NCBI GenBank assembly: GCA_021741155.1
Contig: JAIOYP010000004.1
Coordinates: forward strand, 62,001 to 126,000
Direction of reading: 5' to 3'
DNA from: Flavobacteriales bacterium
GTDB lineage: Bacteria > Bacteroidota > Bacteroidia > UBA10329
Length of the DNA: 64,000 bases
Shown: positions 1 through 64,000 of the stretch, piece by piece
Numbering within the stretch: position 1 is the stretch's first letter
Layout: each line of letters starts with the position of its first letter
The notes under the pieces: model-generated
Seen by the model: only the letters and a program-made list of their open reading frames with translations
Databases searched by the model: none
Told to the model about the DNA's origin: nothing
Translations under genes and position numbers: made by a program

Positions 1-1
1 G

Positions 2-2734
2 TCCGACAGAGCATATCCGCAGAACATAAAAACAATTCAAGGAAGCAATGGCATTGATGAAAAGATAAACCGTAACAGCAATATCATTGATATAATGATG
101 GAAACTGGAACAGGTAAAACCTACACATATACTAAAACCATATTTGAACTCAATAAGTACTACGGCATTTTTAAGTTCATTGTCGTAGTTCCAACTTTAT
201 CCATCAAAGCAGGTACCATTGATTTTTTGAAGTCAGACAGCAGTCGTGAGCACTTCAAGGAGCAGTATGGGAAAACGCTTCACTTGCACATTGTAGAAAG
301 TAAGAAGAACAATAAGAGCAAAAAATCTTTCATCCCGCCAGCAGTTACCAGTTTTGTGAATGCTGGGAACTTTGAGAAGAATAGTATTCAGGTATTGATA
401 ATCAATTCGGGGATGATCAACTCTGAAACGATGCAGAAGAGCTTTGATAAGGGACTGTTTGATACATACACTGTTCCTTTCGATGCCATTGGAGCAACGA
501 GACCATTTATGATTATTGACGAACCACACAAGTTCGGTACAGGGGGTAAGAGTTGGGAGAACATCCAGAAAATGAAGCCCCAGTTTATTCTCCGCTATGG
601 TGCAACATTTCAAGGATATGAAAACTTGGTGTACACGTTAACCGCAGTTGATTCGTTCAATAGAAACTTGGTAAAGGGTGTAATTGGGCACGTCACAGAG
701 TTTGAAAGTGGCAAGAACGCTGTGGTGAAATTTATTGATTCTGATGGCATAGAAGCCAGCTTTGAATTACTTGAGAATGGGAAACGAAAAACCGTTACCA
801 TATCAAAAAAGGAAAGTCTGAAAAAGATTCATTCCGAAATGACCGATCTGACGGTTGAAAATTTGAACAAGAGCACGGTTGTCTTGTCTAACGGTTTGGA
901 AATGAAGAAGGGCGATAAAATCAATCCTTACTCATATGCTGAGAAGTTGCAAGAAACCATGATTCAAAAAGCCATCAAGCACCATTTTGAAATTGAAAGG
1001 ACCTTGCTCACAAGGGATGTGAAAATAAAACCGCTTACTCTTTTCTTCATAGACAACATTGAGGAGTACCGAAACAAAGACGGGTATATCCGAAAAACTG
1101 TTGAGCAGTTCATTGAGTTGGAAATAAAGGAACTGCTGAAAACTGAGAAAGACACTTTCTATAGAGCATACCTTGAGGAGGCGTTGCTTGATCTCTCAAT
1201 TACACACGCAGGATATTTCTCAAAGGACAATACAGAGAAGGACGAAGCTATAGAGAAAGAGATAAACGAAATTTTGCACGATAAGCAAGCGATGCTTGAT
1301 TTGAAGAACCCAAGACGCTTCATCTTTTCTAAGTGGACTTTGCGTGAAGGATGGGATAATCCCAATGTATTTCAGATCTGTAAGCTCCGAAGTAGTGGGA
1401 GCGAAATTTCAAAGCTTCAGGAAGTTGGGCGTGGTTTACGTTTACCAGTGAATGAATATGGTAACCGTGTTAAAGACGAGCAGTTTTATCTCAACTACTT
1501 TGTGGACTTCACCGAGAGCGATTTTGTGGACACATTGGTAAACGAAATCAATGAGAAATCTGGAGCAATATCTGTGGAAGTAGTTCCCGACAAGCTTTCT
1601 GATGCGATGGTGAAGAAAATTTGCGAGGTCTATGGAATAGAAGAAGAGGAGCTCTTAGAAATACTGGATGCAAATAATGTAGTTACAAGGTCAAATTCGT
1701 TCAAAGCTGGTGGGTTTGACTTTATCAAGCAGAACTATCCGCGAATTTTTGAAGGTGTTGATTCTAGTAAGGTTCGCAAAGCAACAAGTGAGAAGAAGAA
1801 GGTTATTGTGAGAACGGAGAAGTATCAAGAGTTGAAAGACCTATGGGAAAAACTGAATGAGAAAGTAATTCTGGAGTATAAGTTTGAGAAAGAGGAAGAT
1901 TTCAAGATTTTGCTTACTAACTTTTTAATAGCACAAAAAGACAACTTTACTGCAGATGGAATCAACCAAAGAGTATCAAGAATTGAGATAAGAGACAACA
2001 AGGCAGTAGCCAATGAATTTGAGTCGGTGTACAATCGAAAGACGGCAGCGATTTCGATAATGAAGTATAGCGATTTCCTGAAAGATCTTTCAAAGATTCT
2101 GAATATCAATATCAAGACATTGAATCAATCCTTCCTCGATGCAGGGATTGAAATCAATAACTATCTAAACCAAACGACACTTCGTATTATCAAACAGAAC
2201 TTTGACTATTATCTAATGGCAAATGCCATTGATAAATTCAGTATTGAGTATAAAAGAGTTTCCAACAGCATTCATCCAACCAAGCTGACAGACGAGAAAG
2301 GAAATGTGCTCAAAGAGATTTCCGCCTCTGATGTAGGTGTTATGTTTTCTGATGAGGATGTTGCTACGAACTACTTTTTTGATGAATTGTATTATGACTC
2401 AGATTTAGAGAAAACGAATATCAAGACGAACATCGAAGAAGTAATCGTATTCACCAAAATTCCAAAGAACTCAATCAAGATTCCTGTTGCTGGTGGCAAA
2501 AGCTACTCACCTGACTTTGCGTATGTTCTGAAATTCAAAGATGGAGAGCAAAAGCTGAACTTCATTGTTGAGACCAAGGATGTAAATAGCGAAGACGCAC
2601 TGCGTGACGAGGAAAGATTCAAAATCAAACACGCTGAAAAGTTCTTTGATGGTAAGGTGAGAATTGAGTTTAGGTCACAGTTTAGCAATAATAAGATGGT
2701 TGACCTGATAAAATCAATTTCCGTTAATGACTAA
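2..2734 (+). CDS. res: Type III restriction enzyme, Res subunit (5' partial)
   Basis: The reading frame is open to the left edge of the window, so the N-terminus is missing. The visible part is a superfamily 2 helicase fused to a nuclease. It has Walker A METGTGKT near the start, the DEPH form of motif II typical of type III Res (about nt 518-529), and a motif VI-like GRGLRLP stretch near nt 1430. A C-terminal PD-(D/E)XK-like nuclease signature (SPDFAY, then IVETKD) lies around nt 2506-2580. Res translocates on or scans DNA and cleaves only when complexed with the Mod methyltransferase; the mod gene should lie upstream, outside the window. It converges on the Qat operon with an 86-bp gap, so the two systems form a defence cluster. 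No frameshift is seen in the visible part. Confidence 0.93.
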   Translation, partial: SDRAYPQNIKTIQGSNGIDEKINRNSNIIDIMMETGTGKTYTYTKTIFELNKYYGIFKFIVVVPTLSIKAGTIDFLKSDSSREHFKEQYGKTLHLHIVESKKNNKSKKSFIPPAVTSFVNAGNFEKNSIQVLIINSGMINSETMQKSFDKGLFDTYTVPFDAIGATRPFMIIDEPHKFGTGGKSWENIQKMKPQFILRYGATFQGYENLVYTLTAVDSFNRNLVKGVIGHVTEFESGKNAVVKFIDSDGIEASFELLENGKRKTVTISKKESLKKIHSEMTDLTVENLNKSTVVLSNGLEMKKGDKINPYSYAEKLQETMIQKAIKHHFEIERTLLTRDVKIKPLTLFFIDNIEEYRNKDGYIRKTVEQFIELEIKELLKTEKDTFYRAYLEEALLDLSITHAGYFSKDNTEKDEAIEKEINEILHDKQAMLDLKNPRRFIFSKWTLREGWDNPNVFQICKLRSSGSEISKLQEVGRGLRLPVNEYGNRVKDEQFYLNYFVDFTESDFVDTLVNEINEKSGAISVEVVPDKLSDAMVKKICEVYGIEEEELLEILDANNVVTRSNSFKAGGFDFIKQNYPRIFEGVDSSKVRKATSEKKKVIVRTEKYQELKDLWEKLNEKVILEYKFEKEEDFKILLTNFLIAQKDNFTADGINQRVSRIEIRDNKAVANEFESVYNRKTAAISIMKYSDFLKDLSKILNINIKTLNQSFLDAGIEINNYLNQTTLRIIKQNFDYYLMANAIDKFSIEYKRVSNSIHPTKLTDEKGNVLKEISASDVGVMFSDEDVATNYFFDELYYDSDLEKTNIKTNIEEVIVFTKIPKNSIKIPVAGGKSYSPDFAYVLKFKDGEQKLNFIVETKDVNSEDALRDEERFKIKHAEKFFDGKVRIEFRSQFSNNKMVDLIKSISVND

Positions 2735-2820
2735 GCTGATTCCCCCGAGAATGGAAACACCCCTAGGGTAAATAGTTGTCACATTATTCAACTTCCCTCA
2801 CTCCATAGAAAGATATGGAA

Positions 2821-3549
2821 TCATTTGATTCGCTGTAGTAACACATCAAAATTTTTCCTAATCTGATTTTCCATGCTTCTTACATCCAACTTGTGGATGT
2901 GAGACAGGAAATCAATAACGTACCTCACGTCACTTGGTACTGTCGCCTTATTCCTATGCATAGCATAAGGGGCATCGCTTTCAGTAAGAATCCGATCAAC
3001 GGGAATCTTTTCGATGATTCGCTTACCCTTCGGATTTGCAATCATAGACGGGTTAACAGAAAAGTAATATCCTGCTCGGATGATGTCGTCTAGTATCTCC
3101 AGTGAACCTGAGTACCAATGAAAAATCGCGTTGACAATTTTATACTCAGATAAAAGGTGCAACACTTCCCTCTCTGCTTTGCGAGAATGAATACTCAGTA
3201 TCTTTTTCCTAATCTGAACACATTCAAGCACGAATCGAAATGAATCAATTTGAATACTCTTGGTTTCAATCCCTTCCATTGAAAAATCCAGTCCCACTTC
3301 TCCTACGTAAGAAGTTCGGTCAATAAGTCGAGCAAACCGGGTTCTCTCCTGCAGATGTTCTTCTGCCATCAGCGGATGAAGGCCAAGTGCGAGCCTCGCA
3401 TATTTACACCTGCCAATATGAGGATGCCCCATTTCAAAATGGCTTGGCAGATTGGTCATGCCAATAACCACTATTTTTCTATCCTCAATCTCCTTTACAA
3501 TCGATAAAGGATTAGGGAACATATCAAAATGGCAGTGTACGTCAATCAT
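2821..3549 (-). CDS. qatD: QatD, TatD-like metal-dependent DNase of the Qat defence system
   Basis: This 242-residue protein has TatD-family metal-binding features: HCHFD at residues 4-8, GEVGLDFS near the middle, a SIHSRKAE segment, HWYSG, and TESDAP near the C-terminus. TatD enzymes are TIM-barrel nucleases using divalent metal. I start at the ATG directly before IDVHCHFD because metal motifs of this family sit at the very N-terminus; a longer frame adds nine residues. It overlaps the end of qatC by 8 bp, which suggests translational coupling. Family and position (last gene after a KAP ATPase, QatB-like and QueC-like genes) identify it as QatD rather than housekeeping TatD. Confidence 0.88.
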   Translation of the reverse strand: MIDVHCHFDMFPNPLSIVKEIEDRKIVVIGMTNLPSHFEMGHPHIGRCKYARLALGLHPLMAEEHLQERTRFARLIDRTSYVGEVGLDFSMEGIETKSIQIDSFRFVLECVQIRKKILSIHSRKAEREVLHLLSEYKIVNAIFHWYSGSLEILDDIIRAGYYFSVNPSMIANPKGKRIIEKIPVDRILTESDAPYAMHRNKATVPSDVRYVIDFLSHIHKLDVRSMENQIRKNFDVLLQRIK

Positions 3550-4894
3550 ATAATCCCGAAAGTTCCCCTTTAACAAATGAATTCCCCTTGTCGTTAATCC
3601 ACTTAGCCACTTCTTCTCTTGAGCGTATTACCAGGGCTGCGAATTCATCCAACGTTGGAAGATTAGCACCATTCACCAATAAATCTCGCTTAATGGTTTC
3701 ATGGGTAAGTCTCCTTTTCAGATAACTGAACAGGGCTGGCATATCGACATATTTCTTCAAGGAATCAGCATTAAGAATATCGTTTCCATATAGTTGGGTA
3801 TCCCTTCCAATGGCGTGTAGCGCGGATCTACGGTATATGCATGGCATGCATACCCCGCAATGGGAAGTCCCTTCTCGTATATCCCAATTTTGCTTTCTAC
3901 CTCTTTTTCCACATGACACAGATTGTTCATATATGCCATTTAGAACATTTCTATTAGTGCAATTCACTATCATCTCACCTTTTGTTGAGTTGAAGTAGGG
4001 ATTACTCAAGGTCACATCAATACCGAGATCAGGCAACAGAGATTGGATTTTTTGGAATACATATGGGTGAGTAGTCCGTGTACTTAACGTGCTTATTCGT
4101 GAGGGAGTAAGAGGATAATTTATTGATATAGGTCCATTCTCTGGGATAATTAGGCTATTCGTTACACTTACATACACACCCAAGCTAATGAACAAGAGTG
4201 ACCTGCTACGAAAACTTGATTCTCTTGGAAATACTTGCCTGTTGTTATCACGTTTTGACAAAGTAATAGGAGCTTGAAGCCAGTACACCTTTCCAGAATA
4301 ACTAGTACTCAGAAAATCCTGTAGCCTTGTTTGATCTGCATTCGGTCCTGGAGAGCCAGAATCAAAGTGTGACATAAGCACGATTTTCTCTTGGCCGTCA
4401 AGTTTCTCCAACTCATCAATAATCCCAATGAGAGAGTCCAGCCCTCCAGAAAAAAGACTCGTTTCCTTTATCAATGGTTTATCATAAGTGGGTCTCCTGC
4501 GTTGTCGAATATCCACGTAATAGCTTTCTATTTCGCTTTGAGAAAATGAAACAGACCATGAATCTCCCGTGAGAAAATCCAGCACTTGTTTAAGTGAAGA
4601 TTCACGACCAGTCCAAATCCCCAGATTGCAAACGGGAAAGGATACTTCTATTTCTCGCGACCAGCCGTCAACTGAATACTTTTCCCTGTCCAACAGATTA
4701 TCTATGCCATACACTATAGACGAGATAAGAAAAAAATCGAATCGAACAGAAGATGTATCCTGTACAAAATTGCCTAGGTGCTTGAAGTTGATCTTGAGTT
4801 CAACCACCCGGTTTATCCCGTGCTTGTCCACAAAGCTCATCTCAACTTTGGAAAATCCATACACCGCTTCTGTCAATCCTATTTCTACTTTCAT
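3542..4894 (-). CDS. qatC: QatC, QueC-like PP-loop protein of the Qat defence system
   Basis: A 450-residue protein related to QueC (7-cyano-7-deazaguanine synthase). The PP-loop ATP-pyrophosphatase motif SGGLDS is present at about residues 150-155, and a C-terminal zinc-type cysteine cluster is visible (HCGVCMPC), preceded by another Cys upstream (SCGK). It is about twice the length of housekeeping QueC, with an extra N-terminal region of roughly 140 residues, which is usual for the defence version. The ATG start lies one base after the qatB stop; a TTG nine bases upstream would overlap qatB. In Qat systems its exact chemistry is not established; nucleotide or peptide modification is inference. 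Confidence 0.9.
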   Translation of the reverse strand: MKVEIGLTEAVYGFSKVEMSFVDKHGINRVVELKINFKHLGNFVQDTSSVRFDFFLISSIVYGIDNLLDREKYSVDGWSREIEVSFPVCNLGIWTGRESSLKQVLDFLTGDSWSVSFSQSEIESYYVDIRQRRRPTYDKPLIKETSLFSGGLDSLIGIIDELEKLDGQEKIVLMSHFDSGSPGPNADQTRLQDFLSTSYSGKVYWLQAPITLSKRDNNRQVFPRESSFRSRSLLFISLGVYVSVTNSLIIPENGPISINYPLTPSRISTLSTRTTHPYVFQKIQSLLPDLGIDVTLSNPYFNSTKGEMIVNCTNRNVLNGIYEQSVSCGKRGRKQNWDIREGTSHCGVCMPCIYRRSALHAIGRDTQLYGNDILNADSLKKYVDMPALFSYLKRRLTHETIKRDLLVNGANLPTLDEFAALVIRSREEVAKWINDKGNSFVKGELSGLYD

Positions 4895-4895
4895 G

Positions 4896-5642
4896 TTATT
4901 CAAATACAGTTAATACATCTTGGTAAACGTTCTTTATTACCCGATCACCTTCCTCAGAACTCCAATCGATTTCATGCAGTGGGTTCCTTTTCTGCATATC
5001 CACAAGTCGTTCTACAATGAATTCCCTAATCTGCCTGAACAGGCCTTGACAATCGCCCTCATTCTTACTACTTACGAGATGTTCGTATAGCAATATGGAG
5101 AGGTGCTCGTATATATAATACCCGAAGTACTTTATTATTAAATCTTCCGAAGTGTTGAATGAAAAAGATTGTTCTAATAGTACTTCAATCTCTTCAATTG
5201 ACGAAGCATTGGAAACAAGTTCTTCCAGTAATCTTCTTGATGCTTCCTTGGCAGCACGGTCGTCAATCGTAGAAGTTTCTCCAGAACAGTATTGGATAAG
5301 ATGGTCAATGACATCAGAGACCGTCTTTCCAGTCAAATCCGTTAGACCAGTTTCCGCAAGAGCTTGACGTATGTTATTTCCTCCACCACTGAACGCACTG
5401 AAAAAAGTACCAAGACGTTTGGCAGTATTAATTCCACTTCTTCCTACCACTTTCGATGATCCACGCCCAGCAGTTGAGGATCCACCGATAGCTTCAACAT
5501 AGTGTCGAGTTATATTTGATAATCTTTCGGGGGTAAGGGTAGTGCCATCACAACTTCTTGTTACCGCATTACTTAACGCAGGCCAGTTTGGCATTACACC
5601 AGATTTCCCTTTAACGTTGGAAAGTGATTTAGATGTACCCAT
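4896..5642 (-). CDS. qatB: QatB, Qat defence protein of unknown activity
   Basis: A 248-residue protein with no catalytic motif that I recognise. The N-terminus is Ser/Gly/Thr-rich (TSKSLSNVKGKSGVMPNWPAL, then a Gly-rich GGSSTAGRGSSK segment), followed by a mostly helical acidic region. No signal peptide or membrane segment is visible. It lies 2 bp after qatA and 1 bp before qatC, so it is clearly co-transcribed. The assignment rests mainly on gene order and size in the four-gene Qat arrangement. The glycine-rich N-terminus resembling a flexible tail could be a substrate or partner-binding region, but that is speculation. Confidence 0.82.
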   Translation of the reverse strand: MGTSKSLSNVKGKSGVMPNWPALSNAVTRSCDGTTLTPERLSNITRHYVEAIGGSSTAGRGSSKVVGRSGINTAKRLGTFFSAFSGGGNNIRQALAETGLTDLTGKTVSDVIDHLIQYCSGETSTIDDRAAKEASRRLLEELVSNASSIEEIEVLLEQSFSFNTSEDLIIKYFGYYIYEHLSILLYEHLVSSKNEGDCQGLFRQIREFIVERLVDMQKRNPLHEIDWSSEEGDRVIKNVYQDVLTVFE

Positions 5643-5644
5643 AT

Positions 5645-7522
5645 TTATTTCGTTGAATTATTCAGATTAAACGCCTTACCCGTTTTACTACCATCCCCTT
5701 TAAAATACTCCGTCAAAAACCCTCCCACCTCAGGATGGTCCTTAAGTCTATTCAAGACAAGACCTATGGCTGGTGAAATTGTGGACTTGGCCACTTTCTG
5801 CAATACTTCTGTATAACTAGCGGCAGCCCCAGACACACTTTTGTTAATCATTGTGATAAACACCTTATGAAGGTTATCTTTATCTGGGTTTCTAAAGAAC
5901 ATTTTCTGAAAGTACTCTAGAAAGGCGTCCCTGTCAATCGAAGTTAGTGGTAGCACTTCGGATTCAATAATTTTATCAACTACTCCCTGCGAGACATCTT
6001 GATTTAATTTGTTCGCGAGCGTCTTTATCATTGGAGACACCAGACTCGAACCAGAAATAGATGCGGTGACTCGATCACGAGAAATCCAAAAATAATCGCT
6101 GAGGTCGATGTCGGAAAACGAAGGTGCCAACGCCAACCAAGTTACAATCTTGGGCTTTGCCCAGTCCTTATATTTTTCTCCAAATCGTCCCATTGCCTCT
6201 TCAAGGGAGACATCTTTACAGAAATCCTCCAACTCTCCAATTTCAGCGGGGTGGCCCTTCTGAATCAACTGCCAATCGAACAGATTCTTAAATAATCGTA
6301 ATTCGGTGTATTCCAAGATCATGAGCTTAGCTAATACCGCATCGTTAAACTCACTCATGGAAGCAACACCCGCCAGTCTTTTCCTTAATGTGTAGGTGTT
6401 TAGGAAACGTTTTATCTGACGAGGATTTCCATAGAGGCTTTGGGCAATAAGTGGCGCAAGAGACGGTATGGTGATGATGTTTTGTTTGACCTGTTCATGT
6501 TCAGCAGGCTCTAGAATCGATTGAAAATTGCTCAATCCGAATGCGCTATACCTATCCTTTATCCTATAAGCATGAAATTCATTCAGGACAGAAGAAAATG
6601 ACACTGGGCTAACTGCGCTTTTACAAATCAGCATTGACATATATGTCTCCACTTCCGGTTCAGATAGCTTGGGAAGATAATATGGAATCTGAATGAGCTT
6701 TTCAAGATAATCATCGACTATCCGTGTATTCTCGTTATCAACACGATTATCGGTTTTATAACGATACTCAATCGCGTGGCGGACAACTCTAGGGTCAGCC
6801 CCAATAACAAACGCTGTTTTCTCGACATTCAAAAAAAGCTTGATGGCTTCCAGATTCTCTATAATTCTATCTGGCGCACACCTATCTAGGTCATCGATAA
6901 TTATGACTAAACGCTTAATAGACGACTTATCTAGCAAACTTTTGAATTCATTTCTGAATTCTCGCACAAGAGTTGATACGTCATCCTCTTCTTTTTTTAT
7001 AATGGACTTCAGAAACTCTTCGGAATCACTTCCTTGAACCTTTTCTAGAAATTTATCGGCTCCCATTTTCTGAGCCATGTCACCAAGCAGTGACAATCCT
7101 CCCGTTGCATAAGCAGATGCGACAGGTAAAGCAATATTCTTAAACCCAAGACCCAAAAGGCGCATCCATTGCACGGACTTGAGCAATTTAGTGGTTTCGT
7201 CTTTCACTTTGTGACCAAGTGTTTTATGGTCATCAAACGCCTTTACAATAGATTCTAGGATCGCGGCTTTCGCATCATCATACCCTTCAAACACCCAACC
7301 ATTAAAGTACAAAACCAACGTATCATCCTTCAGTATATCTGGATTATCAGATACCAATTCGTCATGCACGATTTTGAGGATACTAGATTTCCCACTTCCC
7401 CAATCTCCAAACACTCCAATTGTTGTAGGGAGGACAGCTTCATCTTTGATTACGTTAAGAATCAAATCAGCGTGTACCCGAAATCCTAGCAAATCTTCTG
7501 TTGTCTCGTTATCTGACCACAT
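5645..7522 (-). CDS. qatA: QatA, KAP-family P-loop NTPase of the Qat defence system
   Basis: A 625-residue KAP-type NTPase. Walker A GDWGSGKSS lies at about residues 39-47 and Walker B VIIIDDLDRCAPDR at about 206-219, both close to the KAP consensus. A hydrophobic stretch (LGLGFKNIALPVASAYATGG) at about 120-140 sits between the two, where KAP proteins often carry membrane or helical insertions. KAP ATPases are commonly the sensing or motor part of anti-phage systems. It is the first gene of the operon; a TAnnTTTG box lies about 47 bp upstream of the ATG and a terminator separates it from the preceding operon. Confidence 0.9.
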   Translation of the reverse strand: MWSDNETTEDLLGFRVHADLILNVIKDEAVLPTTIGVFGDWGSGKSSILKIVHDELVSDNPDILKDDTLVLYFNGWVFEGYDDAKAAILESIVKAFDDHKTLGHKVKDETTKLLKSVQWMRLLGLGFKNIALPVASAYATGGLSLLGDMAQKMGADKFLEKVQGSDSEEFLKSIIKKEEDDVSTLVREFRNEFKSLLDKSSIKRLVIIIDDLDRCAPDRIIENLEAIKLFLNVEKTAFVIGADPRVVRHAIEYRYKTDNRVDNENTRIVDDYLEKLIQIPYYLPKLSEPEVETYMSMLICKSAVSPVSFSSVLNEFHAYRIKDRYSAFGLSNFQSILEPAEHEQVKQNIITIPSLAPLIAQSLYGNPRQIKRFLNTYTLRKRLAGVASMSEFNDAVLAKLMILEYTELRLFKNLFDWQLIQKGHPAEIGELEDFCKDVSLEEAMGRFGEKYKDWAKPKIVTWLALAPSFSDIDLSDYFWISRDRVTASISGSSLVSPMIKTLANKLNQDVSQGVVDKIIESEVLPLTSIDRDAFLEYFQKMFFRNPDKDNLHKVFITMINKSVSGAAASYTEVLQKVAKSTISPAIGLVLNRLKDHPEVGGFLTEYFKGDGSKTGKAFNLNNSTK

Positions 7523-7568
7523 GCATATACTTTATCATGACATTCATAAGAATCCTATTGGGCACTGT

Positions 7569-7576
7569 CAAATGTA
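7569..7576 (-). promoter_or_regulatory. Candidate promoter -7 box of the Qat operon
   Basis: On the minus strand the octamer reads TACATTTG, a perfect match to the Bacteroidota TAnnTTTG -7 element, about 47 bp before the qatA ATG. No clear -33 TTG element was found at the usual distance, so the call is tentative. Confidence 0.4.
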
Positions 7577-7622
7577 CACACCACACGTAATTGAACGCTT
7601 AATAATGAGTCTATCGTTAAAA

Positions 7623-7651
7623 TAAGAACCGCCCAGTCCGGGCGGGTTCTT
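7623..7651 (-). terminator. Rho-independent terminator of the rep/methyltransferase operon
   Basis: Inverted repeat with arms TAAGAACCGCCC and GGGCGGGTTCTTA around a 5-base loop, overlapping the methyltransferase TAA stop. On the minus strand it is followed by TTATTTT. It insulates this operon from the qat promoter just downstream. Confidence 0.75.
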
Positions 7652-8282
7652 ATTTCTTCACGGCTTCCAAAACTTCCACACAGAGTTCATCAGGAATCTT
7701 CGACCGTTCATAGCTGTTCTTTAATCGTTCAGTTCCGCCACGCGACCCCCTTGGTGTAGATTCATGGCACTTCGCTTTGGGACGACAGATGGGCCGAGGT
7801 TTCCAATCAAGATTGTTTGTCCAAATGTCGGTCGGCTTCATTCTGAAGTCTCCGTATTGGCAGTAGGACACGGTGCGCCTGATCGGTAGCTTGGACATGA
7901 ACTTCTGATGTCTGAGCTTACCTCGCGGGTTCTCTACGTACCAGATCAAATTCGGGTTGAGACGTTGGTAGTGTCTAATGATTTTCAGGGTTCTTTTCAC
8001 GAGCTTGATACCAAGCTTTGCCGTTTCGGTCATCGGTATAGAAGCGCTTCCCTTGCCCACCCAATGTTTCCAACAAGATGCAACACTGAATCCGGTGCAA
8101 GGTGGTGAGGCTCAAATGACGTCCGGAATAAATGGGATGTCACTTGGTTTCAGGTTGAGAATGTCGCCTTTGAGGTTGATGCCGTCAAATGCTTTGATGT
8201 CAGTTGAGAAGACTTGCATATTCAGTTGCTGCGCTGCTTTGCCGATGCTTCGGCTTCCAGCGAATAGTTCTAGGACTTTCAT
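7650..8282 (-). pseudogene. C5-cytosine DNA methyltransferase with an in-frame TGA
   Basis: Reading from the ATG at 8282 gives a 210-codon frame that begins MKVLELFAGSRSIGKAA (SAM-binding motif I of C5 methyltransferases). It continues to a catalytic-type SPPCTGFS motif and later ENPRGK, the expected order for a short phage-type enzyme. Codon 57 (plus-strand positions 8112-8114) is TGA, immediately before ASPPC, where relatives usually have an aromatic residue such as Trp. Everything before and after is in one frame, so a single TGG-to-TGA change would explain it. A GTG at 8060 could restart translation but would omit motifs I and IV. The gene starts 12 bp after the rep stop. Confidence 0.75.
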
Positions 8283-8294
8283 ATTTCTTCTCGG

Positions 8295-9044
8295 CTAATT
8301 CTGGTAAGTCCGTGAATCAGTATTGTCCATCATTTTCTGGTAGTAGTGATAGAGTGTCATCCATAAGGAATATGGTGTTCGTAGTCCTTGGGTGTTCAAT
8401 CCTGGGATTGAGTAATCAGCGAGATGTGTTTCTCGGTATCCAGTGCCATCCTTGTAGATAAGCACAGTCCTTTCCCCGTTTTTGGTTGTAATCGCCTCTT
8501 TGTCTATGAGGAGTTGCTCGATAGCTCCAGAACGCTGGAGGTCCTTCTCAAATTGCTGAATGTCGTTCTTGGTAAACAAGTACTGGTTTCCTATGCTAGA
8601 GTCCGTCTCTTTTGTAGGAGTTTCTTTTGTTGTCGGCACATTATGCGCAGGTGTCTGTGCAGGTTTTGCTTTGGTGTTTTGCGAATTCACAGGGTTTCCA
8701 CAGGGATTTTTGAAGCGATAGAAAAGCCGAAGCTTTCCTTTTCGCTCTTCAGGTGTTTTAAGTTGCGCACCTCGCTCCCCGATTACCTCAATGAAGCCGC
8801 TCTTTATGAGTTGAGCGGTTGCTTGAGATATGGCACGCTTTGAACAGCCCGTCTTGCCTCGGAGTTGTGACCCCGATATCCAATCGATCTGTTTTCTCTT
8901 TCCTGTTCGTTCGTCTTTCCATCCCCATGTTTGGCGGATGATGATGAGCAGCAATTTCAATTCGGCTGGTTTCAGTCTTGCCAAATGCTCATCGAAAAGA
9001 CCGTTGGGAACAGGTGTCGTCCCTTGCAGTCCTGTATGTTCCAT
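8295..9044 (-). CDS. Replication protein O-like winged-helix protein
   Basis: A 249-residue protein whose N-terminal 110 residues resemble the winged-helix domain of phage/plasmid replication initiators (TPVPNGLFDEHLARLKPAE, then LLLIIIRQTWGWK, then GSQLRGKTGCSKRAISQA). The middle is a Pro/Thr-rich linker and the C-terminus ends with an aromatic helix (LWMTLYHYYQKMM). Such proteins bind origin DNA and help load a helicase; here the target could be the DnaA-box region near 10.6-10.7 kb. It lies 6 bp after a 66-residue gene and 12 bp before the methyltransferase, in one operon. It could instead be a transcriptional regulator with the same fold. Confidence 0.6.
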   Translation of the reverse strand: MEHTGLQGTTPVPNGLFDEHLARLKPAELKLLLIIIRQTWGWKDERTGKRKQIDWISGSQLRGKTGCSKRAISQATAQLIKSGFIEVIGERGAQLKTPEERKGKLRLFYRFKNPCGNPVNSQNTKAKPAQTPAHNVPTTKETPTKETDSSIGNQYLFTKNDIQQFEKDLQRSGAIEQLLIDKEAITTKNGERTVLIYKDGTGYRETHLADYSIPGLNTQGLRTPYSLWMTLYHYYQKMMDNTDSRTYQN

Positions 9045-9050
9045 ACGGTT

Positions 9051-9251
9051 CTATCGTTCCATCTCGATGGCCGGAAGTTCTTCTGCTTCCTCCATGTCAA
9101 AGACATGGTATTCGGTATCCGGCTGATGGAACATGGTGAGGAAGCGCGTTCCCTTATCGGTTACGCGCATTGCTCCCACTTTGAACCACAGGGTTTTTTC
9201 TTCACCATCGACCTTTACCTTCTTTTTGGTGCAGACCTGTAAGTATTTCAT
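9051..9251 (-). CDS. Small hypothetical protein, first gene of the rep operon
   Basis: A 66-residue protein with a basic N-terminus (MKYLQVCTKKKVKV) and an acidic C-terminus (FDMEEAEELPAIEME). The pattern of alternating hydrophobic residues suggests a small beta-rich fold; no known domain was recognised. The spacing of 6 bp to the replication protein gene argues that it is real and co-expressed. A single-strand DNA-binding or phage-type accessory role is possible but unsupported. Confidence 0.55.
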   Translation of the reverse strand: MKYLQVCTKKKVKVDGEEKTLWFKVGAMRVTDKGTRFLTMFHQPDTEYHVFDMEEAEELPAIEMER

Positions 9252-9552
9252 GACCTTATGAGTGATTATTCACGGTAATGTTCGACCTACTCTGATTGAG
9301 AACGAAAGCGTTCGTTTCGAGGAATTGAAGGACACTTGCAAAGCACAATTGGACATTTCGACTTTTAAGTCTTATTGTGCGACACTCCAAACGGCAAAAA
9401 AATATGCCGGACACATCAGAATGGTCACCTAAACAAGACCTTTTAATAATGACGTGTCCTTCTTCCCTCTATATAAACGAAGCCTCGTTCTTTCTTCAAA
9501 GTACCATTTCAATATACAATACTGGTCACGCACTCCGCAAGTCAATTTACGG
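9252..9552. other. Non-coding region between the rep operon and the recombinase
   Basis: No credible gene is seen. It contains a 6-bp-arm inverted repeat AACGAA-AGCG-TTCGTT at 9301-9316, about 50 bp upstream of the small rep-operon gene, which could be an operator. A second inverted repeat, ATTTACGG/CCGTAAAT (9545-9565), straddles the recombinase stop codon. Confidence 0.4.
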
Positions 9553-10485
9553 TCAGGCCGTAAATCGATATGGGCTGTCAATCCTGTGCAATTTTTTCCC
9601 TGCGGTCGTTTCCATTGGCAAGAACTTCTTGAGCAGTTCCCCTTGTTCTTGTAAGTTCAGTCGAACATAAATCTCGCTGGACGTGATGTTTGAATGACCT
9701 GCTATGCTCTGAATCTGATGCCGGTTCCCTCCCGCATTCAATATTTCATGGCACTTACCATGACGAAAAGCGTGAGGCCGAATCGGAAAACCAAGGAAGT
9801 TCTGGAGTTCCTTACACCAGCGTTGGACGCTCCGTTGTTGGAGTGGCGTTCGCTCACCTGCATTTCGACTGCTTGGTGCGGTTTGGAACAGACTTGCCCC
9901 TTTATTCATGCAGATGCGAATACCGATGTACTTCATAAGTAATCGGTGGCATTCATCATTCCACATGACCATGCGGAGTTTCTTCGTTTTGAGCGTAGTG
10001 ATGTACGTGTAGTTACGGTCGGTCTGTATGTCCGCGATTTTCAGTGAGAGGAGTTCAGATATTCTCATACCTGTATTCCATAGGAGCTGAAACACCACCT
10101 TCCTTGTCAGTTGGTTGAAGTCGTCTTCATCAAGCGTGTCGTCTATGAGTTCAAACTGCTGTCGGCTGATGAAGTCTGGGAATGTTTCGGTGATGCGCGG
10201 GCCTTGTATAAGTTCCCACGAGATGGTGCTTTCATCTTTTGCCGACCAATGTTTGAAGAACGCCCTGATGGCATTGGCATGCAGTGACCGTGTTCGTTCC
10301 TGATAGATTCCCTTCAGGTACGCGAGGTAGTCGTCCAAGATGTCGTCATTGACGGTGCTCAGTTCGGGGTTGTTCAGCCACTTGCAGAACAGCTTCAGTA
10401 CGCTTTCATAGGTACTTACGGTTCTTGCCGACAGTCGGCTTGAACGGCTTTTGATATATAATTCTATTGACTTTTCAAATTTCAT
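9553..10485 (-). CDS. Tyrosine recombinase, XerC/D-like size
   Basis: A 310-residue site-specific recombinase. The N-terminal SAM-like core-binding domain spans about residues 1-95, and the catalytic domain follows. Catalytic signatures are visible: first Arg in WNTGMRISELLSL, HAFRHG for His-x-x-Arg, and GHSNITSSEIYVR with the second His and the nucleophilic Tyr. The ATG at 10485 is preferred over a GTG two codons upstream. It is distinct from the larger integrase near 24 kb; it may resolve multimers of the mobile element or belong to a second nested element. The 3' end carries a short hairpin, and a GC-rich hairpin lies just upstream of the start. Confidence 0.88.
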   Translation of the reverse strand: MKFEKSIELYIKSRSSRLSARTVSTYESVLKLFCKWLNNPELSTVNDDILDDYLAYLKGIYQERTRSLHANAIRAFFKHWSAKDESTISWELIQGPRITETFPDFISRQQFELIDDTLDEDDFNQLTRKVVFQLLWNTGMRISELLSLKIADIQTDRNYTYITTLKTKKLRMVMWNDECHRLLMKYIGIRICMNKGASLFQTAPSSRNAGERTPLQQRSVQRWCKELQNFLGFPIRPHAFRHGKCHEILNAGGNRHQIQSIAGHSNITSSEIYVRLNLQEQGELLKKFLPMETTAGKKLHRIDSPYRFTA

Positions 10486-10492
10486 AGGCACA

Positions 10493-10524
10493 AAGGGCCC
10501 GTCAGAAACGATCGAACGGGCCTT
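10493..10524 (-). promoter_or_regulatory. GC-rich hairpin in the recombinase leader
   Basis: AAGGGCCCGT and ACGGGCCTT form a strong stem about 8 bp upstream of the recombinase start. On the minus strand the stem is followed by TTTGTG and then the start codon. It could act as an attenuator, mask the ribosome-binding region, or terminate upstream transcription. Confidence 0.4.
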
Positions 10525-10564
10525 CTCTGCATTCCACCCATATTAAAATGAGTGAACAGGAAGG

Positions 10565-10622
10565 CTCGTTGTCGTTTCAAATTCTGAATGTGATTCAGAA
10601 TGACCCCTTTCGGGGCAACGAG
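10565..10622. other. Branched inverted-repeat structure (three-way junction)
   Basis: An outer stem CTCGTTG/CAACGAG (10565-10571, 10616-10622) encloses two perfect hairpins. These are ATTCTGAAT-GTG-ATTCAGAAT (10581-10601) and CCCC-TTTC-GGGG (10604-10615), the latter directly adjoining the outer stem. All three stems are perfectly paired, so a folded RNA or single-stranded DNA is plausible. It lies between the recombinase and a DnaA box. Confidence 0.5.
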
Positions 10623-10700
10623 CTAATATTATACTTGTTTAGGTTATTAATAGTATACATGGTCGACTGATTAAATTCAATCTGGTTATCCACAGATTGG
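10623..10700. other. Candidate replication origin: A+T-rich tract and DnaA box
   Basis: An A+T-rich stretch (10623-10680) is followed by a perfect DnaA box TTATCCACA at 10686-10694. The box sits inside a short inverted repeat, AATCTG/CAGATT. A replication-protein gene lies 1.6 kb away. Together these suggest an origin for an excised circular form, but a single DnaA box can occur by chance. Confidence 0.35.
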
Positions 10701-11116
10701 AGGGATGTGATACCATATTGTAGAAAAGAAGTCAAGTTCCCCGCCCAAGGCCCGATGAAGGTCACATTACCGAGCTTGCACGTGGCTGCTTCACGTCTTA
10801 CGTGACAATCCCGTCAAAGCGACCCTTTCATTCGCACAGAAACCGATTCGCGACACTCTTTTCCCGATGGCCAGAGTGTACTCGAAACCGTTTCTTTTCC
10901 CCACGCTAGAGCCTTTCTGTTCCCTACTCATTCCCCATAATCCGGTCTGCCCTGATGTGTGAGCCGTGTCCAGTGCATGGGCATGATAATCCCCCCAAGA
11001 TTGGACAAGGTCGTAACCTGCGCAAGCAATGCTATCCTACGGACATTCCTACTTGCACCGGTTCCTATTCCCTTGTCCTTGAATCTGGGAGATTATCAAT
11101 TAACCCATTAAGCACT
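10701..11116. other. Non-coding region upstream of the DUF7222-like gene
   Basis: No supported gene is seen. A frame that extends the following gene upstream through this region has Cys/Pro-rich, atypical composition and is not accepted. A short inverted repeat, CACGT-GGCTGCTTC-ACGTG-like, occurs around 10780-10805. Confidence 0.3.
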
Positions 11117-11485
11117 ATGTACACAAAAAATCACACACATCTTACCAGCAGACTAACGGACATCATGGAAAATGAGCGAGACACCATCCGCGCAAAAGTT
11201 GCCGAAGCGGCACTTGAATACAGTGGCGGTGAACCACTTTCCTTTTTCCGAAATCTTCTTTCGCACGGTTGCGTGAGCGGCATGGTTAATTCCCTCATCT
11301 ACTACGTCGACACCCACAGCTTCTTCGATGAACATTATGATGCGATTGAAGAACTTCGCATCGAGCATCTTGAAGATTGTGGAGAACCACTTCGTATAGA
11401 TGGCGATCTTAAGAACACGCTGGCTTGGCACGCATTTGAAGAGACGGCAAGAAGAATGGCGGATGAAATGGAATTGGACCTGTGA
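11117..11485 (+). CDS. DUF7222-like hypothetical protein of mobile elements
   Basis: A 122-residue acidic, helical protein. The core (FFRNLLSHGCVSGMVNSLIYY, then FDEHYDAIEELRIEHLED, then DLKNTLAWHAFEETARRMA) resembles a small domain recurrent in Bacteroidota phages and conjugative elements; I believe it corresponds to DUF7222, from memory. I start at the ATG before YTKNHTHLTS; a longer frame to 10955 has atypical composition, and a shorter start 16 codons further in is also possible. It is the only plus-strand gene in this part of the island. Function unknown. Confidence 0.6.
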   Translation: MYTKNHTHLTSRLTDIMENERDTIRAKVAEAALEYSGGEPLSFFRNLLSHGCVSGMVNSLIYYVDTHSFFDEHYDAIEELRIEHLEDCGEPLRIDGDLKNTLAWHAFEETARRMADEMELDL

Positions 11486-11660
11486 CGGGTCCTTTTCCGT
11501 CATGTGATTTTGGGGATTGAGGAGGAGGGATGAGAGGAAGAATTCGTTGCTGAGGTTTCAGCCTGCTGGGCAGGGCAAGATAGCCTTGTGACGGGAACGC
11601 TAGGGCGATTCTCTTACACAAGGCGATCTTGGCAGGAAGTGTCCTGCACCTCTCAAGTTG

Positions 11661-12956
11661 TCACCGACTGTCCTTCGGAAGTCTGATCACAATATTGGCC
11701 GAATCTGTCTTGAAGCACTGTCTTACTTGTAGATTTCCGATTTTCGGCTGTGGTGTAAAATCCTTGTTGGGCCGAGTGCTTCTATTGGGGTAAATGATTT
11801 CAATGATTGAAGTCAACTCTTTCAAGGACTGTGGTGAGTCATAATATCCAAATATCTCACTAACGGCCTTACTACTTACGCAACGGATATTTTCCGCACT
11901 AAATCCATGACTGACAAGTATGTCTTTGAATGAATCCAACTTTTGTTTTCCCCTTCCGGCACCATCGAGAAGTACTACTCGTGCACTCCTCCGATACAAA
12001 AGGGTTTCAATATCGGTGCTCTTCTGCTTTAGTACTGAAGGCGAAATTTCAAAGAATGTTTGGGTTTCAATATTGAAGACAGTTCGATCTCCGCTTAATG
12101 TTCTTGTGAGCTCCTTGAGCCCTTTTAGTGCTTGTTCTAAATGTCCTTTACGCTCATCAATCTGAATTTGAAGCCATACAGCGTCAACCCAAAGCATATC
12201 GCTGGAATCCGATTTTGATAGCAACATAGAAAGAGCCGTATTTGCTTGGGCTTCTGTTTCGGCCAATCTCGTCTCTTTGAGTGATTCTATGAGAATCCAA
12301 TAAAAGGAAGCTTGCAGCTTGTCATTTTCGTCAATCGTGTTCACATTGATTTTTGCGAACTCCATCTTATATCCACTCTGGAGACGCTCATAGCAATCTT
12401 TTTGGTTCGAACCTTCACAATTTGCGTATGCGTCCAAATGACTCTCCATTCTGAAATCGAGTTCACTAACCCCAAGCCAGCTATATACCAGTGATTCTGG
12501 ATTGGTAGTATCTGCGGTTCTGCTGGCCGATGCGTTCATTTGTGTGGACGCTTCTGTGGTGCCAAAAATGCGCATACCACTTCCACTAAGAAAACTGAAA
12601 GCCACCCCAATAATTCCAATGACACCAAAAGCAACGCTCATCCTGTTTGACTTGCGTGAGCTTGATTTTATAGTCGCAATTGAAGCATAAGTAGCCTTGT
12701 CTAACGCAGATTGAAATGGCCCTAATATCTCTTGTCTAATCGCCTCGATGGAGTTGATGAGACTTCTCATAGGTTCTATAACCATATCGAGTTGTTCAAT
12801 GCTGTTATTGAATGCTTTCATAACAGATGAGGGCAAGTGCTCCTGTAAACCTTTGTCACTCCTCAACGATTCAAGGGCAGCCTTTGCTTTCAGCAACTCT
12901 TCTAAGGCCTGATTTAGCTGATTCGTGTCAGTACTATTGGGAGTAGGCGTTTCCAT
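11661..12956 (-). CDS. Hypothetical single-pass membrane protein with a LytR_C-like C-terminus
   Basis: A 431-residue protein. An N-terminal helical, coiled-coil-like part (residues 1-105) is followed by one membrane segment (VAFGVIGIIGVAFSFLSG, about 108-125). A helical middle follows, in which DYAEC-type helices and a repeat-like KGHLEQALKGLKEL suggest TPR-like packing. The last 110 residues (ARVVLLDGAGRGKQKLDSF to NIVIRLPKD) resemble the topology of the LytR C-terminal domain, but the match is weak. No operon partner is evident: 346 bp separate it from the relaxase. It may be island cargo rather than part of mobilization. Confidence 0.6.
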   Translation of the reverse strand: METPTPNSTDTNQLNQALEELLKAKAALESLRSDKGLQEHLPSSVMKAFNNSIEQLDMVIEPMRSLINSIEAIRQEILGPFQSALDKATYASIATIKSSSRKSNRMSVAFGVIGIIGVAFSFLSGSGMRIFGTTEASTQMNASASRTADTTNPESLVYSWLGVSELDFRMESHLDAYANCEGSNQKDCYERLQSGYKMEFAKINVNTIDENDKLQASFYWILIESLKETRLAETEAQANTALSMLLSKSDSSDMLWVDAVWLQIQIDERKGHLEQALKGLKELTRTLSGDRTVFNIETQTFFEISPSVLKQKSTDIETLLYRRSARVVLLDGAGRGKQKLDSFKDILVSHGFSAENIRCVSSKAVSEIFGYYDSPQSLKELTSIIEIIYPNRSTRPNKDFTPQPKIGNLQVRQCFKTDSANIVIRLPKDSR

Positions 12957-13302
12957 GATGAGACATATATGGGACTTTATACAATAGTAGAAATAAATCA
13001 GCTGTCACATCCTACGTGAACTTGGGAAAGAGGAAAGGGATGTCCAAACCAAAGATACCCTTCTCCATTTTTTCAAGGTCGTACGCATTATGGACGGATA
13101 TGAGTTTGATCTTTTCAGTTTGCATTAAAATAAAAAAGGGTTGGCCAAGTTCCTTCCTTTGTGAAAGACGTGAGAACCGCGCAGCCTATAAGAATGAGGC
13201 AGGCGCAGTTTATTTAGTGAAAAAACAGCATGATGGCACCCTAAAAATGGTGGGTGTAAACTTGGGTGAATTAGTGCCGTGAATTCATCGCCTGTACAAT
13301 TG
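12957..13302. other. Intergenic region between the membrane protein and the relaxase
   Basis: No gene is firmly supported. On the plus strand a frame of 88 codons beginning with GTG ends GTLKMVGVNLGELVP; its C-terminal third looks protein-like but its start does not. No strong hairpin was seen. Confidence 0.3.
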
Positions 13303-14163
13303 TCAATTCCTGTCAAAGTCGTCCCTATTCCTTGAAGAGTGTTCACTACTCATTCGCATATTATCAAGTTCTGAAAGACGTGTGTGTTGCAGGTCAAGTT
13401 CCGTCACTTGCTCTGGTTTCAATCCTAACCGTGAAAACCGCATCTTCTTCCCTTGTTCACTCCAAAGAATCCCTTGGACTCTGCCCCTGTGGTTATAGGT
13501 TGCGAAGCCTTGTTCTCGCAGATTCAGATAGAACTGCTCTGAGTTTTCCGATATGCGGAAAATGCCTTGGATACGTTCACTGAGTTCTTCGCGTGTGAGC
13601 TTCAGCTCAGGATTCCGCTTTTGCTTGTAGTAGGCTTTCTCACTGAATTCCTTTTTCCCCCAAGCTTGTTCATCGATACCAATAGTAAGCGAAGGATGAT
13701 GTTCCCGCATGTACCGGAGCATTTCCATATGAACGCTCCTAAGGTTTTCCTTGGAGAGCCGAGTTGATTCTTTACTCATCAGTTCATTGGCACTGACTAT
13801 AAGATGAGAATGCCAATGCTGTTCTGATTTGTGATGGGTTCCGAACGCAAGGGCATTTGGGTAGGTTTTTTGGATGTATGTGTTTACAAGGTCATCCATG
13901 ATCTCCACGCTCATCTTTTCACGGTCGAGCGGGTTGACCGAAAGAATCACATGCACCGCCTTATTTCCGTTCCTGCGTTTCTTGGCGAAGTCGGCATAGT
14001 TGGTCTGGAATTCAAGGGTTATACCATCAAGGTCAGTGCGGTTGAGATTATGAAAAATACCCTGCGTATGATGGTCTTCAATGTGGCCCTTGTCAGTTGC
14101 GATGTACGCAACAACGTTAGCCACCGCGTTATACGTCTTGACGGGGAGAATCTTGATAATCAT
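13303..14163 (-). CDS. Relaxase / mobilization nuclease (MobP/MobB type)
   Basis: A 286-residue DNA-nicking relaxase. The N-terminus carries YNAVANVVAYIATDKG, followed by a nuclease core with VHVILSVNP and the histidine cluster EQHWHSHLIVSANE (about residues 115-130). That cluster corresponds to the metal-binding HxH motif of relaxases. It would nick one strand at oriT and lead it into a recipient. It is the last gene of the mobilization operon, overlapping the preceding MobC-like gene by 35 bp. At under 300 residues it is short, but the C-terminus is a normal variable charged tail. The oriT is probably nearby but was not identified. Confidence 0.85.
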   Translation of the reverse strand: MIIKILPVKTYNAVANVVAYIATDKGHIEDHHTQGIFHNLNRTDLDGITLEFQTNYADFAKKRRNGNKAVHVILSVNPLDREKMSVEIMDDLVNTYIQKTYPNALAFGTHHKSEQHWHSHLIVSANELMSKESTRLSKENLRSVHMEMLRYMREHHPSLTIGIDEQAWGKKEFSEKAYYKQKRNPELKLTREELSERIQGIFRISENSEQFYLNLREQGFATYNHRGRVQGILWSEQGKKMRFSRLGLKPEQVTELDLQHTRLSELDNMRMSSEHSSRNRDDFDRN

Positions 14164-14617
14164 AGAGCCATTCGATTATAAGAGGCGAATCAGTGGGGCG
14201 TTCTCTGAGATGTTCCCTGAGTAGGTCGATAATGTTAGGCGGGCGGGTGATGGTATTGCGGACTTCCCTTTCTAGTGTTTGTAGCAGGAACTGAAACTGC
14301 TTGACTTCCTCCAGCGTGATACCCTTTTCGTAGTGGGCATATCGGGTGAGCTGGTTGGCGTTGTTACCAATTCTCCGCAAGGCGAGTGAAAGTTCTTGAA
14401 GGCGGTTATCTGACGGCAGGACATAACCCGTGCCGTGTATTTCAGCGGAGATGAGGGCTTTGAGATAATCAGAAACCTTCAGTCCCTTTTTCTTTGCATG
14501 GCGTTCTAATTCCTTTGCTTCGGGTTTGGGTAGGCTTAGGGTATAGGTGCAATTCCGTTCTCGGAACCGTTTTTTCCTGAGCGTTGCTTTTTCTCTATGT
14601 CCTACATCTTTAGACAT
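14129..14617 (-). CDS. MobC-like relaxosome accessory protein
   Basis: A 162-residue protein with a basic N-terminus and a ribbon-helix-helix-like segment (LPKPEAKELERHAKKKGLKV). It then has the MobC signature LRRIGNNANQLTRYAH in the second half. MobC proteins bind oriT and assist strand separation for the relaxase. I choose the ATG before SKDVGHREK because it overlaps the coupling-protein stop by 8 bp; an upstream start would give 12 further hydrophobic residues inside that gene. It overlaps the relaxase by 35 bp, indicating coupled translation. Confidence 0.85.
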   Translation of the reverse strand: MSKDVGHREKATLRKKRFRERNCTYTLSLPKPEAKELERHAKKKGLKVSDYLKALISAEIHGTGYVLPSDNRLQELSLALRRIGNNANQLTRYAHYEKGITLEEVKQFQFLLQTLEREVRNTITRPPNIIDLLREHLRERPTDSPLIIEWLYDYQDSPRQDV

Positions 14618-16055
14618 ACTGCTTTTTGTCCTGAACCAATGCGTCAACATCAATGAGAGGAAGTTCCCTTGCTGACTGGCTTGTAATATGTGGCGGTGGC
14701 ATTTCGCTCATGGTTCGGAGCGACCTATCCTTGAAGTAGGGTCTGACATTCACTTTCATGGGGCGGTAGGAACCTGCTGCGAGTATGGCGGTACCTTCAT
14801 CCATGTGTACCAGTTCGGACACGGTCATCACTTCACGCGAACCTTGTCCTTTTCCGTCCTCCCTTTCAAACGTCCATCGACCAAGACGTTTTTCAAGCTC
14901 TTGGGCCAAATCAGTTTCCATGCCGGGGAAAATGAGTTTGCTCCAAGAGTTAGCGAGAATCGTATGTGCGTCATGACTGCCATAGCGTTCGATGAGCTGA
15001 GCACGAGACTGTATGGCGTACATGATTCCAACACGGTACTTTCTGAGATTGCTAAGTGCCTCTGCGAACCCTTTGATTGTGAGTGACCCTAGCTCGTCAG
15101 CAAGAATCAACACATCGAGTTTATTCTTCTCTGGGATAATGCGCATGAGTTCACGGAAAAGTTGCGTGAAGAAAATTTCAATCAGGAAAGAGTAATACGA
15201 GGCGTCCATAACGTCCGTCCAGATGTATATCGCAGTTTTGGAATCCCTGAAAGATTGTAGGTCGAGAGTATCGGACCCCGTGCATTTCGCAACAGCTTCA
15301 TCTCCGAAAATGCGGACACCACTTTCAGCAGTTGCAAGTACATTGGAAAGCAACTTCCCTTCTTGACTGATGGTCGCTTTGTATTCAGTGAACAGCTGGT
15401 CGTCTGCATAAGCTGAGTACAATTGATCGACCTTCTTTGGGTCAGCTTGCATGAGACTGATGAGATACCTCGTATTGGCCAGCGTTTGGTATTGAGTAGG
15501 AAGGGTCTTTTGAAGCTTGAAGATGGTGACGAGTAGTTTGGCTCCCATTTGAGGCCAGAAGATGTCGCGACTGTTTCTAAACTGTGGGTCAAGAATCATT
15601 TCAGCGAGCATGTTGAGCTCTGTGCTGGTTGAAGCCCGCTGCAAGGGGTTGAACCCAAGAGAGATTGACGGGTCTTTAAAATCAAGCACTTTGATCGTGT
15701 AGCCTTTGCGATGTAGTTCGCCTGAGGTCTTTCGGAAAAGTTCTTTGGCCGGATCCAAAAACACTAAAGAGCAATCATCCATTCCTAGTGCAGTTGGAAT
15801 CAAAGCACCTGTGGTTTTTCCTCCACCGCTTTGACCGATAAGTACCGCGTGTTTGAATGAATGGTCACGGGTTATCTTGCCGTCTCCTAAACAAAATCCT
15901 TTGTTCCATCTTGAAAGTAGCGAAGAAGGATTCCCGAAGTCATCATCATACGTCTGCTTACGCTGCTCTTTGAAGAACTGGACCACAATCGCAATCAGAA
16001 GGAACAATGCGATGAGATGCCAGAGCTTTGGTGTGAAGATGTAGAGGTATTCCAT
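14610..16055 (-). CDS. VirD4/TraG-type coupling protein
   Basis: A 481-residue type IV coupling ATPase. An N-terminal membrane segment (LWHLIALFLLIAIVVQFF, about residues 11-28) is followed by Walker A LIGQSGGGKTTG (about 72-83) and Walker B VLILADELGSL (about 308-318). Coupling proteins deliver the relaxase-DNA complex to a type IV secretion channel. No channel genes are visible, so the element would need one from elsewhere or from outside the window. It lies 7 bp after a 51-residue membrane protein and overlaps the MobC-like gene. Confidence 0.9.
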   Translation of the reverse strand: MEYLYIFTPKLWHLIALFLLIAIVVQFFKEQRKQTYDDDFGNPSSLLSRWNKGFCLGDGKITRDHSFKHAVLIGQSGGGKTTGALIPTALGMDDCSLVFLDPAKELFRKTSGELHRKGYTIKVLDFKDPSISLGFNPLQRASTSTELNMLAEMILDPQFRNSRDIFWPQMGAKLLVTIFKLQKTLPTQYQTLANTRYLISLMQADPKKVDQLYSAYADDQLFTEYKATISQEGKLLSNVLATAESGVRIFGDEAVAKCTGSDTLDLQSFRDSKTAIYIWTDVMDASYYSFLIEIFFTQLFRELMRIIPEKNKLDVLILADELGSLTIKGFAEALSNLRKYRVGIMYAIQSRAQLIERYGSHDAHTILANSWSKLIFPGMETDLAQELEKRLGRWTFEREDGKGQGSREVMTVSELVHMDEGTAILAAGSYRPMKVNVRPYFKDRSLRTMSEMPPPHITSQSARELPLIDVDALVQDKKQYV

Positions 16056-16062
16056 ATGCGTG

Positions 16063-16218
16063 TTACTTAAGGATGACCCTGAAAAGGTTCTCGACCGCTT
16101 GTAAAAGGAAGACCAAAAGTTTCAGGGTAGCGACCGCGATCCACATGATAAGTCTGCCAATCGATTTGATTGTTTCCCAAATCATGCCCATCATATCGTT
16201 ATCCGTTCCTCTGCTCAT
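16063..16218 (-). CDS. 51-residue membrane protein in the mobilization operon
   Basis: The frame begins ATG AGC AGA at 16218 and encodes MSRGTDNDMMGMIWETIKSI followed by a long hydrophobic amphipathic stretch (IMWIAVATLKLLVFLLQAVE) and LFRVILK. It exactly fills the gap between the neighbouring genes: 2 bp after the upstream stop and 7 bp before the coupling protein. The single membrane helix and position suggest it may assist or regulate the coupling protein. It is short enough to be missed by usual cut-offs; no relative is recognised. Confidence 0.6.
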   Translation of the reverse strand: MSRGTDNDMMGMIWETIKSIGRLIMWIAVATLKLLVFLLQAVENLFRVILK

Positions 16219-16220
16219 GG

Positions 16221-16940
16221 CTATTGTGTAAGATCAAGCCCCGCTTGTATGAAGACTTTTGCTCCTCGCCCTTCCAACATCTGCCGGTACAATTTTGATG
16301 CTATTGCAAACTGGGAGTCTTCGTTCCGTTCGAGAGGACGGTACACCAGATGTACGGTGATACCTTGGAGATTACTCAACGGCAACTGTTGCTGGAACAT
16401 TGAGATAATTCGTGCAGGAGTATCCTTCAGAACTGTGAAGGTCTTTGCATCATAGAAGGAAATGTCGCCATGCTCCATCAGGTCACTATACACGATGAGA
16501 GTCCGTTCATCGGCTTTACTTTGCGCAAGGGCGTTGAGTTGTTTTGCCAGCGGTAGATATACAGAGGAATGTTCACGACCCTTCTTTTCATTTCTCTGTT
16601 CGGCTGATATGCGGTCAAATTCCGATAGGAACCCTTTCACTTCTTTATCCCTCTCAAGCTGATTGCTAAACCAACGACTTCGTTGCGGTATGGAAATTTT
16701 CCATACTCTATTAAGACTGAGATTACTGATAGGTAGGGTTGTAAAGCGGATCCCAGCCCACGAGTCATTCTTGAACTGGAAATGCTCTTTGATAACATCC
16801 ATTTCAGGTTGCAGCCCATCCGTTTCGGTCACATCAGTAAGAAGAACAATCTCTTTGGCATAGGTCTGTCCTTGGGCGATCCACGTGGTCAGAATAACCC
16901 CGACCAGAATTATTACAGGAATGATTACGAGCGGTCTCAT
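16221..16940 (-). CDS. Secreted or membrane-anchored vWA-like protein
   Basis: A 239-residue protein with an N-terminal signal or anchor (LVIIPVIILVGVILTTWIAQG, residues 4-24). The soluble part has a von Willebrand A-like layout. A first strand EIVLLTDVTET carries a degenerate Asp-x-Thr-x-Thr MIDAS motif, and a later strand LIVYSDLMEHGD carries a second Ser-Asp. A C-terminal half follows with HLVYRPLERNED. vWA domains usually mediate metal-dependent protein binding. It overlaps the upstream gene by 4 bp (ATGA). A role in recipient contact or in assembling the transfer machinery is inference. Confidence 0.6.
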   Translation of the reverse strand: MRPLVIIPVIILVGVILTTWIAQGQTYAKEIVLLTDVTETDGLQPEMDVIKEHFQFKNDSWAGIRFTTLPISNLSLNRVWKISIPQRSRWFSNQLERDKEVKGFLSEFDRISAEQRNEKKGREHSSVYLPLAKQLNALAQSKADERTLIVYSDLMEHGDISFYDAKTFTVLKDTPARIISMFQQQLPLSNLQGITVHLVYRPLERNEDSQFAIASKLYRQMLEGRGAKVFIQAGLDLTQ

Positions 16941-18124
16941 GGCGTTGCGATATGAAGGCTTTCTTGTAATGAATCATTGACATCGAAACTGCTGAAGGTT
17001 GAATTACCATCCGACCGATATTGGATGTTCTCGTGGAGAAAGTCTGAAACACTTTGTCTTAAAAGTGAGTGTATCCAGTCACGCATACTCTTCTCGCGCT
17101 TCGGCATGTTCTCATAATCTTTCATTAACGCCTTACGGTGCGTTTGCATCTCCGCCAATTCCGTGTCCGTCTCTGTTTTTTCTCGGTTTGTATCGGCAAT
17201 GGCCTTTTCCATTTTCATCTGCCTAACTTTATGTTTGACAGCTTCCCATGTAGGACATTTCGTGAGTACATATCCCGTTGCAAGGAGGAGGAGCCAATTC
17301 ACTAGGATGAACATCACGGTCGAGATCTCCTCTGTACTTCCAGTAGCTTTCAAGTAGTCCATCCTGAGATGTGCCAGAAAGTAGAAGACTATGGTATAGA
17401 AAACTGCCCAACCAAGTATGATGAGCCATCGTTGTGCTGAGGTCTTGGCGATAGAGAGGGTTTTTCTGTAGCCATGGAACAGGAGCATGATAGCGGCAGA
17501 AACACCCACTGCCATGATCATTGAGAACAAAAGGTTCTGTCCGAATATCTGGAAGGCCATCCCGTTGAAACCAGTTTCGGCTGCTAACATGAAGAGTACC
17601 GCCAATAGCACGAATGGGAAAACCTTCCATGGATAATCCGAACTATCATGTGGCAGTTCTTTATCTAAGATTGCCAGCTTATGGGTAAGCTGATGGGACT
17701 TGTCAATGGATTGCGAGATTCGTTCATCAAGCTGTTCAATAGCTGAATCAATTTCACCACTGACCTTATCAAGGTCGCGTTTGGATTCTTGATAGATCAC
17801 CCTATATCCTTCTATGATGAAGTGGATATAGTGGTTGAGAGAATCCTTGGCCAAGGGAAGGTTCTGCTTTCCGAAGAAGCGACCTTTGTCCTTTGAATCG
17901 TGATTGAGCTGAGTATGCTTGCGCTGAACTTCTTGTTCAAGCGCATCAAGCGTGCCTATGCTTGAGGAAGCGAGAATTAGCGTTTTCATTTGTTGCGGTT
18001 TTAAGTGTTGGACTTGTTTAGATTTTGATGTGTCGTTTATATTGTACCATGACCCCGAAACGGGTTCAACTGGCCCGGCCCGTATCATACCGGTTACTCT
18101 GAGGTGCTCGGAACCAGTGCTCAT
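16937..18124 (-). CDS. Four-pass membrane protein with flanking coiled coils
   Basis: A 395-residue protein. Two long coiled-coil regions (about 125-165 and 300-350) flank four hydrophobic segments (VFPFVLLAVLFMLAAETG, LLFSMIMAVGVSAAIMLL, WLIILGWAVFYTIVFYFLA, VMFILVNWLLLLATGYVL). Cytoplasmic coiled coils on both sides suggest an oligomeric membrane scaffold. The ATG at 18124 overlaps the upstream stop by 4 bp; an internal ATG at 17989 before KTLILASSS is the other candidate, and the first 45 residues look weak. Overlaps link it to the vWA-like gene and then to the coupling protein. I do not recognise its family. Confidence 0.65.
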   Translation of the reverse strand: MSTGSEHLRVTGMIRAGPVEPVSGSWYNINDTSKSKQVQHLKPQQMKTLILASSSIGTLDALEQEVQRKHTQLNHDSKDKGRFFGKQNLPLAKDSLNHYIHFIIEGYRVIYQESKRDLDKVSGEIDSAIEQLDERISQSIDKSHQLTHKLAILDKELPHDSSDYPWKVFPFVLLAVLFMLAAETGFNGMAFQIFGQNLLFSMIMAVGVSAAIMLLFHGYRKTLSIAKTSAQRWLIILGWAVFYTIVFYFLAHLRMDYLKATGSTEEISTVMFILVNWLLLLATGYVLTKCPTWEAVKHKVRQMKMEKAIADTNREKTETDTELAEMQTHRKALMKDYENMPKREKSMRDWIHSLLRQSVSDFLHENIQYRSDGNSTFSSFDVNDSLQESLHIATP

Positions 18125-18351
18125 TTCCCGAGTTTCCAGATGATGTCATAGTATGTGGGAGAAGTTCCCAAGGCGAGGAGCAGATCACTGTCCGTCAGTG
18201 TTTCCTTCTCCGCAGGAAGACTGATGAATGTGCCTTTGCTTCGGTGACGGAAATGAAGATTTCCTTCTGATTGGTGATTCTCCCTGTACCCGTACTCAGA
18301 GAGTTGTTCCCACACTTGATGGGCGGGATAGGTTTTGGCGGTTCTTTTCAT
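18121..18351 (-). CDS. Small HicA-like basic protein, first gene of the mobilization operon
   Basis: A 76-residue protein. VWEQLSEYGYRENHQSEGNL, then HFRHRSKGTFISLPAEKE, then LLLALG is consistent with the alpha-beta-beta-beta-alpha order of HicA/dsRBD-like folds. The classical HicA Gly-Ser-His is not clear and no HicB partner follows. It ends with an ATGA overlap onto the coiled-coil membrane gene, so it leads the seven-gene operon. It could be a small nucleic-acid-binding regulator of that operon. Confidence in the gene is moderate; in the fold, low. Confidence 0.5.
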   Translation of the reverse strand: MKRTAKTYPAHQVWEQLSEYGYRENHQSEGNLHFRHRSKGTFISLPAEKETLTDSDLLLALGTSPTYYDIIWKLGK

Positions 18352-18601
18352 TGCCTTTCATCTTTGGTTTATATTCGTTTCCAAAGAATCTCAGGCACAC
18401 CTGAAGTACTGACCGCAACATCTGAAAGAGGCTGATAGATAACGAGGAAAGACTTTCCATCCGACCGGGTCGAAAGACCTTGACAATCCGCATCACACTG
18501 TTATATACTCGGCTCAGCTTCGCCAAAGCGAAGGGCCGACAGTGCTGCGGACGGACTGATTTTCTTTTCATTGCATCAGTTCTCCCAGGCGAGAATCGGT
18601 C

Positions 18602-18633
18602 ACCCACGAGCTCCAACTCGTGGGTCTTTTTTT
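18602..18633 (+). terminator. Orphan plus-strand rho-independent terminator
   Basis: Arms ACCCACGAG and CTCGTGGGT pair perfectly around a 6-base loop and are followed by seven Ts (18627-18633). All neighbouring genes are on the minus strand, so it has no annotated client on its own strand. This suggests an unannotated plus-strand RNA. Confidence 0.75.
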
Positions 18634-18696
18634 CTATGCACCTGTGATTCATAACTGGCACATAGGTACGGGTCAACCCGCCCTTTTATGGGGTCA

Positions 18697-18751
18697 GATA
18701 TGTGGAAAAATGAATTCAGGATATATGGAAAAAATCCGAGCAGATATACGG
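18697..18751. repeat. Three GATATRYGG direct repeats at 23-bp spacing
   Basis: GATATGTGG (18697), GATATATGG (18720) and GATATACGG (18743) start exactly 23 bp apart, and A-rich or GC-clamped bases follow each copy. The regular spacing, close to two helical turns, is typical of iterons or of operator sites for an oligomeric regulator. The repeats lie between the TPR gene and the mobilization operon. Confidence 0.5.
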
Positions 18752-18781
18752 AATCGTTCGAGAATCAAGCTTTTTTCAGAA

Positions 18782-20689
18782 TCAATCTGACCGGGACAGG
18801 ATTTCCATCAACCGTTCCTTGAGTAGTTCTTTTTTATGATATGGCCCCTTCGTTTCTTTTTCGTCTGAATCTTTCTCTTTCACAACATCGAAACCAAGGT
18901 AAAGCTTCGTAAAATGCTTACTGATCATGTCTTCACCTCCACCGAAATTCGCATTGGATTTCCTCAAACGGTCCCTCCTCACGCTGTGGGTTTCAGAAGA
19001 AGACGGGTAATGCACAAAGTCCCTTAGAAGAATCAATTCTGATTCGTTGAGGTTCTCACCTGGGTGATGCAGTCCCACATAATTGACCAATGTCTTTTCA
19101 TCCTCCTTGGTAAGCGGATTTCCAAAAACTACCTTAGGTAATGTGTGAGAAAAGCCGTTCTCAAATGGGGTTGTAGATTGGGATGTTCCATCTTCCGTTG
19201 CTGAGCCTTCCATTACCTCTCTAGGGTTACGATTCCTGCGATGGGCAAAGACTCCTAAAAGTGATAGTCCTAAGAGAAGCGCGGAACCTGCCACTCCGTA
19301 GTAAATATTATTACGCCTCTTTTCAATCCTTGATTCCTTTGAAAGCCTTGCTATCACCGATTGCACCTGCAATGAATCGTCTCGTTTTTCCTGAAGAGAT
19401 TCAAGCTCATAGATACTGAGCAATTCCTTTTTCCAGTCTTCCCTTTTTTCGGCACTATCAAGCAGACTCCTATGAAGCTGGTACATCTTGAGGGCCTTAG
19501 TTGGATGACCCTCACTTTCAAATATCTTGTAAAGAACTTCTGCTGCTCCAATTTGTGAGTACAAGGCTTCGTCATTCTCAACTTCCAGCACTAGGTTTGC
19601 ATATTTAGTAGCACTGTCGTACTGCCCTAAATGGTAGTGAACAATGGACTTCGCATAAAGGAACTCCGAGTTCGTACTGTTTTTCACCTCTCCTAGGGAT
19701 TGGAGTGCGAGTTCATAATTTCCAGACCTTCCATGTACTGCGGATATGAGAGTTGTAGCGTAATCCTTGTAGTCACCTAAACCCAGTGAATCTGCCATTG
19801 ATCTAAATCTGTATCCGCAGGACGCAGCAAGATCGTATTCTTCTTTAAGAAAATGGAGCATAAGAAGTTCATTCATCAGAGCCATACGAAAGCCAATATC
19901 CTTGCTAAATCGTGGAACTTGATTTGCTGCAGCCAAGTGTTTAGCCGCAGAGTCAAGAATATGTAGTTCTAGGTATTGCCTTCCTATCAGTATGTGACCT
20001 CTGATCGCAATTCCGTTGCTCGTATCAGCGGTTGCCATAGCCTTACGTGCCAACTTAATAGAACTGTTCCTGTCGTTCATTCTAGCGTAATCAAATGCTA
20101 ATGCCATGAGCACATCTGGCAAACATTCCTTTGAATAGAACTCATCCTCTGAACCGGAGAGCAACGAGACTATCTGCATATGATAGTAGGCCGAGGAATC
20201 ATGGCGACCAACCGATGACCAAGCGTCAGCGATTGCTTCAAGGATCATATTCTGAGCAATGGTATCTTCGAATGCAACACATTGTCGAAGTAAAAATCCC
20301 CTTAGCTGCTGTGCGTTTGTCAAAAGACCTTGCTCTTGCATGCTTTCCGCAACCTTTAAGAATACAAACACTTTATCGAACCCATTCAACGTGTAAAACG
20401 TTGACAAGGCACTATAATCGGGGAGAACAAACTCCGTGTTAGCATATGACGAATCGCAGGAACCTGTAATCGACAATTCTTCAACCACTCGATCAACAAT
20501 GACTGATTCCATATCATCGGGAATCTCGAATTCTGACAGCAGCTCTACTATTTCATCTTCCGTTGGCATCTGAGCAATGCCTTCTTTTCCTATTACTATT
20601 CCTGAGAATAAACACAGAATAAAAATTGACTTCGTCAAGAAGGAACTTCCGCCTGAACCTCTTTTCTTTTTCACGCCTAAAGAAAACAA
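18782..20689 (-). CDS. TPR-repeat membrane protein
   Basis: A 635-residue protein. An N-terminal signal-type segment (IFILCLFSGIVIGKEGIAQ, about 22-40) leads into a periplasmic region of tetratricopeptide-like helices (for example LARKAMATAD, DSAAKHLAAAN, ALQSLGEVKN, DSATKYANLVLE) to about residue 440. One membrane segment follows (YGVAGSALLLGLSLLGVFA, about 465-485), then a cytoplasmic tail with RDRLRKSNANFGGGEDMISK. The layout matches the sensor half of Bacteroidota TPR regulators, although no kinase or known DNA-binding domain is recognisable in the tail. It is separated from the T9SS protein by a terminator. Confidence 0.7.
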   Translation of the reverse strand: MFSLGVKKKRGSGGSSFLTKSIFILCLFSGIVIGKEGIAQMPTEDEIVELLSEFEIPDDMESVIVDRVVEELSITGSCDSSYANTEFVLPDYSALSTFYTLNGFDKVFVFLKVAESMQEQGLLTNAQQLRGFLLRQCVAFEDTIAQNMILEAIADAWSSVGRHDSSAYYHMQIVSLLSGSEDEFYSKECLPDVLMALAFDYARMNDRNSSIKLARKAMATADTSNGIAIRGHILIGRQYLELHILDSAAKHLAAANQVPRFSKDIGFRMALMNELLMLHFLKEEYDLAASCGYRFRSMADSLGLGDYKDYATTLISAVHGRSGNYELALQSLGEVKNSTNSEFLYAKSIVHYHLGQYDSATKYANLVLEVENDEALYSQIGAAEVLYKIFESEGHPTKALKMYQLHRSLLDSAEKREDWKKELLSIYELESLQEKRDDSLQVQSVIARLSKESRIEKRRNNIYYGVAGSALLLGLSLLGVFAHRRNRNPREVMEGSATEDGTSQSTTPFENGFSHTLPKVVFGNPLTKEDEKTLVNYVGLHHPGENLNESELILLRDFVHYPSSSETHSVRRDRLRKSNANFGGGEDMISKHFTKLYLGFDVVKEKDSDEKETKGPYHKKELLKERLMEILSRSD

Positions 20690-20775
20690 GAATTTGCAAT
20701 ACCATAAGATCCAAGTATTGTTGACGCTTTAACTCAGTGATCAACGGCACCCTTGTTCTATACCCCCTATTCAAC

Positions 20776-20812
20776 AACAAAGCCGCCTCCACATGATGGA
20801 AACGGCTTTGTT
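20776..20812 (-). terminator. Terminator of the T9SS beta-propeller gene
   Basis: AACAAAGCCG and CGGCTTTGTT form a 10-bp stem 23 bp after the stop codon of the T9SS gene. A TTG-rich stretch follows on the minus strand, but there is no long T run, so the call is moderate. Confidence 0.55.
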
Positions 20813-20834
20813 CAATTCAAACTGTGAATGAAAT

Positions 20835-22598
20835 CTACCTCATCACAACGACCCTTTCATGATGGAGGGCTCGACCATTTTCAAGGATTCTGAGCACATA
20901 TACATCGGGGGCTAACCCTTGAACGTCAATTCGAGTCTGCTCTTTGAGAACAGTGCCCAGAGAAACAATCTGTCCAGTACTGTTCATGATTTCATACGAG
21001 AGTGAGCCCGTGGTATGGGTTACTTCAAGATGGAATTGACTGTGAGCGGGATTAGGATAGACGACCACTGAAAATTCATCCGACCGGGAATCGACCGTTG
21101 TCACTATGTCTGGAACGGCAAGTGTATTGAACTTAGCAACTAAGAAATCGCCATTGCCAAAGCGAGGTACTGCGGCCACCCCTGTATGATGGTTAAGTGA
21201 AAACGTGTTGGTGCTTGGGTTTTGGTCAATGAAATTTTCAACGAGGTAGACGTTATCCTGAAACGTTGCATGTTTTTGATTTGAAGCATTGTAGAAGTCT
21301 TGACTATCATCTACAAACGCGCAGCTGGCATTAAAAGGGTCAGCGGTCTCCAACCAGCTACAGGTTTCAAGTTCTTTCATGTCATTGAATTTGAGCACGA
21401 AGATTTCACCTTCGAGTACCCCATCACCGATATAGTAGGAAGACGTGTCACCAAATACATCCCAATTCGTGTTACCACGACCCGAGACGTACAAGTTGAT
21501 TTCTTCATCATAACTGACCGTGTATCCGCGCACAGAGCCAGACCCCCATTGTGATGAATCAGAGCCAAAGGCATGCCATAGAACGTTTCCTGATTCATCA
21601 TATTCAAAAATGAAGATTGTCCTTCCTGATGTATTTGGAGAAGTGATGGCACCAAAATCAACCGCACCTTCAAAGAACCCTGTAGTCGCGATGCGATTAT
21701 CAGGACTTACGGCAACGCCAAACCCACCCAGTTCAGCATTAGGACCAAGTCCTTTTTTCACCCATTGGATTTGACCGCTGCTGGAATACTTGGCTAGGTA
21801 GTATGAGTTGTAGTTGGTACCCGTCACTGTGATGTTGTCGAACACCACACTGGTGCCGAAGAATCCTGTCATGTATGCATTCCCGCTTGCATCTACGGCA
21901 ACATCCATCGAGGAATTTCCAGAGAAGAAACCCGAGGCACCGCCTTTCCGTGCCCACTGAACGTTGCCACTTGCACTCAGTTTGAAGATAAGGGATTCTG
22001 TAGCGTTGTTCGAGTTGGTGGAAATCTCAATGCCATCGAGCATTAGGGATGAACTGCTATGAAAGCCACTGACGATGATATTGTTATTGGGGTCGACAGC
22101 TACTCCCATGGGTATGTCGTATCCGGTTCCCAAGAAGGCTTTTGACCATAAATGGTTTCCTGATGGATCAGTTTTGAGTACGAAGATGTCTGAACCCTCC
22201 AGCATCGAATTATAGGTCGTTCCCCCAAAGGTGGTAGAGCCAAAAAAGTTACCGATGATGACAAGATTCCCATCATGATCAATCACCATATCCCGTGGTC
22301 GCTCTGCGCCAGGTGTCGTTCCTCCATAGGACTCTGCCCAAAGACAGGTGCCCGATGAATCAAGCTTTGCGATGAAGACGTTGTCGTTATCAAGGGCTGG
22401 AAGTGTAAATGCCCCGAATTGAATCTGACCGTGATACGATCCGGTGATATATACATTCCCTTGTTGATCTGTTGCCACAGCTAGAATCAGGTCTTCAAAG
22501 GCACTGGTACTGCCATACGAGTTAATCCATTCGAGCTGTTGGGCAGAGGCAGAGAATAAGCTTAAAACAAGAAGGGTTGAGGTGACGATGTGCTTCAT
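20835..22598 (-). CDS. Secreted SBBP-repeat protein with T9SS sorting domain
   Basis: A 587-residue secreted protein with an N-terminal signal peptide (HIVTSTLLVLSLFSASAQ). It has at least six beta-propeller-type SBBP repeats of the pattern VATDQQGNVYITGSY or VDPNNNIIVSGFH, typically 45-60 residues apart. The C-terminal about 75 residues form a type A T9SS sorting domain (VVVYPNPAHSQFHLEV, then GLAPDVYVLRI). It should be exported across the outer membrane by the T9SS and anchored or released. As island cargo it may act in adhesion or surface interaction; that role is inference. Confidence 0.88.
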   Translation of the reverse strand: MKHIVTSTLLVLSLFSASAQQLEWINSYGSTSAFEDLILAVATDQQGNVYITGSYHGQIQFGAFTLPALDNDNVFIAKLDSSGTCLWAESYGGTTPGAERPRDMVIDHDGNLVIIGNFFGSTTFGGTTYNSMLEGSDIFVLKTDPSGNHLWSKAFLGTGYDIPMGVAVDPNNNIIVSGFHSSSSLMLDGIEISTNSNNATESLIFKLSASGNVQWARKGGASGFFSGNSSMDVAVDASGNAYMTGFFGTSVVFDNITVTGTNYNSYYLAKYSSSGQIQWVKKGLGPNAELGGFGVAVSPDNRIATTGFFEGAVDFGAITSPNTSGRTIFIFEYDESGNVLWHAFGSDSSQWGSGSVRGYTVSYDEEINLYVSGRGNTNWDVFGDTSSYYIGDGVLEGEIFVLKFNDMKELETCSWLETADPFNASCAFVDDSQDFYNASNQKHATFQDNVYLVENFIDQNPSTNTFSLNHHTGVAAVPRFGNGDFLVAKFNTLAVPDIVTTVDSRSDEFSVVVYPNPAHSQFHLEVTHTTGSLSYEIMNSTGQIVSLGTVLKEQTRIDVQGLAPDVYVLRILENGRALHHERVVVMR

Positions 22599-22644
22599 GA
22601 CAAGATGTTTTTATGAATGAAATTACGTGGGGCAAGGTAGGTAA

Positions 22645-22672
22645 ATATCATATATGTACCCTCATATATGAG
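22645..22672. promoter_or_regulatory. Candidate operator: ATATCATATATG and palindrome CTCATATATGAG
   Basis: ATATCATATATG (22645-22656) and the perfect 12-bp palindrome CTCATATATGAG (22661-22672) lie between two divergent genes, 37 bp before the XRE-type regulator. A related copy lies after that gene. The spacing between motif centres is 16 bp. Confidence 0.4.
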
Positions 22673-22708
22673 GTTACATGGGCGCGGGACATCCACTAAT
22701 CTCGCTTG

Positions 22709-22942
22709 ATGGCACAGAAAGAGCTTGACCCTAGACTTCTAAAGGTAGCAGCAGGTATTAAAGACCTACGTATCAAAGCAGGCTACACTTCACTGGAAGC
22801 GTTTGCCTTCGACCATGAGATTCCTCGCGTTCAGTATTGGAGGATGGAAACGGGAGCGAACCTTACCATGATGAGCTTGTTGAAGGTGCTCGACATACAC
22901 AAAGTGCATATGGAAGAGTTCTCCAAAAGCATTGGCATTTGA
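22709..22942 (+). CDS. Small XRE-type helix-turn-helix regulator
   Basis: A 77-residue protein made almost entirely of a helix-turn-helix domain: LLKVAAGIKDLRIKAGYTSLEAFAF, then IPRVQYWRMETGANLTMMSLLKVLD. The layout matches small Cro/C1-type regulators, and the recognition helix lies in PRVQYWRMETG. I use the ATG at 22709; a TTG one codon earlier was not chosen. The gene lies divergent from the T9SS protein and convergent with the integrase, with ATATCATATAT motifs on both sides. It probably controls the integrase or excision, but that is inferred from context. Confidence 0.75.
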   Translation: MAQKELDPRLLKVAAGIKDLRIKAGYTSLEAFAFDHEIPRVQYWRMETGANLTMMSLLKVLDIHKVHMEEFSKSIGI

Positions 22943-22946
22943 GTTG

Positions 22947-22960
22947 CATATCATATATAT
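22947..22960. promoter_or_regulatory. Second ATATCATATAT motif after the XRE gene
   Basis: CATATCATATATAT starts five bases after the regulator stop codon. It shares ATATCATATAT with the copy at 22645. It sits in the 26-bp gap between the convergent ends of the regulator and the integrase, so an operator role there is less certain. Confidence 0.3.
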
Positions 22961-22968
22961 AGGTAGGA

Positions 22969-24183
22969 TTAATTCCCTCCTATGACCTTCTCCAGTGCTT
23001 CATCGGTATCCTTGAAGATGAAGTTCGATTGGTAGTTCACCGTGGTGGTGATGTTGGAGTGTCGATACAGTTTTTGAAGCATTTGTACGGGAATCTTGTC
23101 TCCTGAGATATTGCCGAAGGTGTGTCGAGCGATGTGCATACTGACCTTCTTTTCAATTCCAATCTCTGGAGTGATTTTCTTGAGTTGCTTGTTGAGTCTA
23201 CTCACCGCCTCGGAGGTTTTCTTTTGAACCATGTACTTGTCGTTGAGGTCCTTTACCACTTCAAGTTCCGGAAAAACCAGATTGTGTATACGCTTCCTCT
23301 CAATGTACTTGTCGAGTATCCTTTGGGCTTTGGGGGATACTTTGAACGAACCTGATTTGTCATTCTTCCCCATTGTGTAGTACAGCCTTCCATCTTGAAA
23401 GTCTGACCACTTAAGGCGAAGGACATCAGATACGCGCATCCCAGCGAAATAGAAAGAGATGAGCCAGATGTTACGTGCATGATCTTGGATGGGAGAAAGG
23501 GCAGCTTCTTCGAGTATGGTCACTTCATCCGGTGAAAGGCCAATTTTCACGGAATCAGGGAACTTGATTTGAATCCCGTGTTTTCCGAAGGGATAGTGTT
23601 CAGCGGTGACGAATCCCGCTTGAATAGCCTGATTGAAGATGGTGCGTATGATGATGAGGTGATTGATGATCGTTCGGTCTTTAATGTTCCGAGTGCGTTT
23701 GAGGTACGCGCTAAATCTCCGAAGGAGCGGGATGGTGATGTCTTGAAAGGCGATGTCAGCCCCATCCAAGAACTCTCTGAAATGATTGATGCGAGGTTTC
23801 TCTGCAACGTACCTGTTGAAGCTCCCTAAGTCTCGGAGGTTTTTGAGGTAGTCTTCCTCTGCGTAGCGGAAGAAGGATGAACCCTTCCCTGTTCCTTCAA
23901 CGGTTTCTTTGATTGCTTTGGCAGTTGTTCGCTTACGCTTCGTTTGGTCGTCAATGGCTTGCCCGCTTAACTCCGCTACTTTGTGAGCGATGAGGTTATT
24001 GAGCCGTGCTGCGTTCGAGTGCTTCTTTACCTGACAGGTGACTTCATCCCACTGATCGAGGCGAAGTTGGTATCCGAGATGGATGAATGAGCTTTTCCTA
24101 TCTTTGGTAATGCGGATGGCAAGGGGGTAGGTGCCATCCTTTTTACTCTCCTTCTTTCTGAGTACTGCTTTAACTGATGCCAT
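22969..24183 (-). CDS. int: Tyrosine integrase of the island
   Basis: A 404-residue phage-type integrase of the Bacteroidota class. An N-terminal arm-binding domain (MASVKAVLRKKESKKDGTYP, then IRITKDRKSSFIHLGYQ) is followed by a SAM-like core-binding domain and a catalytic domain. The catalytic domain shows FAGMRVSDVLRL (first Arg), HIARHTFG (His-x-x-Arg) and YRHSNITTTVNYQ (second His and nucleophilic Tyr). I start at the ATG before ASVKAVLR; the upstream extension of 30 residues is out of character. The gene lies about 140 bp from the tRNA-derived attachment site, as in most site-specific integrative elements. It should integrate the island into a tRNA gene with CAT anticodon. Confidence 0.92.
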   Translation of the reverse strand: MASVKAVLRKKESKKDGTYPLAIRITKDRKSSFIHLGYQLRLDQWDEVTCQVKKHSNAARLNNLIAHKVAELSGQAIDDQTKRKRTTAKAIKETVEGTGKGSSFFRYAEEDYLKNLRDLGSFNRYVAEKPRINHFREFLDGADIAFQDITIPLLRRFSAYLKRTRNIKDRTIINHLIIIRTIFNQAIQAGFVTAEHYPFGKHGIQIKFPDSVKIGLSPDEVTILEEAALSPIQDHARNIWLISFYFAGMRVSDVLRLKWSDFQDGRLYYTMGKNDKSGSFKVSPKAQRILDKYIERKRIHNLVFPELEVVKDLNDKYMVQKKTSEAVSRLNKQLKKITPEIGIEKKVSMHIARHTFGNISGDKIPVQMLQKLYRHSNITTTVNYQSNFIFKDTDEALEKVIGGN

Positions 24184-24321
24184 GATGCGGATCGTTTGGG
24201 TACAACATAGGTACAACATTTTCCGATTTGGTACAACATCATCTGGCCTTATTTTTTCACAATCTCCCTTCACACTGGGATTATTGAATCACATGGATCC
24301 ATATGATATCAATAAATTAGG

Positions 24322-24364
24322 ATTCATAACCCTGAGGTCGGGGGTTCAATTCCCCCTCTCGCTA
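24322..24364 (+). other. Attachment site: 3' half of a tRNA gene (CAT anticodon)
   Basis: The sequence folds as the 3' half of a tRNA. It has an anticodon loop with CAT at 24325-24327, the stem's 3' strand CCCTG, the variable loop AGGTC, a perfect T arm GGGGG-TTCAATT-CCCCC, acceptor strand TCTCGCT and discriminator A. The 5' half (D arm, 5' acceptor AGCGAGA) is absent from the left flank. Thus this is the displaced 3' end left after integration, and an intact copy is expected beyond the left edge of the window. CAT can mean Met, fMet or the Ile2 tRNA; I cannot tell which. Confidence 0.75.
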
Positions 24365-24420
24365 CAAAAGCTCTTTGTCTGAGTCATTTCGTTCAATTCC
24401 AAACGAATTTACAAACTATC

Positions 24421-25206
24421 TTATAAGGTTGTTACAGGTGCTGGTGTATAATTTTGCTCATGTTCTGTAGCGCAGAACTGAGACTCTGCAAACACCCTTC
24501 TTTTCTTCTTCTCTATTCTTGAGATGGGTGCATCGATGTCCTCTGGCTGAAATCTTCTAACGGACTTTAGATTTCTTGCGTAGTCTTCTTCCCCTGTCCC
24601 TGCTATCTGCTTCTCTTGGTTATCATTATCCACTTTGGCATCGTAAGGTATCCCTGATGATAGTATTCCATGGACGATACGCAACATCTCTGGAAAGGAA
24701 CTGTAGAGCACCATCTTCAGTTCATTGACCAATTGGTTGTTCTGTTTTTTGAGCATCAGGATGTGCTTGTGCAAACTGCGGAACGATGCGTAATATGTGT
24801 CCTGCTCGGTATAATCCACCTTGGCGGAGTGGCAGATGAGGTATTCTGCAATGTACTTTGAACTAAGTGCATCGGTCACGTTGCGGCTGAGTTCTGCCTC
24901 AGCATTGTGCTTCACTCCCAACGGATTCAGACGAGCCACTTTTACTGGGAGCTGCTCACTGGAGGATATGATCGTTGCGTACCAATTGTTCTCAAAACCG
25001 CCTGTGCTTTCCACCGCACAGAAGATCTGTTCCAATTCGTGTTCATAGTTACTGTTCTCAAGTATCCGTCTCAAAGAATCGTGGCCTTTGCGCGTGTCAT
25101 CGAGCCTGAATATCTCCTCCAGCGGCTTTTTGTCCACGGCATCAAAGTGCCAGGTCATACCGCAGACTATACTCGACCATCGGGAGAAACTGAGGCACAG
25201 GATCAA
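24421..25206 (-). pseudogene. IS110-family transposase remnant
   Basis: A 261-codon frame resembling the N-terminal DEDD domain of IS110 transposases: IVCGMTWHF, AVESTGGFENNW, VKVARLNPLGVKHN and NVTDALSSKYIAEYL follow the family order. The first catalytic Asp seems to be replaced by Thr (GMTWH where GMDWH is usual). The C-terminal domain with the serine nucleophile is missing or scrambled: after FPEMLRIV the sequence becomes unrelated and charged. The transposase is therefore probably inactive. It sits just outside the island's tRNA boundary, in chromosomal DNA. Confidence 0.55.
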
Positions 25207-25525
25207 TGTCCTAAGGCGGGTTCCTCCTCAACGTGGTCAAGCTACTCAATCAATTTAAAACAAACATATAAGGCGGACAGCACGTTTTACTTCCGTTTGC
25301 ATTTTTCTCCTTCGGGTGAAAAATCGAATCCGCCTAAGGCGGACTATTTTGCGTAGTCGAAGAACGTTGGGGATTACTTCAGTCTTTCCTCCTTCGCAAT
25401 TGCAGAAGCAACCGACTTCGGCCTGATGCACACAGCTCTTGTGTCGCTTAGCCAATAATCATTTAAGCTAATTCCACAATCAAGAACATTATTTCAACGT
25501 ACCGTGTTAAATTTGCGCCCCGTTG
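25207..25525. other. Non-coding stretch between the transposase remnant and cysE
   Basis: No gene is supported. It contains a 13-bp palindrome CCGCCTAAGGCGG (25330-25342), a degraded copy of a TTCAGTCGTTCCTCC-type repeat (about 25377-25404), and the cysE promoter-like box close to the start codon. Confidence 0.4.
25508..25515 (+). promoter_or_regulatory. Candidate -7 box of cysE
   Basis: TAAATTTG matches the Bacteroidota TAnnTTTG consensus and lies 10 bp before the chosen cysE ATG, giving a very short leader. No convincing -33 partner was identified. Confidence 0.4.
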
Positions 25526-26344
25526 ATGGAATCACAATTCGTACATAAGCTCTTTGAACAACATCAGAAGGTGGGCAAATGCCTTTCACCCGAAGTGGTT
25601 GCCAAGTGGCTAAACGAAATTTTAGGAATCCTCTACGCTGAACGAATCACGTCTAAGTTTGAGAATGAAGCTGATTTCGCGCTTCATTACGAAAGCTTGA
25701 AAACGCTTTTAGCAGATATTCTCTGTTCGTGTTCAGAACTAGAACCTAAGGAAACAGTCACGAAGTTCTTTAACTCGCTACCAGCAATTAAATCTGCTTT
25801 AGACAAAGACTTAGAAGCCACGTTTCTTGGCGATCCAGCGGCTAAGACCAAATCGGTTGTAGCACGCTCCTACCCTGGCTTCTTTGCCATTGCGGCATAT
25901 CGCATTGCCCACGAATTGGACATGATGGGAACGCAGATGGTTCCGCGTGCAATTACAGAACATGCGCATGTTCAAACAGGCATCGACATACATCCGTCTG
26001 CAACCATCGGAGAATACTTCTGTATTGATCACGGAACAGGAATCGTTATTGGCGAGACTACCATCATTGGCAATCACGTGAAGTTGTATCAAGGCGTTAC
26101 GCTTGGAGCATTGAGTGTGGATAAGAAAGATGCTACTTCTAAACGGCATCCTACTATTGAAGATGAAGTGGTTATCTACGCAGGCGCCACCATCTTAGGA
26201 GGAAGCACAACCGTTGGCAAAGGCTCAGTGATTGGTGGTAACGTTTGGCTTACGCGCAGCGTTCCTGCCAACAGCAAGGTTTACTACAGCGCCAGCATGA
26301 GCGATGAAAACGGGGAAACGGACCGTATCACGATAATGTCGTGA
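25526..26344 (+). CDS. cysE: Serine O-acetyltransferase
   Basis: A 272-residue CysE/EpsC enzyme that transfers acetyl from acetyl-CoA to L-serine, the first committed step of cysteine synthesis. The N-terminal helical domain is followed by a left-handed parallel beta-helix of hexapeptide repeats with the signature DIHPSATIGEYFCIDHGTG and IGETTIIGNHVKLYQGVTLG, which carry the catalytic His region. The C-terminus ends shortly after the hexapeptides, as in the EpsC-like forms. The ATG is preferred over a TTG one codon earlier. cysM follows after 123 bp. Confidence 0.93.
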   Translation: MESQFVHKLFEQHQKVGKCLSPEVVAKWLNEILGILYAERITSKFENEADFALHYESLKTLLADILCSCSELEPKETVTKFFNSLPAIKSALDKDLEATFLGDPAAKTKSVVARSYPGFFAIAAYRIAHELDMMGTQMVPRAITEHAHVQTGIDIHPSATIGEYFCIDHGTGIVIGETTIIGNHVKLYQGVTLGALSVDKKDATSKRHPTIEDEVVIYAGATILGGSTTVGKGSVIGGNVWLTRSVPANSKVYYSASMSDENGETDRITIMS

Positions 26345-26347
26345 TTA

Positions 26348-26383
26348 GTTGATAAAGTTTATAAAGAGATAAAGTTGATAGGT
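26348..26383. repeat. GTTGATAA-type low-complexity repeat in an intergenic position
   Basis: The tract consists of GTTGATAAAG and related words, starting just after the cysE stop codon. A nearly identical tract lies in frame inside asnB (53105-53141). Confidence 0.6.
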
Positions 26384-26467
26384 TAATCACGGCATTGCGA
26401 GAGCCTGTCCTGAGTTTGTCGAAAGTGACAATCTCATTCATAATTTTTAATTGCTAAATCATAATTA

Positions 26468-27355
26468 ATGAAACTGGGAATCGAAAGCTTAATAGGCAAC
26501 ACGCCACTCGTTGAAATACAGCACATCAACCCTAATCCAAACGTCAGAATCTTCTGCAAGTTAGAAGGCAACAACCCAGGCGGAAGCGTAAAAGATCGCG
26601 CTGCTTATGGAATGATTACCGAAGCATTAAAGCGTGGCGATATCAAGAAAGGCGATAAACTCGTAGAAGCCACAAGTGGCAACACTGGAATTGCTTTGGC
26701 GATGATTGCGCAGTTGAAAGGTGTAGAAATGCACCTCATTATGCCCGATAATTCTACCGAGGAACGTATTCAAACCATGAAAGCGTATGGCGCGGAAGTC
26801 ATTCTGACACCTGCCGCCAGAACCATCGAATACTCGCGCGAATTGGCAGAAGAAATGGCAGCCACAGGCGAATACTTCATGCTCAATCAGTTCGGCAATC
26901 ACGATAACTCAGGAGCGCATTACAAAACCACTGGTCCAGAAATTTGGAAGGACACGAAAGGTGAGATTACCCATTTCGTTTCTGCCATGGGAACAACGGG
27001 AACCATCATGGGTGTTTCGCGCTACTTAAAAGAGCAGAATCCAAACGTTCAAATTGTAGGAACACAACCAACAGATGGCTCTAGCATTCCGGGCATTAGA
27101 AGATGGTCGCCCGAATTCCTACCAAAGATATTTGATGCCAGCCGCGTGGATCGCGTGGTGGATGTAAGTCAGACGGATGCCACCGATATTACACGCAGAA
27201 TGGCGCGCGAAGAAGGAATACTTGCTGGAATGAGCAGCGGAGGCGCACTTTTCGCAGCACTCAAAGTCGCTTCCGAACTGGAAAGCGGAACCATCGTTTG
27301 CATTACCTGCGATCGTGGTGATCGGTATCTGAGTTCGAATCTTTTTAATTTCTAG
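26468..27355 (+). CDS. cysM: Cysteine synthase (O-acetylserine sulfhydrylase), CysM-like
   Basis: A 295-residue PLP enzyme that makes cysteine from O-acetylserine and sulfide (or thiosulfate for CysM). The lysine region PGGSVKDRAA lies near residue 40, where the Schiff-base Lys sits. SGNTG (about residues 65-69) binds substrate, and GTTGTI with the phosphate-binding GS-type loop is visible. Length matches CysM (about 290-300) better than CysK (about 310-320). It follows cysE on the same strand and is probably co-regulated. Confidence 0.92.
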   Translation: MKLGIESLIGNTPLVEIQHINPNPNVRIFCKLEGNNPGGSVKDRAAYGMITEALKRGDIKKGDKLVEATSGNTGIALAMIAQLKGVEMHLIMPDNSTEERIQTMKAYGAEVILTPAARTIEYSRELAEEMAATGEYFMLNQFGNHDNSGAHYKTTGPEIWKDTKGEITHFVSAMGTTGTIMGVSRYLKEQNPNVQIVGTQPTDGSSIPGIRRWSPEFLPKIFDASRVDRVVDVSQTDATDITRRMAREEGILAGMSSGGALFAALKVASELESGTIVCITCDRGDRYLSSNLFNF

Positions 27356-27356
27356 C

Positions 27357-27431
27357 TGTAGGTGCGTATGGAAATACGCCCAAACAAACCAATCGTGTTG
27401 CGACACGGGCGTATTTCCATACGCCCCTACA
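27357..27431. repeat. REPIN-like pair of inverted palindromic units
   Basis: Two 25-bp arms, 27357-27381 and 27407-27431, are inverted copies with one mismatch and a 25-bp spacer. Each arm is itself palindromic, with GGGCGTAT and ATACGCCC around TTCC. The whole can fold as one long hairpin. It fills the cysM/epimerase intergenic gap, starting two bases after the cysM stop. Confidence 0.75.
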
Positions 27432-27468
27432 ATCGGGAATTCACCACGGGTTTGCCACGCCAAACCCC

Positions 27469-27476
27469 TACATTTG
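27469..27476 (+). promoter_or_regulatory. Candidate -7 box of the epimerase-CBS gene
   Basis: TACATTTG fits TAnnTTTG and lies 11 bp before the chosen ATG; a TTTG at 27451-27454 could serve as -33 element, though spacing is short at 14 bp. It supports the downstream start codon. Confidence 0.45.
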
Positions 27477-27487
27477 CCGCTCGATAC

Positions 27488-28495
27488 ATGCGCATTTCAG
27501 CTTCCATATACGCCAACGGTGAGAAAGACATTCTCGAGACCGTAAAAGAGTTGGAAGCCCACCATGCCGACATGCTGCACATCGATTGCACGCACGATTT
27601 TTCTGTCTTTGATGATGTGGCTCGCGTCAAAAAAGCAACCTCGCTCCCACTCGATTTGCATTTGATTACTTCCACACCGCTGGATTTTGCTTCCGCTTTG
27701 GAATCAAACCCTGTGGAGCTTCTTACCATTCAGTATGAGAATTTGAATGGAAGTCGCGAATTGCCAACAGCTGGATTTAAAAAGCTAGGATTGGCATTAA
27801 CCTCAAACACGCCTTTAGAAGCCTTCTCAGAATTTGCCGACAGCTGCGATTTCGTGCTGCTTATGGCAACCGAACCTGGTGTAAGTGGCGGTTCCTTCAA
27901 CAAGGATAATTTTCAGCGTATTCGAGAATTCAAACAGAAATTCCCGAACAAACAAGTGCATGTAGATGGTGGTGTGAATGCCGAGGTGTCTTTCATTCTT
28001 AGAAACCTAGGCGTGCATTGTGCTGTTTCGGGTTCTTACTTATTTAAGCAGCAATCGGTTGGCGGTGCTATGCTCAATCTAAAAAGCGGACAAACCGATT
28101 CCCAGTATCGCGTAGCAGATTTCATGCTGAGTCTGAGCGAAACACCAACGGTTGATTTAGCTCAACTTACATTGAAAACCGTACTCCAATCCATCGAAGA
28201 TGCACGCATGGCATTCACAGCTGTGGTTGACAAAGCTGGTTTCATGAAAGGCATCATTAGCAACGCAGATGTTCGGAAAGGATTGCTCAGGAACATGAAC
28301 GATTTGAGTTCGCTGCAAGCAGAATCGCTCATCAATCTAAAGCCGATTACGGTTAACGAAGAAATGACGGTGACTGAGTTGCTGCGTTTCATCCGAAATC
28401 AATCTATTCCAATTAATTATTTACCCGTTGTCAATTCTGAAGGAAAACTAACGGGCTCACTCACATTTAACGACCTTATCAAAGGAGAAGCATGA
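27488..28495 (+). CDS. Ribulose-phosphate-3-epimerase-like barrel fused to a CBS pair
   Basis: A 335-residue fusion. Residues 1-205 form a phosphate-binding TIM barrel of the ribulose-phosphate 3-epimerase/hexulose-phosphate-synthase family. The metal ligands of the epimerase can be assigned: His31 and Asp33 in LHIDC, His58 in DLHLI, Asp160 in VHVDGG. The usual MDG loop is replaced by CTHDF, so the substrate may differ. Residues about 220-335 are a tandem CBS (Bateman) domain, which generally binds adenosyl ligands. I start at the ATG just downstream of a TAnnTTTG box. The stop overlaps the next start by 4 bp (ATGA), so it is coupled to DAHP synthase. Confidence 0.8.
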   Translation: MRISASIYANGEKDILETVKELEAHHADMLHIDCTHDFSVFDDVARVKKATSLPLDLHLITSTPLDFASALESNPVELLTIQYENLNGSRELPTAGFKKLGLALTSNTPLEAFSEFADSCDFVLLMATEPGVSGGSFNKDNFQRIREFKQKFPNKQVHVDGGVNAEVSFILRNLGVHCAVSGSYLFKQQSVGGAMLNLKSGQTDSQYRVADFMLSLSETPTVDLAQLTLKTVLQSIEDARMAFTAVVDKAGFMKGIISNADVRKGLLRNMNDLSSLQAESLINLKPITVNEEMTVTELLRFIRNQSIPINYLPVVNSEGKLTGSLTFNDLIKGEA

Positions 28496-29490
28496 TTATC
28501 GAACTGAACGAGAAAGTAAACGAAGAACGCGCACATGAATTGGCGAAAGTTGCCAAGGCATTCTGCATTTATGATGGAACGCGCTTCGTGCTCATCAACA
28601 GCTCATCCGAGAAGAAATTACCTACTGAAATAGAGAATTCTACGCACAAGTTCTTTGCTTTTGATAACGACCTTCAATTGGGAAGTCGGAAGTACAAAAA
28701 GGAAACGCGCACCATTCAATTAGGCAAGGTTCAAATTGGTGGAAACTCAGGAAATACGGTTGTCATTGGCGGCCCTTGTTCTGTAGAAAGCGAAGCGCAA
28801 ATTCGTTCTTCAGCTATGCTGATGAAGGAATTGGGAATCAGCACACTACGCGCGGGAGCCTATAAACCGCGAACATCACCTTACTCATTCCAAGGAATGG
28901 GATTGAAAGGATTGAAACTGCTTGCCAAAATGCGAGATGAATTCGGTTTGAACATCATTACAGAAGTGCGCGATGCAACCCAAATTGACGACATCATCGA
29001 ATATGCCGACATCATTCAGATTGGTGCCAAATCGATGTACGACCACGGTATTTTAAAGAAGTGCGGTAAGGCCAAACAGCCGGTTCTCCTAAAACGAGGT
29101 TTCGGAACAACCTTGCAGGAATTTGTTCAGGCTTCCGAGTTCATCCTTTCGGGTGGAAATCAGAATGTGATGCTCTGCGAACGCGGAATCAGAACGTTTG
29201 AAACGGGAACGCGCTTCACGCTCGACCTTTGTGGTGTGGCGTATTTGAAAGAACACACCAACCTTCCGTTGGTACTCGACCCATCTCATGCCATGGGCTA
29301 TGCGTATGGAGTTGCCGACCTTAGTCGTGCTTGTGTTGCTATGGGAGTGGATGGTGTATTGATTGAAGTTCACCCAAATCCAAAAGTTGCAAAAAGCGAT
29401 GCTTCGCAGCAACTGAACCACGATGAATTCAGAGCATTGCTTAAAACCTTGAGACCAATTGCGAAAGCGGTTGGACGAAATATAATTTAG
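28492..29490 (+). CDS. aroF: DAHP synthase (3-deoxy-7-phosphoheptulonate synthase)
   Basis: A 332-residue type I-beta DAHP synthase that condenses phosphoenolpyruvate and erythrose 4-phosphate to start the shikimate pathway. The N-terminal about 70 residues form a ferredoxin-like regulatory-type extension. The barrel follows with GGPCSVESEAQI (about 92-103), AGAYKPRTSPYSFQG, QIGAKSMY and DPSHAMGYA, which match phosphate and metal-binding motifs. It is translationally coupled to the epimerase-CBS gene. Erythrose 4-phosphate comes from the pentose-phosphate pathway, so a metabolic link is plausible. Confidence 0.93.
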   Translation: MIIELNEKVNEERAHELAKVAKAFCIYDGTRFVLINSSSEKKLPTEIENSTHKFFAFDNDLQLGSRKYKKETRTIQLGKVQIGGNSGNTVVIGGPCSVESEAQIRSSAMLMKELGISTLRAGAYKPRTSPYSFQGMGLKGLKLLAKMRDEFGLNIITEVRDATQIDDIIEYADIIQIGAKSMYDHGILKKCGKAKQPVLLKRGFGTTLQEFVQASEFILSGGNQNVMLCERGIRTFETGTRFTLDLCGVAYLKEHTNLPLVLDPSHAMGYAYGVADLSRACVAMGVDGVLIEVHPNPKVAKSDASQQLNHDEFRALLKTLRPIAKAVGRNII

Positions 29491-29686
29491 GAATCGGCCC
29501 CTCCTTACCTCCCCGCCTGAAGTAGAAGGAAATTCGGGAATCGAGTTGAGGTTATTTGCAATTAGCGATTTTTGAATTTGTCGGATGCATTTTAAGTGAG
29601 ACCTAATAGTCTATCAAATAGAGATATCCGAAAAACACCTTGAGATATTATGGAGCGTTGAGCGAACTATGGCTTGTGAAGCGAGA

Positions 29687-29938
29687 ATAATCTGTAATGC
29701 TTATCCGCATCTTTCCCCAAATAGTCAGTTTTTACAGAAAGCTAGAGTTTGAGAAATGGGGAAGAACATATTTTTAGCCACAGAATTCACAGAAAGGACA
29801 CAGAAAATTTTGTTTATCATCTGTGAAAACCCCTGCGGCAGGCAGGTCTGTGAATTCTGTGTTTCTGTGGCTTTTTCATGTCCGTTCTAGTATTAATCTG
29901 GATGTTTGGGGAAAGATGCGGATATGCATATAATCTGT
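29687..29938. mobile_element. MITE-like element with terminal inverted repeats and target duplication
   Basis: Terminal inverted repeats of 25 bp (29697-29721 and 29905-29929) differ at one position; the shared core is ATCCGCATCTTTCCCCAAA. They are flanked by the direct repeat ATAATCTGT (29687-29695 and 29930-29938), which looks like a 9-bp target duplication. A single extra base separates the left copy from the repeat. The interior contains no gene but a second inverted repeat of CACAGAA words (about 29776-29872). Nothing encodes a transposase, so mobilization would be in trans. Confidence 0.65.
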
Positions 29939-30035
29939 TTTTGGAGAGACTTAATATAAACTGTGTCGGCAGTCAGAAATGACAAGCATTAAACTAAAAC
30001 CAACACAGACAATGCAAAAACAATAGAAAGACTAG

Positions 30036-30176
30036 TTCGACTACACCAACTTTGAGAAGGAGGCGGTGGAAAAATTAAAGAACGGAAAGAAGCTAGGAGG
30101 CAAGAACGGAGTGCCAGCCCCAATGCTGAAATGGTTGCTTATTGGCCTTGCTTCCTTCCTGTTTCCAATCCGTTAG
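30036..30176 (+). pseudogene. IS256-family transposase N-terminal fragment
   Basis: The 46-codon stretch reads FDYTNFEKEAVEKLKNGKKL, then GGKNGVPAPMLKWLL, which resembles the N-terminus of IS256-type transposases (pattern of an E-rich helix, then LxGKxGVLxPLxK). Upstream in the same frame there are stops at 30015-30035, and the match fades after about 35 codons. The rest of the gene is missing. It is a decayed remnant. Confidence 0.5.
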
Positions 30177-30223
30177 TTTTGCACGACAAAACCACCACCA
30201 GTTGAACATCCGCTTAAACCGCT

Positions 30224-32587
30224 TTGGGAAAAAGAAATCGGACAGTTAAAGTAAAACGCCCATTACAAGTCCGAGTGCTTTGTATCACACTGCTGATGGC
30301 ACTGCTGTCTTTTGCTTTAGGCACCACCGTTTATGCGCAAAACGAGTTTACCATAAGTGGTAGCTTACGCGATAGTATTTCGGGCGAAGAACTTGTTGGA
30401 GCCAGCGTTTTTGACCTAAACACTCGTTCTGGCACCACCACCAACATCTATGGTTTTTATTCCTTAACGCTACCCGCAGGCAAGCACAGTTTGGTCTATT
30501 CGTATCTGGGTTTTAATGCCGATACGGTTCACTTCGATTTAAAGAGAAACATTACTAGAACGCTGGCTTTACAATCATCGGCAGTTCAGTTAAAGGACGT
30601 GGTGATTACCGCCACAAAAGACAACGACCGGGTGACCAATGCCGATGTTGGGATTGTTAAAATGAACATCAAAGAATTGAATGCCATTCCTGTTCTGTTT
30701 GGCGAAAAAGACATACTAAACTCCTTGCAATTGATGCCCGGCATGAGCTCGGCTGGAGAAGGAAATGCGGGTTTTTTTGTGCGAGGTGGAAATGTGGATC
30801 AGAACCTCGTGCTGCTAGATGAAGCACTGGTTTACAACCCATCTCACCTACTCGGATTCTTTTCTGTTTTCAACTCCGATGCGGTAAAGGATGTGACACT
30901 CCATAAATCGGGTATTCCTGCCGAATTTGGTGGGCGCTCTTCCTCCGTTTTGGATGTGCACATGCGGGATGGGAATCTCAAGAAATACGGTGTATCGGGC
31001 GGCCTGGGATTCATCTCTGCCCGACTAACGGCAGAAGGTCCGATTGTAAAAGATAAAGGCTCGTTTATCGTTACCGGAAGACGAACCTATCTCGACCTTT
31101 TCATTCCCTTGCTTTCGCCAGAATCGAAGGTTAATCAGGTCTATTTCTACGACTTCAATGCAAAGTTGAACTATCGTATCAACGATAAGCACCGCGTCTT
31201 TCTTTCGGGATATTATGGACACGATGTGCTATCGTTTGGTAATGAAAATATCAATTGGGGAAATGGCCTAAGCTCGCTACGCTGGAATTGGGTAGTGAAC
31301 GAAAAGTTGTTCTCAAACACCACATTTGCTTTTAGTCATTATGCTGCCGAGAAGTATAACGAATCACGCTACTACGTTCTCCGCTCTGGAATAATGGATT
31401 TCAACCTGAAAGAAGACCTGAACTATTACCTCAATCCGAAAAACACGCTGCGGTTTGGCGTGCACGAGACCTTTCATGTGTATAGCATCAATAATTTGGA
31501 ATCACAATCGGTGAATGGAACCATCTCGAAACTCCCCGAAGACCAATATGCGAACGAAACAGCCATTTATGCCAGCAACGAGCAGAAGATTGGCAAGCGA
31601 TTCAATGCGCGATATGGTGTCCGCTTATCAATGTTTAATCGGCTGGGACCTGGTATTTCTTACACCTACGATGAATTTAACTTGGCCACAGATTCTACGC
31701 AGTATCAAACGCTTGAGAACATGGTTAACTATTTCGGATTTGAACCGCGCGCCAGCCTTGCTTATACCGTCACCCCCACCATAGGACTCAAGGCGTCTTA
31801 TCAGCGCATGTACCAGTACACGCACCTCATTTCCAATTCTACCTCTTCTACTCCCACCGATTTGTGGGTGCCATCAAGCAGCATCATCAAACCTCAATTC
31901 TCCGATCAATTCTCGCTCAGTTATTTCCACGATTTGCTGCATGGAATGTTCGCCATATCGGTAGAAGGCTACTACAAAATACTGCACAACGTAATCGACT
32001 ATGAAGATGGAGCCGACATCGTTAGACGCCCCAATGTAGAATCTCAGTTGGCCTTTGGTTCGGGCCGCGCTTACGGGGCAGAATTCCTTATTAAAAAGGG
32101 AAAAGGGAAAGTAACAGGATGGGTGTCCTACACACTTTCGAGAACTGAACGGAAGATTGACGGCATCAACAGCGGAGGCTATTTCCCTGCGCGACAAGAC
32201 CGCCCGCACGATTTAGCCATTGTGCTCAGTTACCGCCCCACCAAGCGTTGGTCTGTTTCTGCAAACTGGGTGTATTACACAGGAAGTGCGGTCACTTTTC
32301 CCATCGGCTACTATAGGTTTAACGGCCGGTCAATACCCTATTTTACCAGTAAGAATGGGTATCGAATGCCCGATTATCATCGCTTAGATCTTGGCGTGAC
32401 ATTACACGGTAAAGAACACAAGCGATTCCGCTCCGATTGGACGCTTTCTATCTATAACGTCTATTCGAGGTTGAATGCCTACAGCATTTCCTATCAGGAA
32501 TCTGAGTCGAATCCAGGTACCGTGGAAGCCGTTAAGTTTTCTCTTTTCCCTATTGTTCCATCCCTCAACTGGAGTTTCCAATTTTGA
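30224..32587 (+). CDS. TonB-dependent outer-membrane receptor with CarboxypepD-like domain
   Basis: A 787-residue receptor. A basic N-terminus and signal-type segment (VLCITLLMALLSFALGTTVYAQ) precede a carboxypeptidase-regulatory-like domain (ISGSLRDSISGEELVGASVFD). The plug domain follows (NAIPVLFGEKDILNSLQLMP, then AGFFVRGGNVDQNLVLLDE), then a long beta-barrel ending in F, as needed for outer-membrane assembly. It probably imports an unknown large or chelated substrate. The start codon seems to be TTG; no ATG precedes the signal segment in frame except one inside it. It overlaps the frame of the following DUF4249 gene slightly. Confidence 0.88.
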   Translation: MGKRNRTVKVKRPLQVRVLCITLLMALLSFALGTTVYAQNEFTISGSLRDSISGEELVGASVFDLNTRSGTTTNIYGFYSLTLPAGKHSLVYSYLGFNADTVHFDLKRNITRTLALQSSAVQLKDVVITATKDNDRVTNADVGIVKMNIKELNAIPVLFGEKDILNSLQLMPGMSSAGEGNAGFFVRGGNVDQNLVLLDEALVYNPSHLLGFFSVFNSDAVKDVTLHKSGIPAEFGGRSSSVLDVHMRDGNLKKYGVSGGLGFISARLTAEGPIVKDKGSFIVTGRRTYLDLFIPLLSPESKVNQVYFYDFNAKLNYRINDKHRVFLSGYYGHDVLSFGNENINWGNGLSSLRWNWVVNEKLFSNTTFAFSHYAAEKYNESRYYVLRSGIMDFNLKEDLNYYLNPKNTLRFGVHETFHVYSINNLESQSVNGTISKLPEDQYANETAIYASNEQKIGKRFNARYGVRLSMFNRLGPGISYTYDEFNLATDSTQYQTLENMVNYFGFEPRASLAYTVTPTIGLKASYQRMYQYTHLISNSTSSTPTDLWVPSSSIIKPQFSDQFSLSYFHDLLHGMFAISVEGYYKILHNVIDYEDGADIVRRPNVESQLAFGSGRAYGAEFLIKKGKGKVTGWVSYTLSRTERKIDGINSGGYFPARQDRPHDLAIVLSYRPTKRWSVSANWVYYTGSAVTFPIGYYRFNGRSIPYFTSKNGYRMPDYHRLDLGVTLHGKEHKRFRSDWTLSIYNVYSRLNAYSISYQESESNPGTVEAVKFSLFPIVPSLNWSFQF

Positions 32588-32592
32588 CCATC

Positions 32593-33372
32593 ATGAAAAA
32601 ATTACTTCCCCTACTAGCTGTTGCTTTCTCACTCGTTTCCTGCGAGGAAATTGTGGACATTAATCTTCATGATGGAAATCAGCAAGTGGTGGTCAACGCG
32701 CAATTTGCTACAGACAAGAACAAACCAACGATGACCTTGAGTACAACTGGCAGGTTTACCGATGGTGCTGGCATAGGACCTGCAAGCGACTTCATTGTCT
32801 CCATCACCGACCAAAATGGTAACACGGCCGTCCTAAATGAAACAACGGCTGGGCGGTATCGTCTCACCAATTACGGCTTGTCTGCTGGAAACACCTACAC
32901 CTTATCTGCTACAGATGGAACTAAAACTATTTCGGCAACATCAACCGTTCAGGCAAAAGCTGTTATCGATTCCGTTCGACTTGAACTGATTCAATTTTCA
33001 GACTTCGAATTCACAATCGTACACATTTACACTGTAGATCCAGCACCAGAAGCCAACTACCTCCGTTCAAGGCTCAACTATAACCACCAAGGTTTTTCCA
33101 ACTTTGGGAATGTAATGGCCGATGTTCTGAATGCCAATGGAGTGATGGATATGGCACTAGCTGGAGGACCATTTTTGCAGGGCGATACGTTGACCATCGA
33201 ACTATGGTCGATGGATGAAGCGGGCTACCAATTCTATCGAACTTTGAATCAAGCAGCCAATTCAGACCCCAGTAGCACGGCTTCTCCGTTCAACGTTACT
33301 TCCAACGTAGTTGGCGGATTCGGGCTTTTTGAGGTGTATGAGCGAGATGAATACACGCTCATTGTGGATTAG
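32593..33372 (+). CDS. DUF4249-type lipoprotein, partner of the TonB receptor
   Basis: A 259-residue lipoprotein with a signal peptide and lipobox (LAVAFSLVSCEE, Cys at about residue 17). Then follow beta-rich segments VDINLHDGNQQVVVNAQF, FIVSITDQNGNTAVL and AGNTYTLSATDG, consistent with the DUF4249 family. Such proteins are commonly encoded directly after TonB-dependent receptors and are thought to assist ligand capture. The ATG before KKLLPLL lies five bases after the receptor stop codon, so the two form an operon. Confidence 0.8.
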   Translation: MKKLLPLLAVAFSLVSCEEIVDINLHDGNQQVVVNAQFATDKNKPTMTLSTTGRFTDGAGIGPASDFIVSITDQNGNTAVLNETTAGRYRLTNYGLSAGNTYTLSATDGTKTISATSTVQAKAVIDSVRLELIQFSDFEFTIVHIYTVDPAPEANYLRSRLNYNHQGFSNFGNVMADVLNANGVMDMALAGGPFLQGDTLTIELWSMDEAGYQFYRTLNQAANSDPSSTASPFNVTSNVVGGFGLFEVYERDEYTLIVD

Positions 33373-33616
33373 GTTATCCCTACTAGGAACTTGTGCTCTC
33401 TACCAATATCACTTACCAATAAACCAATGCAACCAAAACAGAGTTTAGAATTCCCTCAAGTAACATATTCTCGCAATCTGACGGTTACATCAATCAGAAT
33501 TAGAGATGCTGTATCTATAACCTTCAATCCATTCAAAGGTAGAACCACTAACCGATTCCCTATATTGGCAACCTTTAACAGTTCCTTTTGGAATCTATCA
33601 AACCTCTCTTAGTTCC

Positions 33617-34603
33617 ATGTCCTTTCTAGATTCTATTTCTGCCGAAGCCCAACGGGTAATGACCGAATACGAGATTACCGAACTAATGATTTATGGTGGC
33701 CCCGTGTTTATTGGGTTAATTGTGGTAGAAATCATCTTCAGTCTCAAATACAATCCTGAACTCTATAAGTGGAAAGACCTCGCCACTAGTGGCACTATGG
33801 GCGTAGGAGCAGCAGCATTGGCAGGCGTGGCCAAAGCGTTTTCGCTCATCGTGTTCTCGGTGGTTTACATTCTATTTAACCCAGAAGGAGCTGACGGTGT
33901 GCGTCACAACATCATGGGCGGATGGGCTGCATTTGGCTTAGGCACATGGTACATCTGGCTTATTTGTCAAGTGCTTGATGATTTTAGTTACTACATGGTG
34001 CATCGAGCCAACCACGAAGTGCGTTTTCTGTGGGCAGCGCATATCGTTCATCATTCATCAGACCATTTCAATCTGGGAACCGCAGTGCGCAACGGATGGG
34101 TAACACTTTTCTACAAACCGTTCTTTTATATGTGGATTTGTGCCCTTGGCTTCCACCCTATTATGCTTATGACTTGTTTGAGTATTGAAGCCTTTTGGCA
34201 ATACCAACTGCACGTGCAATGGATGCCACGTTTGGGATTCCTAGAAAAGATATTCAACCTGCACAAGCACCACGAAGTACACCACTCGTCAGACATCGAA
34301 TACCTCGATAAAAATCATGGTGGATTCCTCATCATTTTCGACAAGTTGTTTGGTACATATATGGATAAAGACGATAGCAAAATAATCAAATACGGTGTTT
34401 TGCATCCTCCAACATCTCACAATCCAATCGAAGTTCTTTCGCACGAATACGTACATATTTGGCATGATGTGTTGAATGCCAAAACATGGAAAGGCCGCTT
34501 TATGTATGTGTTTGGCCCTCCGGGATGGAACGAGGATGGAACAGGAAAGACCAGCAAGATGATGCAAGCCGAACTGAAAATGCAACGAAAGAAAGCTGCT
34601 TAA
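33617..34603 (+). CDS. Sterol-desaturase / fatty-acid-hydroxylase family membrane protein
   Basis: A 328-residue integral membrane protein. It has several hydrophobic segments (for example ELMIYGGPVFIGLIVVEIIF, LIVFSVVYILF and FYMWICALGF). The di-iron histidine motifs of this superfamily are present: HRANH (about 130-134), HIVHH, and HKHHEVHH near residue 219. The family oxidises lipids, carotenoids or ether lipids; substrate unknown. No strong neighbour link; the next gene encodes an FMN oxidase in the same direction after about 60 bp. Confidence 0.85.
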   Translation: MSFLDSISAEAQRVMTEYEITELMIYGGPVFIGLIVVEIIFSLKYNPELYKWKDLATSGTMGVGAAALAGVAKAFSLIVFSVVYILFNPEGADGVRHNIMGGWAAFGLGTWYIWLICQVLDDFSYYMVHRANHEVRFLWAAHIVHHSSDHFNLGTAVRNGWVTLFYKPFFYMWICALGFHPIMLMTCLSIEAFWQYQLHVQWMPRLGFLEKIFNLHKHHEVHHSSDIEYLDKNHGGFLIIFDKLFGTYMDKDDSKIIKYGVLHPPTSHNPIEVLSHEYVHIWHDVLNAKTWKGRFMYVFGPPGWNEDGTGKTSKMMQAELKMQRKKAA

Positions 34604-34664
34604 ACTATTTCATAGACTGCGTCCGAAGCAATAAAACCAGATAGAAGTTGACTAAATTTCGGGC

Positions 34665-35816
34665 ATGCCAACACTAAACGAATGCTTCTCCATTGCCGAT
34701 TTGCGCAAGCTTACCATCAAGAAGCTCCCTTCGGTGATGTTCGATTACTTAGAAGGATCGGCCGAAGATGAACTTACAGCCGAATGGAATCGCAATTCCT
34801 TCAGCAAGTATGAATTTGTGCCGCGTGTGTTAAAGGATGTAAGCAAGATTGACCTCTCGGCTACTTTTCAGGGCGTAAAGATTGATTTACCCATCGTTAC
34901 GGCTCCAACAGGAATGACCCGCATGTTCCATTGGGAAGGAGAAAAAGCGGTAGTACGCGCTACGCACAAAGCTGGCACAGCCTATATATTGAGTACTGTT
35001 GCTACAACATCTATTGAAGATGTGGCTAAGGAATCGAAAGGGCCACTTTTCTTTCAGATTTATGCTTGGCACGACCGAAAAATGGTCTACGATTTTATTG
35101 AACGCTGTAAGAAGGAAAACTACGATGGGTTGATGCTTGCAGTTGACCTTGCTTCTCTTGGCAAACGCGAACGCGATTTAAGAAACGGACATGGAAGACC
35201 AACCGTTTTGAGGAAGAACACAGCGCTTTCCGCTTTGAGTAAACCAACATGGCTCTTCAATTTTCTCACCAAACCCAAAATGCGCATGGCCAATATGGTC
35301 GAACACTTGCCGCATGGCGCAGATGCGTTGAAGGTGGTTGACTCGGTCAATCAGCAATTCAGTGCATCGGTTACTTGGGAAGACGCCAAAGAACTCCAAA
35401 AACTATGGGGCGGTAAGTTTATGCTGAAGGGTATTCAATCGGTTGAAGATGCCATTCTTGCTGCCGAAATGGGCGCAACAGGCATCATTCTTTCCAACCA
35501 TGGTGGCCGCCAGTTAGATGGCGCACCCACAGGATTAGACCTCCTACCCGATGTAGTTAAAGCTGTAGGTCCGAACATTGAAGTAATTGTTGATGGTGGC
35601 ATTCAACGTGGCTCGGATGTGATTAAAGCAATTGCACTTGGTGCTAGCAGCGTTCTTATTGGCCGCGCTTACCTCTACGGTTTGGCAGCAGGTGGCGAGG
35701 TTGGCGTAACCCGTACCTACGACATACTACGTGATGAAATGACTCGCGTAATGCAGTTGATTGGTTGCAGTTCTATTTCAGAACTTGGCCCACAACACAT
35801 CAAACGGCATGTATAA
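34665..35816 (+). CDS. FMN-dependent alpha-hydroxy-acid oxidase / dehydrogenase
   Basis: A 383-residue TIM-barrel flavoprotein of the LldD/glycolate-oxidase family. FDYLEGSAEDELT, PTGMTRMFHWEGEKA, VDLASLGKRERDLRNG and the C-terminal SNHGGRQLDGAP (His catalytic base and Arg) are present, as is the FMN phosphate site VDGGIQRGSDVIKA. It oxidises a 2-hydroxy acid such as L-lactate to the keto acid; exact substrate uncertain. It begins 61 bp after the hydroxylase gene. Confidence 0.9.
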   Translation: MPTLNECFSIADLRKLTIKKLPSVMFDYLEGSAEDELTAEWNRNSFSKYEFVPRVLKDVSKIDLSATFQGVKIDLPIVTAPTGMTRMFHWEGEKAVVRATHKAGTAYILSTVATTSIEDVAKESKGPLFFQIYAWHDRKMVYDFIERCKKENYDGLMLAVDLASLGKRERDLRNGHGRPTVLRKNTALSALSKPTWLFNFLTKPKMRMANMVEHLPHGADALKVVDSVNQQFSASVTWEDAKELQKLWGGKFMLKGIQSVEDAILAAEMGATGIILSNHGGRQLDGAPTGLDLLPDVVKAVGPNIEVIVDGGIQRGSDVIKAIALGASSVLIGRAYLYGLAAGGEVGVTRTYDILRDEMTRVMQLIGCSSISELGPQHIKRHV

Positions 35817-35907
35817 CTTATGACATTCTTGCACCTATGGTAGTTTCACATTGGTCTTCATGTTACATTATCCTTAATTTCAGCGTTCTCAAATCACTAA
35901 AAACCCC

Positions 35908-37560
35908 ATGAAAAAAATTTTTACACTCTCAACGCTTCTTGCATTTGGAACACTAACCGCTAATGCCCAATGCGTAGAAGCACCAAAAAACCGAGTCCTA
36001 TTGGTTGGTGACAGCTGGGCTTCGTTCATGAATGCCGATCAAACAATCACAAATGGTTTGAAAATTCTTGGTCATTCGGACAAGAAATTCACTTCCAGCG
36101 TTGTGATTGCGGAGAATGGCGCACAAACAGATGATTTTCTAACCCAAACAAAGCAAGATGCTATTCAGGCACTCATAGATGCCAATCCTAGCATCGATAT
36201 GATTCACCTCAGTATTGGTGGAAATGATGTGATGGGAGATTGGAACATTAACTATACACAGCACCAAACAGATAGCATGCAAGCTTCTGTGGCGACTAGG
36301 TTAGAAGAAGTAATTGAGTTCCTTAAAAGTACACGACCTGGAATACGGGTTTTCTGGGCTGGTTATGCCTATCCTAACTTTGAAGAGGTGATAACTACAT
36401 CAGGAGTTGGAAGCCTTCACCCTTTCTATGGTACTTGGGACGGCATGGGACAACCTACTTTCATACAGATAAACTCGCTTCTAAACGCCTTCTCTGATTC
36501 GGTTGCAGCCTATACTGATGCCGACCCACTAGTTGATTTTGTAAGGGCTCAAGCTATTTTGCAATATACGTATGGACAGTCCACACCTTTGGGAGTAGCT
36601 CCAGGTGGTACCTACCCTGCGTTTTCTCAACCTCTTCCATTAGGAGATCCTTCTTATCCTTCTCCAAAAGAGACCATGAGGTTGTATGCTGGAATCTTTA
36701 CCGATTGTTTTCACCTTACTGCCGCTGCTTATGAGACAATGTTCGTATATCAAGGAGAGCATTTCTATCAGAATTATTTCATGGACGATATGTATGCGCT
36801 GTCTGAAGGCGGAAATATGGACGGGTCAGTATCTTCGGCTGGAGATGTTTCTTCTACCATTATGTTGGGAGAATCGGGAGGTAATGAAGTAGCCGCAGTT
36901 GTTTCTTTCAATACACAACAAATGGCAGACACCACCTTGGCTGGTGCAAGTATTTTTCTGCGAAGAGAGAGCATTACAGGTACAAATCCAATTGCCGCTA
37001 ACGATGTTGTAGTAACCATGGTTAATGGAACACTGGGAACAACAGCCGAAGTTGAAGCGGTTGATTATGTTGATACTGGCGATGCATCTGGCGAGCCATG
37101 TAAGCACGGTTCTTTCAACAATAACGCGAAGGATGGTCACTGGTTACGTCTTGACCTTACAGCAGAAATGCTTGCCAACATCAGTGCCTCAGAACACATT
37201 CAGTTCATGATTTCTGTTCCAGGATTTACAGGTGGATCTATCACATTCAACGATGCATCTGATCCGTCAAAAGCACCTAAATTGAACTTGAAGTATGGCG
37301 AAGAACCATCTTCAGTTACTGAAATTCGCGCAGCAAAAGAATTGCCAGTTTATCCTATCCCAACTGTTGGACCACTTACGGTTGATGTAGCTACGAATTC
37401 GGTTCTATCTATTGATGTTATCAACGTGTTGGGTGCTGTGGTTTTAAGACCAATAGTTAGCAACAACAAAATTGACATCTCTTCTTTGCCAAATGGTTCT
37501 TACATCCTAAAAATCACAACAAAAGAAGGCGTTAGTGCAAAACGCATTATCAAGCGTTAA
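35908..37560 (+). CDS. Secreted SGNH/GDSL-type hydrolase with T9SS sorting domain
   Basis: A 550-residue secreted protein. A signal peptide (TLSTLLAFGTLTANAQ) is followed by an SGNH-like hydrolase domain: VLLVGDSWASF carries the GDS nucleophile motif, SIGGNDVMGDW the GxND motif, and DCFHLTAAAYE the DxxH-type motif near residue 275. A beta-rich middle domain precedes the C-terminal T9SS sorting domain (PVYPIPTVGPLTVDV, ending GVSAKRIIKR). It probably deacylates or deacetylates a surface or environmental polymer. A terminator follows. Confidence 0.85.
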   Translation: MKKIFTLSTLLAFGTLTANAQCVEAPKNRVLLVGDSWASFMNADQTITNGLKILGHSDKKFTSSVVIAENGAQTDDFLTQTKQDAIQALIDANPSIDMIHLSIGGNDVMGDWNINYTQHQTDSMQASVATRLEEVIEFLKSTRPGIRVFWAGYAYPNFEEVITTSGVGSLHPFYGTWDGMGQPTFIQINSLLNAFSDSVAAYTDADPLVDFVRAQAILQYTYGQSTPLGVAPGGTYPAFSQPLPLGDPSYPSPKETMRLYAGIFTDCFHLTAAAYETMFVYQGEHFYQNYFMDDMYALSEGGNMDGSVSSAGDVSSTIMLGESGGNEVAAVVSFNTQQMADTTLAGASIFLRRESITGTNPIAANDVVVTMVNGTLGTTAEVEAVDYVDTGDASGEPCKHGSFNNNAKDGHWLRLDLTAEMLANISASEHIQFMISVPGFTGGSITFNDASDPSKAPKLNLKYGEEPSSVTEIRAAKELPVYPIPTVGPLTVDVATNSVLSIDVINVLGAVVLRPIVSNNKIDISSLPNGSYILKITTKEGVSAKRIIKR

Positions 37561-37580
37561 GCATTTAAACTTTTGAGTTC

Positions 37581-37617
37581 AAAAAAGCCCAGTCAGAAGA
37601 TTCTGACTGGGCTTTTT
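37581..37617. terminator. Bidirectional terminator between the hydrolase and marR
   Basis: AAAAAAGCCCAGTCAGAA and its complementary TTCTGACTGGGCTTTTT arm form a long perfect stem with A/T runs at both ends. It serves the convergent genes on both sides. Confidence 0.9.
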
Positions 37618-37637
37618 AATTGTTGATTAACTGATTT

Positions 37638-38108
37638 TTACGAGTTTTCGTACGAGGCCATTTTCTCCTTGAATTCTTCAATGGCATCTGGAATATGGCT
37701 TGCCACCTCAAAAAAGGCTGACAATTTCTTCTCATCAATTTGCTTAACGATGGCACGCTCCAAACGGTAAACAGCCTTTAGAGCCACTTCGCGCTTTTCT
37801 TTTCCTTTTGGGGTGAGGCATACGTAAGACAAGCGTTTGTCTGCTCGATCCTTGTTTCGCAGTATAAATCCGTCTTCTTCCATTGATTTGAGAATGCGGC
37901 TTAAACTGTTTGGCTCCATGCCCAAACGTGGGGCAATTTTGGTTACTGGAGTTCCTTCTTCATCATTGATGGCAAGAAGAATGAAAGCCATGCTTACAGA
38001 AGCACCGTGCTCAACTGCCATTTCGTTGTAAAGTTTGGAAATCTGAAACCAAGAAGACCTCAACTGATAAATGACCAGCTGATCCGCTAATCGTAGAAAT
38101 TCATCCAT
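37638..38108 (-). CDS. MarR-family transcriptional regulator
   Basis: A 156-residue winged-helix regulator. The recognition region (TPVTKIAPRLGMEPNSLSRI) and wing (LRNKDRADKRLSYVCLTPKGKE) fit the MarR fold; RADKR is the typical wing sequence. MarR proteins form dimers and usually repress nearby genes until a ligand binds. It has no clear target: the divergent gene on its left side encodes a lipoprotein 91 bp away. Regulation of that lipoprotein is possible. Confidence 0.88.
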   Translation of the reverse strand: MDEFLRLADQLVIYQLRSSWFQISKLYNEMAVEHGASVSMAFILLAINDEEGTPVTKIAPRLGMEPNSLSRILKSMEEDGFILRNKDRADKRLSYVCLTPKGKEKREVALKAVYRLERAIVKQIDEKKLSAFFEVASHIPDAIEEFKEKMASYENS

Positions 38109-38199
38109 GCGCTAAATATAGGGTTGCAAGATAGCATGAATAGAATGTTTGATTTGACATTGATCAATTGGGTGGAAGAAAATGCCATAACTTGCGGCC

Positions 38200-38703
38200 A
38201 TGATAAAGAAAACCTCGTTAGTCGTCCTCACTTTCGGAATGCTTATTCTCTTGTGGGGTTGCCCTTACAAATCGCAGGTAGCCTTAGGGCCTGCCGTAGA
38301 GAAGATTCAGTCTCAATACATTGGCTCGTGGGTGTCTGAAACAGATGTGGTTAGCGCAAATCCATCCTACTACGTTATAGCTAAGTATGATTCTGTTCGG
38401 TATTCCATTGAGCATTCTCAATACAATGATGAGGAAAAGAGTTACAGCACGAAGAGCTATGTGGCTCACACTACATCCATAGATGGTTTTGTTTTCATGC
38501 ATTTGCTAGAATCTGGTACCGAGGAATTTCTCTTGCACCGATTGGTTCTTACTCCTTCAGGAATGACCCTTTTCGAAGTTACCGACAATATTGATGAGCA
38601 ATTCGACTCATCAGAGAAGATGAAAGAATTTTTCAAGCAAAACATGCGCCTGAGCTTCTTCTACAACCGAGACGAAGTTGTGTTGGTTAGAAAGCCGAAG
38701 TAA
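38200..38703 (+). CDS. Hypothetical lipoprotein
   Basis: A 167-residue lipoprotein with lipobox LLWGC (Cys at about residue 21), preceded by a hydrophobic signal TSLVVLTFGMLIL. The remainder is a beta-rich small domain with many charged residues (YIGSWVSETDVV, YSIEHSQYNDEEKS, LRLSFFYNRDEVVLV). No family is recognised. The 3' end overlaps the convergent esterase by 17 bp. The divergent MarR gene may control it. Confidence 0.6.
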   Translation: MIKKTSLVVLTFGMLILLWGCPYKSQVALGPAVEKIQSQYIGSWVSETDVVSANPSYYVIAKYDSVRYSIEHSQYNDEEKSYSTKSYVAHTTSIDGFVFMHLLESGTEEFLLHRLVLTPSGMTLFEVTDNIDEQFDSSEKMKEFFKQNMRLSFFYNRDEVVLVRKPK

Positions 38704-40342
38704 GCTTCTTTTCTGAACCGATTAAGTTCCTATCGGCATCAAAGTATTGAATAAACAGCAACTGAGCCGCTGACCATTTTTGAGCTGAAAATTCGCTCGG
38801 ATTACCGATTTCGACAATCAATCTTCCCATGGCATCAAACACCTTGATGGTGGCAACGCCCGTAAGCGCATGAAATTGTTCTTGAATACCAACCGCTACT
38901 AATGGCTCCGAAAGCGTGCTGCAGCCTTCGGCATTCGTTGCTTCTACTGAATAATGGCCAAACGAAGTAGGAATTAACTGCGATTGGTTCTCGCCTTGCA
39001 ACAACTGCCCATCTACATACCATTGGTAGTGAGGATAATTACCTGAGGCTTCTAGCAAACCGTTGGTGTTGGTTATGCTTACGATTGGTGATGGATTCAC
39101 TTCTACCTCCATCGTGGTTGGAAAAGAAAAAGCTTCTAAATGATTGAAAACAACTGCCTCCACATCATAAATTCCTTGGTTGTTCCACACAACACCAAGG
39201 CTAGATGAATCTGCGCTTGACCACACAATGTCTCCCAATTCAACATTCCAGCAGCCTCTCCCTCCTAGTGGAAAGTTGGTTATCTGAATAAAGACGGTAT
39301 CTGATTGGCATGCTGGAGAAGAAACCAGCAACTGTGGTTGTGCCGGACGAATGTTCTCATATAAAAAGGAGATGATGCTATCTGTAATCGGATTCCAGTA
39401 TTCAGTTGGGCCGCCCACCATCACGTTATTCACGTTCAAACCCCAAATGTTATGTCCGGTTGGAAACGTATTTAACTCGGCATTTCCTCCTAAATGATTG
39501 ACACGAGCTGCAATGTTTTTAGAACCGAACACTTCTGGCATCAAGAACAGAGCGGTAAATGGGAAGCCATAATCGTAAGGAACAATGAGGTCGTCTGTAC
39601 CATGGAAGAGCGTCATGGGAACAATCTCATCCTGCTGAATATAACTCGTATCCATAAGCGCACCCCAGAGATTGATAATGCCACGCACATTGGTTGTGTG
39701 CTGATACCCATTTCCAGCACAGTTTACGCATCCTAAATCGGGGTCTGCACCAAAGATTCCAGATTGAAATGTAGAAGCAGGCCGTTCATTATCATCTAAG
39801 AAAACGGCATGCATGGCAGAGAATCCGCCAGCACTTACGCCACCCACAAAAACGTAATTGGTATCGATACCGTATGTGCCCGAAAACTCCTTCAAATAAC
39901 GAATGGCCGAACTGTAATCCTGTGCTGCACGATAAATGGCACGAACGGCACTTGAACTGCTCGCCACATTCATATTCATTCTGTAATTAATGCAGGCCGT
40001 TACATAGCCTTTCTTAGCCAAACTATCGCAGGTTGCCCAAACATCCTCATCATCCTTAGTACCGAAAAGGTAGCCGCCTCCATAAGCCAAAATTACCAAT
40101 GGTCGCTTTTCCAATACATCACCTACAGGAAAGAAAATATCCATGGTCATGGCTTGGTTTACCGTGACATTCTCGGCTACATAAACAGCTGTAAGTGCTG
40201 GCGAATTTCCATACACAACGTCCTGTGAAACAGAAGATTGGAATATATTACTTAAATATCGTTCTGAAGTGCAGTTCTGTGCGAATATGTTGATGGAAAT
40301 CAAAGTAAACACCGCAGATATGAAAGTTTGTGCTCGTAACAT
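38687..40342 (-). CDS. Secreted alpha/beta-hydrolase (esterase) with a C-terminal sorting-like domain
   Basis: A 551-residue secreted enzyme. After a signal peptide (FISAVFTLISINIFA), the N-terminal about 300 residues are an alpha/beta-hydrolase with ILAYGGGYLFG (oxyanion hole), the nucleophile elbow GGVSAGGFS and a C-terminal FPTGHNIWG His region. Two beta-sandwich-like regions follow (PLGGRGCWNVEL and HYQWYVDGQLLQGENQSQL, a PKD/Ig-type unit). The last 60 residues (VFDAMGRLIVEIGNPSEFS) resemble a T9SS sorting domain, but lack the usual strong PNP start. The substrate could be a short-chain or feruloyl-type ester. Confidence 0.8.
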   Translation of the reverse strand: MLRAQTFISAVFTLISINIFAQNCTSERYLSNIFQSSVSQDVVYGNSPALTAVYVAENVTVNQAMTMDIFFPVGDVLEKRPLVILAYGGGYLFGTKDDEDVWATCDSLAKKGYVTACINYRMNMNVASSSSAVRAIYRAAQDYSSAIRYLKEFSGTYGIDTNYVFVGGVSAGGFSAMHAVFLDDNERPASTFQSGIFGADPDLGCVNCAGNGYQHTTNVRGIINLWGALMDTSYIQQDEIVPMTLFHGTDDLIVPYDYGFPFTALFLMPEVFGSKNIAARVNHLGGNAELNTFPTGHNIWGLNVNNVMVGGPTEYWNPITDSIISFLYENIRPAQPQLLVSSPACQSDTVFIQITNFPLGGRGCWNVELGDIVWSSADSSSLGVVWNNQGIYDVEAVVFNHLEAFSFPTTMEVEVNPSPIVSITNTNGLLEASGNYPHYQWYVDGQLLQGENQSQLIPTSFGHYSVEATNAEGCSTLSEPLVAVGIQEQFHALTGVATIKVFDAMGRLIVEIGNPSEFSAQKWSAAQLLFIQYFDADRNLIGSEKKLTSAF

Positions 40343-40382
40343 GGGATTGCTTCAGTCGTTCCTCCTTCGCAATGACGCGATT

Positions 40383-41237
40383 CTAATTTTTTAGTGCTGC
40401 CAAGATGTCCTCTGGCCTCGTTCTTAGTCTGTAATTGGTTGTAAGGTCGGAAAAAATCACTTTCCCATTCTCATCTAAAACAAAGGTGGTTGGTTTGGGC
40501 ACATCGTTCTCGTATCCGAGCACCTGAAAACCAGCTGGCAGGCCGTTCTCTTGTAAAATTCCCAAGGTTTTTGCGGCACTGTTGTTTACATCAACGAAGA
40601 AATCGAAATCCATTCCTACTCGTTTAGCGTGGTTGCGACTTTTATCATGCGACTGCGGACTGATGAGCGTAATCTTCACGCCTAATTCCTTGAATTTAGT
40701 TTCAAAATCAGTCAGTTCTTTTACTTGGGCTGTGCAAATAGGGCACCAATTGCCACGATAGAAAAGCACCAACCGCTTTTGGCCTTTCCAATCATTCGAA
40801 CTCAATTTTTTGCCATCGTAATCTTCCAATTCAATCGTTGGCAATTGTTTTCCTTCCTTGATTCGGTCCTTGCTTCTATCTCCAAGCTCTGAATACCATA
40901 CCACATACGCTGCCCAACCAGATAAACAAATCATACCTAGAATAGGCCCGATAGAGGCTATTTGTTGGTCATAACTCTGAAATATGGCATACATAGTTGT
41001 TCCGAAAATGGACATACTGAAGCCCATCAATCCGGGCGATGTTCTTGGAACGCGCACTAAATACAATCGTGCGAAATACAACACGATGGTGGCAGCAGAA
41101 ACGGTTACACTAAGCCAAATACTGCGATTAGCACCTTGCGTTATGGCAATTATTCCAATAACTGAAACAATAACCGCGTACGTGACCAACGCGGTAAGAA
41201 AGATGGATTTGAGTTTGTTTTCGAGGGATTCGCTCAT
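40383..41237 (-). CDS. Membrane-anchored AhpC/TSA-type redoxin
   Basis: A 284-residue protein. The N-terminal half has four hydrophobic segments (SIFLTALVTYAVIVSVIGII, WLSVTVSAATIVLYFARLYL, GLMGFSMSIFGTTMYAIF, IGPILGMICLSGWAAYVVW). The C-terminal half is a thioredoxin/peroxiredoxin domain with FYRGNWCPICTAQVKEL, a WCxxC site typical of bacterial redoxins. The redox domain probably faces the periplasm or cytoplasm depending on topology; I cannot decide. It may reduce peroxides or act in thiol repair. Neighbours give no functional link. Confidence 0.8.
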   Translation of the reverse strand: MSESLENKLKSIFLTALVTYAVIVSVIGIIAITQGANRSIWLSVTVSAATIVLYFARLYLVRVPRTSPGLMGFSMSIFGTTMYAIFQSYDQQIASIGPILGMICLSGWAAYVVWYSELGDRSKDRIKEGKQLPTIELEDYDGKKLSSNDWKGQKRLVLFYRGNWCPICTAQVKELTDFETKFKELGVKITLISPQSHDKSRNHAKRVGMDFDFFVDVNNSAAKTLGILQENGLPAGFQVLGYENDVPKPTTFVLDENGKVIFSDLTTNYRLRTRPEDILAALKN

Positions 41238-41346
41238 GGGATAAAGGTAGCTGATTGGTCGCTATGCTCCTGATTATTGCACAGAGACGAATGCTCCTGA
41301 TTTTCAAAAAGAATGCACAAAGATGCCCAGAGACCGTTTGTCACTC

Positions 41347-42678
41347 CTAATCAACCGCCACCCTCAGCACCGAACTGCCAACGCGTACGAGATAAAATCC
41401 AGCGCTCCATTCGGAAGTACGCACAGACAGCGAGTTACTCATGCTGCTCTCATACACCAACTTCCCAAAAAGGTCATACACAAGCACCGCTTGTTGTGCT
41501 GCTTGGTTGTCTTCAATTGAGAGATAGAAAGCATCAGAACATGGATTTGGGAATACACGCAACGCCACATCGTTGCTTGCAGACACTACGCTTGTAGGCG
41601 AAGCAGAAGCCACTTTTCGGATGGCATGATTACCATAATCGCCAATCACTACATTATTGTTATTGTCTAACGTAATTGCCGAAGGATTGGCAAACTGAGC
41701 CAACAGCGCAGGGCCATTATTACCACTATACCCAGGTACAAAACCACCAACACCAGCAAAGGCAGAGATGATACCAGATGCATCTATTTTCCTAATCATA
41801 TTATGAGCCGATTCGCATACGTAGATAACTCCAGCGGCATCTACCACCAAACCATACGGATATAAAAGTTGTGCGTTGATGGCTGGTCCGCCATCTCCCG
41901 AACTACCAAAATTTCCTGTTCCAGCAACGGTTGTAAGTATACCCGAAGTATTGATTTTTCTAATTCTAAATCCTCCAAATTCGCTAAAGAATAAATTGCC
42001 ATTGGCATCCATAAAAACAGCTGCCGGAGAATTTACCATTGAAGTAGCAGCTACAACGCCTTCACCGCCATAGCCCGGATTTCCAGAACCATCGCCCGCC
42101 ACGGTAGTAATAATTCCTGCACCATCTATTTTTCGGATGTTGTGATAGGTTTGATTAGCCAGATAAACATTGCCAAGAGGGTCTAAGCAAATGCCGCTTA
42201 CAAAACCAAGCTCGGCATTAATGGCCAAACCACCATCGCCACTATATCCTTCATCTCCATTTCCTGCAATGGTATTGATGTTGCCAAGAGCATCAACTTT
42301 TCTAATTCTAAAGTTGTCTGCATCGCTGAGATAAATATTACCAGCATTATCCACCGCAACTGCTGCCACTCTATTCATTTGAGCGTTTGTGGCTATGCCT
42401 CCATCGCCACTAAAACCCATTACTCCAGTTCCTGCAACGGTAGATATGTATCCATTGGCGTCTATTTTACGCACCACATGGTTGTAATCTTCGGCTATGA
42501 ACAAGTTGCCTGATTGATCATAAGCAATCTGATTCGGATTCCTTAAAAGTGCGTTAACGGCAAGACCACCATCTCCCGCATATCCTTCTGTTCCATTACC
42601 CGCTATCGTTGTAATGGTTTGAGCCTGAACCGTAAGAGAATACACCAATATCAGTGCGATAAAAAACAGCTTGTTCAT
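41347..42678 (-). CDS. Secreted NHL-repeat beta-propeller protein with T9SS sorting domain
   Basis: A 443-residue protein with a signal peptide (KLFFIALILVYSLTVQAQ). About six NHL-type repeats follow, with the recurring pattern IRKIDASGIISTVAG, GDGGPAINAQL and VDNAGNIYLSD. The C-terminal about 75 residues form a T9SS sorting domain (ALRVFPNPCSDAFYLSI, ending GSSVLRVAVD). Six NHL blades make a closed propeller that can bind protein or carbohydrate. It should be secreted and attached to the surface. Confidence 0.88.
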   Translation of the reverse strand: MNKLFFIALILVYSLTVQAQTITTIAGNGTEGYAGDGGLAVNALLRNPNQIAYDQSGNLFIAEDYNHVVRKIDANGYISTVAGTGVMGFSGDGGIATNAQMNRVAAVAVDNAGNIYLSDADNFRIRKVDALGNINTIAGNGDEGYSGDGGLAINAELGFVSGICLDPLGNVYLANQTYHNIRKIDGAGIITTVAGDGSGNPGYGGEGVVAATSMVNSPAAVFMDANGNLFFSEFGGFRIRKINTSGILTTVAGTGNFGSSGDGGPAINAQLLYPYGLVVDAAGVIYVCESAHNMIRKIDASGIISAFAGVGGFVPGYSGNNGPALLAQFANPSAITLDNNNNVVIGDYGNHAIRKVASASPTSVVSASNDVALRVFPNPCSDAFYLSIEDNQAAQQAVLVYDLFGKLVYESSMSNSLSVRTSEWSAGFYLVRVGSSVLRVAVD

Positions 42679-42782
42679 AGTCTAAAGAGCCTTAATAGTG
42701 TATTGAATTATACCCTATTTAATTGCTCAAAAGTATTCATTTTCAAAGGTGAAAATCCAATAGAAAGGTGCTTCTCAAAACC

Positions 42783-42812
42783 AAAAAAGCCCAACCGAAT
42801 TAGTTGGGCTTT
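42783..42812. terminator. Terminator between two convergent/adjacent surface genes
   Basis: AAAAAGCCCAACC and GGTTGGGC-type arms (AAAGCCCAACC and AGTTGGGCTTT) form a stem with A and T runs. On the minus strand TTTTTTGG follows, so it ends transcription of the Tyr-rich protein gene. Confidence 0.75.
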
Positions 42813-42835
42813 CTTGTTTGTTTCCGCAGCAATTA

Positions 42836-44188
42836 TCAAGGGCGTGTCGATCTATTCTCGCTTGGCTTGGTAGCTGGTTTTCCTGTTGGTTTTGTTGTAG
42901 GTCTCGTTACGGGCTTAGCTGGTGCCACCGCATTGGGTGTTGATTTTGTTGCTGGAGCAGCACTTGGCGCTTGACGCGTTGGTGCTTCGTCCTTTGCCCC
43001 ACTTGGTTTTGCTGGAGCAGTTTGTGCCGGACTCGTACGCGGCTGTGTTGCGGGCTGTGTACTTGGTACTCTGCTTGGCTCGGCAGCAGGTTTAGCGTTT
43101 TGGTTTTGCGGCTGTGTAACGCGCGTATCCGTTGGTCGGGTGTACTGATCTTGCTTAACAGACGTTGGCGTACTTGCAGGCTGTCTACCATAAGGGTCGG
43201 CAGCAGGCGTAGTTGGTTTTGTTTGTACATCACCAACCTTGCTTGGTACAGGGTCTTTGCTCAAATCAATCTTTGGTTTGCCAGTTGCATCTGTGGCTTG
43301 CTTGGTAGTGGTTGGCACCGAAACCTTGGTTCCTTGTGTTTCGCCACTCGCTGGCTTCCAATCTGACTGAACAGGACGCGCATTTGTTTTGGTTTCTGTT
43401 TGCTTTTCGGTTGTAGCAGGTTTTACCGGAGAAGATTTCTCACGCTGAACAATCAAATCTTGCTTGTTCACCATTCCTTGGTTTCGCGTTTCAAACGTTT
43501 GCTCTGGCTTCTTTGCCTGATAATCTCCTCTATGCTGAGATTGCTGCAACACCACCGCACGGCTGCTATGTCTGTGCGTTACGTAGGTATAGGTAACGGT
43601 AGAATGATGGTGCACATGCACGTGATTCATGTAGTAGTAAGTCGGATACGGATTCCACGGATTGTAATACGTTGGATAATAACCCCAGTAATAAGGCGAG
43701 TACCATGGATTGTAGCGTGGTCCCCACAAATACACATATACCACAGGTGGCTGCTGGTAATATGGCTCAATAATGTAGTTGGAGCCGTACATATATACGT
43801 CTCCCACCACTTGCACACGTGTTTCTCCGCTCTTGTCTTTTTCTACATCAATGGTGGCCACATCCTGAAATTGGTCTGGCCCAATTACCGCTTGAATGGT
43901 AATCACATACGTGCCATCTTTAGACACTTCTACCACACGCAAATAATCTACTTGATTATCGCCATTAAGGTCGAGGTTAGATAGCTTCGACTCTGGGTCG
44001 TTCAGCTTTCGTTCAAAATCTTGAAGATCTTCGCACACACCAAAAAGCGAAGCCACAGCCTTAAGGTCGAGGTTGTCGCTAATGTCTGTACTAGTGGCTT
44101 CTACCGTAGTTACATCCTGTGCATGAATGCTGCCAATTGACAAGCAAAGCAGCACGATAAAAGAAAGCGTATTTGTTAGTGGTCTCAT
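42836..44188 (-). CDS. Hypothetical exported protein, Tyr/Pro-rich middle and Pro/Thr/Lys-rich tail
   Basis: A 450-residue exported protein. A signal peptide (TLSFIVLLCLSIGSIHAQ) is followed by a folded domain of about 110 residues (SLFGVCEDLQDFERKLNDPE, then YLRVVEVSKDGTYVITIQAV). The middle is rich in Tyr, Trp and Pro (YVYLWGPRYNPWYSPYYWGY), then MNHVHVHHH. The last half is low-complexity, rich in Pro, Thr, Lys and Ala (KPATTEKQTETKTNARPVQS and TKPTGKPATKPSE), likely an extended or glycosylated region. I do not recognise a functional family; the Tyr/Trp-rich part recalls Bacteroidota surface proteins. Confidence 0.65.
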   Translation of the reverse strand: MRPLTNTLSFIVLLCLSIGSIHAQDVTTVEATSTDISDNLDLKAVASLFGVCEDLQDFERKLNDPESKLSNLDLNGDNQVDYLRVVEVSKDGTYVITIQAVIGPDQFQDVATIDVEKDKSGETRVQVVGDVYMYGSNYIIEPYYQQPPVVYVYLWGPRYNPWYSPYYWGYYPTYYNPWNPYPTYYYMNHVHVHHHSTVTYTYVTHRHSSRAVVLQQSQHRGDYQAKKPEQTFETRNQGMVNKQDLIVQREKSSPVKPATTEKQTETKTNARPVQSDWKPASGETQGTKVSVPTTTKQATDATGKPKIDLSKDPVPSKVGDVQTKPTTPAADPYGRQPASTPTSVKQDQYTRPTDTRVTQPQNQNAKPAAEPSRVPSTQPATQPRTSPAQTAPAKPSGAKDEAPTRQAPSAAPATKSTPNAVAPAKPVTRPTTKPTGKPATKPSENRSTRP

Positions 44189-44276
44189 TGTACTAGGGTA
44201 TTAGGTTTATAACTTGCCTAAGTTAGTACAACAATCGCGCCTAACCCGAAGTAAGGCAAAACAAAGGTGCTATCTT

Positions 44277-44309
44277 AACTTACTAGGTTTTTTTGAAACC
44301 TAGTAAGTT
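44277..44309. repeat. Perfect palindrome 3' of ligA
   Basis: Arms AACTTACTAGGTTT and AAACCTAGTAAGTT (14 bp each) flank a short T/G loop. It has the same architecture as the palindrome upstream of ligA (core AGGTTT...AAACCT). Confidence 0.75.
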
Positions 44310-44378
44310 TCTCATGGAAAATGCATCTAATTTTTGAACGCGCATGACCATTTGCTCATAAGAATAGGACATAAAATG

Positions 44379-44474
44379 GCCACAGAAACACTGAAGGCAC
44401 AGAAGTTTCACGGAATTTTCCTGTGAAAATCCACGCCTGAATGACCTAGTCGGGCAGGTCTGTTTCTGTGTCCA
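44379..44474. repeat. CACAGAA-type inverted repeat, second copy
   Basis: GGCCACAGAAACA at the left and TGTTTCTGTG at the right mirror each other, with GGGCAGGTCTGT before the right arm. The same words occur inside the MITE-like element at 29.8 kb, so this is a second, more degraded family member. Confidence 0.6.
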
Positions 44475-44536
44475 ATAAATGTCTTTTCCTCTTAGAGATT
44501 AAGATGCGTTTGCCCTCTTAGGTTTCCCATGCCAAG

Positions 44537-46561
<2,025 letters not shown>

Positions 46562-46570
46562 TTATTCGTA

Positions 46571-46603
46571 AGACCTTCAAGGTTTTGAAAACCTTGAAGG
46601 TCT
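46571..46603. repeat. Perfect palindrome 5' of ligA
   Basis: Arms AGACCTTCAAGGTTTT and AAAACCTTGAAGGTCT (16 bp each) around a single G. It lies in the ligA leader on the minus strand and shares architecture with the palindrome 3' of ligA. Confidence 0.8.
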
Positions 46604-46634
46604 TTATGCAACGCACATTTTTCCTTTTCCCCTT

Positions 46635-47501
46635 TTACCTCTTTACGCAGTAAGCAAACCTATCCTTCCCACTTAAATCTTTCACAATTCGAATATCGGA
46701 ATAACCTTTTTGCGCCATTAACTCAATCATTTCTTGCCCGTATTGCTCGTTGAATTCGAAGTAAAACTTACCCCCTTTCTCCAACGCATGCTGACCAATA
46801 TCTAGCATCTTACGATAGAACAATAATGGGTCTTCATCGGCAATAAAAAGCGCCAAATGTGGCTCATGCACCAACACATTTTCTTTTATCTTATCAGCCT
46901 CTTTTTCAGCGATGTATGGAGGGTTACTTACAATGATGTGATAAGTTGCGAGTTGCGAATTGCGAGTTGTGAGAAGGTCTAGTTGATGGAAGTTGATTTC
47001 GAGGTTATTTCTTTGAGCATTTTCCTTTGCTACTATGAGTGCGTCTTCGTCCACCTCCACGGCATCTACCTTCCAAGCTGGGGCTTTGCTTTTAAGTGCA
47101 ATGGGAATGCAGCCGCTGCCTGTGCCGAGGTCGATAACGTTGAGCGGTTTACTGGTGTCATTCTCTCTCAATACCAACTCGCATAACTCTTCTGTTTCTG
47201 GGCGTGGAATAAGCACGCGGTTATCAACCTTCAGCTTACAACCATAAAATTCCACCTCGCCAATGATGTATTGGTACGGTTCGCTTTCTGCTAGTCGTTC
47301 CAACACAGGAATAATCAGGTTGAGATTGCTTTCGGTAAGCGTGGGAGCATCGCTATCCATCTTGTTTGCATCAAGATTCAAGGTGTCTTGGAGCGTCCAA
47401 CGGCAGAGGGCATCCACCTCCTCTTCCTCATACATATCGTTCAACTGCTGCCTAAATAATTCTTTAAGCGAACGCAGCGTATTGTGCTTGGGCAATAACA
47501 T
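46635..47501 (-). CDS. prmC: Release-factor glutamine methyltransferase
   Basis: A 288-residue SAM-dependent methyltransferase (PrmC/HemK) that methylates the GGQ Gln of peptide release factors. The SAM motif VIDLGTGSGCIPIALK (about 122-137) and catalytic NPPY (SNPPYIAEKEA) are present. I start at the ATG before LLPKHNTLRS, just after a TAnnTTTG box; the longer frame adds a doubtful hydrophobic tail. Between the SAM domain and NPPY the enzyme has about 9 residues (TTRNSQLATYH) encoded by four GTTGCGA-type heptamers, not seen in typical relatives; the reading frame is unaffected. Confidence 0.9.
   Translation of the reverse strand: MLLPKHNTLRSLKELFRQQLNDMYEEEEVDALCRWTLQDTLNLDANKMDSDAPTLTESNLNLIIPVLERLAESEPYQYIIGEVEFYGCKLKVDNRVLIPRPETEELCELVLRENDTSKPLNVIDLGTGSGCIPIALKSKAPAWKVDAVEVDEDALIVAKENAQRNNLEINFHQLDLLTTRNSQLATYHIIVSNPPYIAEKEADKIKENVLVHEPHLALFIADEDPLLFYRKMLDIGQHALEKGGKFYFEFNEQYGQEMIELMAQKGYSDIRIVKDLSGKDRFAYCVKR
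46945..46972. repeat. In-frame heptanucleotide repeat inside prmC
   Basis: Four heptamers in a row: GTTGCGA, GTTGCGA, ATTGCGA, GTTGTGA (plus strand). On the coding strand they encode about nine residues in a surface loop just before the catalytic NPPY motif. Confidence 0.75.
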
Positions 47502-47505
47502 ACGG

Positions 47506-47513
47506 CAAATGTA
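47506..47513 (-). promoter_or_regulatory. Candidate -7 box of prmC
   Basis: On the minus strand the octamer is TACATTTG, a perfect TAnnTTTG match, 4 bp before the chosen ATG. It supports the shorter start but would leave a very short leader. Confidence 0.35.
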
Positions 47514-47593
47514 TTGGTTCAAAAGCACTAAATCCGAAATGAAATAAGCACGAAAATGCGTTATGATAGCTTGACTTCTCAAGCACTAACCTG

Positions 47594-47830
47594 TTACCCT
47601 TGCTCCCGCTTCAACTCCAAATAAAGCTGTTCCACCTTTTCGCGTGCCCAAGGTGTTTTGCGCAGAAACTGTAGGCTCGATTTAATGGATGGGTCGTAGT
47701 TAAAACAGCGAATGTCAATGACATAACCCATTTCCTCCCAACCGTAATGGATAACTAGCGCTTCTAGCATATCTATCAGCTTTACGCCATGCAGCGGGTT
47801 ATTAGCTTGTTCTTCTTTTGGCTTTTCCAT
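47594..47830 (-). CDS. VF530-family small protein
   Basis: A 78-residue protein. [21 protein letters not shown], then [20 protein letters not shown] matches the short VF530/DUF2132 family, proposed to bind DNA; I recall no demonstrated function. It is a single-domain protein of the normal length. It lies 5 bp after the helicase gene and 92 bp before prmC, so it is probably co-transcribed with the helicase. Confidence 0.85.
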
Positions 47831-47835
47831 TCGTC

Positions 47836-49149
47836 TTAATCCAATAGGCTAATGCGTACCTTTTTCGTCTTTAGTCGGCTGTTGTTAAGCAGCTTAATCA
47901 GGTCAGTTGATTTAGAACGCGGCACAGACACAAAGGCGCAATCCTGCTTTAGTTCAATCATACCCAATTCGTCTTTGTTCAAGTTGCCCTGCTTGAAAAA
48001 CAGCCCTGCAATATCTCCTTTAGATATTTTGTCCTTGCGCCCACCAGAGATATAAAGCGTTTCCCAGTCTTTGCCCAAACTCTGCTTGCTTGGCGCCAAC
48101 GTAATCTCCTCTGCCCCTTTGATGAATACAGGAAGTTCTTCTCGTTCCCATTTGAGCACATAAGCGGTACCCTCGGTGTTCATGCGGGCTGTGCGTCCGT
48201 TACGATGCACAAACTCATCTGGCCGTGGTGGCAACTGGTAATGAATAATGAAATCCAATTCAGGCACATCAATTCCTCTAGCCGCCAAATCGGTGGCAAG
48301 CAGTAAACGGTGCGTGCCATTTCTAAACTTAATAAGGGCTCGTTCACGGTCTATTTGTTCTAAGCCACCGTAAAAACACACATGGTCGATGTGGTTCTTG
48401 TGCAGGTGATTACTAATCATGTCAATACTATCCTTCAGGTTGCAGAACACAATGCCATTCTTCGGTCCAATGTGTTGCAGCAGTTTTACCAAGGTTTCCA
48501 GCTTGTCCTCGGTTGGAGAAACCACCAGCTTCAACGCCAACTGCAACTCCGTGCTTTGCAAAAAGTTGAGGTGCTTGGCATCCCGAATCCCAACAAATGC
48601 GGGAATCTTCACTTTCTGCGTGGCAGAGGTCAGTACCTTCGTTTCCACGTTTGGCAACGATTCAATAATCTCCTTCATTTCGTTCGAAAAACCAATTTCT
48701 AACGATTTATCGTACTCGTCTAGCACCAAGGTTTTGATGTAGCGCGTGGCAACATTCTTTCTTCTGATATGGTCGGCAACTCTACCCGGTGTACCAATCA
48801 AAATAGCAGGCGGATGTTTCAGTTCCAACTTGTCTTTTGAGCCTGACACGCCACCATACACTGCATTGGTTTTATAGCCGCTTCCCATTTCCCTCACCAC
48901 CTGCTCAATCTGAATAGCAAGTTCTCTGGAAGGAACGAGAATAAGCACCTGAACTTCGTCCAATTCTGAATCCAATGCTGCAATAATCGGCAGCAGAAAT
49001 GCCAAGGTTTTACCTGTTCCTGTTGGAGAAAGAAGTACCACTTCGGCATGTGTACTAATAGCCGTATGCGCCTCTTCTTGCATGGCATTCAATGCCGTAA
49101 TTCCAAGCTTAGCTAAAATCGCATCTTGGTTTTTGTTCTGTTCTGCCAT
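47836..49149 (-). CDS. DEAD-box RNA helicase, DbpA-like
   Basis: A 437-residue ATP-dependent RNA helicase. Walker [10 protein letters not shown] (about 39-47), motif II DEYD ([14 protein letters not shown]), motif III SAT, and motif [11 protein letters not shown] are clear. The last about 75 residues form a small RNA-binding domain like that of DbpA ([20 protein letters not shown], then [12 protein letters not shown]). The motif II is DEYD rather than DEAD, a variant that I associate with Bacteroidota helicases of this subgroup. It is expected to act in ribosome assembly. It heads the gene pair with the VF530 gene. Confidence 0.88.
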
Positions 49150-49321
49150 GGGGTCAAAGGTCTAGCTTTAGAATTTGAGAAAGAGTTGCGGCAAGAAGGA
49201 GTTGCTGACAAGGATTAGTTACGATTTTAGAATTCGGATTTTAGATTACGTGCTGACTCCCTGATTTGCTAATTGCCTAATTAGCTAATTGGTACTTTCG
49301 CAGCTTCTAAAAGAAACAAGT

Positions 49322-50710
49322 ATGAGTTACGATTTGATAGTAGTTGGTAGTGGTCCTGGAGGATATGTTGCAGCCATTCGCGCTTCGCAATTGGGCCTAA
49401 AAGTGGGCGTAGTAGAACGTTCGGAGTTGGGAGGAATTTGCCTCAATTGGGGCTGCATTCCAACCAAAGCATTGCTAAAAAGCGCAAATGTGTTTGAATA
49501 CATCAACCATGCAAGCGATTACGGAATTACCGTTGGCGATAGCAAAGCTGACATCAGCGAAATGGTTAAACGTAGCCGTGGTGTAGCAGAAGGCATGAGC
49601 AAAGGAATTCAATTCCTATTCAAGAAGAACAAGATTGACCATATCGAAGGTTTCGGAAAACTGAAAAACGGAACTACGGTTGAAGTAACCGATGCCGATG
49701 GCAAGAAGTCAGACGTAACAGCTAAGAATGTGATTCTCGCCTTGGGCGCTCGCAGCCGCGAACTTGCGAACCTAAAGCAAGACGGAAAGAAGATTATCGG
49801 CTACCGCGAAGCGATGGTACTTGACAAACAACCGAAGAAGATGGTTGTGGTTGGTTCTGGTGCCATTGGCGTGGAGTTCGCTTACTTCTACAACGCCATT
49901 GGCACAGAAGTAACTATTGTAGAATACCTTCCGAATATCGTTCCTGTAGAGGATGAAGAAGTCAGCAAGCAGCTTGGTCGTTCCTTCAAAAAATCGGGCA
50001 TCAGCATCATGACCGAAAGCTCGGTGGAGAAGGTTGATACATCTGGGACTGGATGTAAAGTAACCGTGAAGACCAAGAAAGGCGAAGAAGTAATTGAATG
50101 CGATATCGTGCTTTCGGCAGTTGGTATTCAAGCCAATGTGGAAGGTTGCGGATTGGAAGATGTGGGCGTTATCGTTGATGGCGGCCGTATCAAGGTGGAT
50201 GAATTCTATGCCACCAACATTCCAAACGTATTTGCCATTGGCGATTGCATTCCTGGACCAGCCTTGGCCCACGTGGCAAGTGCGGAAGGAATCATCTGTG
50301 TAGAGAAAATTGCTGGAAAAAATCCAGAACCATTGGATTACGGAAACATCCCAGGTTGCACGTACTGCTCACCAGAAGTGGCTTCTGTAGGTTATACCGA
50401 AGCAAAAGCGAAAGAAGCAGGTTATGAAATTAAGGTAGGCAAATTCCCATTCTCAGCTTCAGGCAAAGCGAGTGCGGCTGGCGCGAAAGACGGTTTCGTG
50501 AAGCTAATCTTCGATGCCAAGTATGGAGAACTCCTTGGTGGACACATGATTGGAGCAAACGTTACCGAGATGATTGCAGAAATCGTGGCTGTGCGCAAGT
50601 TAGAAACCACTGGACATGAGCTAATCAAAACGGTTCACCCTCACCCTACAATGAGCGAAGCCATCATGGAAGCAGCAGCTGCTGCTTATGATGAGGTGAT
50701 TCATTTGTAG
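49322..50710 (+). CDS. lpdA: Dihydrolipoyl dehydrogenase
   Basis: A 462-residue flavoprotein, E3 of 2-oxo-acid dehydrogenase complexes. The FAD site VVGSGPGGYVAAIRA is at the N-terminus, with the redox disulfide GGICLNWGCIPTKALL (about residues 38-53). NAD-binding GSGAIGVEFAYFY and the C-terminal HPHPTMSEAIMEA, with the catalytic His/Glu, are present. The ATG before SYDLIVVG is correct; a longer frame adds 11 residues. A degenerate GCTAATT-type repeat and a weak promoter box (TACTTTCG) lie just upstream. Confidence 0.95.
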   Translation: MSYDLIVVGSGPGGYVAAIRASQLGLKVGVVERSELGGICLNWGCIPTKALLKSANVFEYINHASDYGITVGDSKADISEMVKRSRGVAEGMSKGIQFLFKKNKIDHIEGFGKLKNGTTVEVTDADGKKSDVTAKNVILALGARSRELANLKQDGKKIIGYREAMVLDKQPKKMVVVGSGAIGVEFAYFYNAIGTEVTIVEYLPNIVPVEDEEVSKQLGRSFKKSGISIMTESSVEKVDTSGTGCKVTVKTKKGEEVIECDIVLSAVGIQANVEGCGLEDVGVIVDGGRIKVDEFYATNIPNVFAIGDCIPGPALAHVASAEGIICVEKIAGKNPEPLDYGNIPGCTYCSPEVASVGYTEAKAKEAGYEIKVGKFPFSASGKASAAGAKDGFVKLIFDAKYGELLGGHMIGANVTEMIAEIVAVRKLETTGHELIKTVHPHPTMSEAIMEAAAAAYDEVIHL

Positions 50711-50731
50711 GTTAAATAGATGTATTCTAAC

Positions 50732-50760
50732 AAAAAGGCCGTCATATTAGACGGCTTTTT
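50732..50760 (+). terminator. Rho-independent terminator of lpdA
   Basis: GGCCGTC/GACGGC with a six-base loop, followed by TTTTT. It lies 21 bp after the lpdA stop codon and has a run of As on the other side. Confidence 0.85.
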
Positions 50761-50787
50761 CTGTTATTTACCCGCTCAAAAAGTTTA

Positions 50788-51693
50788 ATGAAGCTTAGCT
50801 CAACCATCTACCAAACCCTGTTATCAATATACAAGGTAGCACCTTTTCAAGGTACTTGGGCACATTTACTGCGGTTATTACCCATAAATTTCGATAGATT
50901 TTATCAGGATCTTCATTTCAATGGCACCTCAATAGTGCATTCAAAAAGCGGTAGCTTTCAAATTAATCATCGTGGTTCCAGTATTGAAAATCAAATTTTC
51001 TGGAAGGGTCTGCACCATTCCTTCGAAGAGGACACAATTTGGATGTGGGAACTGCTTTGCAAACAGTCGGGGGTAATATTGGATATTGGAGCGAACACTG
51101 GTGTTTACTCACTCATTGCTAAAGCGGAGAACCCAAAGTCTAGGGTAATAGCATTTGAACCTTCCCGAAAGATGTACCCAGAGTTACTTGCGAGTGTCGG
51201 TTTAAATAATTTTGATATCGAATGTGAGAAGATTGCGCTAAGTAATTCTAGTGGAAATAAAATATTTTTTGATTCAAAAACTACCAATTTCCCTTCAAGC
51301 GGTTCACTCAGTGCCGCAAAATTGAAGGATGAAACATCAAACCTTGAGGAAATCGTAGAGTATTCGGTTCAGTGCTCTACGCTTGATCGTTATTTGACGG
51401 AGAAGAATGTTAAACAGGTCGATTTGATTAAAATCGACATTGAACTTCATGAACCCGAATTTTTTGAAGGATTTAAAAGCCTTCAAAGGTTTAGACCGAC
51501 AATAATTGTTGAAATTCTTACAGAAGACATTGCTAATAGATTGAAAACAATTGTTGACATGACGGATTATCGGTTATTTCGATTAGTGGGGATTAACAAA
51601 ATGGTCGAATTGAGTGAGTTTTCTACAGACCCTAATCATGTAAATCATTTGCTTCTTCCAAGAGAGAAGGCTCTACCAACTTACAGTGAATAG
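50788..51693 (+). CDS. FkbM-family SAM methyltransferase
   Basis: A 301-residue methyltransferase. The SAM-binding motif ILDIGANTGVYSLIAKA lies around residues 101-117, followed by VIAFEPSRKMYPELLASV and the FkbM-type LIKIDIELHEPEFFEGFKSL region. FkbM enzymes O-methylate sugars of exopolysaccharides, glycolipids or antibiotics. It opens the polysaccharide cluster and is 70 bp from asnB. A role in modifying the surface polysaccharide is inferred from context. Confidence 0.88.
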   Translation: MKLSSTIYQTLLSIYKVAPFQGTWAHLLRLLPINFDRFYQDLHFNGTSIVHSKSGSFQINHRGSSIENQIFWKGLHHSFEEDTIWMWELLCKQSGVILDIGANTGVYSLIAKAENPKSRVIAFEPSRKMYPELLASVGLNNFDIECEKIALSNSSGNKIFFDSKTTNFPSSGSLSAAKLKDETSNLEEIVEYSVQCSTLDRYLTEKNVKQVDLIKIDIELHEPEFFEGFKSLQRFRPTIIVEILTEDIANRLKTIVDMTDYRLFRLVGINKMVELSEFSTDPNHVNHLLLPREKALPTYSE

Positions 51694-51763
51694 CCTAAGT
51701 ACTTTTCCTGTTTCGTCTATAGGTTGGTAGCTAAATTCTAAACAATAATTGAGGTAATTCATT

Positions 51764-53662
51764 ATGTGTGGCATTGCAGGGTTTTATTCGCTGAAGGGGT
51801 TTGCTGCGGCAAGCCCTTATGCTAAAAAGCTGGATGCCGCCATTGCCACCATGGCGCTGCGCGGACCAGATGGAAACGGGAAATACATCGAAGGAAGTGC
51901 GGCATTAGTACATGCTCGTCTTGCAATCATTGACACATCATCGTCTGCCAATCAGCCATTTTTAGATAGTTCTGGCAGATATTCAATTGTATTCAACGGG
52001 GAGATATTCAACTACAAAGAGATTGAAGCGCAACTGACCAATTTCAAACCAAGAACCTCTTCTGATACCGAAATTCTTTTACAAGGATTTATAGAATGGG
52101 GCGAAAACGTGCTCAATAAACTCAATGGCTTTTTCGCCTTTGCCATTCACGATAAGGAAACTGACGAGCTCTTTTTGGCGAGAGACCGAATGGGCATTAA
52201 ACCATTGTTGGTTTACCAAGATGAGAATGCATTGGTCTTTGGTAGCGAAATGAAGTCGTTGATGGCGTTTGGCATTCCGAAAGTGATTGACAAAAACTCT
52301 CAATTCCTGTATCATCAATTCAACTACACTCCTTTCCCAGAAACGATTTTCAAGAATGTGGTTGAGTTGGAGCCTGGGAGCTTCTTGAAAATTGTAAATC
52401 GTAAATCGTCAATCGTAAATCATCAATCCTACTGGACCATTCCAAAACCAACTGCTCCCAAAACCAAACTTTCTTACGAGCAAGCACAACAGAAACTTCG
52501 TGAACTGATGGAGAAATCTGTCCAAAGAAGGATGATTTCGGATGTTCCATTGGGTTCATTTTTAAGTGGAGGAATTGACAGTTCCATCATCGCAACGCTG
52601 GCCGCTAGACAAACCGACAAACTCAACACGTTCTCCATCGGATATGCCGATGAGCCCTTGTTTGACGAAACGCATTACGCAGAAGCGGTTGCCAAGAACA
52701 TAGGTTCTAACCACACAGTTTTCAAGCTTACGAATGATGATTTGTATGCCGATTTGCATGATGTATTGAATTACATCGACAGGCCATTTGCAGATTCCTC
52801 TGCCCTACCCGTTCACATTCTTTGCAGACACACAAGAAAGCACGTGACTGTTGCCCTTTCGGGCGATGGTGCCGATGAATTGTTTTCAGGTTACAACAAA
52901 CATGCAGCCGAGTTCAGAGCACGAAATCTTGGACTGAAAGAACAATTGGTTACTGCCCTAAAACCACTTTGGTTTCTGCTACCTGCTTCAAGGAATTCAA
53001 GTCATGGAAATGCCGTTCGTCAATTGCAGAAGTTCAGTGAGTGTGTTTCGCTTGGAGCCAAGGACCGTTATTGGAATTGGGCGAGTTTCTGGTCTGCTGA
53101 CCAAGTTGATAAGTTGATAAGAGATAAAGTTGATAAGGTTGAACAGGAAAAAAGAAAGTCTGGGTTAACTGTAGGTTTGGGGACAACAAACGACCTTGAC
53201 GAAGTTCTCTACACCGACCTCCATCAAGTACTAAGAAACGACATGCTTACCAAAGTTGACCTGATGAGCATGGCCAACAGTTTGGAAGTACGAGTACCAT
53301 TTCTCGACCATGAAATCGTTGAATTTGCTTGTTCTCTTCCTGAGAAATACAAGATTACTTCTACTATCCGAAAACGAATTTTACAGGAAACGTTCAGACC
53401 TGACTTGCCAGAAATGCTTTTCAAAAGACCAAAACACGGTTTTGAAGTGCCGTTGCTTAATTGGTTCAAAGGAGAATTGAACGGTCTGATAAAAGAAGAC
53501 CTTTTAAGTAAAAAACTGATTGAAGAACAGCGAATTTTCAATTGGCCGGCAATTCAATCGCTTCTTAACAAATTACAGTCAAACGATCCTGGCGATTCAG
53601 CTACGCATATTTGGAATTTAATCGTGTTTCAAACGTGGTGGAAAAAGTATATTCGCCACTGA
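51764..53662 (+). CDS. asnB: Asparagine synthase (glutamine-hydrolysing)
   Basis: A 632-residue AsnB. Cys2 (MCGIAGFYS) is the glutaminase nucleophile; the synthetase half has the PP-loop SFLSGGIDSSII (about 263-274), which activates aspartate or a related carboxylate. Located between FkbM and a glycosyltransferase, it may aminate a polysaccharide precursor rather than make free asparagine. Two loops are unusual: residues about 209-221 (VNRKSSIVNHQSY) are encoded by five TAAATCG heptamers, and residues about 447-459 (QVDKLIRDKVDKV) by a GTTGATAA-type repeat. Both keep the frame. Confidence 0.92.
   Translation: MCGIAGFYSLKGFAAASPYAKKLDAAIATMALRGPDGNGKYIEGSAALVHARLAIIDTSSSANQPFLDSSGRYSIVFNGEIFNYKEIEAQLTNFKPRTSSDTEILLQGFIEWGENVLNKLNGFFAFAIHDKETDELFLARDRMGIKPLLVYQDENALVFGSEMKSLMAFGIPKVIDKNSQFLYHQFNYTPFPETIFKNVVELEPGSFLKIVNRKSSIVNHQSYWTIPKPTAPKTKLSYEQAQQKLRELMEKSVQRRMISDVPLGSFLSGGIDSSIIATLAARQTDKLNTFSIGYADEPLFDETHYAEAVAKNIGSNHTVFKLTNDDLYADLHDVLNYIDRPFADSSALPVHILCRHTRKHVTVALSGDGADELFSGYNKHAAEFRARNLGLKEQLVTALKPLWFLLPASRNSSHGNAVRQLQKFSECVSLGAKDRYWNWASFWSADQVDKLIRDKVDKVEQEKRKSGLTVGLGTTNDLDEVLYTDLHQVLRNDMLTKVDLMSMANSLEVRVPFLDHEIVEFACSLPEKYKITSTIRKRILQETFRPDLPEMLFKRPKHGFEVPLLNWFKGELNGLIKEDLLSKKLIEEQRIFNWPAIQSLLNKLQSNDPGDSATHIWNLIVFQTWWKKYIRH
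52395..52429. repeat. In-frame TAAATCG heptamer repeat inside asnB
   Basis: Five consecutive heptamers: TAAATCG, TAAATCG, TCAATCG, TAAATCA, TCAATCC. They encode a loop at residues about 209-221 of AsnB. Confidence 0.75.
53105..53141. repeat. In-frame GTTGATAA-type repeat inside asnB
   Basis: The tract is nearly identical to the intergenic one at 26348-26383, with GTTGATAA, AGAGATAAAG and GTTGATA words in the same order. Here it is translated as QVDKLIRDKVDKV. Confidence 0.75.
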
Positions 53663-53665
53663 CCT

Positions 53666-54865
53666 ATGCCAAGAATCCTCAGAATAGCCAACCGCTTTAA
53701 CCTAGGCGGGCCAACATTTAATGTGGCCTATTTGACAAAATATCTCCCTGACGATTACGAAACGTTATTGATTGGAGGTGATAAGGAAGAAAATGAAGCG
53801 AGTTCAAGTCATATCCTATCTGATTTAGGAATTACTCCCGTTATCGTTCCTGAAATGCAACGAGAGATTAGCCTTGGAGTTGATATGGCGGCCTATCGTG
53901 CTATTGAAAAAATCATTGACGATTTCAATCCAGATATCGTCCATACACACGCTTCAAAGCCAGGAGCAATTGGAAGGTTGGCAGCGCATAACAGAAAGGT
54001 TCCTGTTATTGTACACACTTTTCATGGTCACTACTTCCACTCCTATTTTGGAAAGTTAAAGACCAACATGTTCAAGCAAATTGAGCGGTCATTGGCCAAA
54101 CGCACATCCAAAATTATTGCCATCAGTGATATTCAGAAGCACGAGTTATCGATTGAACATAAAATTGCTCCCCCAGATAAGTTTGAAGTGATTCCCTTAG
54201 GATTCGACTTAGATAGATTTAGAACAGACACAGACTCAAAACGAACAGCTTTTCGAAAGGAATTCAATATTCAGGAATATGAAGTTGCTATTGGGATTAT
54301 TGGCCGTTTGGTAGATGTAAAAGACCACAAGTATTTTCTCAGATTGGTAAAAAATGTACTGGATAAAACATCCAAAAAAGTCCGCTTTTTCATCGTTGGA
54401 GATGGCGAAATGCGACAAGAGCTAGAAGCATATTGCACCGAATTGAACATCCAATTCAATGCTTTTCCAGCTTATCAACCTTCCAGCGCACCGCTTACCT
54501 TCTGTTCTTGGAGAACCGATATTGACCAGATTAATGCTGGATTGGATGTAGTAGTCTTAACGTCCAAAAACGAAGGAACCCCAGTTAGCCTTATCGAAGC
54601 ACAAGCAAGCGGAACGCCTGTTATTTCGACAAACGTTGGTGGCGTTGAAAACGTGGTAGAACATGGAAAAACAGGACTTTTAGCTGAGTTTTCCGATGAA
54701 GCAAAAATGACCGAACACCTTCTTACTCTCATTGAAGATGAAAATCTGAGAATACTGATGTCAAAAAACGGATGGGAGCATGTGGGTGAGCGTTTCCACT
54801 ATACCCAATTGACAAATAATATGGACAGGCTTTATCGTTCCCTACTAAACCAAGGCCAATTTTGA
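53666..54865 (+). CDS. Glycosyltransferase family 4 (GT-B)
   Basis: A 399-residue glycosyltransferase with N-terminal acceptor domain (RFNLGGPTFNVAYLTKYLP, then VHTHASKPGAIGRLA). The nucleotide-sugar domain follows with IGIIGRLVDVKDHKYFL and the E-x7-E-type region PVSLIEAQASGTPVISTNVGG, typical of GT4 retaining enzymes. It adds a sugar to a lipid-linked or polymer acceptor in the cytoplasm. It begins 3 bp after asnB, so the two are in one operon. Confidence 0.9.
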   Translation: MPRILRIANRFNLGGPTFNVAYLTKYLPDDYETLLIGGDKEENEASSSHILSDLGITPVIVPEMQREISLGVDMAAYRAIEKIIDDFNPDIVHTHASKPGAIGRLAAHNRKVPVIVHTFHGHYFHSYFGKLKTNMFKQIERSLAKRTSKIIAISDIQKHELSIEHKIAPPDKFEVIPLGFDLDRFRTDTDSKRTAFRKEFNIQEYEVAIGIIGRLVDVKDHKYFLRLVKNVLDKTSKKVRFFIVGDGEMRQELEAYCTELNIQFNAFPAYQPSSAPLTFCSWRTDIDQINAGLDVVVLTSKNEGTPVSLIEAQASGTPVISTNVGGVENVVEHGKTGLLAEFSDEAKMTEHLLTLIEDENLRILMSKNGWEHVGERFHYTQLTNNMDRLYRSLLNQGQF

Positions 54866-54895
54866 ACTTAATCTTGGATAATTCGATTAATTTTG
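54861..54895 (+). promoter_or_regulatory. Promoter of the polysaccharide export operon
   Basis: TTTG (54861-54864) and TAATTTTG (54888-54895) match the Bacteroidota -33/-7 pair with 23-bp spacing. The first coding ATG lies 18 bp after the box. Overlapping the 3' end of the glycosyltransferase, it may add a separate transcript start for the export genes. Confidence 0.5.
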
Positions 54896-54913
54896 CACAA
54901 ACCCATACATTGA

Positions 54914-55675
54914 ATGCGGATTAGGGTACTATTCTTATTACTTCTTGTTTCATTAAGCTCTTGCGATAAGTACCTGAATAGAAGCCTCATGCTTCGTACA
55001 GGAAAGGATTATCCGTATTCAACCTTTCCCGAGGTTCAAGACAAAGAGTACCGACTGGCAGCTGATGACAGAATTGCTGTTCGAATGTTCACCAATGATG
55101 GTTCAGGACTCATCAACGTGGCGGCCGGAAGCAACGTAATGGTCGGAGGCGGCACAACACTTGATATAAAAATTGAATCAGACGGATTTTCTAAACTCCC
55201 CTTATTTGGCCGTCTATACTTAGAAGGATTGACCATCCGACAAGCAGAAATGCTCATCGAAGACAAATTCTCAGAATTCTACAATAACCCTTTTGTCCTT
55301 TTGGAAGTAAGCAACAAACGGGTGATGATTTTTGCTGGAAGCAACACCTCTGTTGTTACTCTCGAAAATGATAATACCACGCTTTTTGAAGTATTAGCAA
55401 TGACAGGTGGCGTACCAGAAGAGGGCAAAGCAGATAGGATTAAACTTATTAGAGGAGAACTAAAAAACCCAGAGGTTTATCTGATTGACCTTTCGACTCT
55501 TTATGGTATGAAAAACGCAAACCTTGTTCTTCAAGCAAACGATATTATTTATATCGAAACAAGGAAGGGGCACGTACGAAAAGTATTACTTGAAATTGCG
55601 CCATATCTGGCAATACTTACCACCATCACCAGCACCATTGCCATCGTAACACAAGTAAGAGCCATTGGAAAGTGA
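54914..55675 (+). CDS. Wza-like polysaccharide export lipoprotein
   Basis: A 253-residue outer-membrane export protein. The N-terminus is a lipoprotein signal with lipobox LVSLSSCDK (Cys at about 17). The PES domain follows (YRLAADDRIAVRMFTNDG, then SKLPLFGRLYLEGLTIRQAEM) and a SLBB-like part (VMIFAGSNTSVVTLENDN), ending in a hydrophobic segment (LAILTTITSTIAIV) that inserts in a membrane. With the Wzc-like kinase it forms a trans-envelope export conduit. It overlaps the kinase gene by 11 bp. Confidence 0.9.
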   Translation: MRIRVLFLLLLVSLSSCDKYLNRSLMLRTGKDYPYSTFPEVQDKEYRLAADDRIAVRMFTNDGSGLINVAAGSNVMVGGGTTLDIKIESDGFSKLPLFGRLYLEGLTIRQAEMLIEDKFSEFYNNPFVLLEVSNKRVMIFAGSNTSVVTLENDNTTLFEVLAMTGGVPEEGKADRIKLIRGELKNPEVYLIDLSTLYGMKNANLVLQANDIIYIETRKGHVRKVLLEIAPYLAILTTITSTIAIVTQVRAIGK

Positions 55676-58106
55676 TAACAAAAAAATATCAGGAATAAAC
55701 GATGAGTTCGACCTTGGACTGCTCATCTCGATAATCAGAAGCAGTCTTCTGCCTACGCTTCTGATTTTTGGAACCTTTGCGCTAGGAGCTTACTTCTATC
55801 TAAAGTATACACAGCCAGTTTATCTTTCTGAAGCTACTGTTCAATTGGGTCAAGATTCAAGAACAAATGCGCTTCTGCAATCTACCAATATTCATGAACA
55901 AACCATTCATCAGGAGATTGAGTTGCTTCGCTCACCTGTTTCTATTGGTGAATCATTATCCAAATTACCGTTGGATGTTAGTTACATGGTAAAAGGAGAA
56001 ATTCTTAGTTCCGAACTATACAAAACATGTCCTTTTAAGATTTACTACGAAGTACTTAATCCTGCCATTTACAAACAAGAAATAGCCTTTCATTTCAACG
56101 ATAATTACGGATTTAGTATTGAGTATTCTGTTAATGGTCAGTTGGTCGGGTTGGAAGGCACTCTCTTGGACACAATCAAAACCAATGACATCAAGCTAAA
56201 GGTTTCAATTCTTGACTATCAACGAATTTTGGAAAATCAAAACACGCAGGAAAATCAATTTTTTGTAATTCTGAATAGTCCCGAACAGATTCTTAACACT
56301 TACCAATCAAAATTAACGGTTGACATTCTTAACGATTTTGCCAAAACGATTAACATAAAACTTAGAGATAATAACGCCCGAAAGGCTCAAGAAATCGTCA
56401 ACACAGTTTCGAAAGATTTCATAAGCAATGACGTAGTGAGAAAGCAGGAATCTGCCAACAGCATCCTTCAATTCATTGACGAACAATTAGCCAAGATTTA
56501 CGACCGGTTGTATGAGTCTGAGACTACCATTCAACAATTTAGAAAAGACCATCAAATTGATGATTCTAAAGGTTACGAACTGCAAAAATTACCATCGGTT
56601 GATTCAAGAGTAGAAACTCTAGAGGATGAGTTAATAAGCCTTGGCGTAGAACACAAGGTTTTGTCTGAGGTAGAAACGGAAATCAATGAAAATAAAAACC
56701 TTGATGTTTACCGGCTGGTCTCGCTTTTAGCAGGTTCTGAATACGAGGGTATCATCGCCAAGTCGCTAACAAACCTGCAAGAACTCCTACTTCAAAAGGA
56801 ACAAATGCTGTACGTGGTCAAAGAAGGAAGTGATCAGGTAAAAGCGCTTACATATCAAATTGATATTCAGAAAAAGTTAATCGTAGAAAGTTTGACATCT
56901 GTTAGGCTCAACATCGATAGCCAAATCGATCAGATTACTAAGCAACTGAACATTTATAACATTCGATCTAGAGATAAAGGGCAAAATTATGACCAGATTG
57001 AGTATTCAAGACTACTCAGAATTGCGAAGGTTAACGAAAGCTTTTACAACACGCTGGTTGACAGAAAAGCAGAGTACTCAATATCTAAGGCTGGGTATGT
57101 TTCGACCAATCGGATTCTAAGAGAAGCAAGCGAACCAGTTTCGCCAATTTTCCCAGATAAAAACGGAGTGATTACGATTTGTTTTTTGGCGGCCTTACTG
57201 TTGAGTATATCTATTATTCTTATACGTTATCTGTTGTTCAACGACATCATGACTGTTAGAGATATTGCAAGACACAGCTCAGTATCCATTCTTGGTGTGG
57301 TACCCAAGTATAAAAAAGACATCCCCAACTCTCAACTCCTTGTAGACAAGAATCCGAAGTCAATGATTTCTGAATCATTCCGAGCCTTGAGGTCTAACCT
57401 AAAGTACATCATCACGTATGGTGAAGGCCCAAAAGTGATTTCAATTACTTCAACCATTTCTGGCGAGGGAAAAACCTTTGTTGCTATTAACCTTGGTGGT
57501 ATCATTGCTTACACAGGAAGCAAGGTTATCATCCTTGACCTTGACATGAGGAAGCCGAAAATTCACCTTGGTTTCAATGTTGAAAATGACCTTGGCATGA
57601 GTACTTTACTAATTGGGCAAGATCAAGTTGCAAGTTGCATCCGATCAAGTGCTTTGGACAACCTTGATTTCATTACAGCAGGACCAATACCTCCTAACCC
57701 ATCCGAGTTGATTCTAAACAAACGAATGGATTTGATCTTAGATGAATTGAAGACCAGATATGACTATATCATTATTGACAATCCGCCATGTGGATTGGTA
57801 ACCGATGGTATTGAAAACATGCAGAAGGCAGATTATCCAATTTATATTTGCCGTTCGAACTATTCTAAAAAGCCGTTTGTTGAAAACATAAACAGGCTAA
57901 TAACAGATAACAACATCAAAAACCTTTGTGTTGTACTTAATGGATTGGAACATCAAAATTCTAAATACGGCTATGGTTATGGATATGGCTATGGTTACGG
58001 ATATGGTTACGGATATGGTTACGGATATGGTTACGGATATGGTTATTATGAAGAAGATAGTGAAATTGAAAATGGAAATTTCATTCAGCGATTTCTAAAC
58101 AGGTAA
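55665..58106 (+). CDS. Wzc-like bacterial tyrosine kinase with a Tyr-Gly repeat tail
   Basis: An 813-residue polysaccharide co-polymerase fused to a BY-kinase. A Wzz-type N-terminus (first membrane segment SLLPTLLIFGTFALGAYF) and long periplasmic coiled coil lead to a second membrane segment (VITICFLAALLLSISIILI). The cytoplasmic kinase has Walker A SGEGKTFVA, Walker A' VIILDLDMRKP and Walker B YIIIDNPP. The extreme C-terminus is a (Tyr-Gly)13 run followed by Tyr-Tyr, then YEEDSEIENGN, instead of the usual loose Tyr cluster. The start codon is TTG, 11 bp inside the export gene. It regulates chain length by autophosphorylation on these tyrosines. Confidence 0.92.
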   Translation: MESDNKKISGINDEFDLGLLISIIRSSLLPTLLIFGTFALGAYFYLKYTQPVYLSEATVQLGQDSRTNALLQSTNIHEQTIHQEIELLRSPVSIGESLSKLPLDVSYMVKGEILSSELYKTCPFKIYYEVLNPAIYKQEIAFHFNDNYGFSIEYSVNGQLVGLEGTLLDTIKTNDIKLKVSILDYQRILENQNTQENQFFVILNSPEQILNTYQSKLTVDILNDFAKTINIKLRDNNARKAQEIVNTVSKDFISNDVVRKQESANSILQFIDEQLAKIYDRLYESETTIQQFRKDHQIDDSKGYELQKLPSVDSRVETLEDELISLGVEHKVLSEVETEINENKNLDVYRLVSLLAGSEYEGIIAKSLTNLQELLLQKEQMLYVVKEGSDQVKALTYQIDIQKKLIVESLTSVRLNIDSQIDQITKQLNIYNIRSRDKGQNYDQIEYSRLLRIAKVNESFYNTLVDRKAEYSISKAGYVSTNRILREASEPVSPIFPDKNGVITICFLAALLLSISIILIRYLLFNDIMTVRDIARHSSVSILGVVPKYKKDIPNSQLLVDKNPKSMISESFRALRSNLKYIITYGEGPKVISITSTISGEGKTFVAINLGGIIAYTGSKVIILDLDMRKPKIHLGFNVENDLGMSTLLIGQDQVASCIRSSALDNLDFITAGPIPPNPSELILNKRMDLILDELKTRYDYIIIDNPPCGLVTDGIENMQKADYPIYICRSNYSKKPFVENINRLITDNNIKNLCVVLNGLEHQNSKYGYGYGYGYGYGYGYGYGYGYGYGYGYYEEDSEIENGNFIQRFLNR
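57966..58049. repeat. DNA repeat coding for the Tyr-Gly tail
   Basis: Thirteen TAY-GGN pairs in a row, then two TAT codons. From 57990 to 58037 the DNA consists of four perfect copies of TATGGTTACGGA (12 bp), each coding Tyr-Gly-Tyr-Gly. Loss or gain of a unit keeps the frame. Confidence 0.85.
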
Positions 58107-58118
58107 GACAGTTTGCTT

Positions 58119-58661
58119 ATGAAGCTAATTTCAACAGAACTCGAAGGACTTTCCATTATTGAACCAGCTGTCTATACAGATGCGCGTGGTTACTTTATGG
58201 AAGGGTTTAACAAGCATAAGATGAACAAACTTGGCTTAGATATAAATGTGGTTCAAACCAATATATCCGAATCATCTAAAGATGTTGTAAGGGGGTTGCA
58301 TTTCCAAAATCCTCCATTTGGACAAGGCAAATTGATTAGAGTTTTAAAAGGTGCAGTTTTGGATGTTGCTGTTGACCTGAGAAAAGAATCTCCAACTTAC
58401 GGCCAGCATTTCTCCATCGAATTATCTGAGGAGAATAAGCTCGCGTTGTGGATTCCAGTTGGTTTTGCGCACGGTTTTACTACCCTTATGGATAATACGC
58501 TCTTTTATTACGATTGCTCTGAAACCTACCACAAGGAATCTGAAGGCAGTTTGAGGTGGAATGACCCAAAGTTGAATATTGATTGGGGAGTAGAAAATCC
58601 GATTTTGTCGGATAAAGACGCAAGTGCACCTTTGTTTAAAGACTTCAAATCTCAGTTTTAG
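58119..58661 (+). CDS. rfbC: dTDP-4-dehydrorhamnose 3,5-epimerase
   Basis: A 180-residue cupin enzyme of dTDP-rhamnose synthesis (RmlC). TDARGYFMEGFNKHKM, the VQTNISESSKDVVRGLHFQN region with the catalytic His, and VGFAHGFTTLMDN are present, in the family's normal length of about 180. The ATG at 58119 is preferred to a TTG two codons earlier. It follows the kinase by 12 bp, and rmlA, B and D are not in the window, so rhamnose genes may lie elsewhere. Confidence 0.92.
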   Translation: MKLISTELEGLSIIEPAVYTDARGYFMEGFNKHKMNKLGLDINVVQTNISESSKDVVRGLHFQNPPFGQGKLIRVLKGAVLDVAVDLRKESPTYGQHFSIELSEENKLALWIPVGFAHGFTTLMDNTLFYYDCSETYHKESEGSLRWNDPKLNIDWGVENPILSDKDASAPLFKDFKSQF

Positions 58662-58673
58662 TAGTTTAAACGT

Positions 58674-59765
58674 ATGTTAAAATTGACCTCCGACCAAGTT
58701 CTTTGGATATATGTTGCATTTACAATATGCGCCACGCTTTTCTCTTTTCTTATAAATGGGTTGTTTCTTAAATTCTCGAGAACACTTGGTGTAAAAGACC
58801 AAACGGAAAGCATGGTAAGATGGAGTACTTCAAAACCAGCATTTGGTGGAATCTCCTTCTATATAATGTTCCTATTTGCAATAGCGTGTTATTCCATCCT
58901 TTTTGAAGCAGTTACACTGGACAAGGAGAATGACGTTGTAAGATTCCTTGGAATCATGGCTGCCTGTTCACTGGGTTTTATTGTCGGATTGGCAGATGAT
59001 GCATACAACACAAAACCATTCTTGAAATTCTTTGCACAGTTCAGCAGTGCCATTATTCTTATTGCCACTGGCACATGCATCAACATTTCTGGAATAACCG
59101 TCATTGATTATTCGCTCACTATTCTTTGGGTGGTTGGATTGATGAATTCCATTAATATGTTAGATAACATGGACGGCATTACCACAACGGTATCGATTTC
59201 GGTGATTCTAGCCGCACTGTACATGATATGTGCAAGAGGCGAGGTCATGAGCATCTATTTTATCACGCTTCTTGGTGTATTGGCTGGCTTGCTTGGATTT
59301 CTCTATTACAATTGGAATCCATCAAAAATGTACATGGGAGACACTGGAAGTCAGTTTTTGGGTGTCTTTCTCGCAGCTATAGGTATTCTCTATTTGTGGA
59401 ACGGACATGCGGAGCCTGACTTCCGCATTCAAACAAAACAGTTCATTGTAGCGTTATTGGTATTCATTGTACCAATTATTGACACAACAACCGTGACAAT
59501 CAATAGGCTTCTTAAAGGACAATCACCATTTGTAGGGGGCAAGGATCACACCACTCATCACCTTTCCTATTTAGGATTGAGCGACCGTCAGGTTGCGCTC
59601 ACCTTCTTCGGTTTATCATTCCTTTCTGTTGTGTTTTTGATAATTATTGACAGATTCATCCTCAACTGGGAATACATACATTTTGGATTGTTCCTAGCTT
59701 ATTTCTTAGTTCTGTTCGGTTTTCTATTCGGCATTACCAGAGTAAACAAGGCAAGAGAGAAATAA
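58674..59765 (+). CDS. WecA/MraY-type undecaprenyl-phosphate sugar-1-phosphate transferase
   Basis: A 363-residue multi-pass membrane enzyme that starts lipid-linked polysaccharide synthesis. About ten hydrophobic segments are seen; LADDAYNTKPFLKFFAQFSS (the Asp-Asp motif), NMLDNMDGI and DTTTVTINRLLKGQSPFVGG, then KDHTTHH, match the family's catalytic loops. The second loop's His-rich end is usual for the WecA group. It lies 12 bp after rfbC in the export operon. The sugar is unknown, possibly GlcNAc-1-phosphate. Confidence 0.9.
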   Translation: MLKLTSDQVLWIYVAFTICATLFSFLINGLFLKFSRTLGVKDQTESMVRWSTSKPAFGGISFYIMFLFAIACYSILFEAVTLDKENDVVRFLGIMAACSLGFIVGLADDAYNTKPFLKFFAQFSSAIILIATGTCINISGITVIDYSLTILWVVGLMNSINMLDNMDGITTTVSISVILAALYMICARGEVMSIYFITLLGVLAGLLGFLYYNWNPSKMYMGDTGSQFLGVFLAAIGILYLWNGHAEPDFRIQTKQFIVALLVFIVPIIDTTTVTINRLLKGQSPFVGGKDHTTHHLSYLGLSDRQVALTFFGLSFLSVVFLIIIDRFILNWEYIHFGLFLAYFLVLFGFLFGITRVNKAREK

Positions 59766-59773
59766 ATCTTTTT

Positions 59774-60796
59774 ATGGAAATCAAAAAAAGATATCGCTTA
59801 ACCGGCATCGTATTACTAGCCATTTCCGTTCTTGTTGGGTTTGAGATTTTCATATTCTCAAGTAATGACCATCGGAACGAAGACCAGACTTTTCAGGACA
59901 AGTTCAATGAAGATTACAGAGTCTATAGCATTGTGATGCCTGAGAAGTTGGACTTCTGTGGTGAGAAAGTTCCACTAATTAATGAAGATGTCTACGAACG
60001 AATGGACCGCGAACTGTTGGTCAACGCTTATTGGCAATCGAACAGTTTGCTCTATCACAAACGAGCTAACAAATGGTTTCCGATAATCGAACCAATCCTA
60101 AAAAAGAACGGTGTTCCTGATGATTTCAAATACTTAGCATTGGTAGAGAGCGGACTGATGAACATGGTTTCACCATCAGGTGCCGTTGGATTTTGGCAAT
60201 TGCTCAAAGCCACAGGCGAACAATACGGACTTGAGGTGAATGAGGTTGTTGATGAGCGTTACAGTGTAGTAAAATCAACCGAGGCTGCCTGTAAATACCT
60301 GAAGGAGGCTCATGGCCGTTATGGCAACTGGACCTTGGCTGCTGCCAGTTACAATATGGGCATGAGCGGAGTGGACCGTCAACTGAAGCGACAGGAAGTG
60401 GGCGATTATTACGACCTTCTCTTGAATGACGAAACCAGCCGCTATGTATTCAGAGTGCTTGCTGCCAAAGAGATTCACGAGAATCCAACGAAATATGGAT
60501 TCCATTACCGATTGAAAGATCTTTATAGACCACAGGAAACATATACGCTGAAAGTAGATACGGCCATTCAGGATCTCGTTCTGTTTGCCAGGGCGAAAAA
60601 GGTCAATTACAAGATTCTCAAGATTTTCAATCCGTGGCTACGCGATAGCTTTCTCACCAATAAATCTGGAAAAGGATATGAGATACTTCTTCCTAGGTCG
60701 GGGTATTCCGATTTTAGCTCCACCGAGATTGAAGTTGTTTTGGACAGCCTGAAACCTGCTCAGGATACACTGCAGTTGCAGAAAGGTGATGAGTGA
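59774..60796 (+). CDS. Lytic transglycosylase (MltD/SLT type)
   Basis: A 340-residue periplasmic or membrane-anchored muramidase. A hydrophobic segment (LTGIVLLAISVLVGFEIFIF) near the N-terminus acts as signal anchor. The SLT domain follows with catalytic Glu in LALVESGLMNMVSPSGAVGFWQ, then AACKYLKEAHGRYGNWTLAAASYNMG. A C-terminal LysM-like region appears from about 260 (YTLKVDTAIQDLVLFARAK). Such enzymes cut peptidoglycan to allow assembly of export machines. It is 8 bp from the WecA-like gene and overlaps uvrA by 8 bp. Confidence 0.88.
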   Translation: MEIKKRYRLTGIVLLAISVLVGFEIFIFSSNDHRNEDQTFQDKFNEDYRVYSIVMPEKLDFCGEKVPLINEDVYERMDRELLVNAYWQSNSLLYHKRANKWFPIIEPILKKNGVPDDFKYLALVESGLMNMVSPSGAVGFWQLLKATGEQYGLEVNEVVDERYSVVKSTEAACKYLKEAHGRYGNWTLAAASYNMGMSGVDRQLKRQEVGDYYDLLLNDETSRYVFRVLAAKEIHENPTKYGFHYRLKDLYRPQETYTLKVDTAIQDLVLFARAKKVNYKILKIFNPWLRDSFLTNKSGKGYEILLPRSGYSDFSSTEIEVVLDSLKPAQDTLQLQKGDE

Positions 60797-63638
60797 AACC
60801 CCAGAAAGCCAAGACAACTTTCTAGAGGTTTACGGTGCACGGGTTCATAACCTGAAGAACATCGATATTAAAATTCCGCGCGATAGTTTGGTAGTAATTA
60901 CAGGACTGAGCGGCAGCGGAAAATCTTCCCTTGCATTCGATACGATTTACGCTGAAGGCCAAAGACGATACATAGAAACCTTTGCTTCGTATGCCCGCCA
61001 ATTTCTTGGAACGTTGGAAAGACCTGATGTAGATAACATTACAGGACTAAGCCCCGTTATTGCCATTGAACAGAAATCGACCAACCGCAGCCCACGCTCC
61101 ACAGTTGGAACCGTGACTGAGATTTATGACCTTGTTCGTCTTCTATTTGCACGTGCTGGTGTGGCAGACAGCTACAATACGGGCGAGAAAATGGTGAAGT
61201 ATTCGGATGAGGAGATTATCCGCATCATTAAGAATGACCTTGCAGAAAGGAAGCTGCTCATCCTTGCCCCTATCATCAAAGGAAGAAAGGGACACTACAA
61301 GGAATTATTTGTGCAGATAATGCGCCAAGGATTTCAAAAGGTGCGGGTGGATGGCAAAATCGTTGACCTCGATGGCAAACTCCAGCTCGACAGGTATAAA
61401 GTGCACGACATTGAAATAGTCATTGATCGCTTGGTTGTTGATTCTAAAAGCACCAAACGCCTTTCCGATTCGGTGCAGATGGCAATGAAGCACGGCAAAG
61501 GTTCTATGATGACCTTAGAGCACGATTCCGATCAAGTTCGCTTCTTTAGTCGGTCGTTGATGTGTCCAACAACTGGGATTGCCTACGATGAGCCAGCCCC
61601 AAATCTCTTCTCATTCAACTCGCCATACGGTGCGTGCAACAAATGCAACGGATTGGGAACGGTGGCAGAAATATCTGTAGATAAAATCATTCCCAACCCA
61701 AAGCTTTCCATCGCCCGTGGCGGCATCATTCCTATCGGAGAAGCCAAGAACAATTGGATATTCAATCAGTTGGAGGCCATTGGCGAGAGGTATGAATTCA
61801 CACTAAAAGACCCCATTGCCGATATTTCGGAAGAGGCCATGAACGTGATTCTGTATGGCAGCAACGAAGTTTTCAAGGTGAAAGCAGCCAACTCAAACGC
61901 CAGCAGTTATTCGCTTTCGTTTGAAGGGATTGTCAACTTTATTGCGCGACAAAACGATGAAGGCGATAGTGCCTCATTGGAGAAATGGGCCAGCAGCTTT
62001 ACGCATTTGATGGCTTGTCCGACTTGCAACGGGGCACGACTCAAGAAGGAAGCATTGCATTTTAGGCTTCACGAAAAGAACATTGCAGAGGTTTCTGCAT
62101 TGGATTTGGGCGAAACCCAGAAATGGTTTAGCCAACTTCCATCAACCTTGGATGAGAAGCAAACCCTCATTGCCACCGAAATCATCAAAGAGATTGAGAC
62201 ACGTATTCAATTTCTGTTGGATGTGGGCTTAGATTACCTCTCGCTAGACCGACCCGCCCGTTCGCTTTCGGGTGGCGAAGCACAGCGAATCCGATTGGCA
62301 ACGCAGATTGGTTCGCAACTCGTGGGTGTGCTTTATATTTTGGATGAGCCGAGCATCGGCCTTCATCAGCGAGATAACGAACGCTTGATTGATGCGCTTA
62401 AAAAGCTGCGCGATTCAGGCAATTCGGTTATTGTGGTGGAGCACGATAAGGACATGATGGAAGCTGCCGACCAGGTGATTGACATTGGCCCCAAGGCTGG
62501 CATCCATGGCGGAAGAATTGTGGCGCAGGGCACTGCCAAGGAGCTGCGAGCACAAGATTCGCTTACCGCAGCATTCCTAAATGGCGGGCATCTTATTCCG
62601 TTGAAAACGAAATTCAGAAAAGGAAACGGCAAGAAGCTGGTGCTGAAAGGCGCCACAGGAAACAACCTTAAAGATGTAGATGCTACCTTCCCGTTAGGAA
62701 CGTTTATCTGCGTGACGGGCGTTTCGGGCAGCGGCAAATCGACCTTAATAAACGAGACCCTCTACCCTATTCTTAACCGAGAAATTTTTAGAGCGCAGCA
62801 AGTGCCCATGCCGTACAAAAAAGTGACGGGCGTGGAGCATATAGATAAGGTAATTGCCATTGACCAAAGCCCTATTGGCCGCACGCCACGCTCCAATCCC
62901 GCTACGTACACGGGCGTTTTCTCCGACATTAGAAATCTGTTTGCCAGTGTGCCAGAAGCACAGATTAGAGGCTACAAACCAGGCCGTTTTTCCTTTAATG
63001 TAAAGGGCGGAAGGTGCGAAGAATGTGGTGGCGCAGGTTTAAAAACCATCGAAATGAACTTCTTGCCCGATGTGCACATCCAGTGCCCAACGTGCAACAG
63101 CAATCGCTACAACCGCGAAACGCTAGAAATTCGCTACAAGGGTAAATCCATTTCAGATGTGCTGGATATGAATATTGATGAGGCGGTTCAGTTCTTCGAA
63201 AACATCCCGTCCATCCTCAAAAAGATACAAACCATACATGATGTAGGCTTGGGCTATATTAAACTGGGCCAAAGCTCTACTACCCTTTCGGGTGGCGAGG
63301 CGCAACGAATTAAACTCGCTTCTGAACTTAGCAAGCGCGATACGGGCAATACGTTTTACATTCTAGATGAGCCTACTACTGGACTTCACTTCGAAGACAT
63401 TCGCGTACTGCTCGAAGTATTGAACCAACTGGCCGACCGTGGCAACACGGTTCTAGTTATTGAGCACAACATGGACATCATTCGCAGTGCCGACCATATT
63501 ATAGATGTGGGCCCTGAGGGCGGCAAACGTGGCGGCACCATTCTCACCACGGGCACACCCACCGAAGTTGCCAAATTCAAGGGCGGCCACACGGGGTTTC
63601 ATTTGAAGAAGGAGTTGAAGAGTTTATTAGGGGATTAG
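60789..63638 (+). CDS. uvrA: Excinuclease ABC subunit A
   Basis: A 949-residue UvrA, the damage-recognition ATPase of nucleotide excision repair. Two ABC modules are present: the first with Walker [17 protein letters not shown] near the N-terminus and signature [13 protein letters not shown], the second with [15 protein letters not shown] and [13 protein letters not shown]. Zinc fingers CNKCNGLG and CEECGGAG, with CPTC, are visible. Length is normal. I start at the ATG before SETPESQ rather than the GTG just before it. It overlaps the transglycosylase by 8 bp, although the functions are unrelated. Confidence 0.96.
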
Positions 63639-63730
63639 CTAATTAGCAGATTAGCAAATGAGGTGGCGTGTCCGTTTGATTCCCTGAGAGGCTGCCCTGA
63701 GTTTTTATCGAAGGGAAGGGGCTTAGGCTA

Positions 63731-63776
63731 AAAGAAACAGCCGCCAACTTCCCAAAGTTGGCGCCTGTTTCTTTTT
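63731..63776 (+). terminator. Rho-independent terminator after uvrA
   Basis: Nested arms AAAGAAACAG/CTGTTTCTTT and GCCAACTT/AAGTTGGC pair around a CCCA loop, followed by TTTTT. It lies about 95 bp after the uvrA stop codon. Confidence 0.85.
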
Positions 63777-63841
63777 AAATCACAATCCACATAGTGTAAG
63801 TATCTAACCTCATCCAGCAGAGAGTTTCCGCTGGCGGAAAG

Positions 63842-63925
63842 CATCTGCTAGATGGCGGAAACCATCTGCTGGATGACGGAAAACACCTAGTGGATGGCGG
63901 CAAGAATCTACTGGATGGCGGCTGA
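63842..63925. repeat. Four copies of a 21-bp tandem repeat
   Basis: Imperfect 21-bp units (starting CATCTGCTAGATGGCGGAAA at 63842, 63863, 63884 and 63905) share CTGGATGGCGG. A degenerate fifth unit (GCTGGCGGAAAG) lies just before. One frame reads LLDGGNH-type heptapeptides but has no start codon. Confidence 0.8.
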
Positions 63926-64000
63926 GAGCAGCGGAATATAGTATTGCTTCTGCTATACGAAGGATGGCTATAGCTATTTAAAGGAACGCAATACCTAGCT

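What the first reader, a model, noticed from the sequence alone, without database searches (positions are those of the whole stretch)
2821..7522. Complete Qat defence operon beside a type III restriction subunit, inside a mobile island
The four genes (KAP ATPase, QatB-like, QueC-like with PP-loop, TatD-like DNase) have tight spacing (2 bp, 1 bp, 8-bp overlap) and intact catalytic motifs. The Qat arrangement is established as anti-phage; its occurrence in this kind of tRNA-associated mobilizable island next to type III restriction may indicate a co-travelling defence pair.
Basis: partly seen in the sequence, partly recalled or inferred. Interest (0 to 1): 0.55.

Follow-up and report, generated by a model that had tools for sequence, protein, structure and literature searches.

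The report
Ordinary Qat defence operon in island
A bacterium of the phylum Bacteroidota carries a complete, known type of anti-virus gene set (Qat) on a piece of mobile DNA next to a second, also known, defence; it is an ordinary member of its kind.

Summary
Minus strand 7522-2821 carries qatA-qatB-qatC-qatD with the stated spacing (2 bp, 1 bp, 8-bp overlap) and intact motifs. All four proteins match QatA-D profiles; QatB is the weakest but begins MGTS, the N-terminal motif shown elsewhere to be essential (PMC13279940), found in 79 of 79 QatB frames of named relatives. The neighbour is one half of a complete type III R-M system; its mod gene lies just outside the window. The island is real: a 47-bp direct repeat of the tRNA-Met 3' part bounds about 27.4 kb with integrase, relaxase, MobC-like and coupling proteins.

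The 'co-travelling pair' reading is not supported: type III homologues lie near Qat in 3 of 80 named relatives (2 with both mod and res), in other arrangements, and in 0 of 12 phylum loci.

[quoted passage not shown] The modifying group is unknown. Three of 57 Qat-bearing genomes show no QueC, QueD or QueE, which argues against host-made CDG as the sole co-substrate. Known kind; low interest.

The parts
5645..7522 (-). qatA, KAP-family P-loop NTPase, 625 aa, Walker A GDWGSGKS
   Evidence: PADLOC QatA 3.8e-100; Pfam KAP_NTPase 5.7e-46; NCBIfam QatA 398 bits, under its 600-bit cut-off; motifs
4896..5642 (-). qatB, 248 aa, N-terminus MGTSKSLSNVKGKSGVMPNW (MGTS motif, conserved P and W)
   Evidence: PADLOC QatB 2.5e-8; NCBIfam QatB 9.6e-15, 55 bits, under its 100-bit cut-off; alignment A2, identity up to 60% to relatives, M1 G2 T3 P18 W20 invariant in 18 sequences; A2 profile finds the solved QatB chains
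3542..4894 (-). qatC, QueC-family protein, 450 aa, SGGLDS, STRTTHP, Cys4
   Evidence: NCBIfam QatC 315 bits, over cut-off; PADLOC 1.6e-89; single-sequence match to the solved QatC 9vlk_A 4.2e-47; alignment A1
2821..3549 (-). qatD, TatD-family nuclease, 242 aa
   Evidence: NCBIfam QatD 231 bits, over its 230 cut-off; PADLOC 8.2e-62; Pfam TatD_DNase 7.2e-44
1..2734 (+). 3' part of the type III restriction subunit res (957 aa in all, starts at C16:61861, before the window)
   Evidence: NCBIfam PRK15483 986 bits; PADLOC REase_III; full frame and upstream mod (EcoP15I-type C-terminal domain) at L003:14775-16859
9553..10491 (-). tyrosine recombinase (XerD/XerA-like) inside the island
   Evidence: Pfam Phage_integrase 5.3e-27
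13303..14163 (-). MobA/VirD2-like relaxase
   Evidence: Pfam Relaxase 1.3e-7
14129..14653 (-). NikA/MobC-like accessory mobilization protein
   Evidence: Pfam NikA-like 1.3e-7, MobC 8.7e-6
14610..16055 (-). VirD4/TraG-type coupling protein
   Evidence: Pfam T4SS-DNA_transf 1.5e-53
22969..24273 (-). island integrase (tyrosine recombinase with arm-binding domain)
   Evidence: Pfam Phage_integrase 2.7e-16, Arm-DNA-bind_5 7.7e-16
24319..24365 (.). right attachment repeat: 47 bp identical to the 3' part of tRNA-Met at C16:58928-58974 (left end, outside the window)
   Evidence: exact repeat; tRNA by ARAGORN

Best explanation
This is a complete Qat (qatABCD) anti-phage operon carried by a roughly 27.4-kb tRNA-Met-integrated mobilizable island that also brings a full type III R-M system. 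Shown here: the four genes, order, motifs, N-terminal MGTS of QatB, the island ends. Inferred from published work on P. aeruginosa and E. coli Qat: QatB and QatC form a complex; the initiator Met is removed and QatC, using ATP at its SGGxDS loop, joins a small group to the exposed Gly2 of QatB; the modified QatB blocks phage growth by an unknown route; QatA (DNA-binding oligomeric NTPase) and QatD (TatD nuclease) widen or tune the range of phages. The two defences sit together because the island collects defence genes, not because they work as one system.
For: Profiles; match of single QatC to solved QatC chains and of QatC and QatB alignment profiles to solved QatC and QatB chains; catalytic motifs; MGT[ST] N-terminus in 79 of 79 QatB frames of 80 named loci (74 at the first start, 5 at an inner Met); SGGxDS in 80 of 80 and Cys4 in 79 of 80 QatC loci; ST.T.HP in 74 of 81 QatC pieces; order A-B-C-D in 77 of 80; att repeats and mobility genes; no DNA-level copy in the 8 congeners among 59 genomes searched. 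Mechanism from PMC13279940, parts 1-3 of 6 read.
Against: QatA and QatB score under NCBI's curated equivalog cut-offs. No activity against phage was or could be tested. In print, QatC's reaction has not been reconstituted in vitro (PMC13279940). The host assembly shows no QueC or QueE, so the CDG version of the mechanism may not apply, although 8 of 8 congeners do have a QueE-like match.
Confidence: 0.9

Rival explanations
1. The Qat operon and the type III R-M form a co-travelling, functionally linked defence pair: type III cuts unmodified phage DNA and Qat catches phages that escape.
For: They lie 86 bp apart in one island. In L113 mod-res run into qatA with 2- and 11-bp gaps; in L123 mod and res flank qat.
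Against: 3 of 80 named loci (2 with both mod and res) and 0 of 12 phylum loci have a type III homologue in the flank held. Arrangements differ (convergent, tandem, split) and Mod/Res identities are 30-36%. Of the 14 close relatives whose frames I listed (L044-L055, L063, L071) none has type III.
Confidence: 0.07
2. The operon is a decayed or inactive passenger of the island.
For: Some relatives are broken: L084 qatA is in two frames; L103 qatA and qatC are split; of 12 phylum loci L029 has no QatA match and no MGT start, L031 no QatD match, L032 a split qatA.
Against: All four window frames are open, full length, with tight spacing and intact motifs.
Confidence: 0.06
3. QatC here acts as a nucleobase (preQ0) synthase replacing the missing QueC of the host.
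For: Host has TGT but no QueC match.
Against: Operon context is defence; the QueC substrate residues Tyr/Asp are replaced by the STRT threonines (with PMC13279940); E. coli QatC did not restore queuosine in a queC mutant (PMC13329287, passages). Two congeners without Qat, G442 and G446, also have only weak partial QueC-family matches, so lack of a canonical QueC looks like a trait of the genus.
Confidence: 0.02

Closest known systems
Qat (qatABCD) of Escherichia coli and Pseudomonas aeruginosa (Gao et al. 2020, recalled; PMC13279940; PDB 9zee/9zef, 9vlk/9vll)
   Same: Four genes in the same order, KAP NTPase, MGTS-headed QatB, QueC-family QatC with SGGxDS, STRT and Cys4, TatD nuclease
   Different: Sequence is distant (QatA and QatB under NCBI equivalog cut-offs); QatB is shorter (248 aa against 282-287 aa for the solved chains), with little between P18/W20 and the folded part
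Qat of Flavobacteriia, e.g. L044 Flavobacterium sp. UBA6135, L045 Kaistella yonginensis, L051 Tenacibaculum larymnensis (Qat already reported there, PMC10013915 passages)
   Same: QatC 49-55% identical, QatB of 245-249 aa starting MGTSKS
   Different: Other neighbours; no type III R-M in the flanks held
Type IV CBASS Cap9 / CD-NTase deazaguanylation (PMC11996544, search listing only; described in PMC13279940)
   Same: QueC-family enzyme with a partner protein that exposes an N-terminal glycine
   Different: QatC has N- and C-terminal extensions and threonines in place of Cap9's Tyr/Asp base-binding residues; QatB is no CD-NTase (PMC13279940)

Membership tests
Qat (qatABCD) | QatA KAP NTPase as first gene | tested here: met
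   PADLOC 3.8e-100, Pfam KAP 5.7e-46; NCBIfam 398 bits, under the strict 600 cut-off
Qat (qatABCD) | QatB with N-terminal MGTS and a P/W-bearing tail | tested here: met
   MGTSKSLSNVKGKSGVMPNW; PADLOC 2.5e-8, NCBIfam 55 bits, under the 100 cut-off; A2 profile to solved QatB 1.8e-29 and 1.5e-28. Disorder of the tail not computed
Qat (qatABCD) | QatC of QueC family with SGGxDS, invariant Thr pair, Zn Cys4, extra N- and C-terminal regions | tested here: met
   315 bits over cut-off; motifs; match to 9vlk_A over residues 49-392
Qat (qatABCD) | QatD TatD-family nuclease as last gene | tested here: met
   231 bits, cut-off 230; HCH, GEVGLD, HSR, SDAP (TatD motif names recalled)
Qat (qatABCD) | Operon order A-B-C-D, tightly spaced | tested here: met
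   gaps 2 bp, 1 bp, overlap 8 bp; same order in 77 of 80 named loci
Qat (qatABCD) | Protects against phage; depends on QatC catalysis and QatB Gly2 | not testable with these tools
   needs plaque assays
Type III R-M | Adjacent mod (N6/N4 methylase, EcoP15I-type C-terminal domain) and res (helicase plus endonuclease) | tested here: met
   mod L003:14775-16859 with PF01555 and PF18273; res 957 aa, PRK15483 986 bits on the part in the window
Integrative mobilizable element at a tRNA | Integrase, relaxase, direct repeats one of which completes a tRNA | tested here: met
   excision or transfer not testable
Deazaguanylation with host-made CDG as co-substrate | Host makes CDG (QueD and QueE) | tested here: inconclusive
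   Host G000: two PTPS-family matches, no QueE by three models, but 8 of 8 congeners have a QueE-like match; 3 of 57 Qat-bearing genomes show no QueC, QueD or QueE

The most novel reading that the evidence does not exclude
QatC does not put host-made 7-carboxy-7-deazaguanine on QatB: its co-substrate is another carboxylate common to most bacteria (or something the phage brings). Qat with intact QatB MGTS and intact QatC SGGxDS and STRT occurs in Planococcus sp. 107-1 (complete chromosome; its qatA is frameshifted), Paenibacillus anaericanus and Leptolinea tardivitalis, genomes in which no QueC, QueD or QueE was found, while related Qat-bearing Bacillota show all three side by side.
Probability: 0.4. 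Interest if true: 0.6.

Novelty: new member of a known kind. Interest (0 to 1): 0.22.

Why it matters
In itself it adds one more Qat locus, with a well-delimited mobile carrier, to a known family. The useful by-product is a natural experiment: Qat in genomes without a detectable 7-deazaguanine pathway makes the open question of what QatC attaches to QatB directly testable, because the co-substrate in those hosts cannot be home-made CDG if the absence is real.

Tried and rejected
Co-travelling pair with type III: searched for in 12 phylum loci and 80 named loci; rejected as a general rule. L098 and L117 gave weak Mod matches (2e-10, 1e-9) to a 626-627 aa methylase-like protein 12-14 bp before qatA; not counted as type III.

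Host as a clean CDG-less case: G000 has no QueC and no QueE by three models, but 8 of 8 congeners have a QueE-like match and the assembly is 94.7% complete, so I dropped it as proof. Two Prevotella (G424, G429) lack PTPS even at E 0.1 but have a QueC over cut-off, and the control Bacteroides ihuae also shows QueC without a PTPS match, so a replaced QueD is possible there; dropped from the strong set. G408 has QueC and QueD matches but no QueE by the three models, so these models do not cover every QueE; the claim for the three remaining genomes rests on QueD/PTPS and QueC as much as on QueE. Only 57 Qat genomes were examined: 13 G handles (G000 and 12 phylum genomes over the QatC cut-off) and 44 of the 80 named loci, chosen as isolates or well-covered genomes; 36 named loci, mostly metagenome bins, were left out. 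TIGR04322 was run on 9, PF01242 on 11 and PF06508 on 32 genomes only.

Homology of the MGHKR partner proteins (see noticed) to QatB by profile comparison: no support (hhalign probability 0.7%).

Phage records: the window's QatC has only two weak matches (25% identity) in 50,697 phage records; 118 of 72,556 plasmid records have a match at E 1e-5, 56 of them on plasmids typed conjugative or mobilizable.

Literature searches for prior statements on type III beside Qat and on QatC with QueE; no paper linking Qat to type III or surveying CDG genes in Qat hosts was seen in these listings. Only open-licence papers are held.
Full report
What is there. The finding's coordinates are right. On the minus strand four genes follow one another: 7522-5645 (625 aa), 5642-4896 (248 aa), 4894-3542 (450 aa) and 3549-2821 (242 aa). 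PADLOC names them QatA (3.8e-100), QatB (2.5e-8), QatC (1.6e-89) and QatD (8.2e-62). NCBIfam agrees; QatC and QatD pass the curated cut-offs (315 against 280, 231 against 230 bits), QatA and QatB do not (398 against 600, 55 against 100). The ATP-binding, zinc and metal motifs are intact.

QatB, the weak point. It has one, and better evidence exists. Its N-terminus is MGTSKSLSNVKGKSGVMPNW. PMC13279940 (parts 1-3 of 6 read) reports a conserved MGTS start in QatB, loss of defence with G2D, and loss with deletion of the stretch that holds a conserved Pro and Trp. Among 80 named loci I found 79 QatB frames; all 79 hold MGTS or MGTT, 74 at the first start codon and 5 at an inner Met. In an alignment of 18 QatB sequences M1, G2, T3, P18 and W20 are the only invariant columns. 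A profile of that alignment finds the two solved QatB chains (1.8e-29, 1.5e-28).

QatC. A search with the window's QatC alone finds the two solved QatC sequences (4.2e-47 and 4.4e-42). The threonine pair that replaces the QueC Tyr/Asp base-binding residues in PMC13279940 corresponds, by my reading of the alignments, to STRT at 271-274. SGGxDS is present in 80 of 80 and the Cys4 pattern in 79 of 80 named loci; ST.T.HP in 74 of 81 QatC frame pieces.

Surroundings. The type III res gene is convergent, its stop 86 bp from that of qatD. It starts at C16:61861, before the window, 1 bp after a mod gene (L003:14775-16859) with methylase and EcoP15I-type C-terminal domains. So the R-M system is complete, not a lone subunit. 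A tRNA-Met lies at L003:13900-13974; its last 47 bases, 13928-13974, recur exactly at window 24319-24365, just beyond an integrase. Between them lie about 27.4 kb with a second recombinase, a relaxase, a MobC-like protein and a coupling protein. This supports 'tRNA-associated mobilizable island'. Eight congeners among 59 genomes searched have no DNA match to the operon, as expected for a recent gain.

Do Qat and type III travel together? In the phylum survey 19 of 395 genomes have a QatC match at E 1e-15, 13 of 395 over the cut-off. Of the 12 loci over the cut-off besides the window's, none has a match to the window's Mod or Res within the stretch taken. Nine of these 12 have all four genes, L029 lacks a QatA match and the MGT start, L031 lacks a QatD match, L032 has a split qatA. 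Of the 80 named loci, 77 have all four gene types in order; L071, L089 and L121 do not, the first two at contig ends. Type III homologues occur in L113 (mod, res, then qatA, gaps 2 and 11 bp), L123 (mod, another gene, qat, res) and L056 (a Res-like frame at the contig edge): 3 of 80, over about 1.13 Mb of flank. That may exceed the genome average, which I did not measure, but the arrangements and sequences differ, so these look like separate meetings in defence islands.

Co-substrate question. CBASS Cap9 joins CDG to a protein; QatC's reaction is unresolved in print (PMC13279940). CDG needs QueD and QueE (PMC13329287, passages). I examined 57 Qat-bearing genomes: 13 G handles and 44 of the 80 named loci. 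QueD: 52 of 57. QueC: 26 of 57 at E 1e-5, 19 of 57 over cut-off. TGT: 57 of 57. QueE: 51 of 57 with TIGR03365 and 50 of 57 with TIGR04508, most under cut-off (3 and 1 of 57 over it). Three genomes show none of QueC, QueD, QueE: G422 (L084 Planococcus sp. 107-1, complete chromosome), G433 (L107 Paenibacillus anaericanus) and G434 (L108 Leptolinea tardivitalis); PTPS is absent in them even at E 0.1 and the E. coli-type QueE model finds nothing. With PF06508, G422 has no match and G433 and G434 only partial, generic PP-loop matches. Their QatB starts MGTS and their QatC keeps SGGLDS and STRT. The Bacillota G425, G430 and G431 show QueC, QueD and QueE side by side, so the search works in that phylum. 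Against this: most Qat hosts do have QueD and a QueE-like match; L084's qatA is in two frames; salvage is conceivable; and the window's own host is no clean case, since 8 of 8 congeners have a QueE-like match.

Verdict. An ordinary, complete Qat operon in a clear mobile island with a complete type III R-M. The pair idea is not supported. The co-substrate observation is the only part of wider interest, and it comes from relatives, not from this window.

Noticed in passing
L038:1797-4315+; L039:8914-11420-; L040:6465-9007-; L041:8565-11083+; L042:8512-11237+; L138:5001-7645: A two-gene unit without QatA or QatD: a 252-260 aa protein that starts MGH[KE]R (6 of 6 loci) followed by a long QatC-like protein (575-656 aa) with SGGxDS and CGxCxxC. 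In the loci scanned (L039, L041, L042) the partner has no Pfam or NCBIfam match and at most a weak PADLOC one, and no profile similarity to QatB. Neighbours include methylase-like, helicase and type I R-M-like genes (read from sequence) and an IS982 on a Leptospira noguchii plasmid. It may be a separate QueC-family system with its own N-terminal-glycine partner.
   Followed up: partly
L037:8622-11137+: Another variant: a 188-aa protein starting MGTSVSQ, a 452-aa QatC-like protein under the QatC cut-off, and a 211-aa protein with no match.
   Followed up: partly
L123:2310-13163: A whole qatABCD operon lies between the mod and res genes of a type III system in a Kiritimatiellaeota bin.
   Followed up: no
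L113:2527-12066: mod, res and qatABCD run in one direction with gaps of 2 and 11 bp before res and qatA in a Muribaculaceae genome, as if one operon.
   Followed up: no
L098:5508-7391 and L117:5241-7121: A 626-627 aa methylase-like protein ends 12-14 bp before qatA in Prevotella pallens and Segatella buccae.
   Followed up: no
G000 and other genomes of its class: Many genomes of this class have TGT, QueD and a QueE-like match but no canonical QueC match (TIGR00364 at E 1e-5), so their preQ0 step or the use of their CDG is unclear. All genomes looked at carry Qat, so this is no general survey.
   Followed up: no
window 24199-24219 and L003:14013-14033: The 21-bp sequence GGTACAACATAGGTACAACAT occurs near both island ends, a likely integrase arm-binding site (function inferred).
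   Followed up: no

Follow-up and report, generated by a model that had tools for sequence, protein, structure and literature searches.

A conserved six-gene mobilization module of Bacteroidota places a short coupling ATPase beside separate membrane and exported proteins

A review describes both the position of the VirD4 coupling protein within conjugation machines and its contacts with them as unclear (PMC12857230). In pIP501, the membrane protein TraI has been proposed as the anchor of the coupling ATPase (T4CP) TraJ, and in the Legionella Dot/Icm system DotL forms a coupling complex with DotM, DotN, DotY and DotZ (PMC12857230). IMEs with their own relaxase and coupling protein have also been described, and no T4CP is listed for the Bacteroidetes IMEs tabulated in that work (PMC5704250). 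Finally, vWA and transmembrane (TM) proteins occur near CRISPR loci (PMC10910872).

Here we analyse a mobilization module in a 64,000-nucleotide stretch of Flavobacteriales DNA, which we call the window and whose positions are used below. The element that carries the module has a tyrosine integrase, a tRNA att site, a relaxase, MobC and a T4CP in common with the IMEs that encode a coupling protein, and is also like them in that no mating-channel genes were found (PMC5704250). It differs in adding three conserved membrane or exported proteins, namely a four-TM coiled-coil protein (TM4), a vWA-fold protein and a protein of about 50 residues, and in that no helper was found in its genome. The likeness to TraI and TraJ of pIP501 is that of a separate membrane anchor for the T4CP, by role and not by compared sequence, but the window module has several such partners, including the vWA protein. 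The Legionella complex is alike in having a T4CP that acts within a multi-protein complex, whereas TM4 and the vWA protein have no sequence match to Dot proteins in the PDB or Pfam. By analogy, both systems offer precedents for auxiliary T4CP proteins. The IME, the relaxase and the T4CP are known parts, and what appears to be new is the T4CP–TM4–vWA arrangement, of which we found no description in the open-licence literature.

The initial annotation had read seven minus-strand ORFs, overlapping or lying within 10 bp of each other, as one unit. The positions and strand of all seven stand, but the conserved transfer unit consists of six genes: TM4 (16937–17986; 349 aa from the start that is conserved), the exported vWA-fold protein (16221–16940), a 51-aa one-TM amphipathic protein (16063–16218) that is conserved in most loci and makes up the sixth core gene, a short VirD4/TraG-type T4CP (14610–16055; 481 aa), a MobC/NikA-type accessory protein (14129–14617; 162 aa from the conserved start) and a MOBP-type relaxase (13303–14163). 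The proposed identities of the last three are confirmed by Pfam, with PF03432 at 1.3e-7 and a conserved H..H.H.H motif for the relaxase, a match at 1.3e-7 for MobC, and PF02534 at 1.5e-53 together with PF12696 for the T4CP. The T4CP also matches the NCBIfam CD1115-type VirD4 model NF045973 at 4.6e-54, with 184 bits against a curated cut-off of 250. The four genes upstream of the T4CP had been called uncharacterised, and we likewise found no credible Pfam or NCBIfam match for TM4, the vWA protein, the 51-aa protein or the seventh ORF, a 76-residue reading frame at 18121–18351 on the same strand.

The tight spacing is genuine from TM4 to the relaxase. TM4 and vWA overlap by ATGA, 2 bp separate vWA from the 51-aa gene and 7 bp separate the latter from the T4CP; the T4CP/MobC and MobC/relaxase junctions are also real, with the MobC start at 14617 overlapping the T4CP stop and agreeing with the start in L021, a locus from the same genus. 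The junction between the 76-aa ORF and TM4 is different. The listed TM4 ORF extends to 18124, but its first 46 residues are absent from its L021 counterpart (69% identical), and Met47 is the first residue in most relatives, which places the conserved start at 17986. The apparent ATGA overlap between the two ORFs is therefore an artefact, and the true gap is about 135 bp. Nor does the "HicA-like" label given to the 76-aa ORF hold up, since no HicA model in Pfam or NCBIfam matches it; no HicB was recognised next to it. It has one clear relative among 295 genomes, likewise upstream of a TM4, and with recurrence at this one other locus it falls outside the conserved core.

The initial annotation suggested a search for the same gene order in other Bacteroidota, and we found it in dozens of loci. 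Searches with TM4 gave positives in 14 of 156 sampled Bacteroidia genera, a few of the weakest of which were later rejected, and 25 loci in 84,980 species genomes matched a vWA profile, most of them from uncultured Bacteroidota and one from an isolate, Mucilaginibacter rivuli. Locus maps show the order TM4, vWA, small protein (not in every locus), T4CP, MobC, relaxase almost everywhere. When all proteins of 42 loci, nearly all from uncultured Bacteroidota, were clustered, five families made up an exclusive core, present in 40, 40, 37, 37 and 35 loci, and the next family was in 12. A reverse search that started from the T4CP reached previously unused loci that also have TM4 and vWA, so that searches from either end converge on the same loci. 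The T4CP-search loci that lack the full set are those cut by a contig end and L110, whose 5-kb contig has the genes rearranged; in L033 the core genes are split and reordered. Where the flanks are long enough to tell, TM4, vWA and the small protein adjoin the T4CP, MobC and relaxase genes in practically all loci. The refuting condition set by the initial annotation, a lack of such co-occurrence in other genomes, thus does not apply, and the recurring order is not due to chance. No relatives of TM4 or vWA were found in the plasmid collection, nor of vWA in viral contigs.

This conservation bears on the simplest alternative, in which a common promoter is all that links the four upstream genes, as cargo or regulators, to the transfer genes. 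The description fits the 76-aa ORF, given its single clear relative. TM4, vWA and the small protein, on the other hand, are arranged in the same way, at the same site, in over 35 divergent loci, and the gene fusions and distance-matrix correlation presented below also speak against cargo for these three; we regard this alternative as very improbable for the set as a whole.

Three initial TM4 candidates were discarded: L036 encodes a LytS-type histidine kinase next to a response regulator gene, L037 has the same gene sizes, and L038 encodes an unrelated membrane protein. One module (L059) lies on a contig of a MAG labelled Candidatus Wolfebacteria, possibly through misbinning or cross-phylum transfer. 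Seven relatives (L044, L045, L046, L048, L051, L053 and L055) carry an ArdC anti-restriction gene, one of the families next in frequency after the core, in most of them directly 3' of the relaxase, and in these ArdC-bearing relatives two small uncharacterised proteins with a common domain often precede TM4. In L041 (10872–12359), T4CP and MobC lie in one ORF that lacks the T4CP C-terminus and the MobC N-terminus; we rejected a functional fusion in favour of a probable internal deletion.

The vWA-like assignment, at first a guess, is supported by an AlphaFold model with a pLDDT of 90.7, for which the top Foldseek matches are vWA proteins (E about 1e-4, TM-score only 0.3–0.46). No Pfam vWA model matches the sequence. 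The MIDAS is degenerate but retained: in place of the canonical DxSxS there is an invariant D-x-T (D36, T38) with variable residues after it and a later invariant S-D pair (S152–D153), and S125 is nearly invariant. Several relatives have a lipobox and would be lipoproteins. TM4 is predicted to be entirely helical, with a cytoplasmic helix, a coiled coil, four TM helices and a C-terminal coiled coil. It has no structural match in the PDB, and a resemblance to helical pore-forming toxins in Foldseek was rejected at a TM-score of about 0.2 and E of at least 0.01. In L034 and L035, TM4 and vWA are fused in one ORF with a fifth TM ahead of the vWA domain, which implies that the vWA domain should be periplasmic if the TM4 N-terminus is cytoplasmic. 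The small ORF between vWA and T4CP, with one hydrophobic segment, is found in about 34 loci. As called, its product has 38–76 residues in most of them and a common pattern, K...hhhhhW/Y-G-hhR-h-E...K; L035, L042 and L033, with its reordered genes, are among the exceptions, and the ORFs called in L034 and L111 depart from the pattern.

The T4CP of the window has the ATPase core, the Walker A motif (at residue 74) and the PF02534/PF12696 match in common with CD1115-type VirD4/TraG/TrwB proteins. Those proteins have two TMs and a periplasmic loop, whereas the 481-aa window protein lacks this usual N-terminal domain and has a single N-terminal hydrophobic segment (residues 10–28). Two canonical T4CPs from Bacteroidia (L116 and L117) have two TMs as well as 50–70 extra N-terminal residues, and are not accompanied by TM4 or vWA. 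We compared the divergence of the core proteins by partial correlation of distance matrices over 32 loci, which are not independent of one another, and obtained 0.44 for vWA–T4CP, 0.34 for TM4–T4CP, 0.25 for TM4–vWA, 0.47 for T4CP–relaxase, 0.56 for relaxase–MobC and −0.2 for vWA–relaxase. In this analysis the T4CP is the hub, with TM4 and vWA tracking it and not the relaxase, which is linked to the T4CP and to MobC. The gene fusions, the T4CP-centred correlations, the short T4CP N-terminus and a distant locus described next (L162) together favour a split coupling complex, in which the three membrane or exported proteins are probably the missing membrane half of the short T4CP. Of the earlier proposal that the upstream genes form one complex, as a docking or recipient-contact module, the complex and docking parts are thus favoured by the fusions, the correlations and the short N-terminus, and for recipient contact we found no specific evidence.

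The wider family extends beyond mobilization. In L162 (2278–10498), from another class of the phylum, a MOBF (TrwC) relaxase is encoded with a vWA-family homologue, a TM-less T4CP and two multi-TM proteins. Weaker vWA relatives in L163, L164 and L166 lie next to unrelated multi-TM proteins, and no homology to TM4 was detectable in the TM proteins of L162 and L164. In L165 (6942–8848), homologues of TM4 (hhalign 98.8%) and vWA lie inside a type III-A CRISPR-Cas operon with Cas10, Csm2–5, a CARF protein, Cas6 and a 6-TM Mem_01-like protein, and without a T4CP. The PADLOC model Mem_04, for a type III CRISPR accessory gene, gives a weak match (6e-4) in one of 24 members. L165 is the only locus within a cas operon, and no cas genes lie near the window locus. 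L165 resembles the vWA systems reported near CRISPR loci (PMC10910872) in context, but the families of the window occur mainly in mobilization modules. Because the pair occurs in L165 without a T4CP, its basic activity extends beyond coupling and mobilization, and the pair is not exclusive to DNA transfer.

TM4 and vWA may have a gating or signalling role, as an envelope or recipient-contact sensor or an exclusion device that controls the T4CP instead of anchoring it and that type III CRISPR has adopted as a membrane effector. The CARF and 6-TM neighbours in L165 and the unrelated multi-TM partners of other vWA relatives are consistent with such a role, and the invariant MIDAS-like residues suggest ligand binding. 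However, the fixed place directly upstream of the T4CP, the near-universal presence of the pair and its correlation with T4CP divergence look structural, and we consider gating or signalling possible but unlikely.

The module lies on an element of about 27.4 kb. A tyrosine integrase (22969–24273, minus strand) adjoins an attR copy (24319–24365), a 47-bp perfect repeat of the 3' end of a tRNA-Met gene. The second 47-bp copy, which forms the 3' end of the tRNA-Met(CAT) gene itself, lies 3 kb to the left of the window (C16:58928–58974, equal to L127:16928–16974) and emerged from 20 kb of sequence on that side; among direct repeats inside the window alone, no att pair was found. The same-genus locus L021 has the same integrase at 90% DNA identity and an att copy beside it, with other flanking genes. 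Alignments to right-flank gene orthologues from same-genus genomes end at window position 25482, and six other genomes of the genus lack the T4CP. With an integrase and att repeats, a relaxase of its own and no VirB4 gene, the element has these features of an IME, and the operon would be its DNA-processing and coupling module, a component of the overall explanation that we favour below by a modest degree.

The element carries several other genes. A type III-like restriction/helicase gene (ResIII and RE_endonuc; 95–2734) is followed by a complete QatABCD anti-phage system (PADLOC QatA–D; 2821–7522), a Replication-O-like protein (8295–9044) and a second tyrosine recombinase (9553–10491). A plus-strand ORF at 10955–11485 has a C-terminal family also seen at five further loci of this element family, and a T9SS-type secreted beta-propeller (SBBP) protein is encoded at 20835–22598, with similar ones near the module in four other loci.

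A noncoding segment of the element contains a candidate oriT. A long inverted repeat on the minus strand (11576–11631), CAAGATNGC...GCNATCTTG, adjoins a shorter hairpin, GCAGGACACTTCCTGC, at about 11632–11647. The segment folds strongly (z = −4.56) and is 94% identical over 85 bp between the window and L021. Other loci have an inverted repeat with the same constant tips and an inner stem that varies yet remains complementary, often just 3' of the relaxase, and in most copies a second short hairpin adjoins the long one. A tip-only pattern scan of 295 genomes matched 15 of 19 module carriers and 6 of 276 others (Fisher 3e-17, a value that is partly circular in that some scanned genomes helped to derive the pattern); eight of the matching carriers (G059, G068, G084, G087, G159, G173, G195 and G240) were outside the derivation, and a reversed control pattern matched one genome of the 295. 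Of the five inner positions on which the pattern did not select, four or more were complementary in 17 of 18 carrier copies, with varied pair types. There is no Rfam family at the hairpin, and a transcription terminator was rejected for want of a T-run after the hairpin in most loci. The two-hairpin element is probably the oriT; in some carriers the hairpin lies 7–42 kb from the module or on another contig, and it is for this reason that we infer the role.

The absence of type IV channel genes, first remarked for the window, holds at the VirB4/TraG level across the whole draft genome (G000), which has no TIGR03783 or PF19044 match. TraG (TIGR03783) was over the cut-off in none of 15 carriers tested and in 11 of 149 genomes of the class. 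Among 31 carriers, PF19044 detected a strong VirB4 in three, and in another three it scored more weakly but still above the cut-off. Eight additional genomes had no match; four of these are Bacteroidia carriers, and one, G134, is complete. VirB4/TraG is also absent from G009, which has three modules, and from G054, which has two. Most of the searched genomes are drafts, in which a divergent channel could evade the models, and within this scope a known transfer channel was not found in most carrier bacteria. Carriers are not enriched for T4SSs, and, the background being low, the absence is likewise not significant.

These observations raise the question of whether the six genes form a self-sufficient apparatus, with TM4, the small protein and vWA as an envelope conduit that needs no T4SS. 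The missing VirB4/TraG in the genome of the window, G009, G054 and the complete G134, the lack of T4SS enrichment in carriers, the patchy presence of the module among same-genus genomes and the absence of any further gene conserved alongside the core would all fit. Yet genes for an outer-membrane channel, a peptidoglycan enzyme or a pilus are missing from the core, a host that lacks a helper can still retain an element, and in genomes that are mostly drafts a divergent channel could escape the models. We rank helper-dependent docking best and treat self-sufficiency as a real but minority possibility, and an improbable one. The bolder statement that Bacteroidota elements move DNA by a six-gene apparatus without a canonical T4SS, built on a TM–vWA pair that also serves type III CRISPR loci, we consider improbable.

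The explanation we prefer, with somewhat better than even confidence, is a coupling complex whose membrane part is supplied by separate proteins and which docks to a helper channel. The relaxase and MobC would nick the element and hold it at its oriT, for which the two hairpins at 11576–11647 are the probable site, and the relaxosome would be passed to the short T4CP. TM4, the ~50-aa protein and the periplasmic vWA protein would together make up, as separate polypeptides, the membrane and periplasmic half found at the N-terminus of other T4CPs; they would serve as anchors for the T4CP and let it dock to an envelope channel, of which the T4SS of a helper element is the simplest candidate. That helper is assumed, as carriers show no T4SS excess. 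Gene content, conservation, att sites, fusions, distance-matrix correlation and hairpin covariation are the sequence-based parts of the explanation, from which we infer that the proteins form a physical complex, that the hairpins act as oriT, that the T4CP docks to a channel and that a helper is needed.

If the membrane half of a T4CP is divided among individual proteins that can be deleted, as it appears to be here, the placement of VirD4 would become a testable question. Elements of this kind in hosts with no detectable T4SS raise the question of how they move, and through the TM4–vWA pair mobilization is connected with accessory genes of type III CRISPR systems. The elements themselves are mobile DNA of uncultured Bacteroidota from the environment, and the one in the window bears an anti-phage Qat system.
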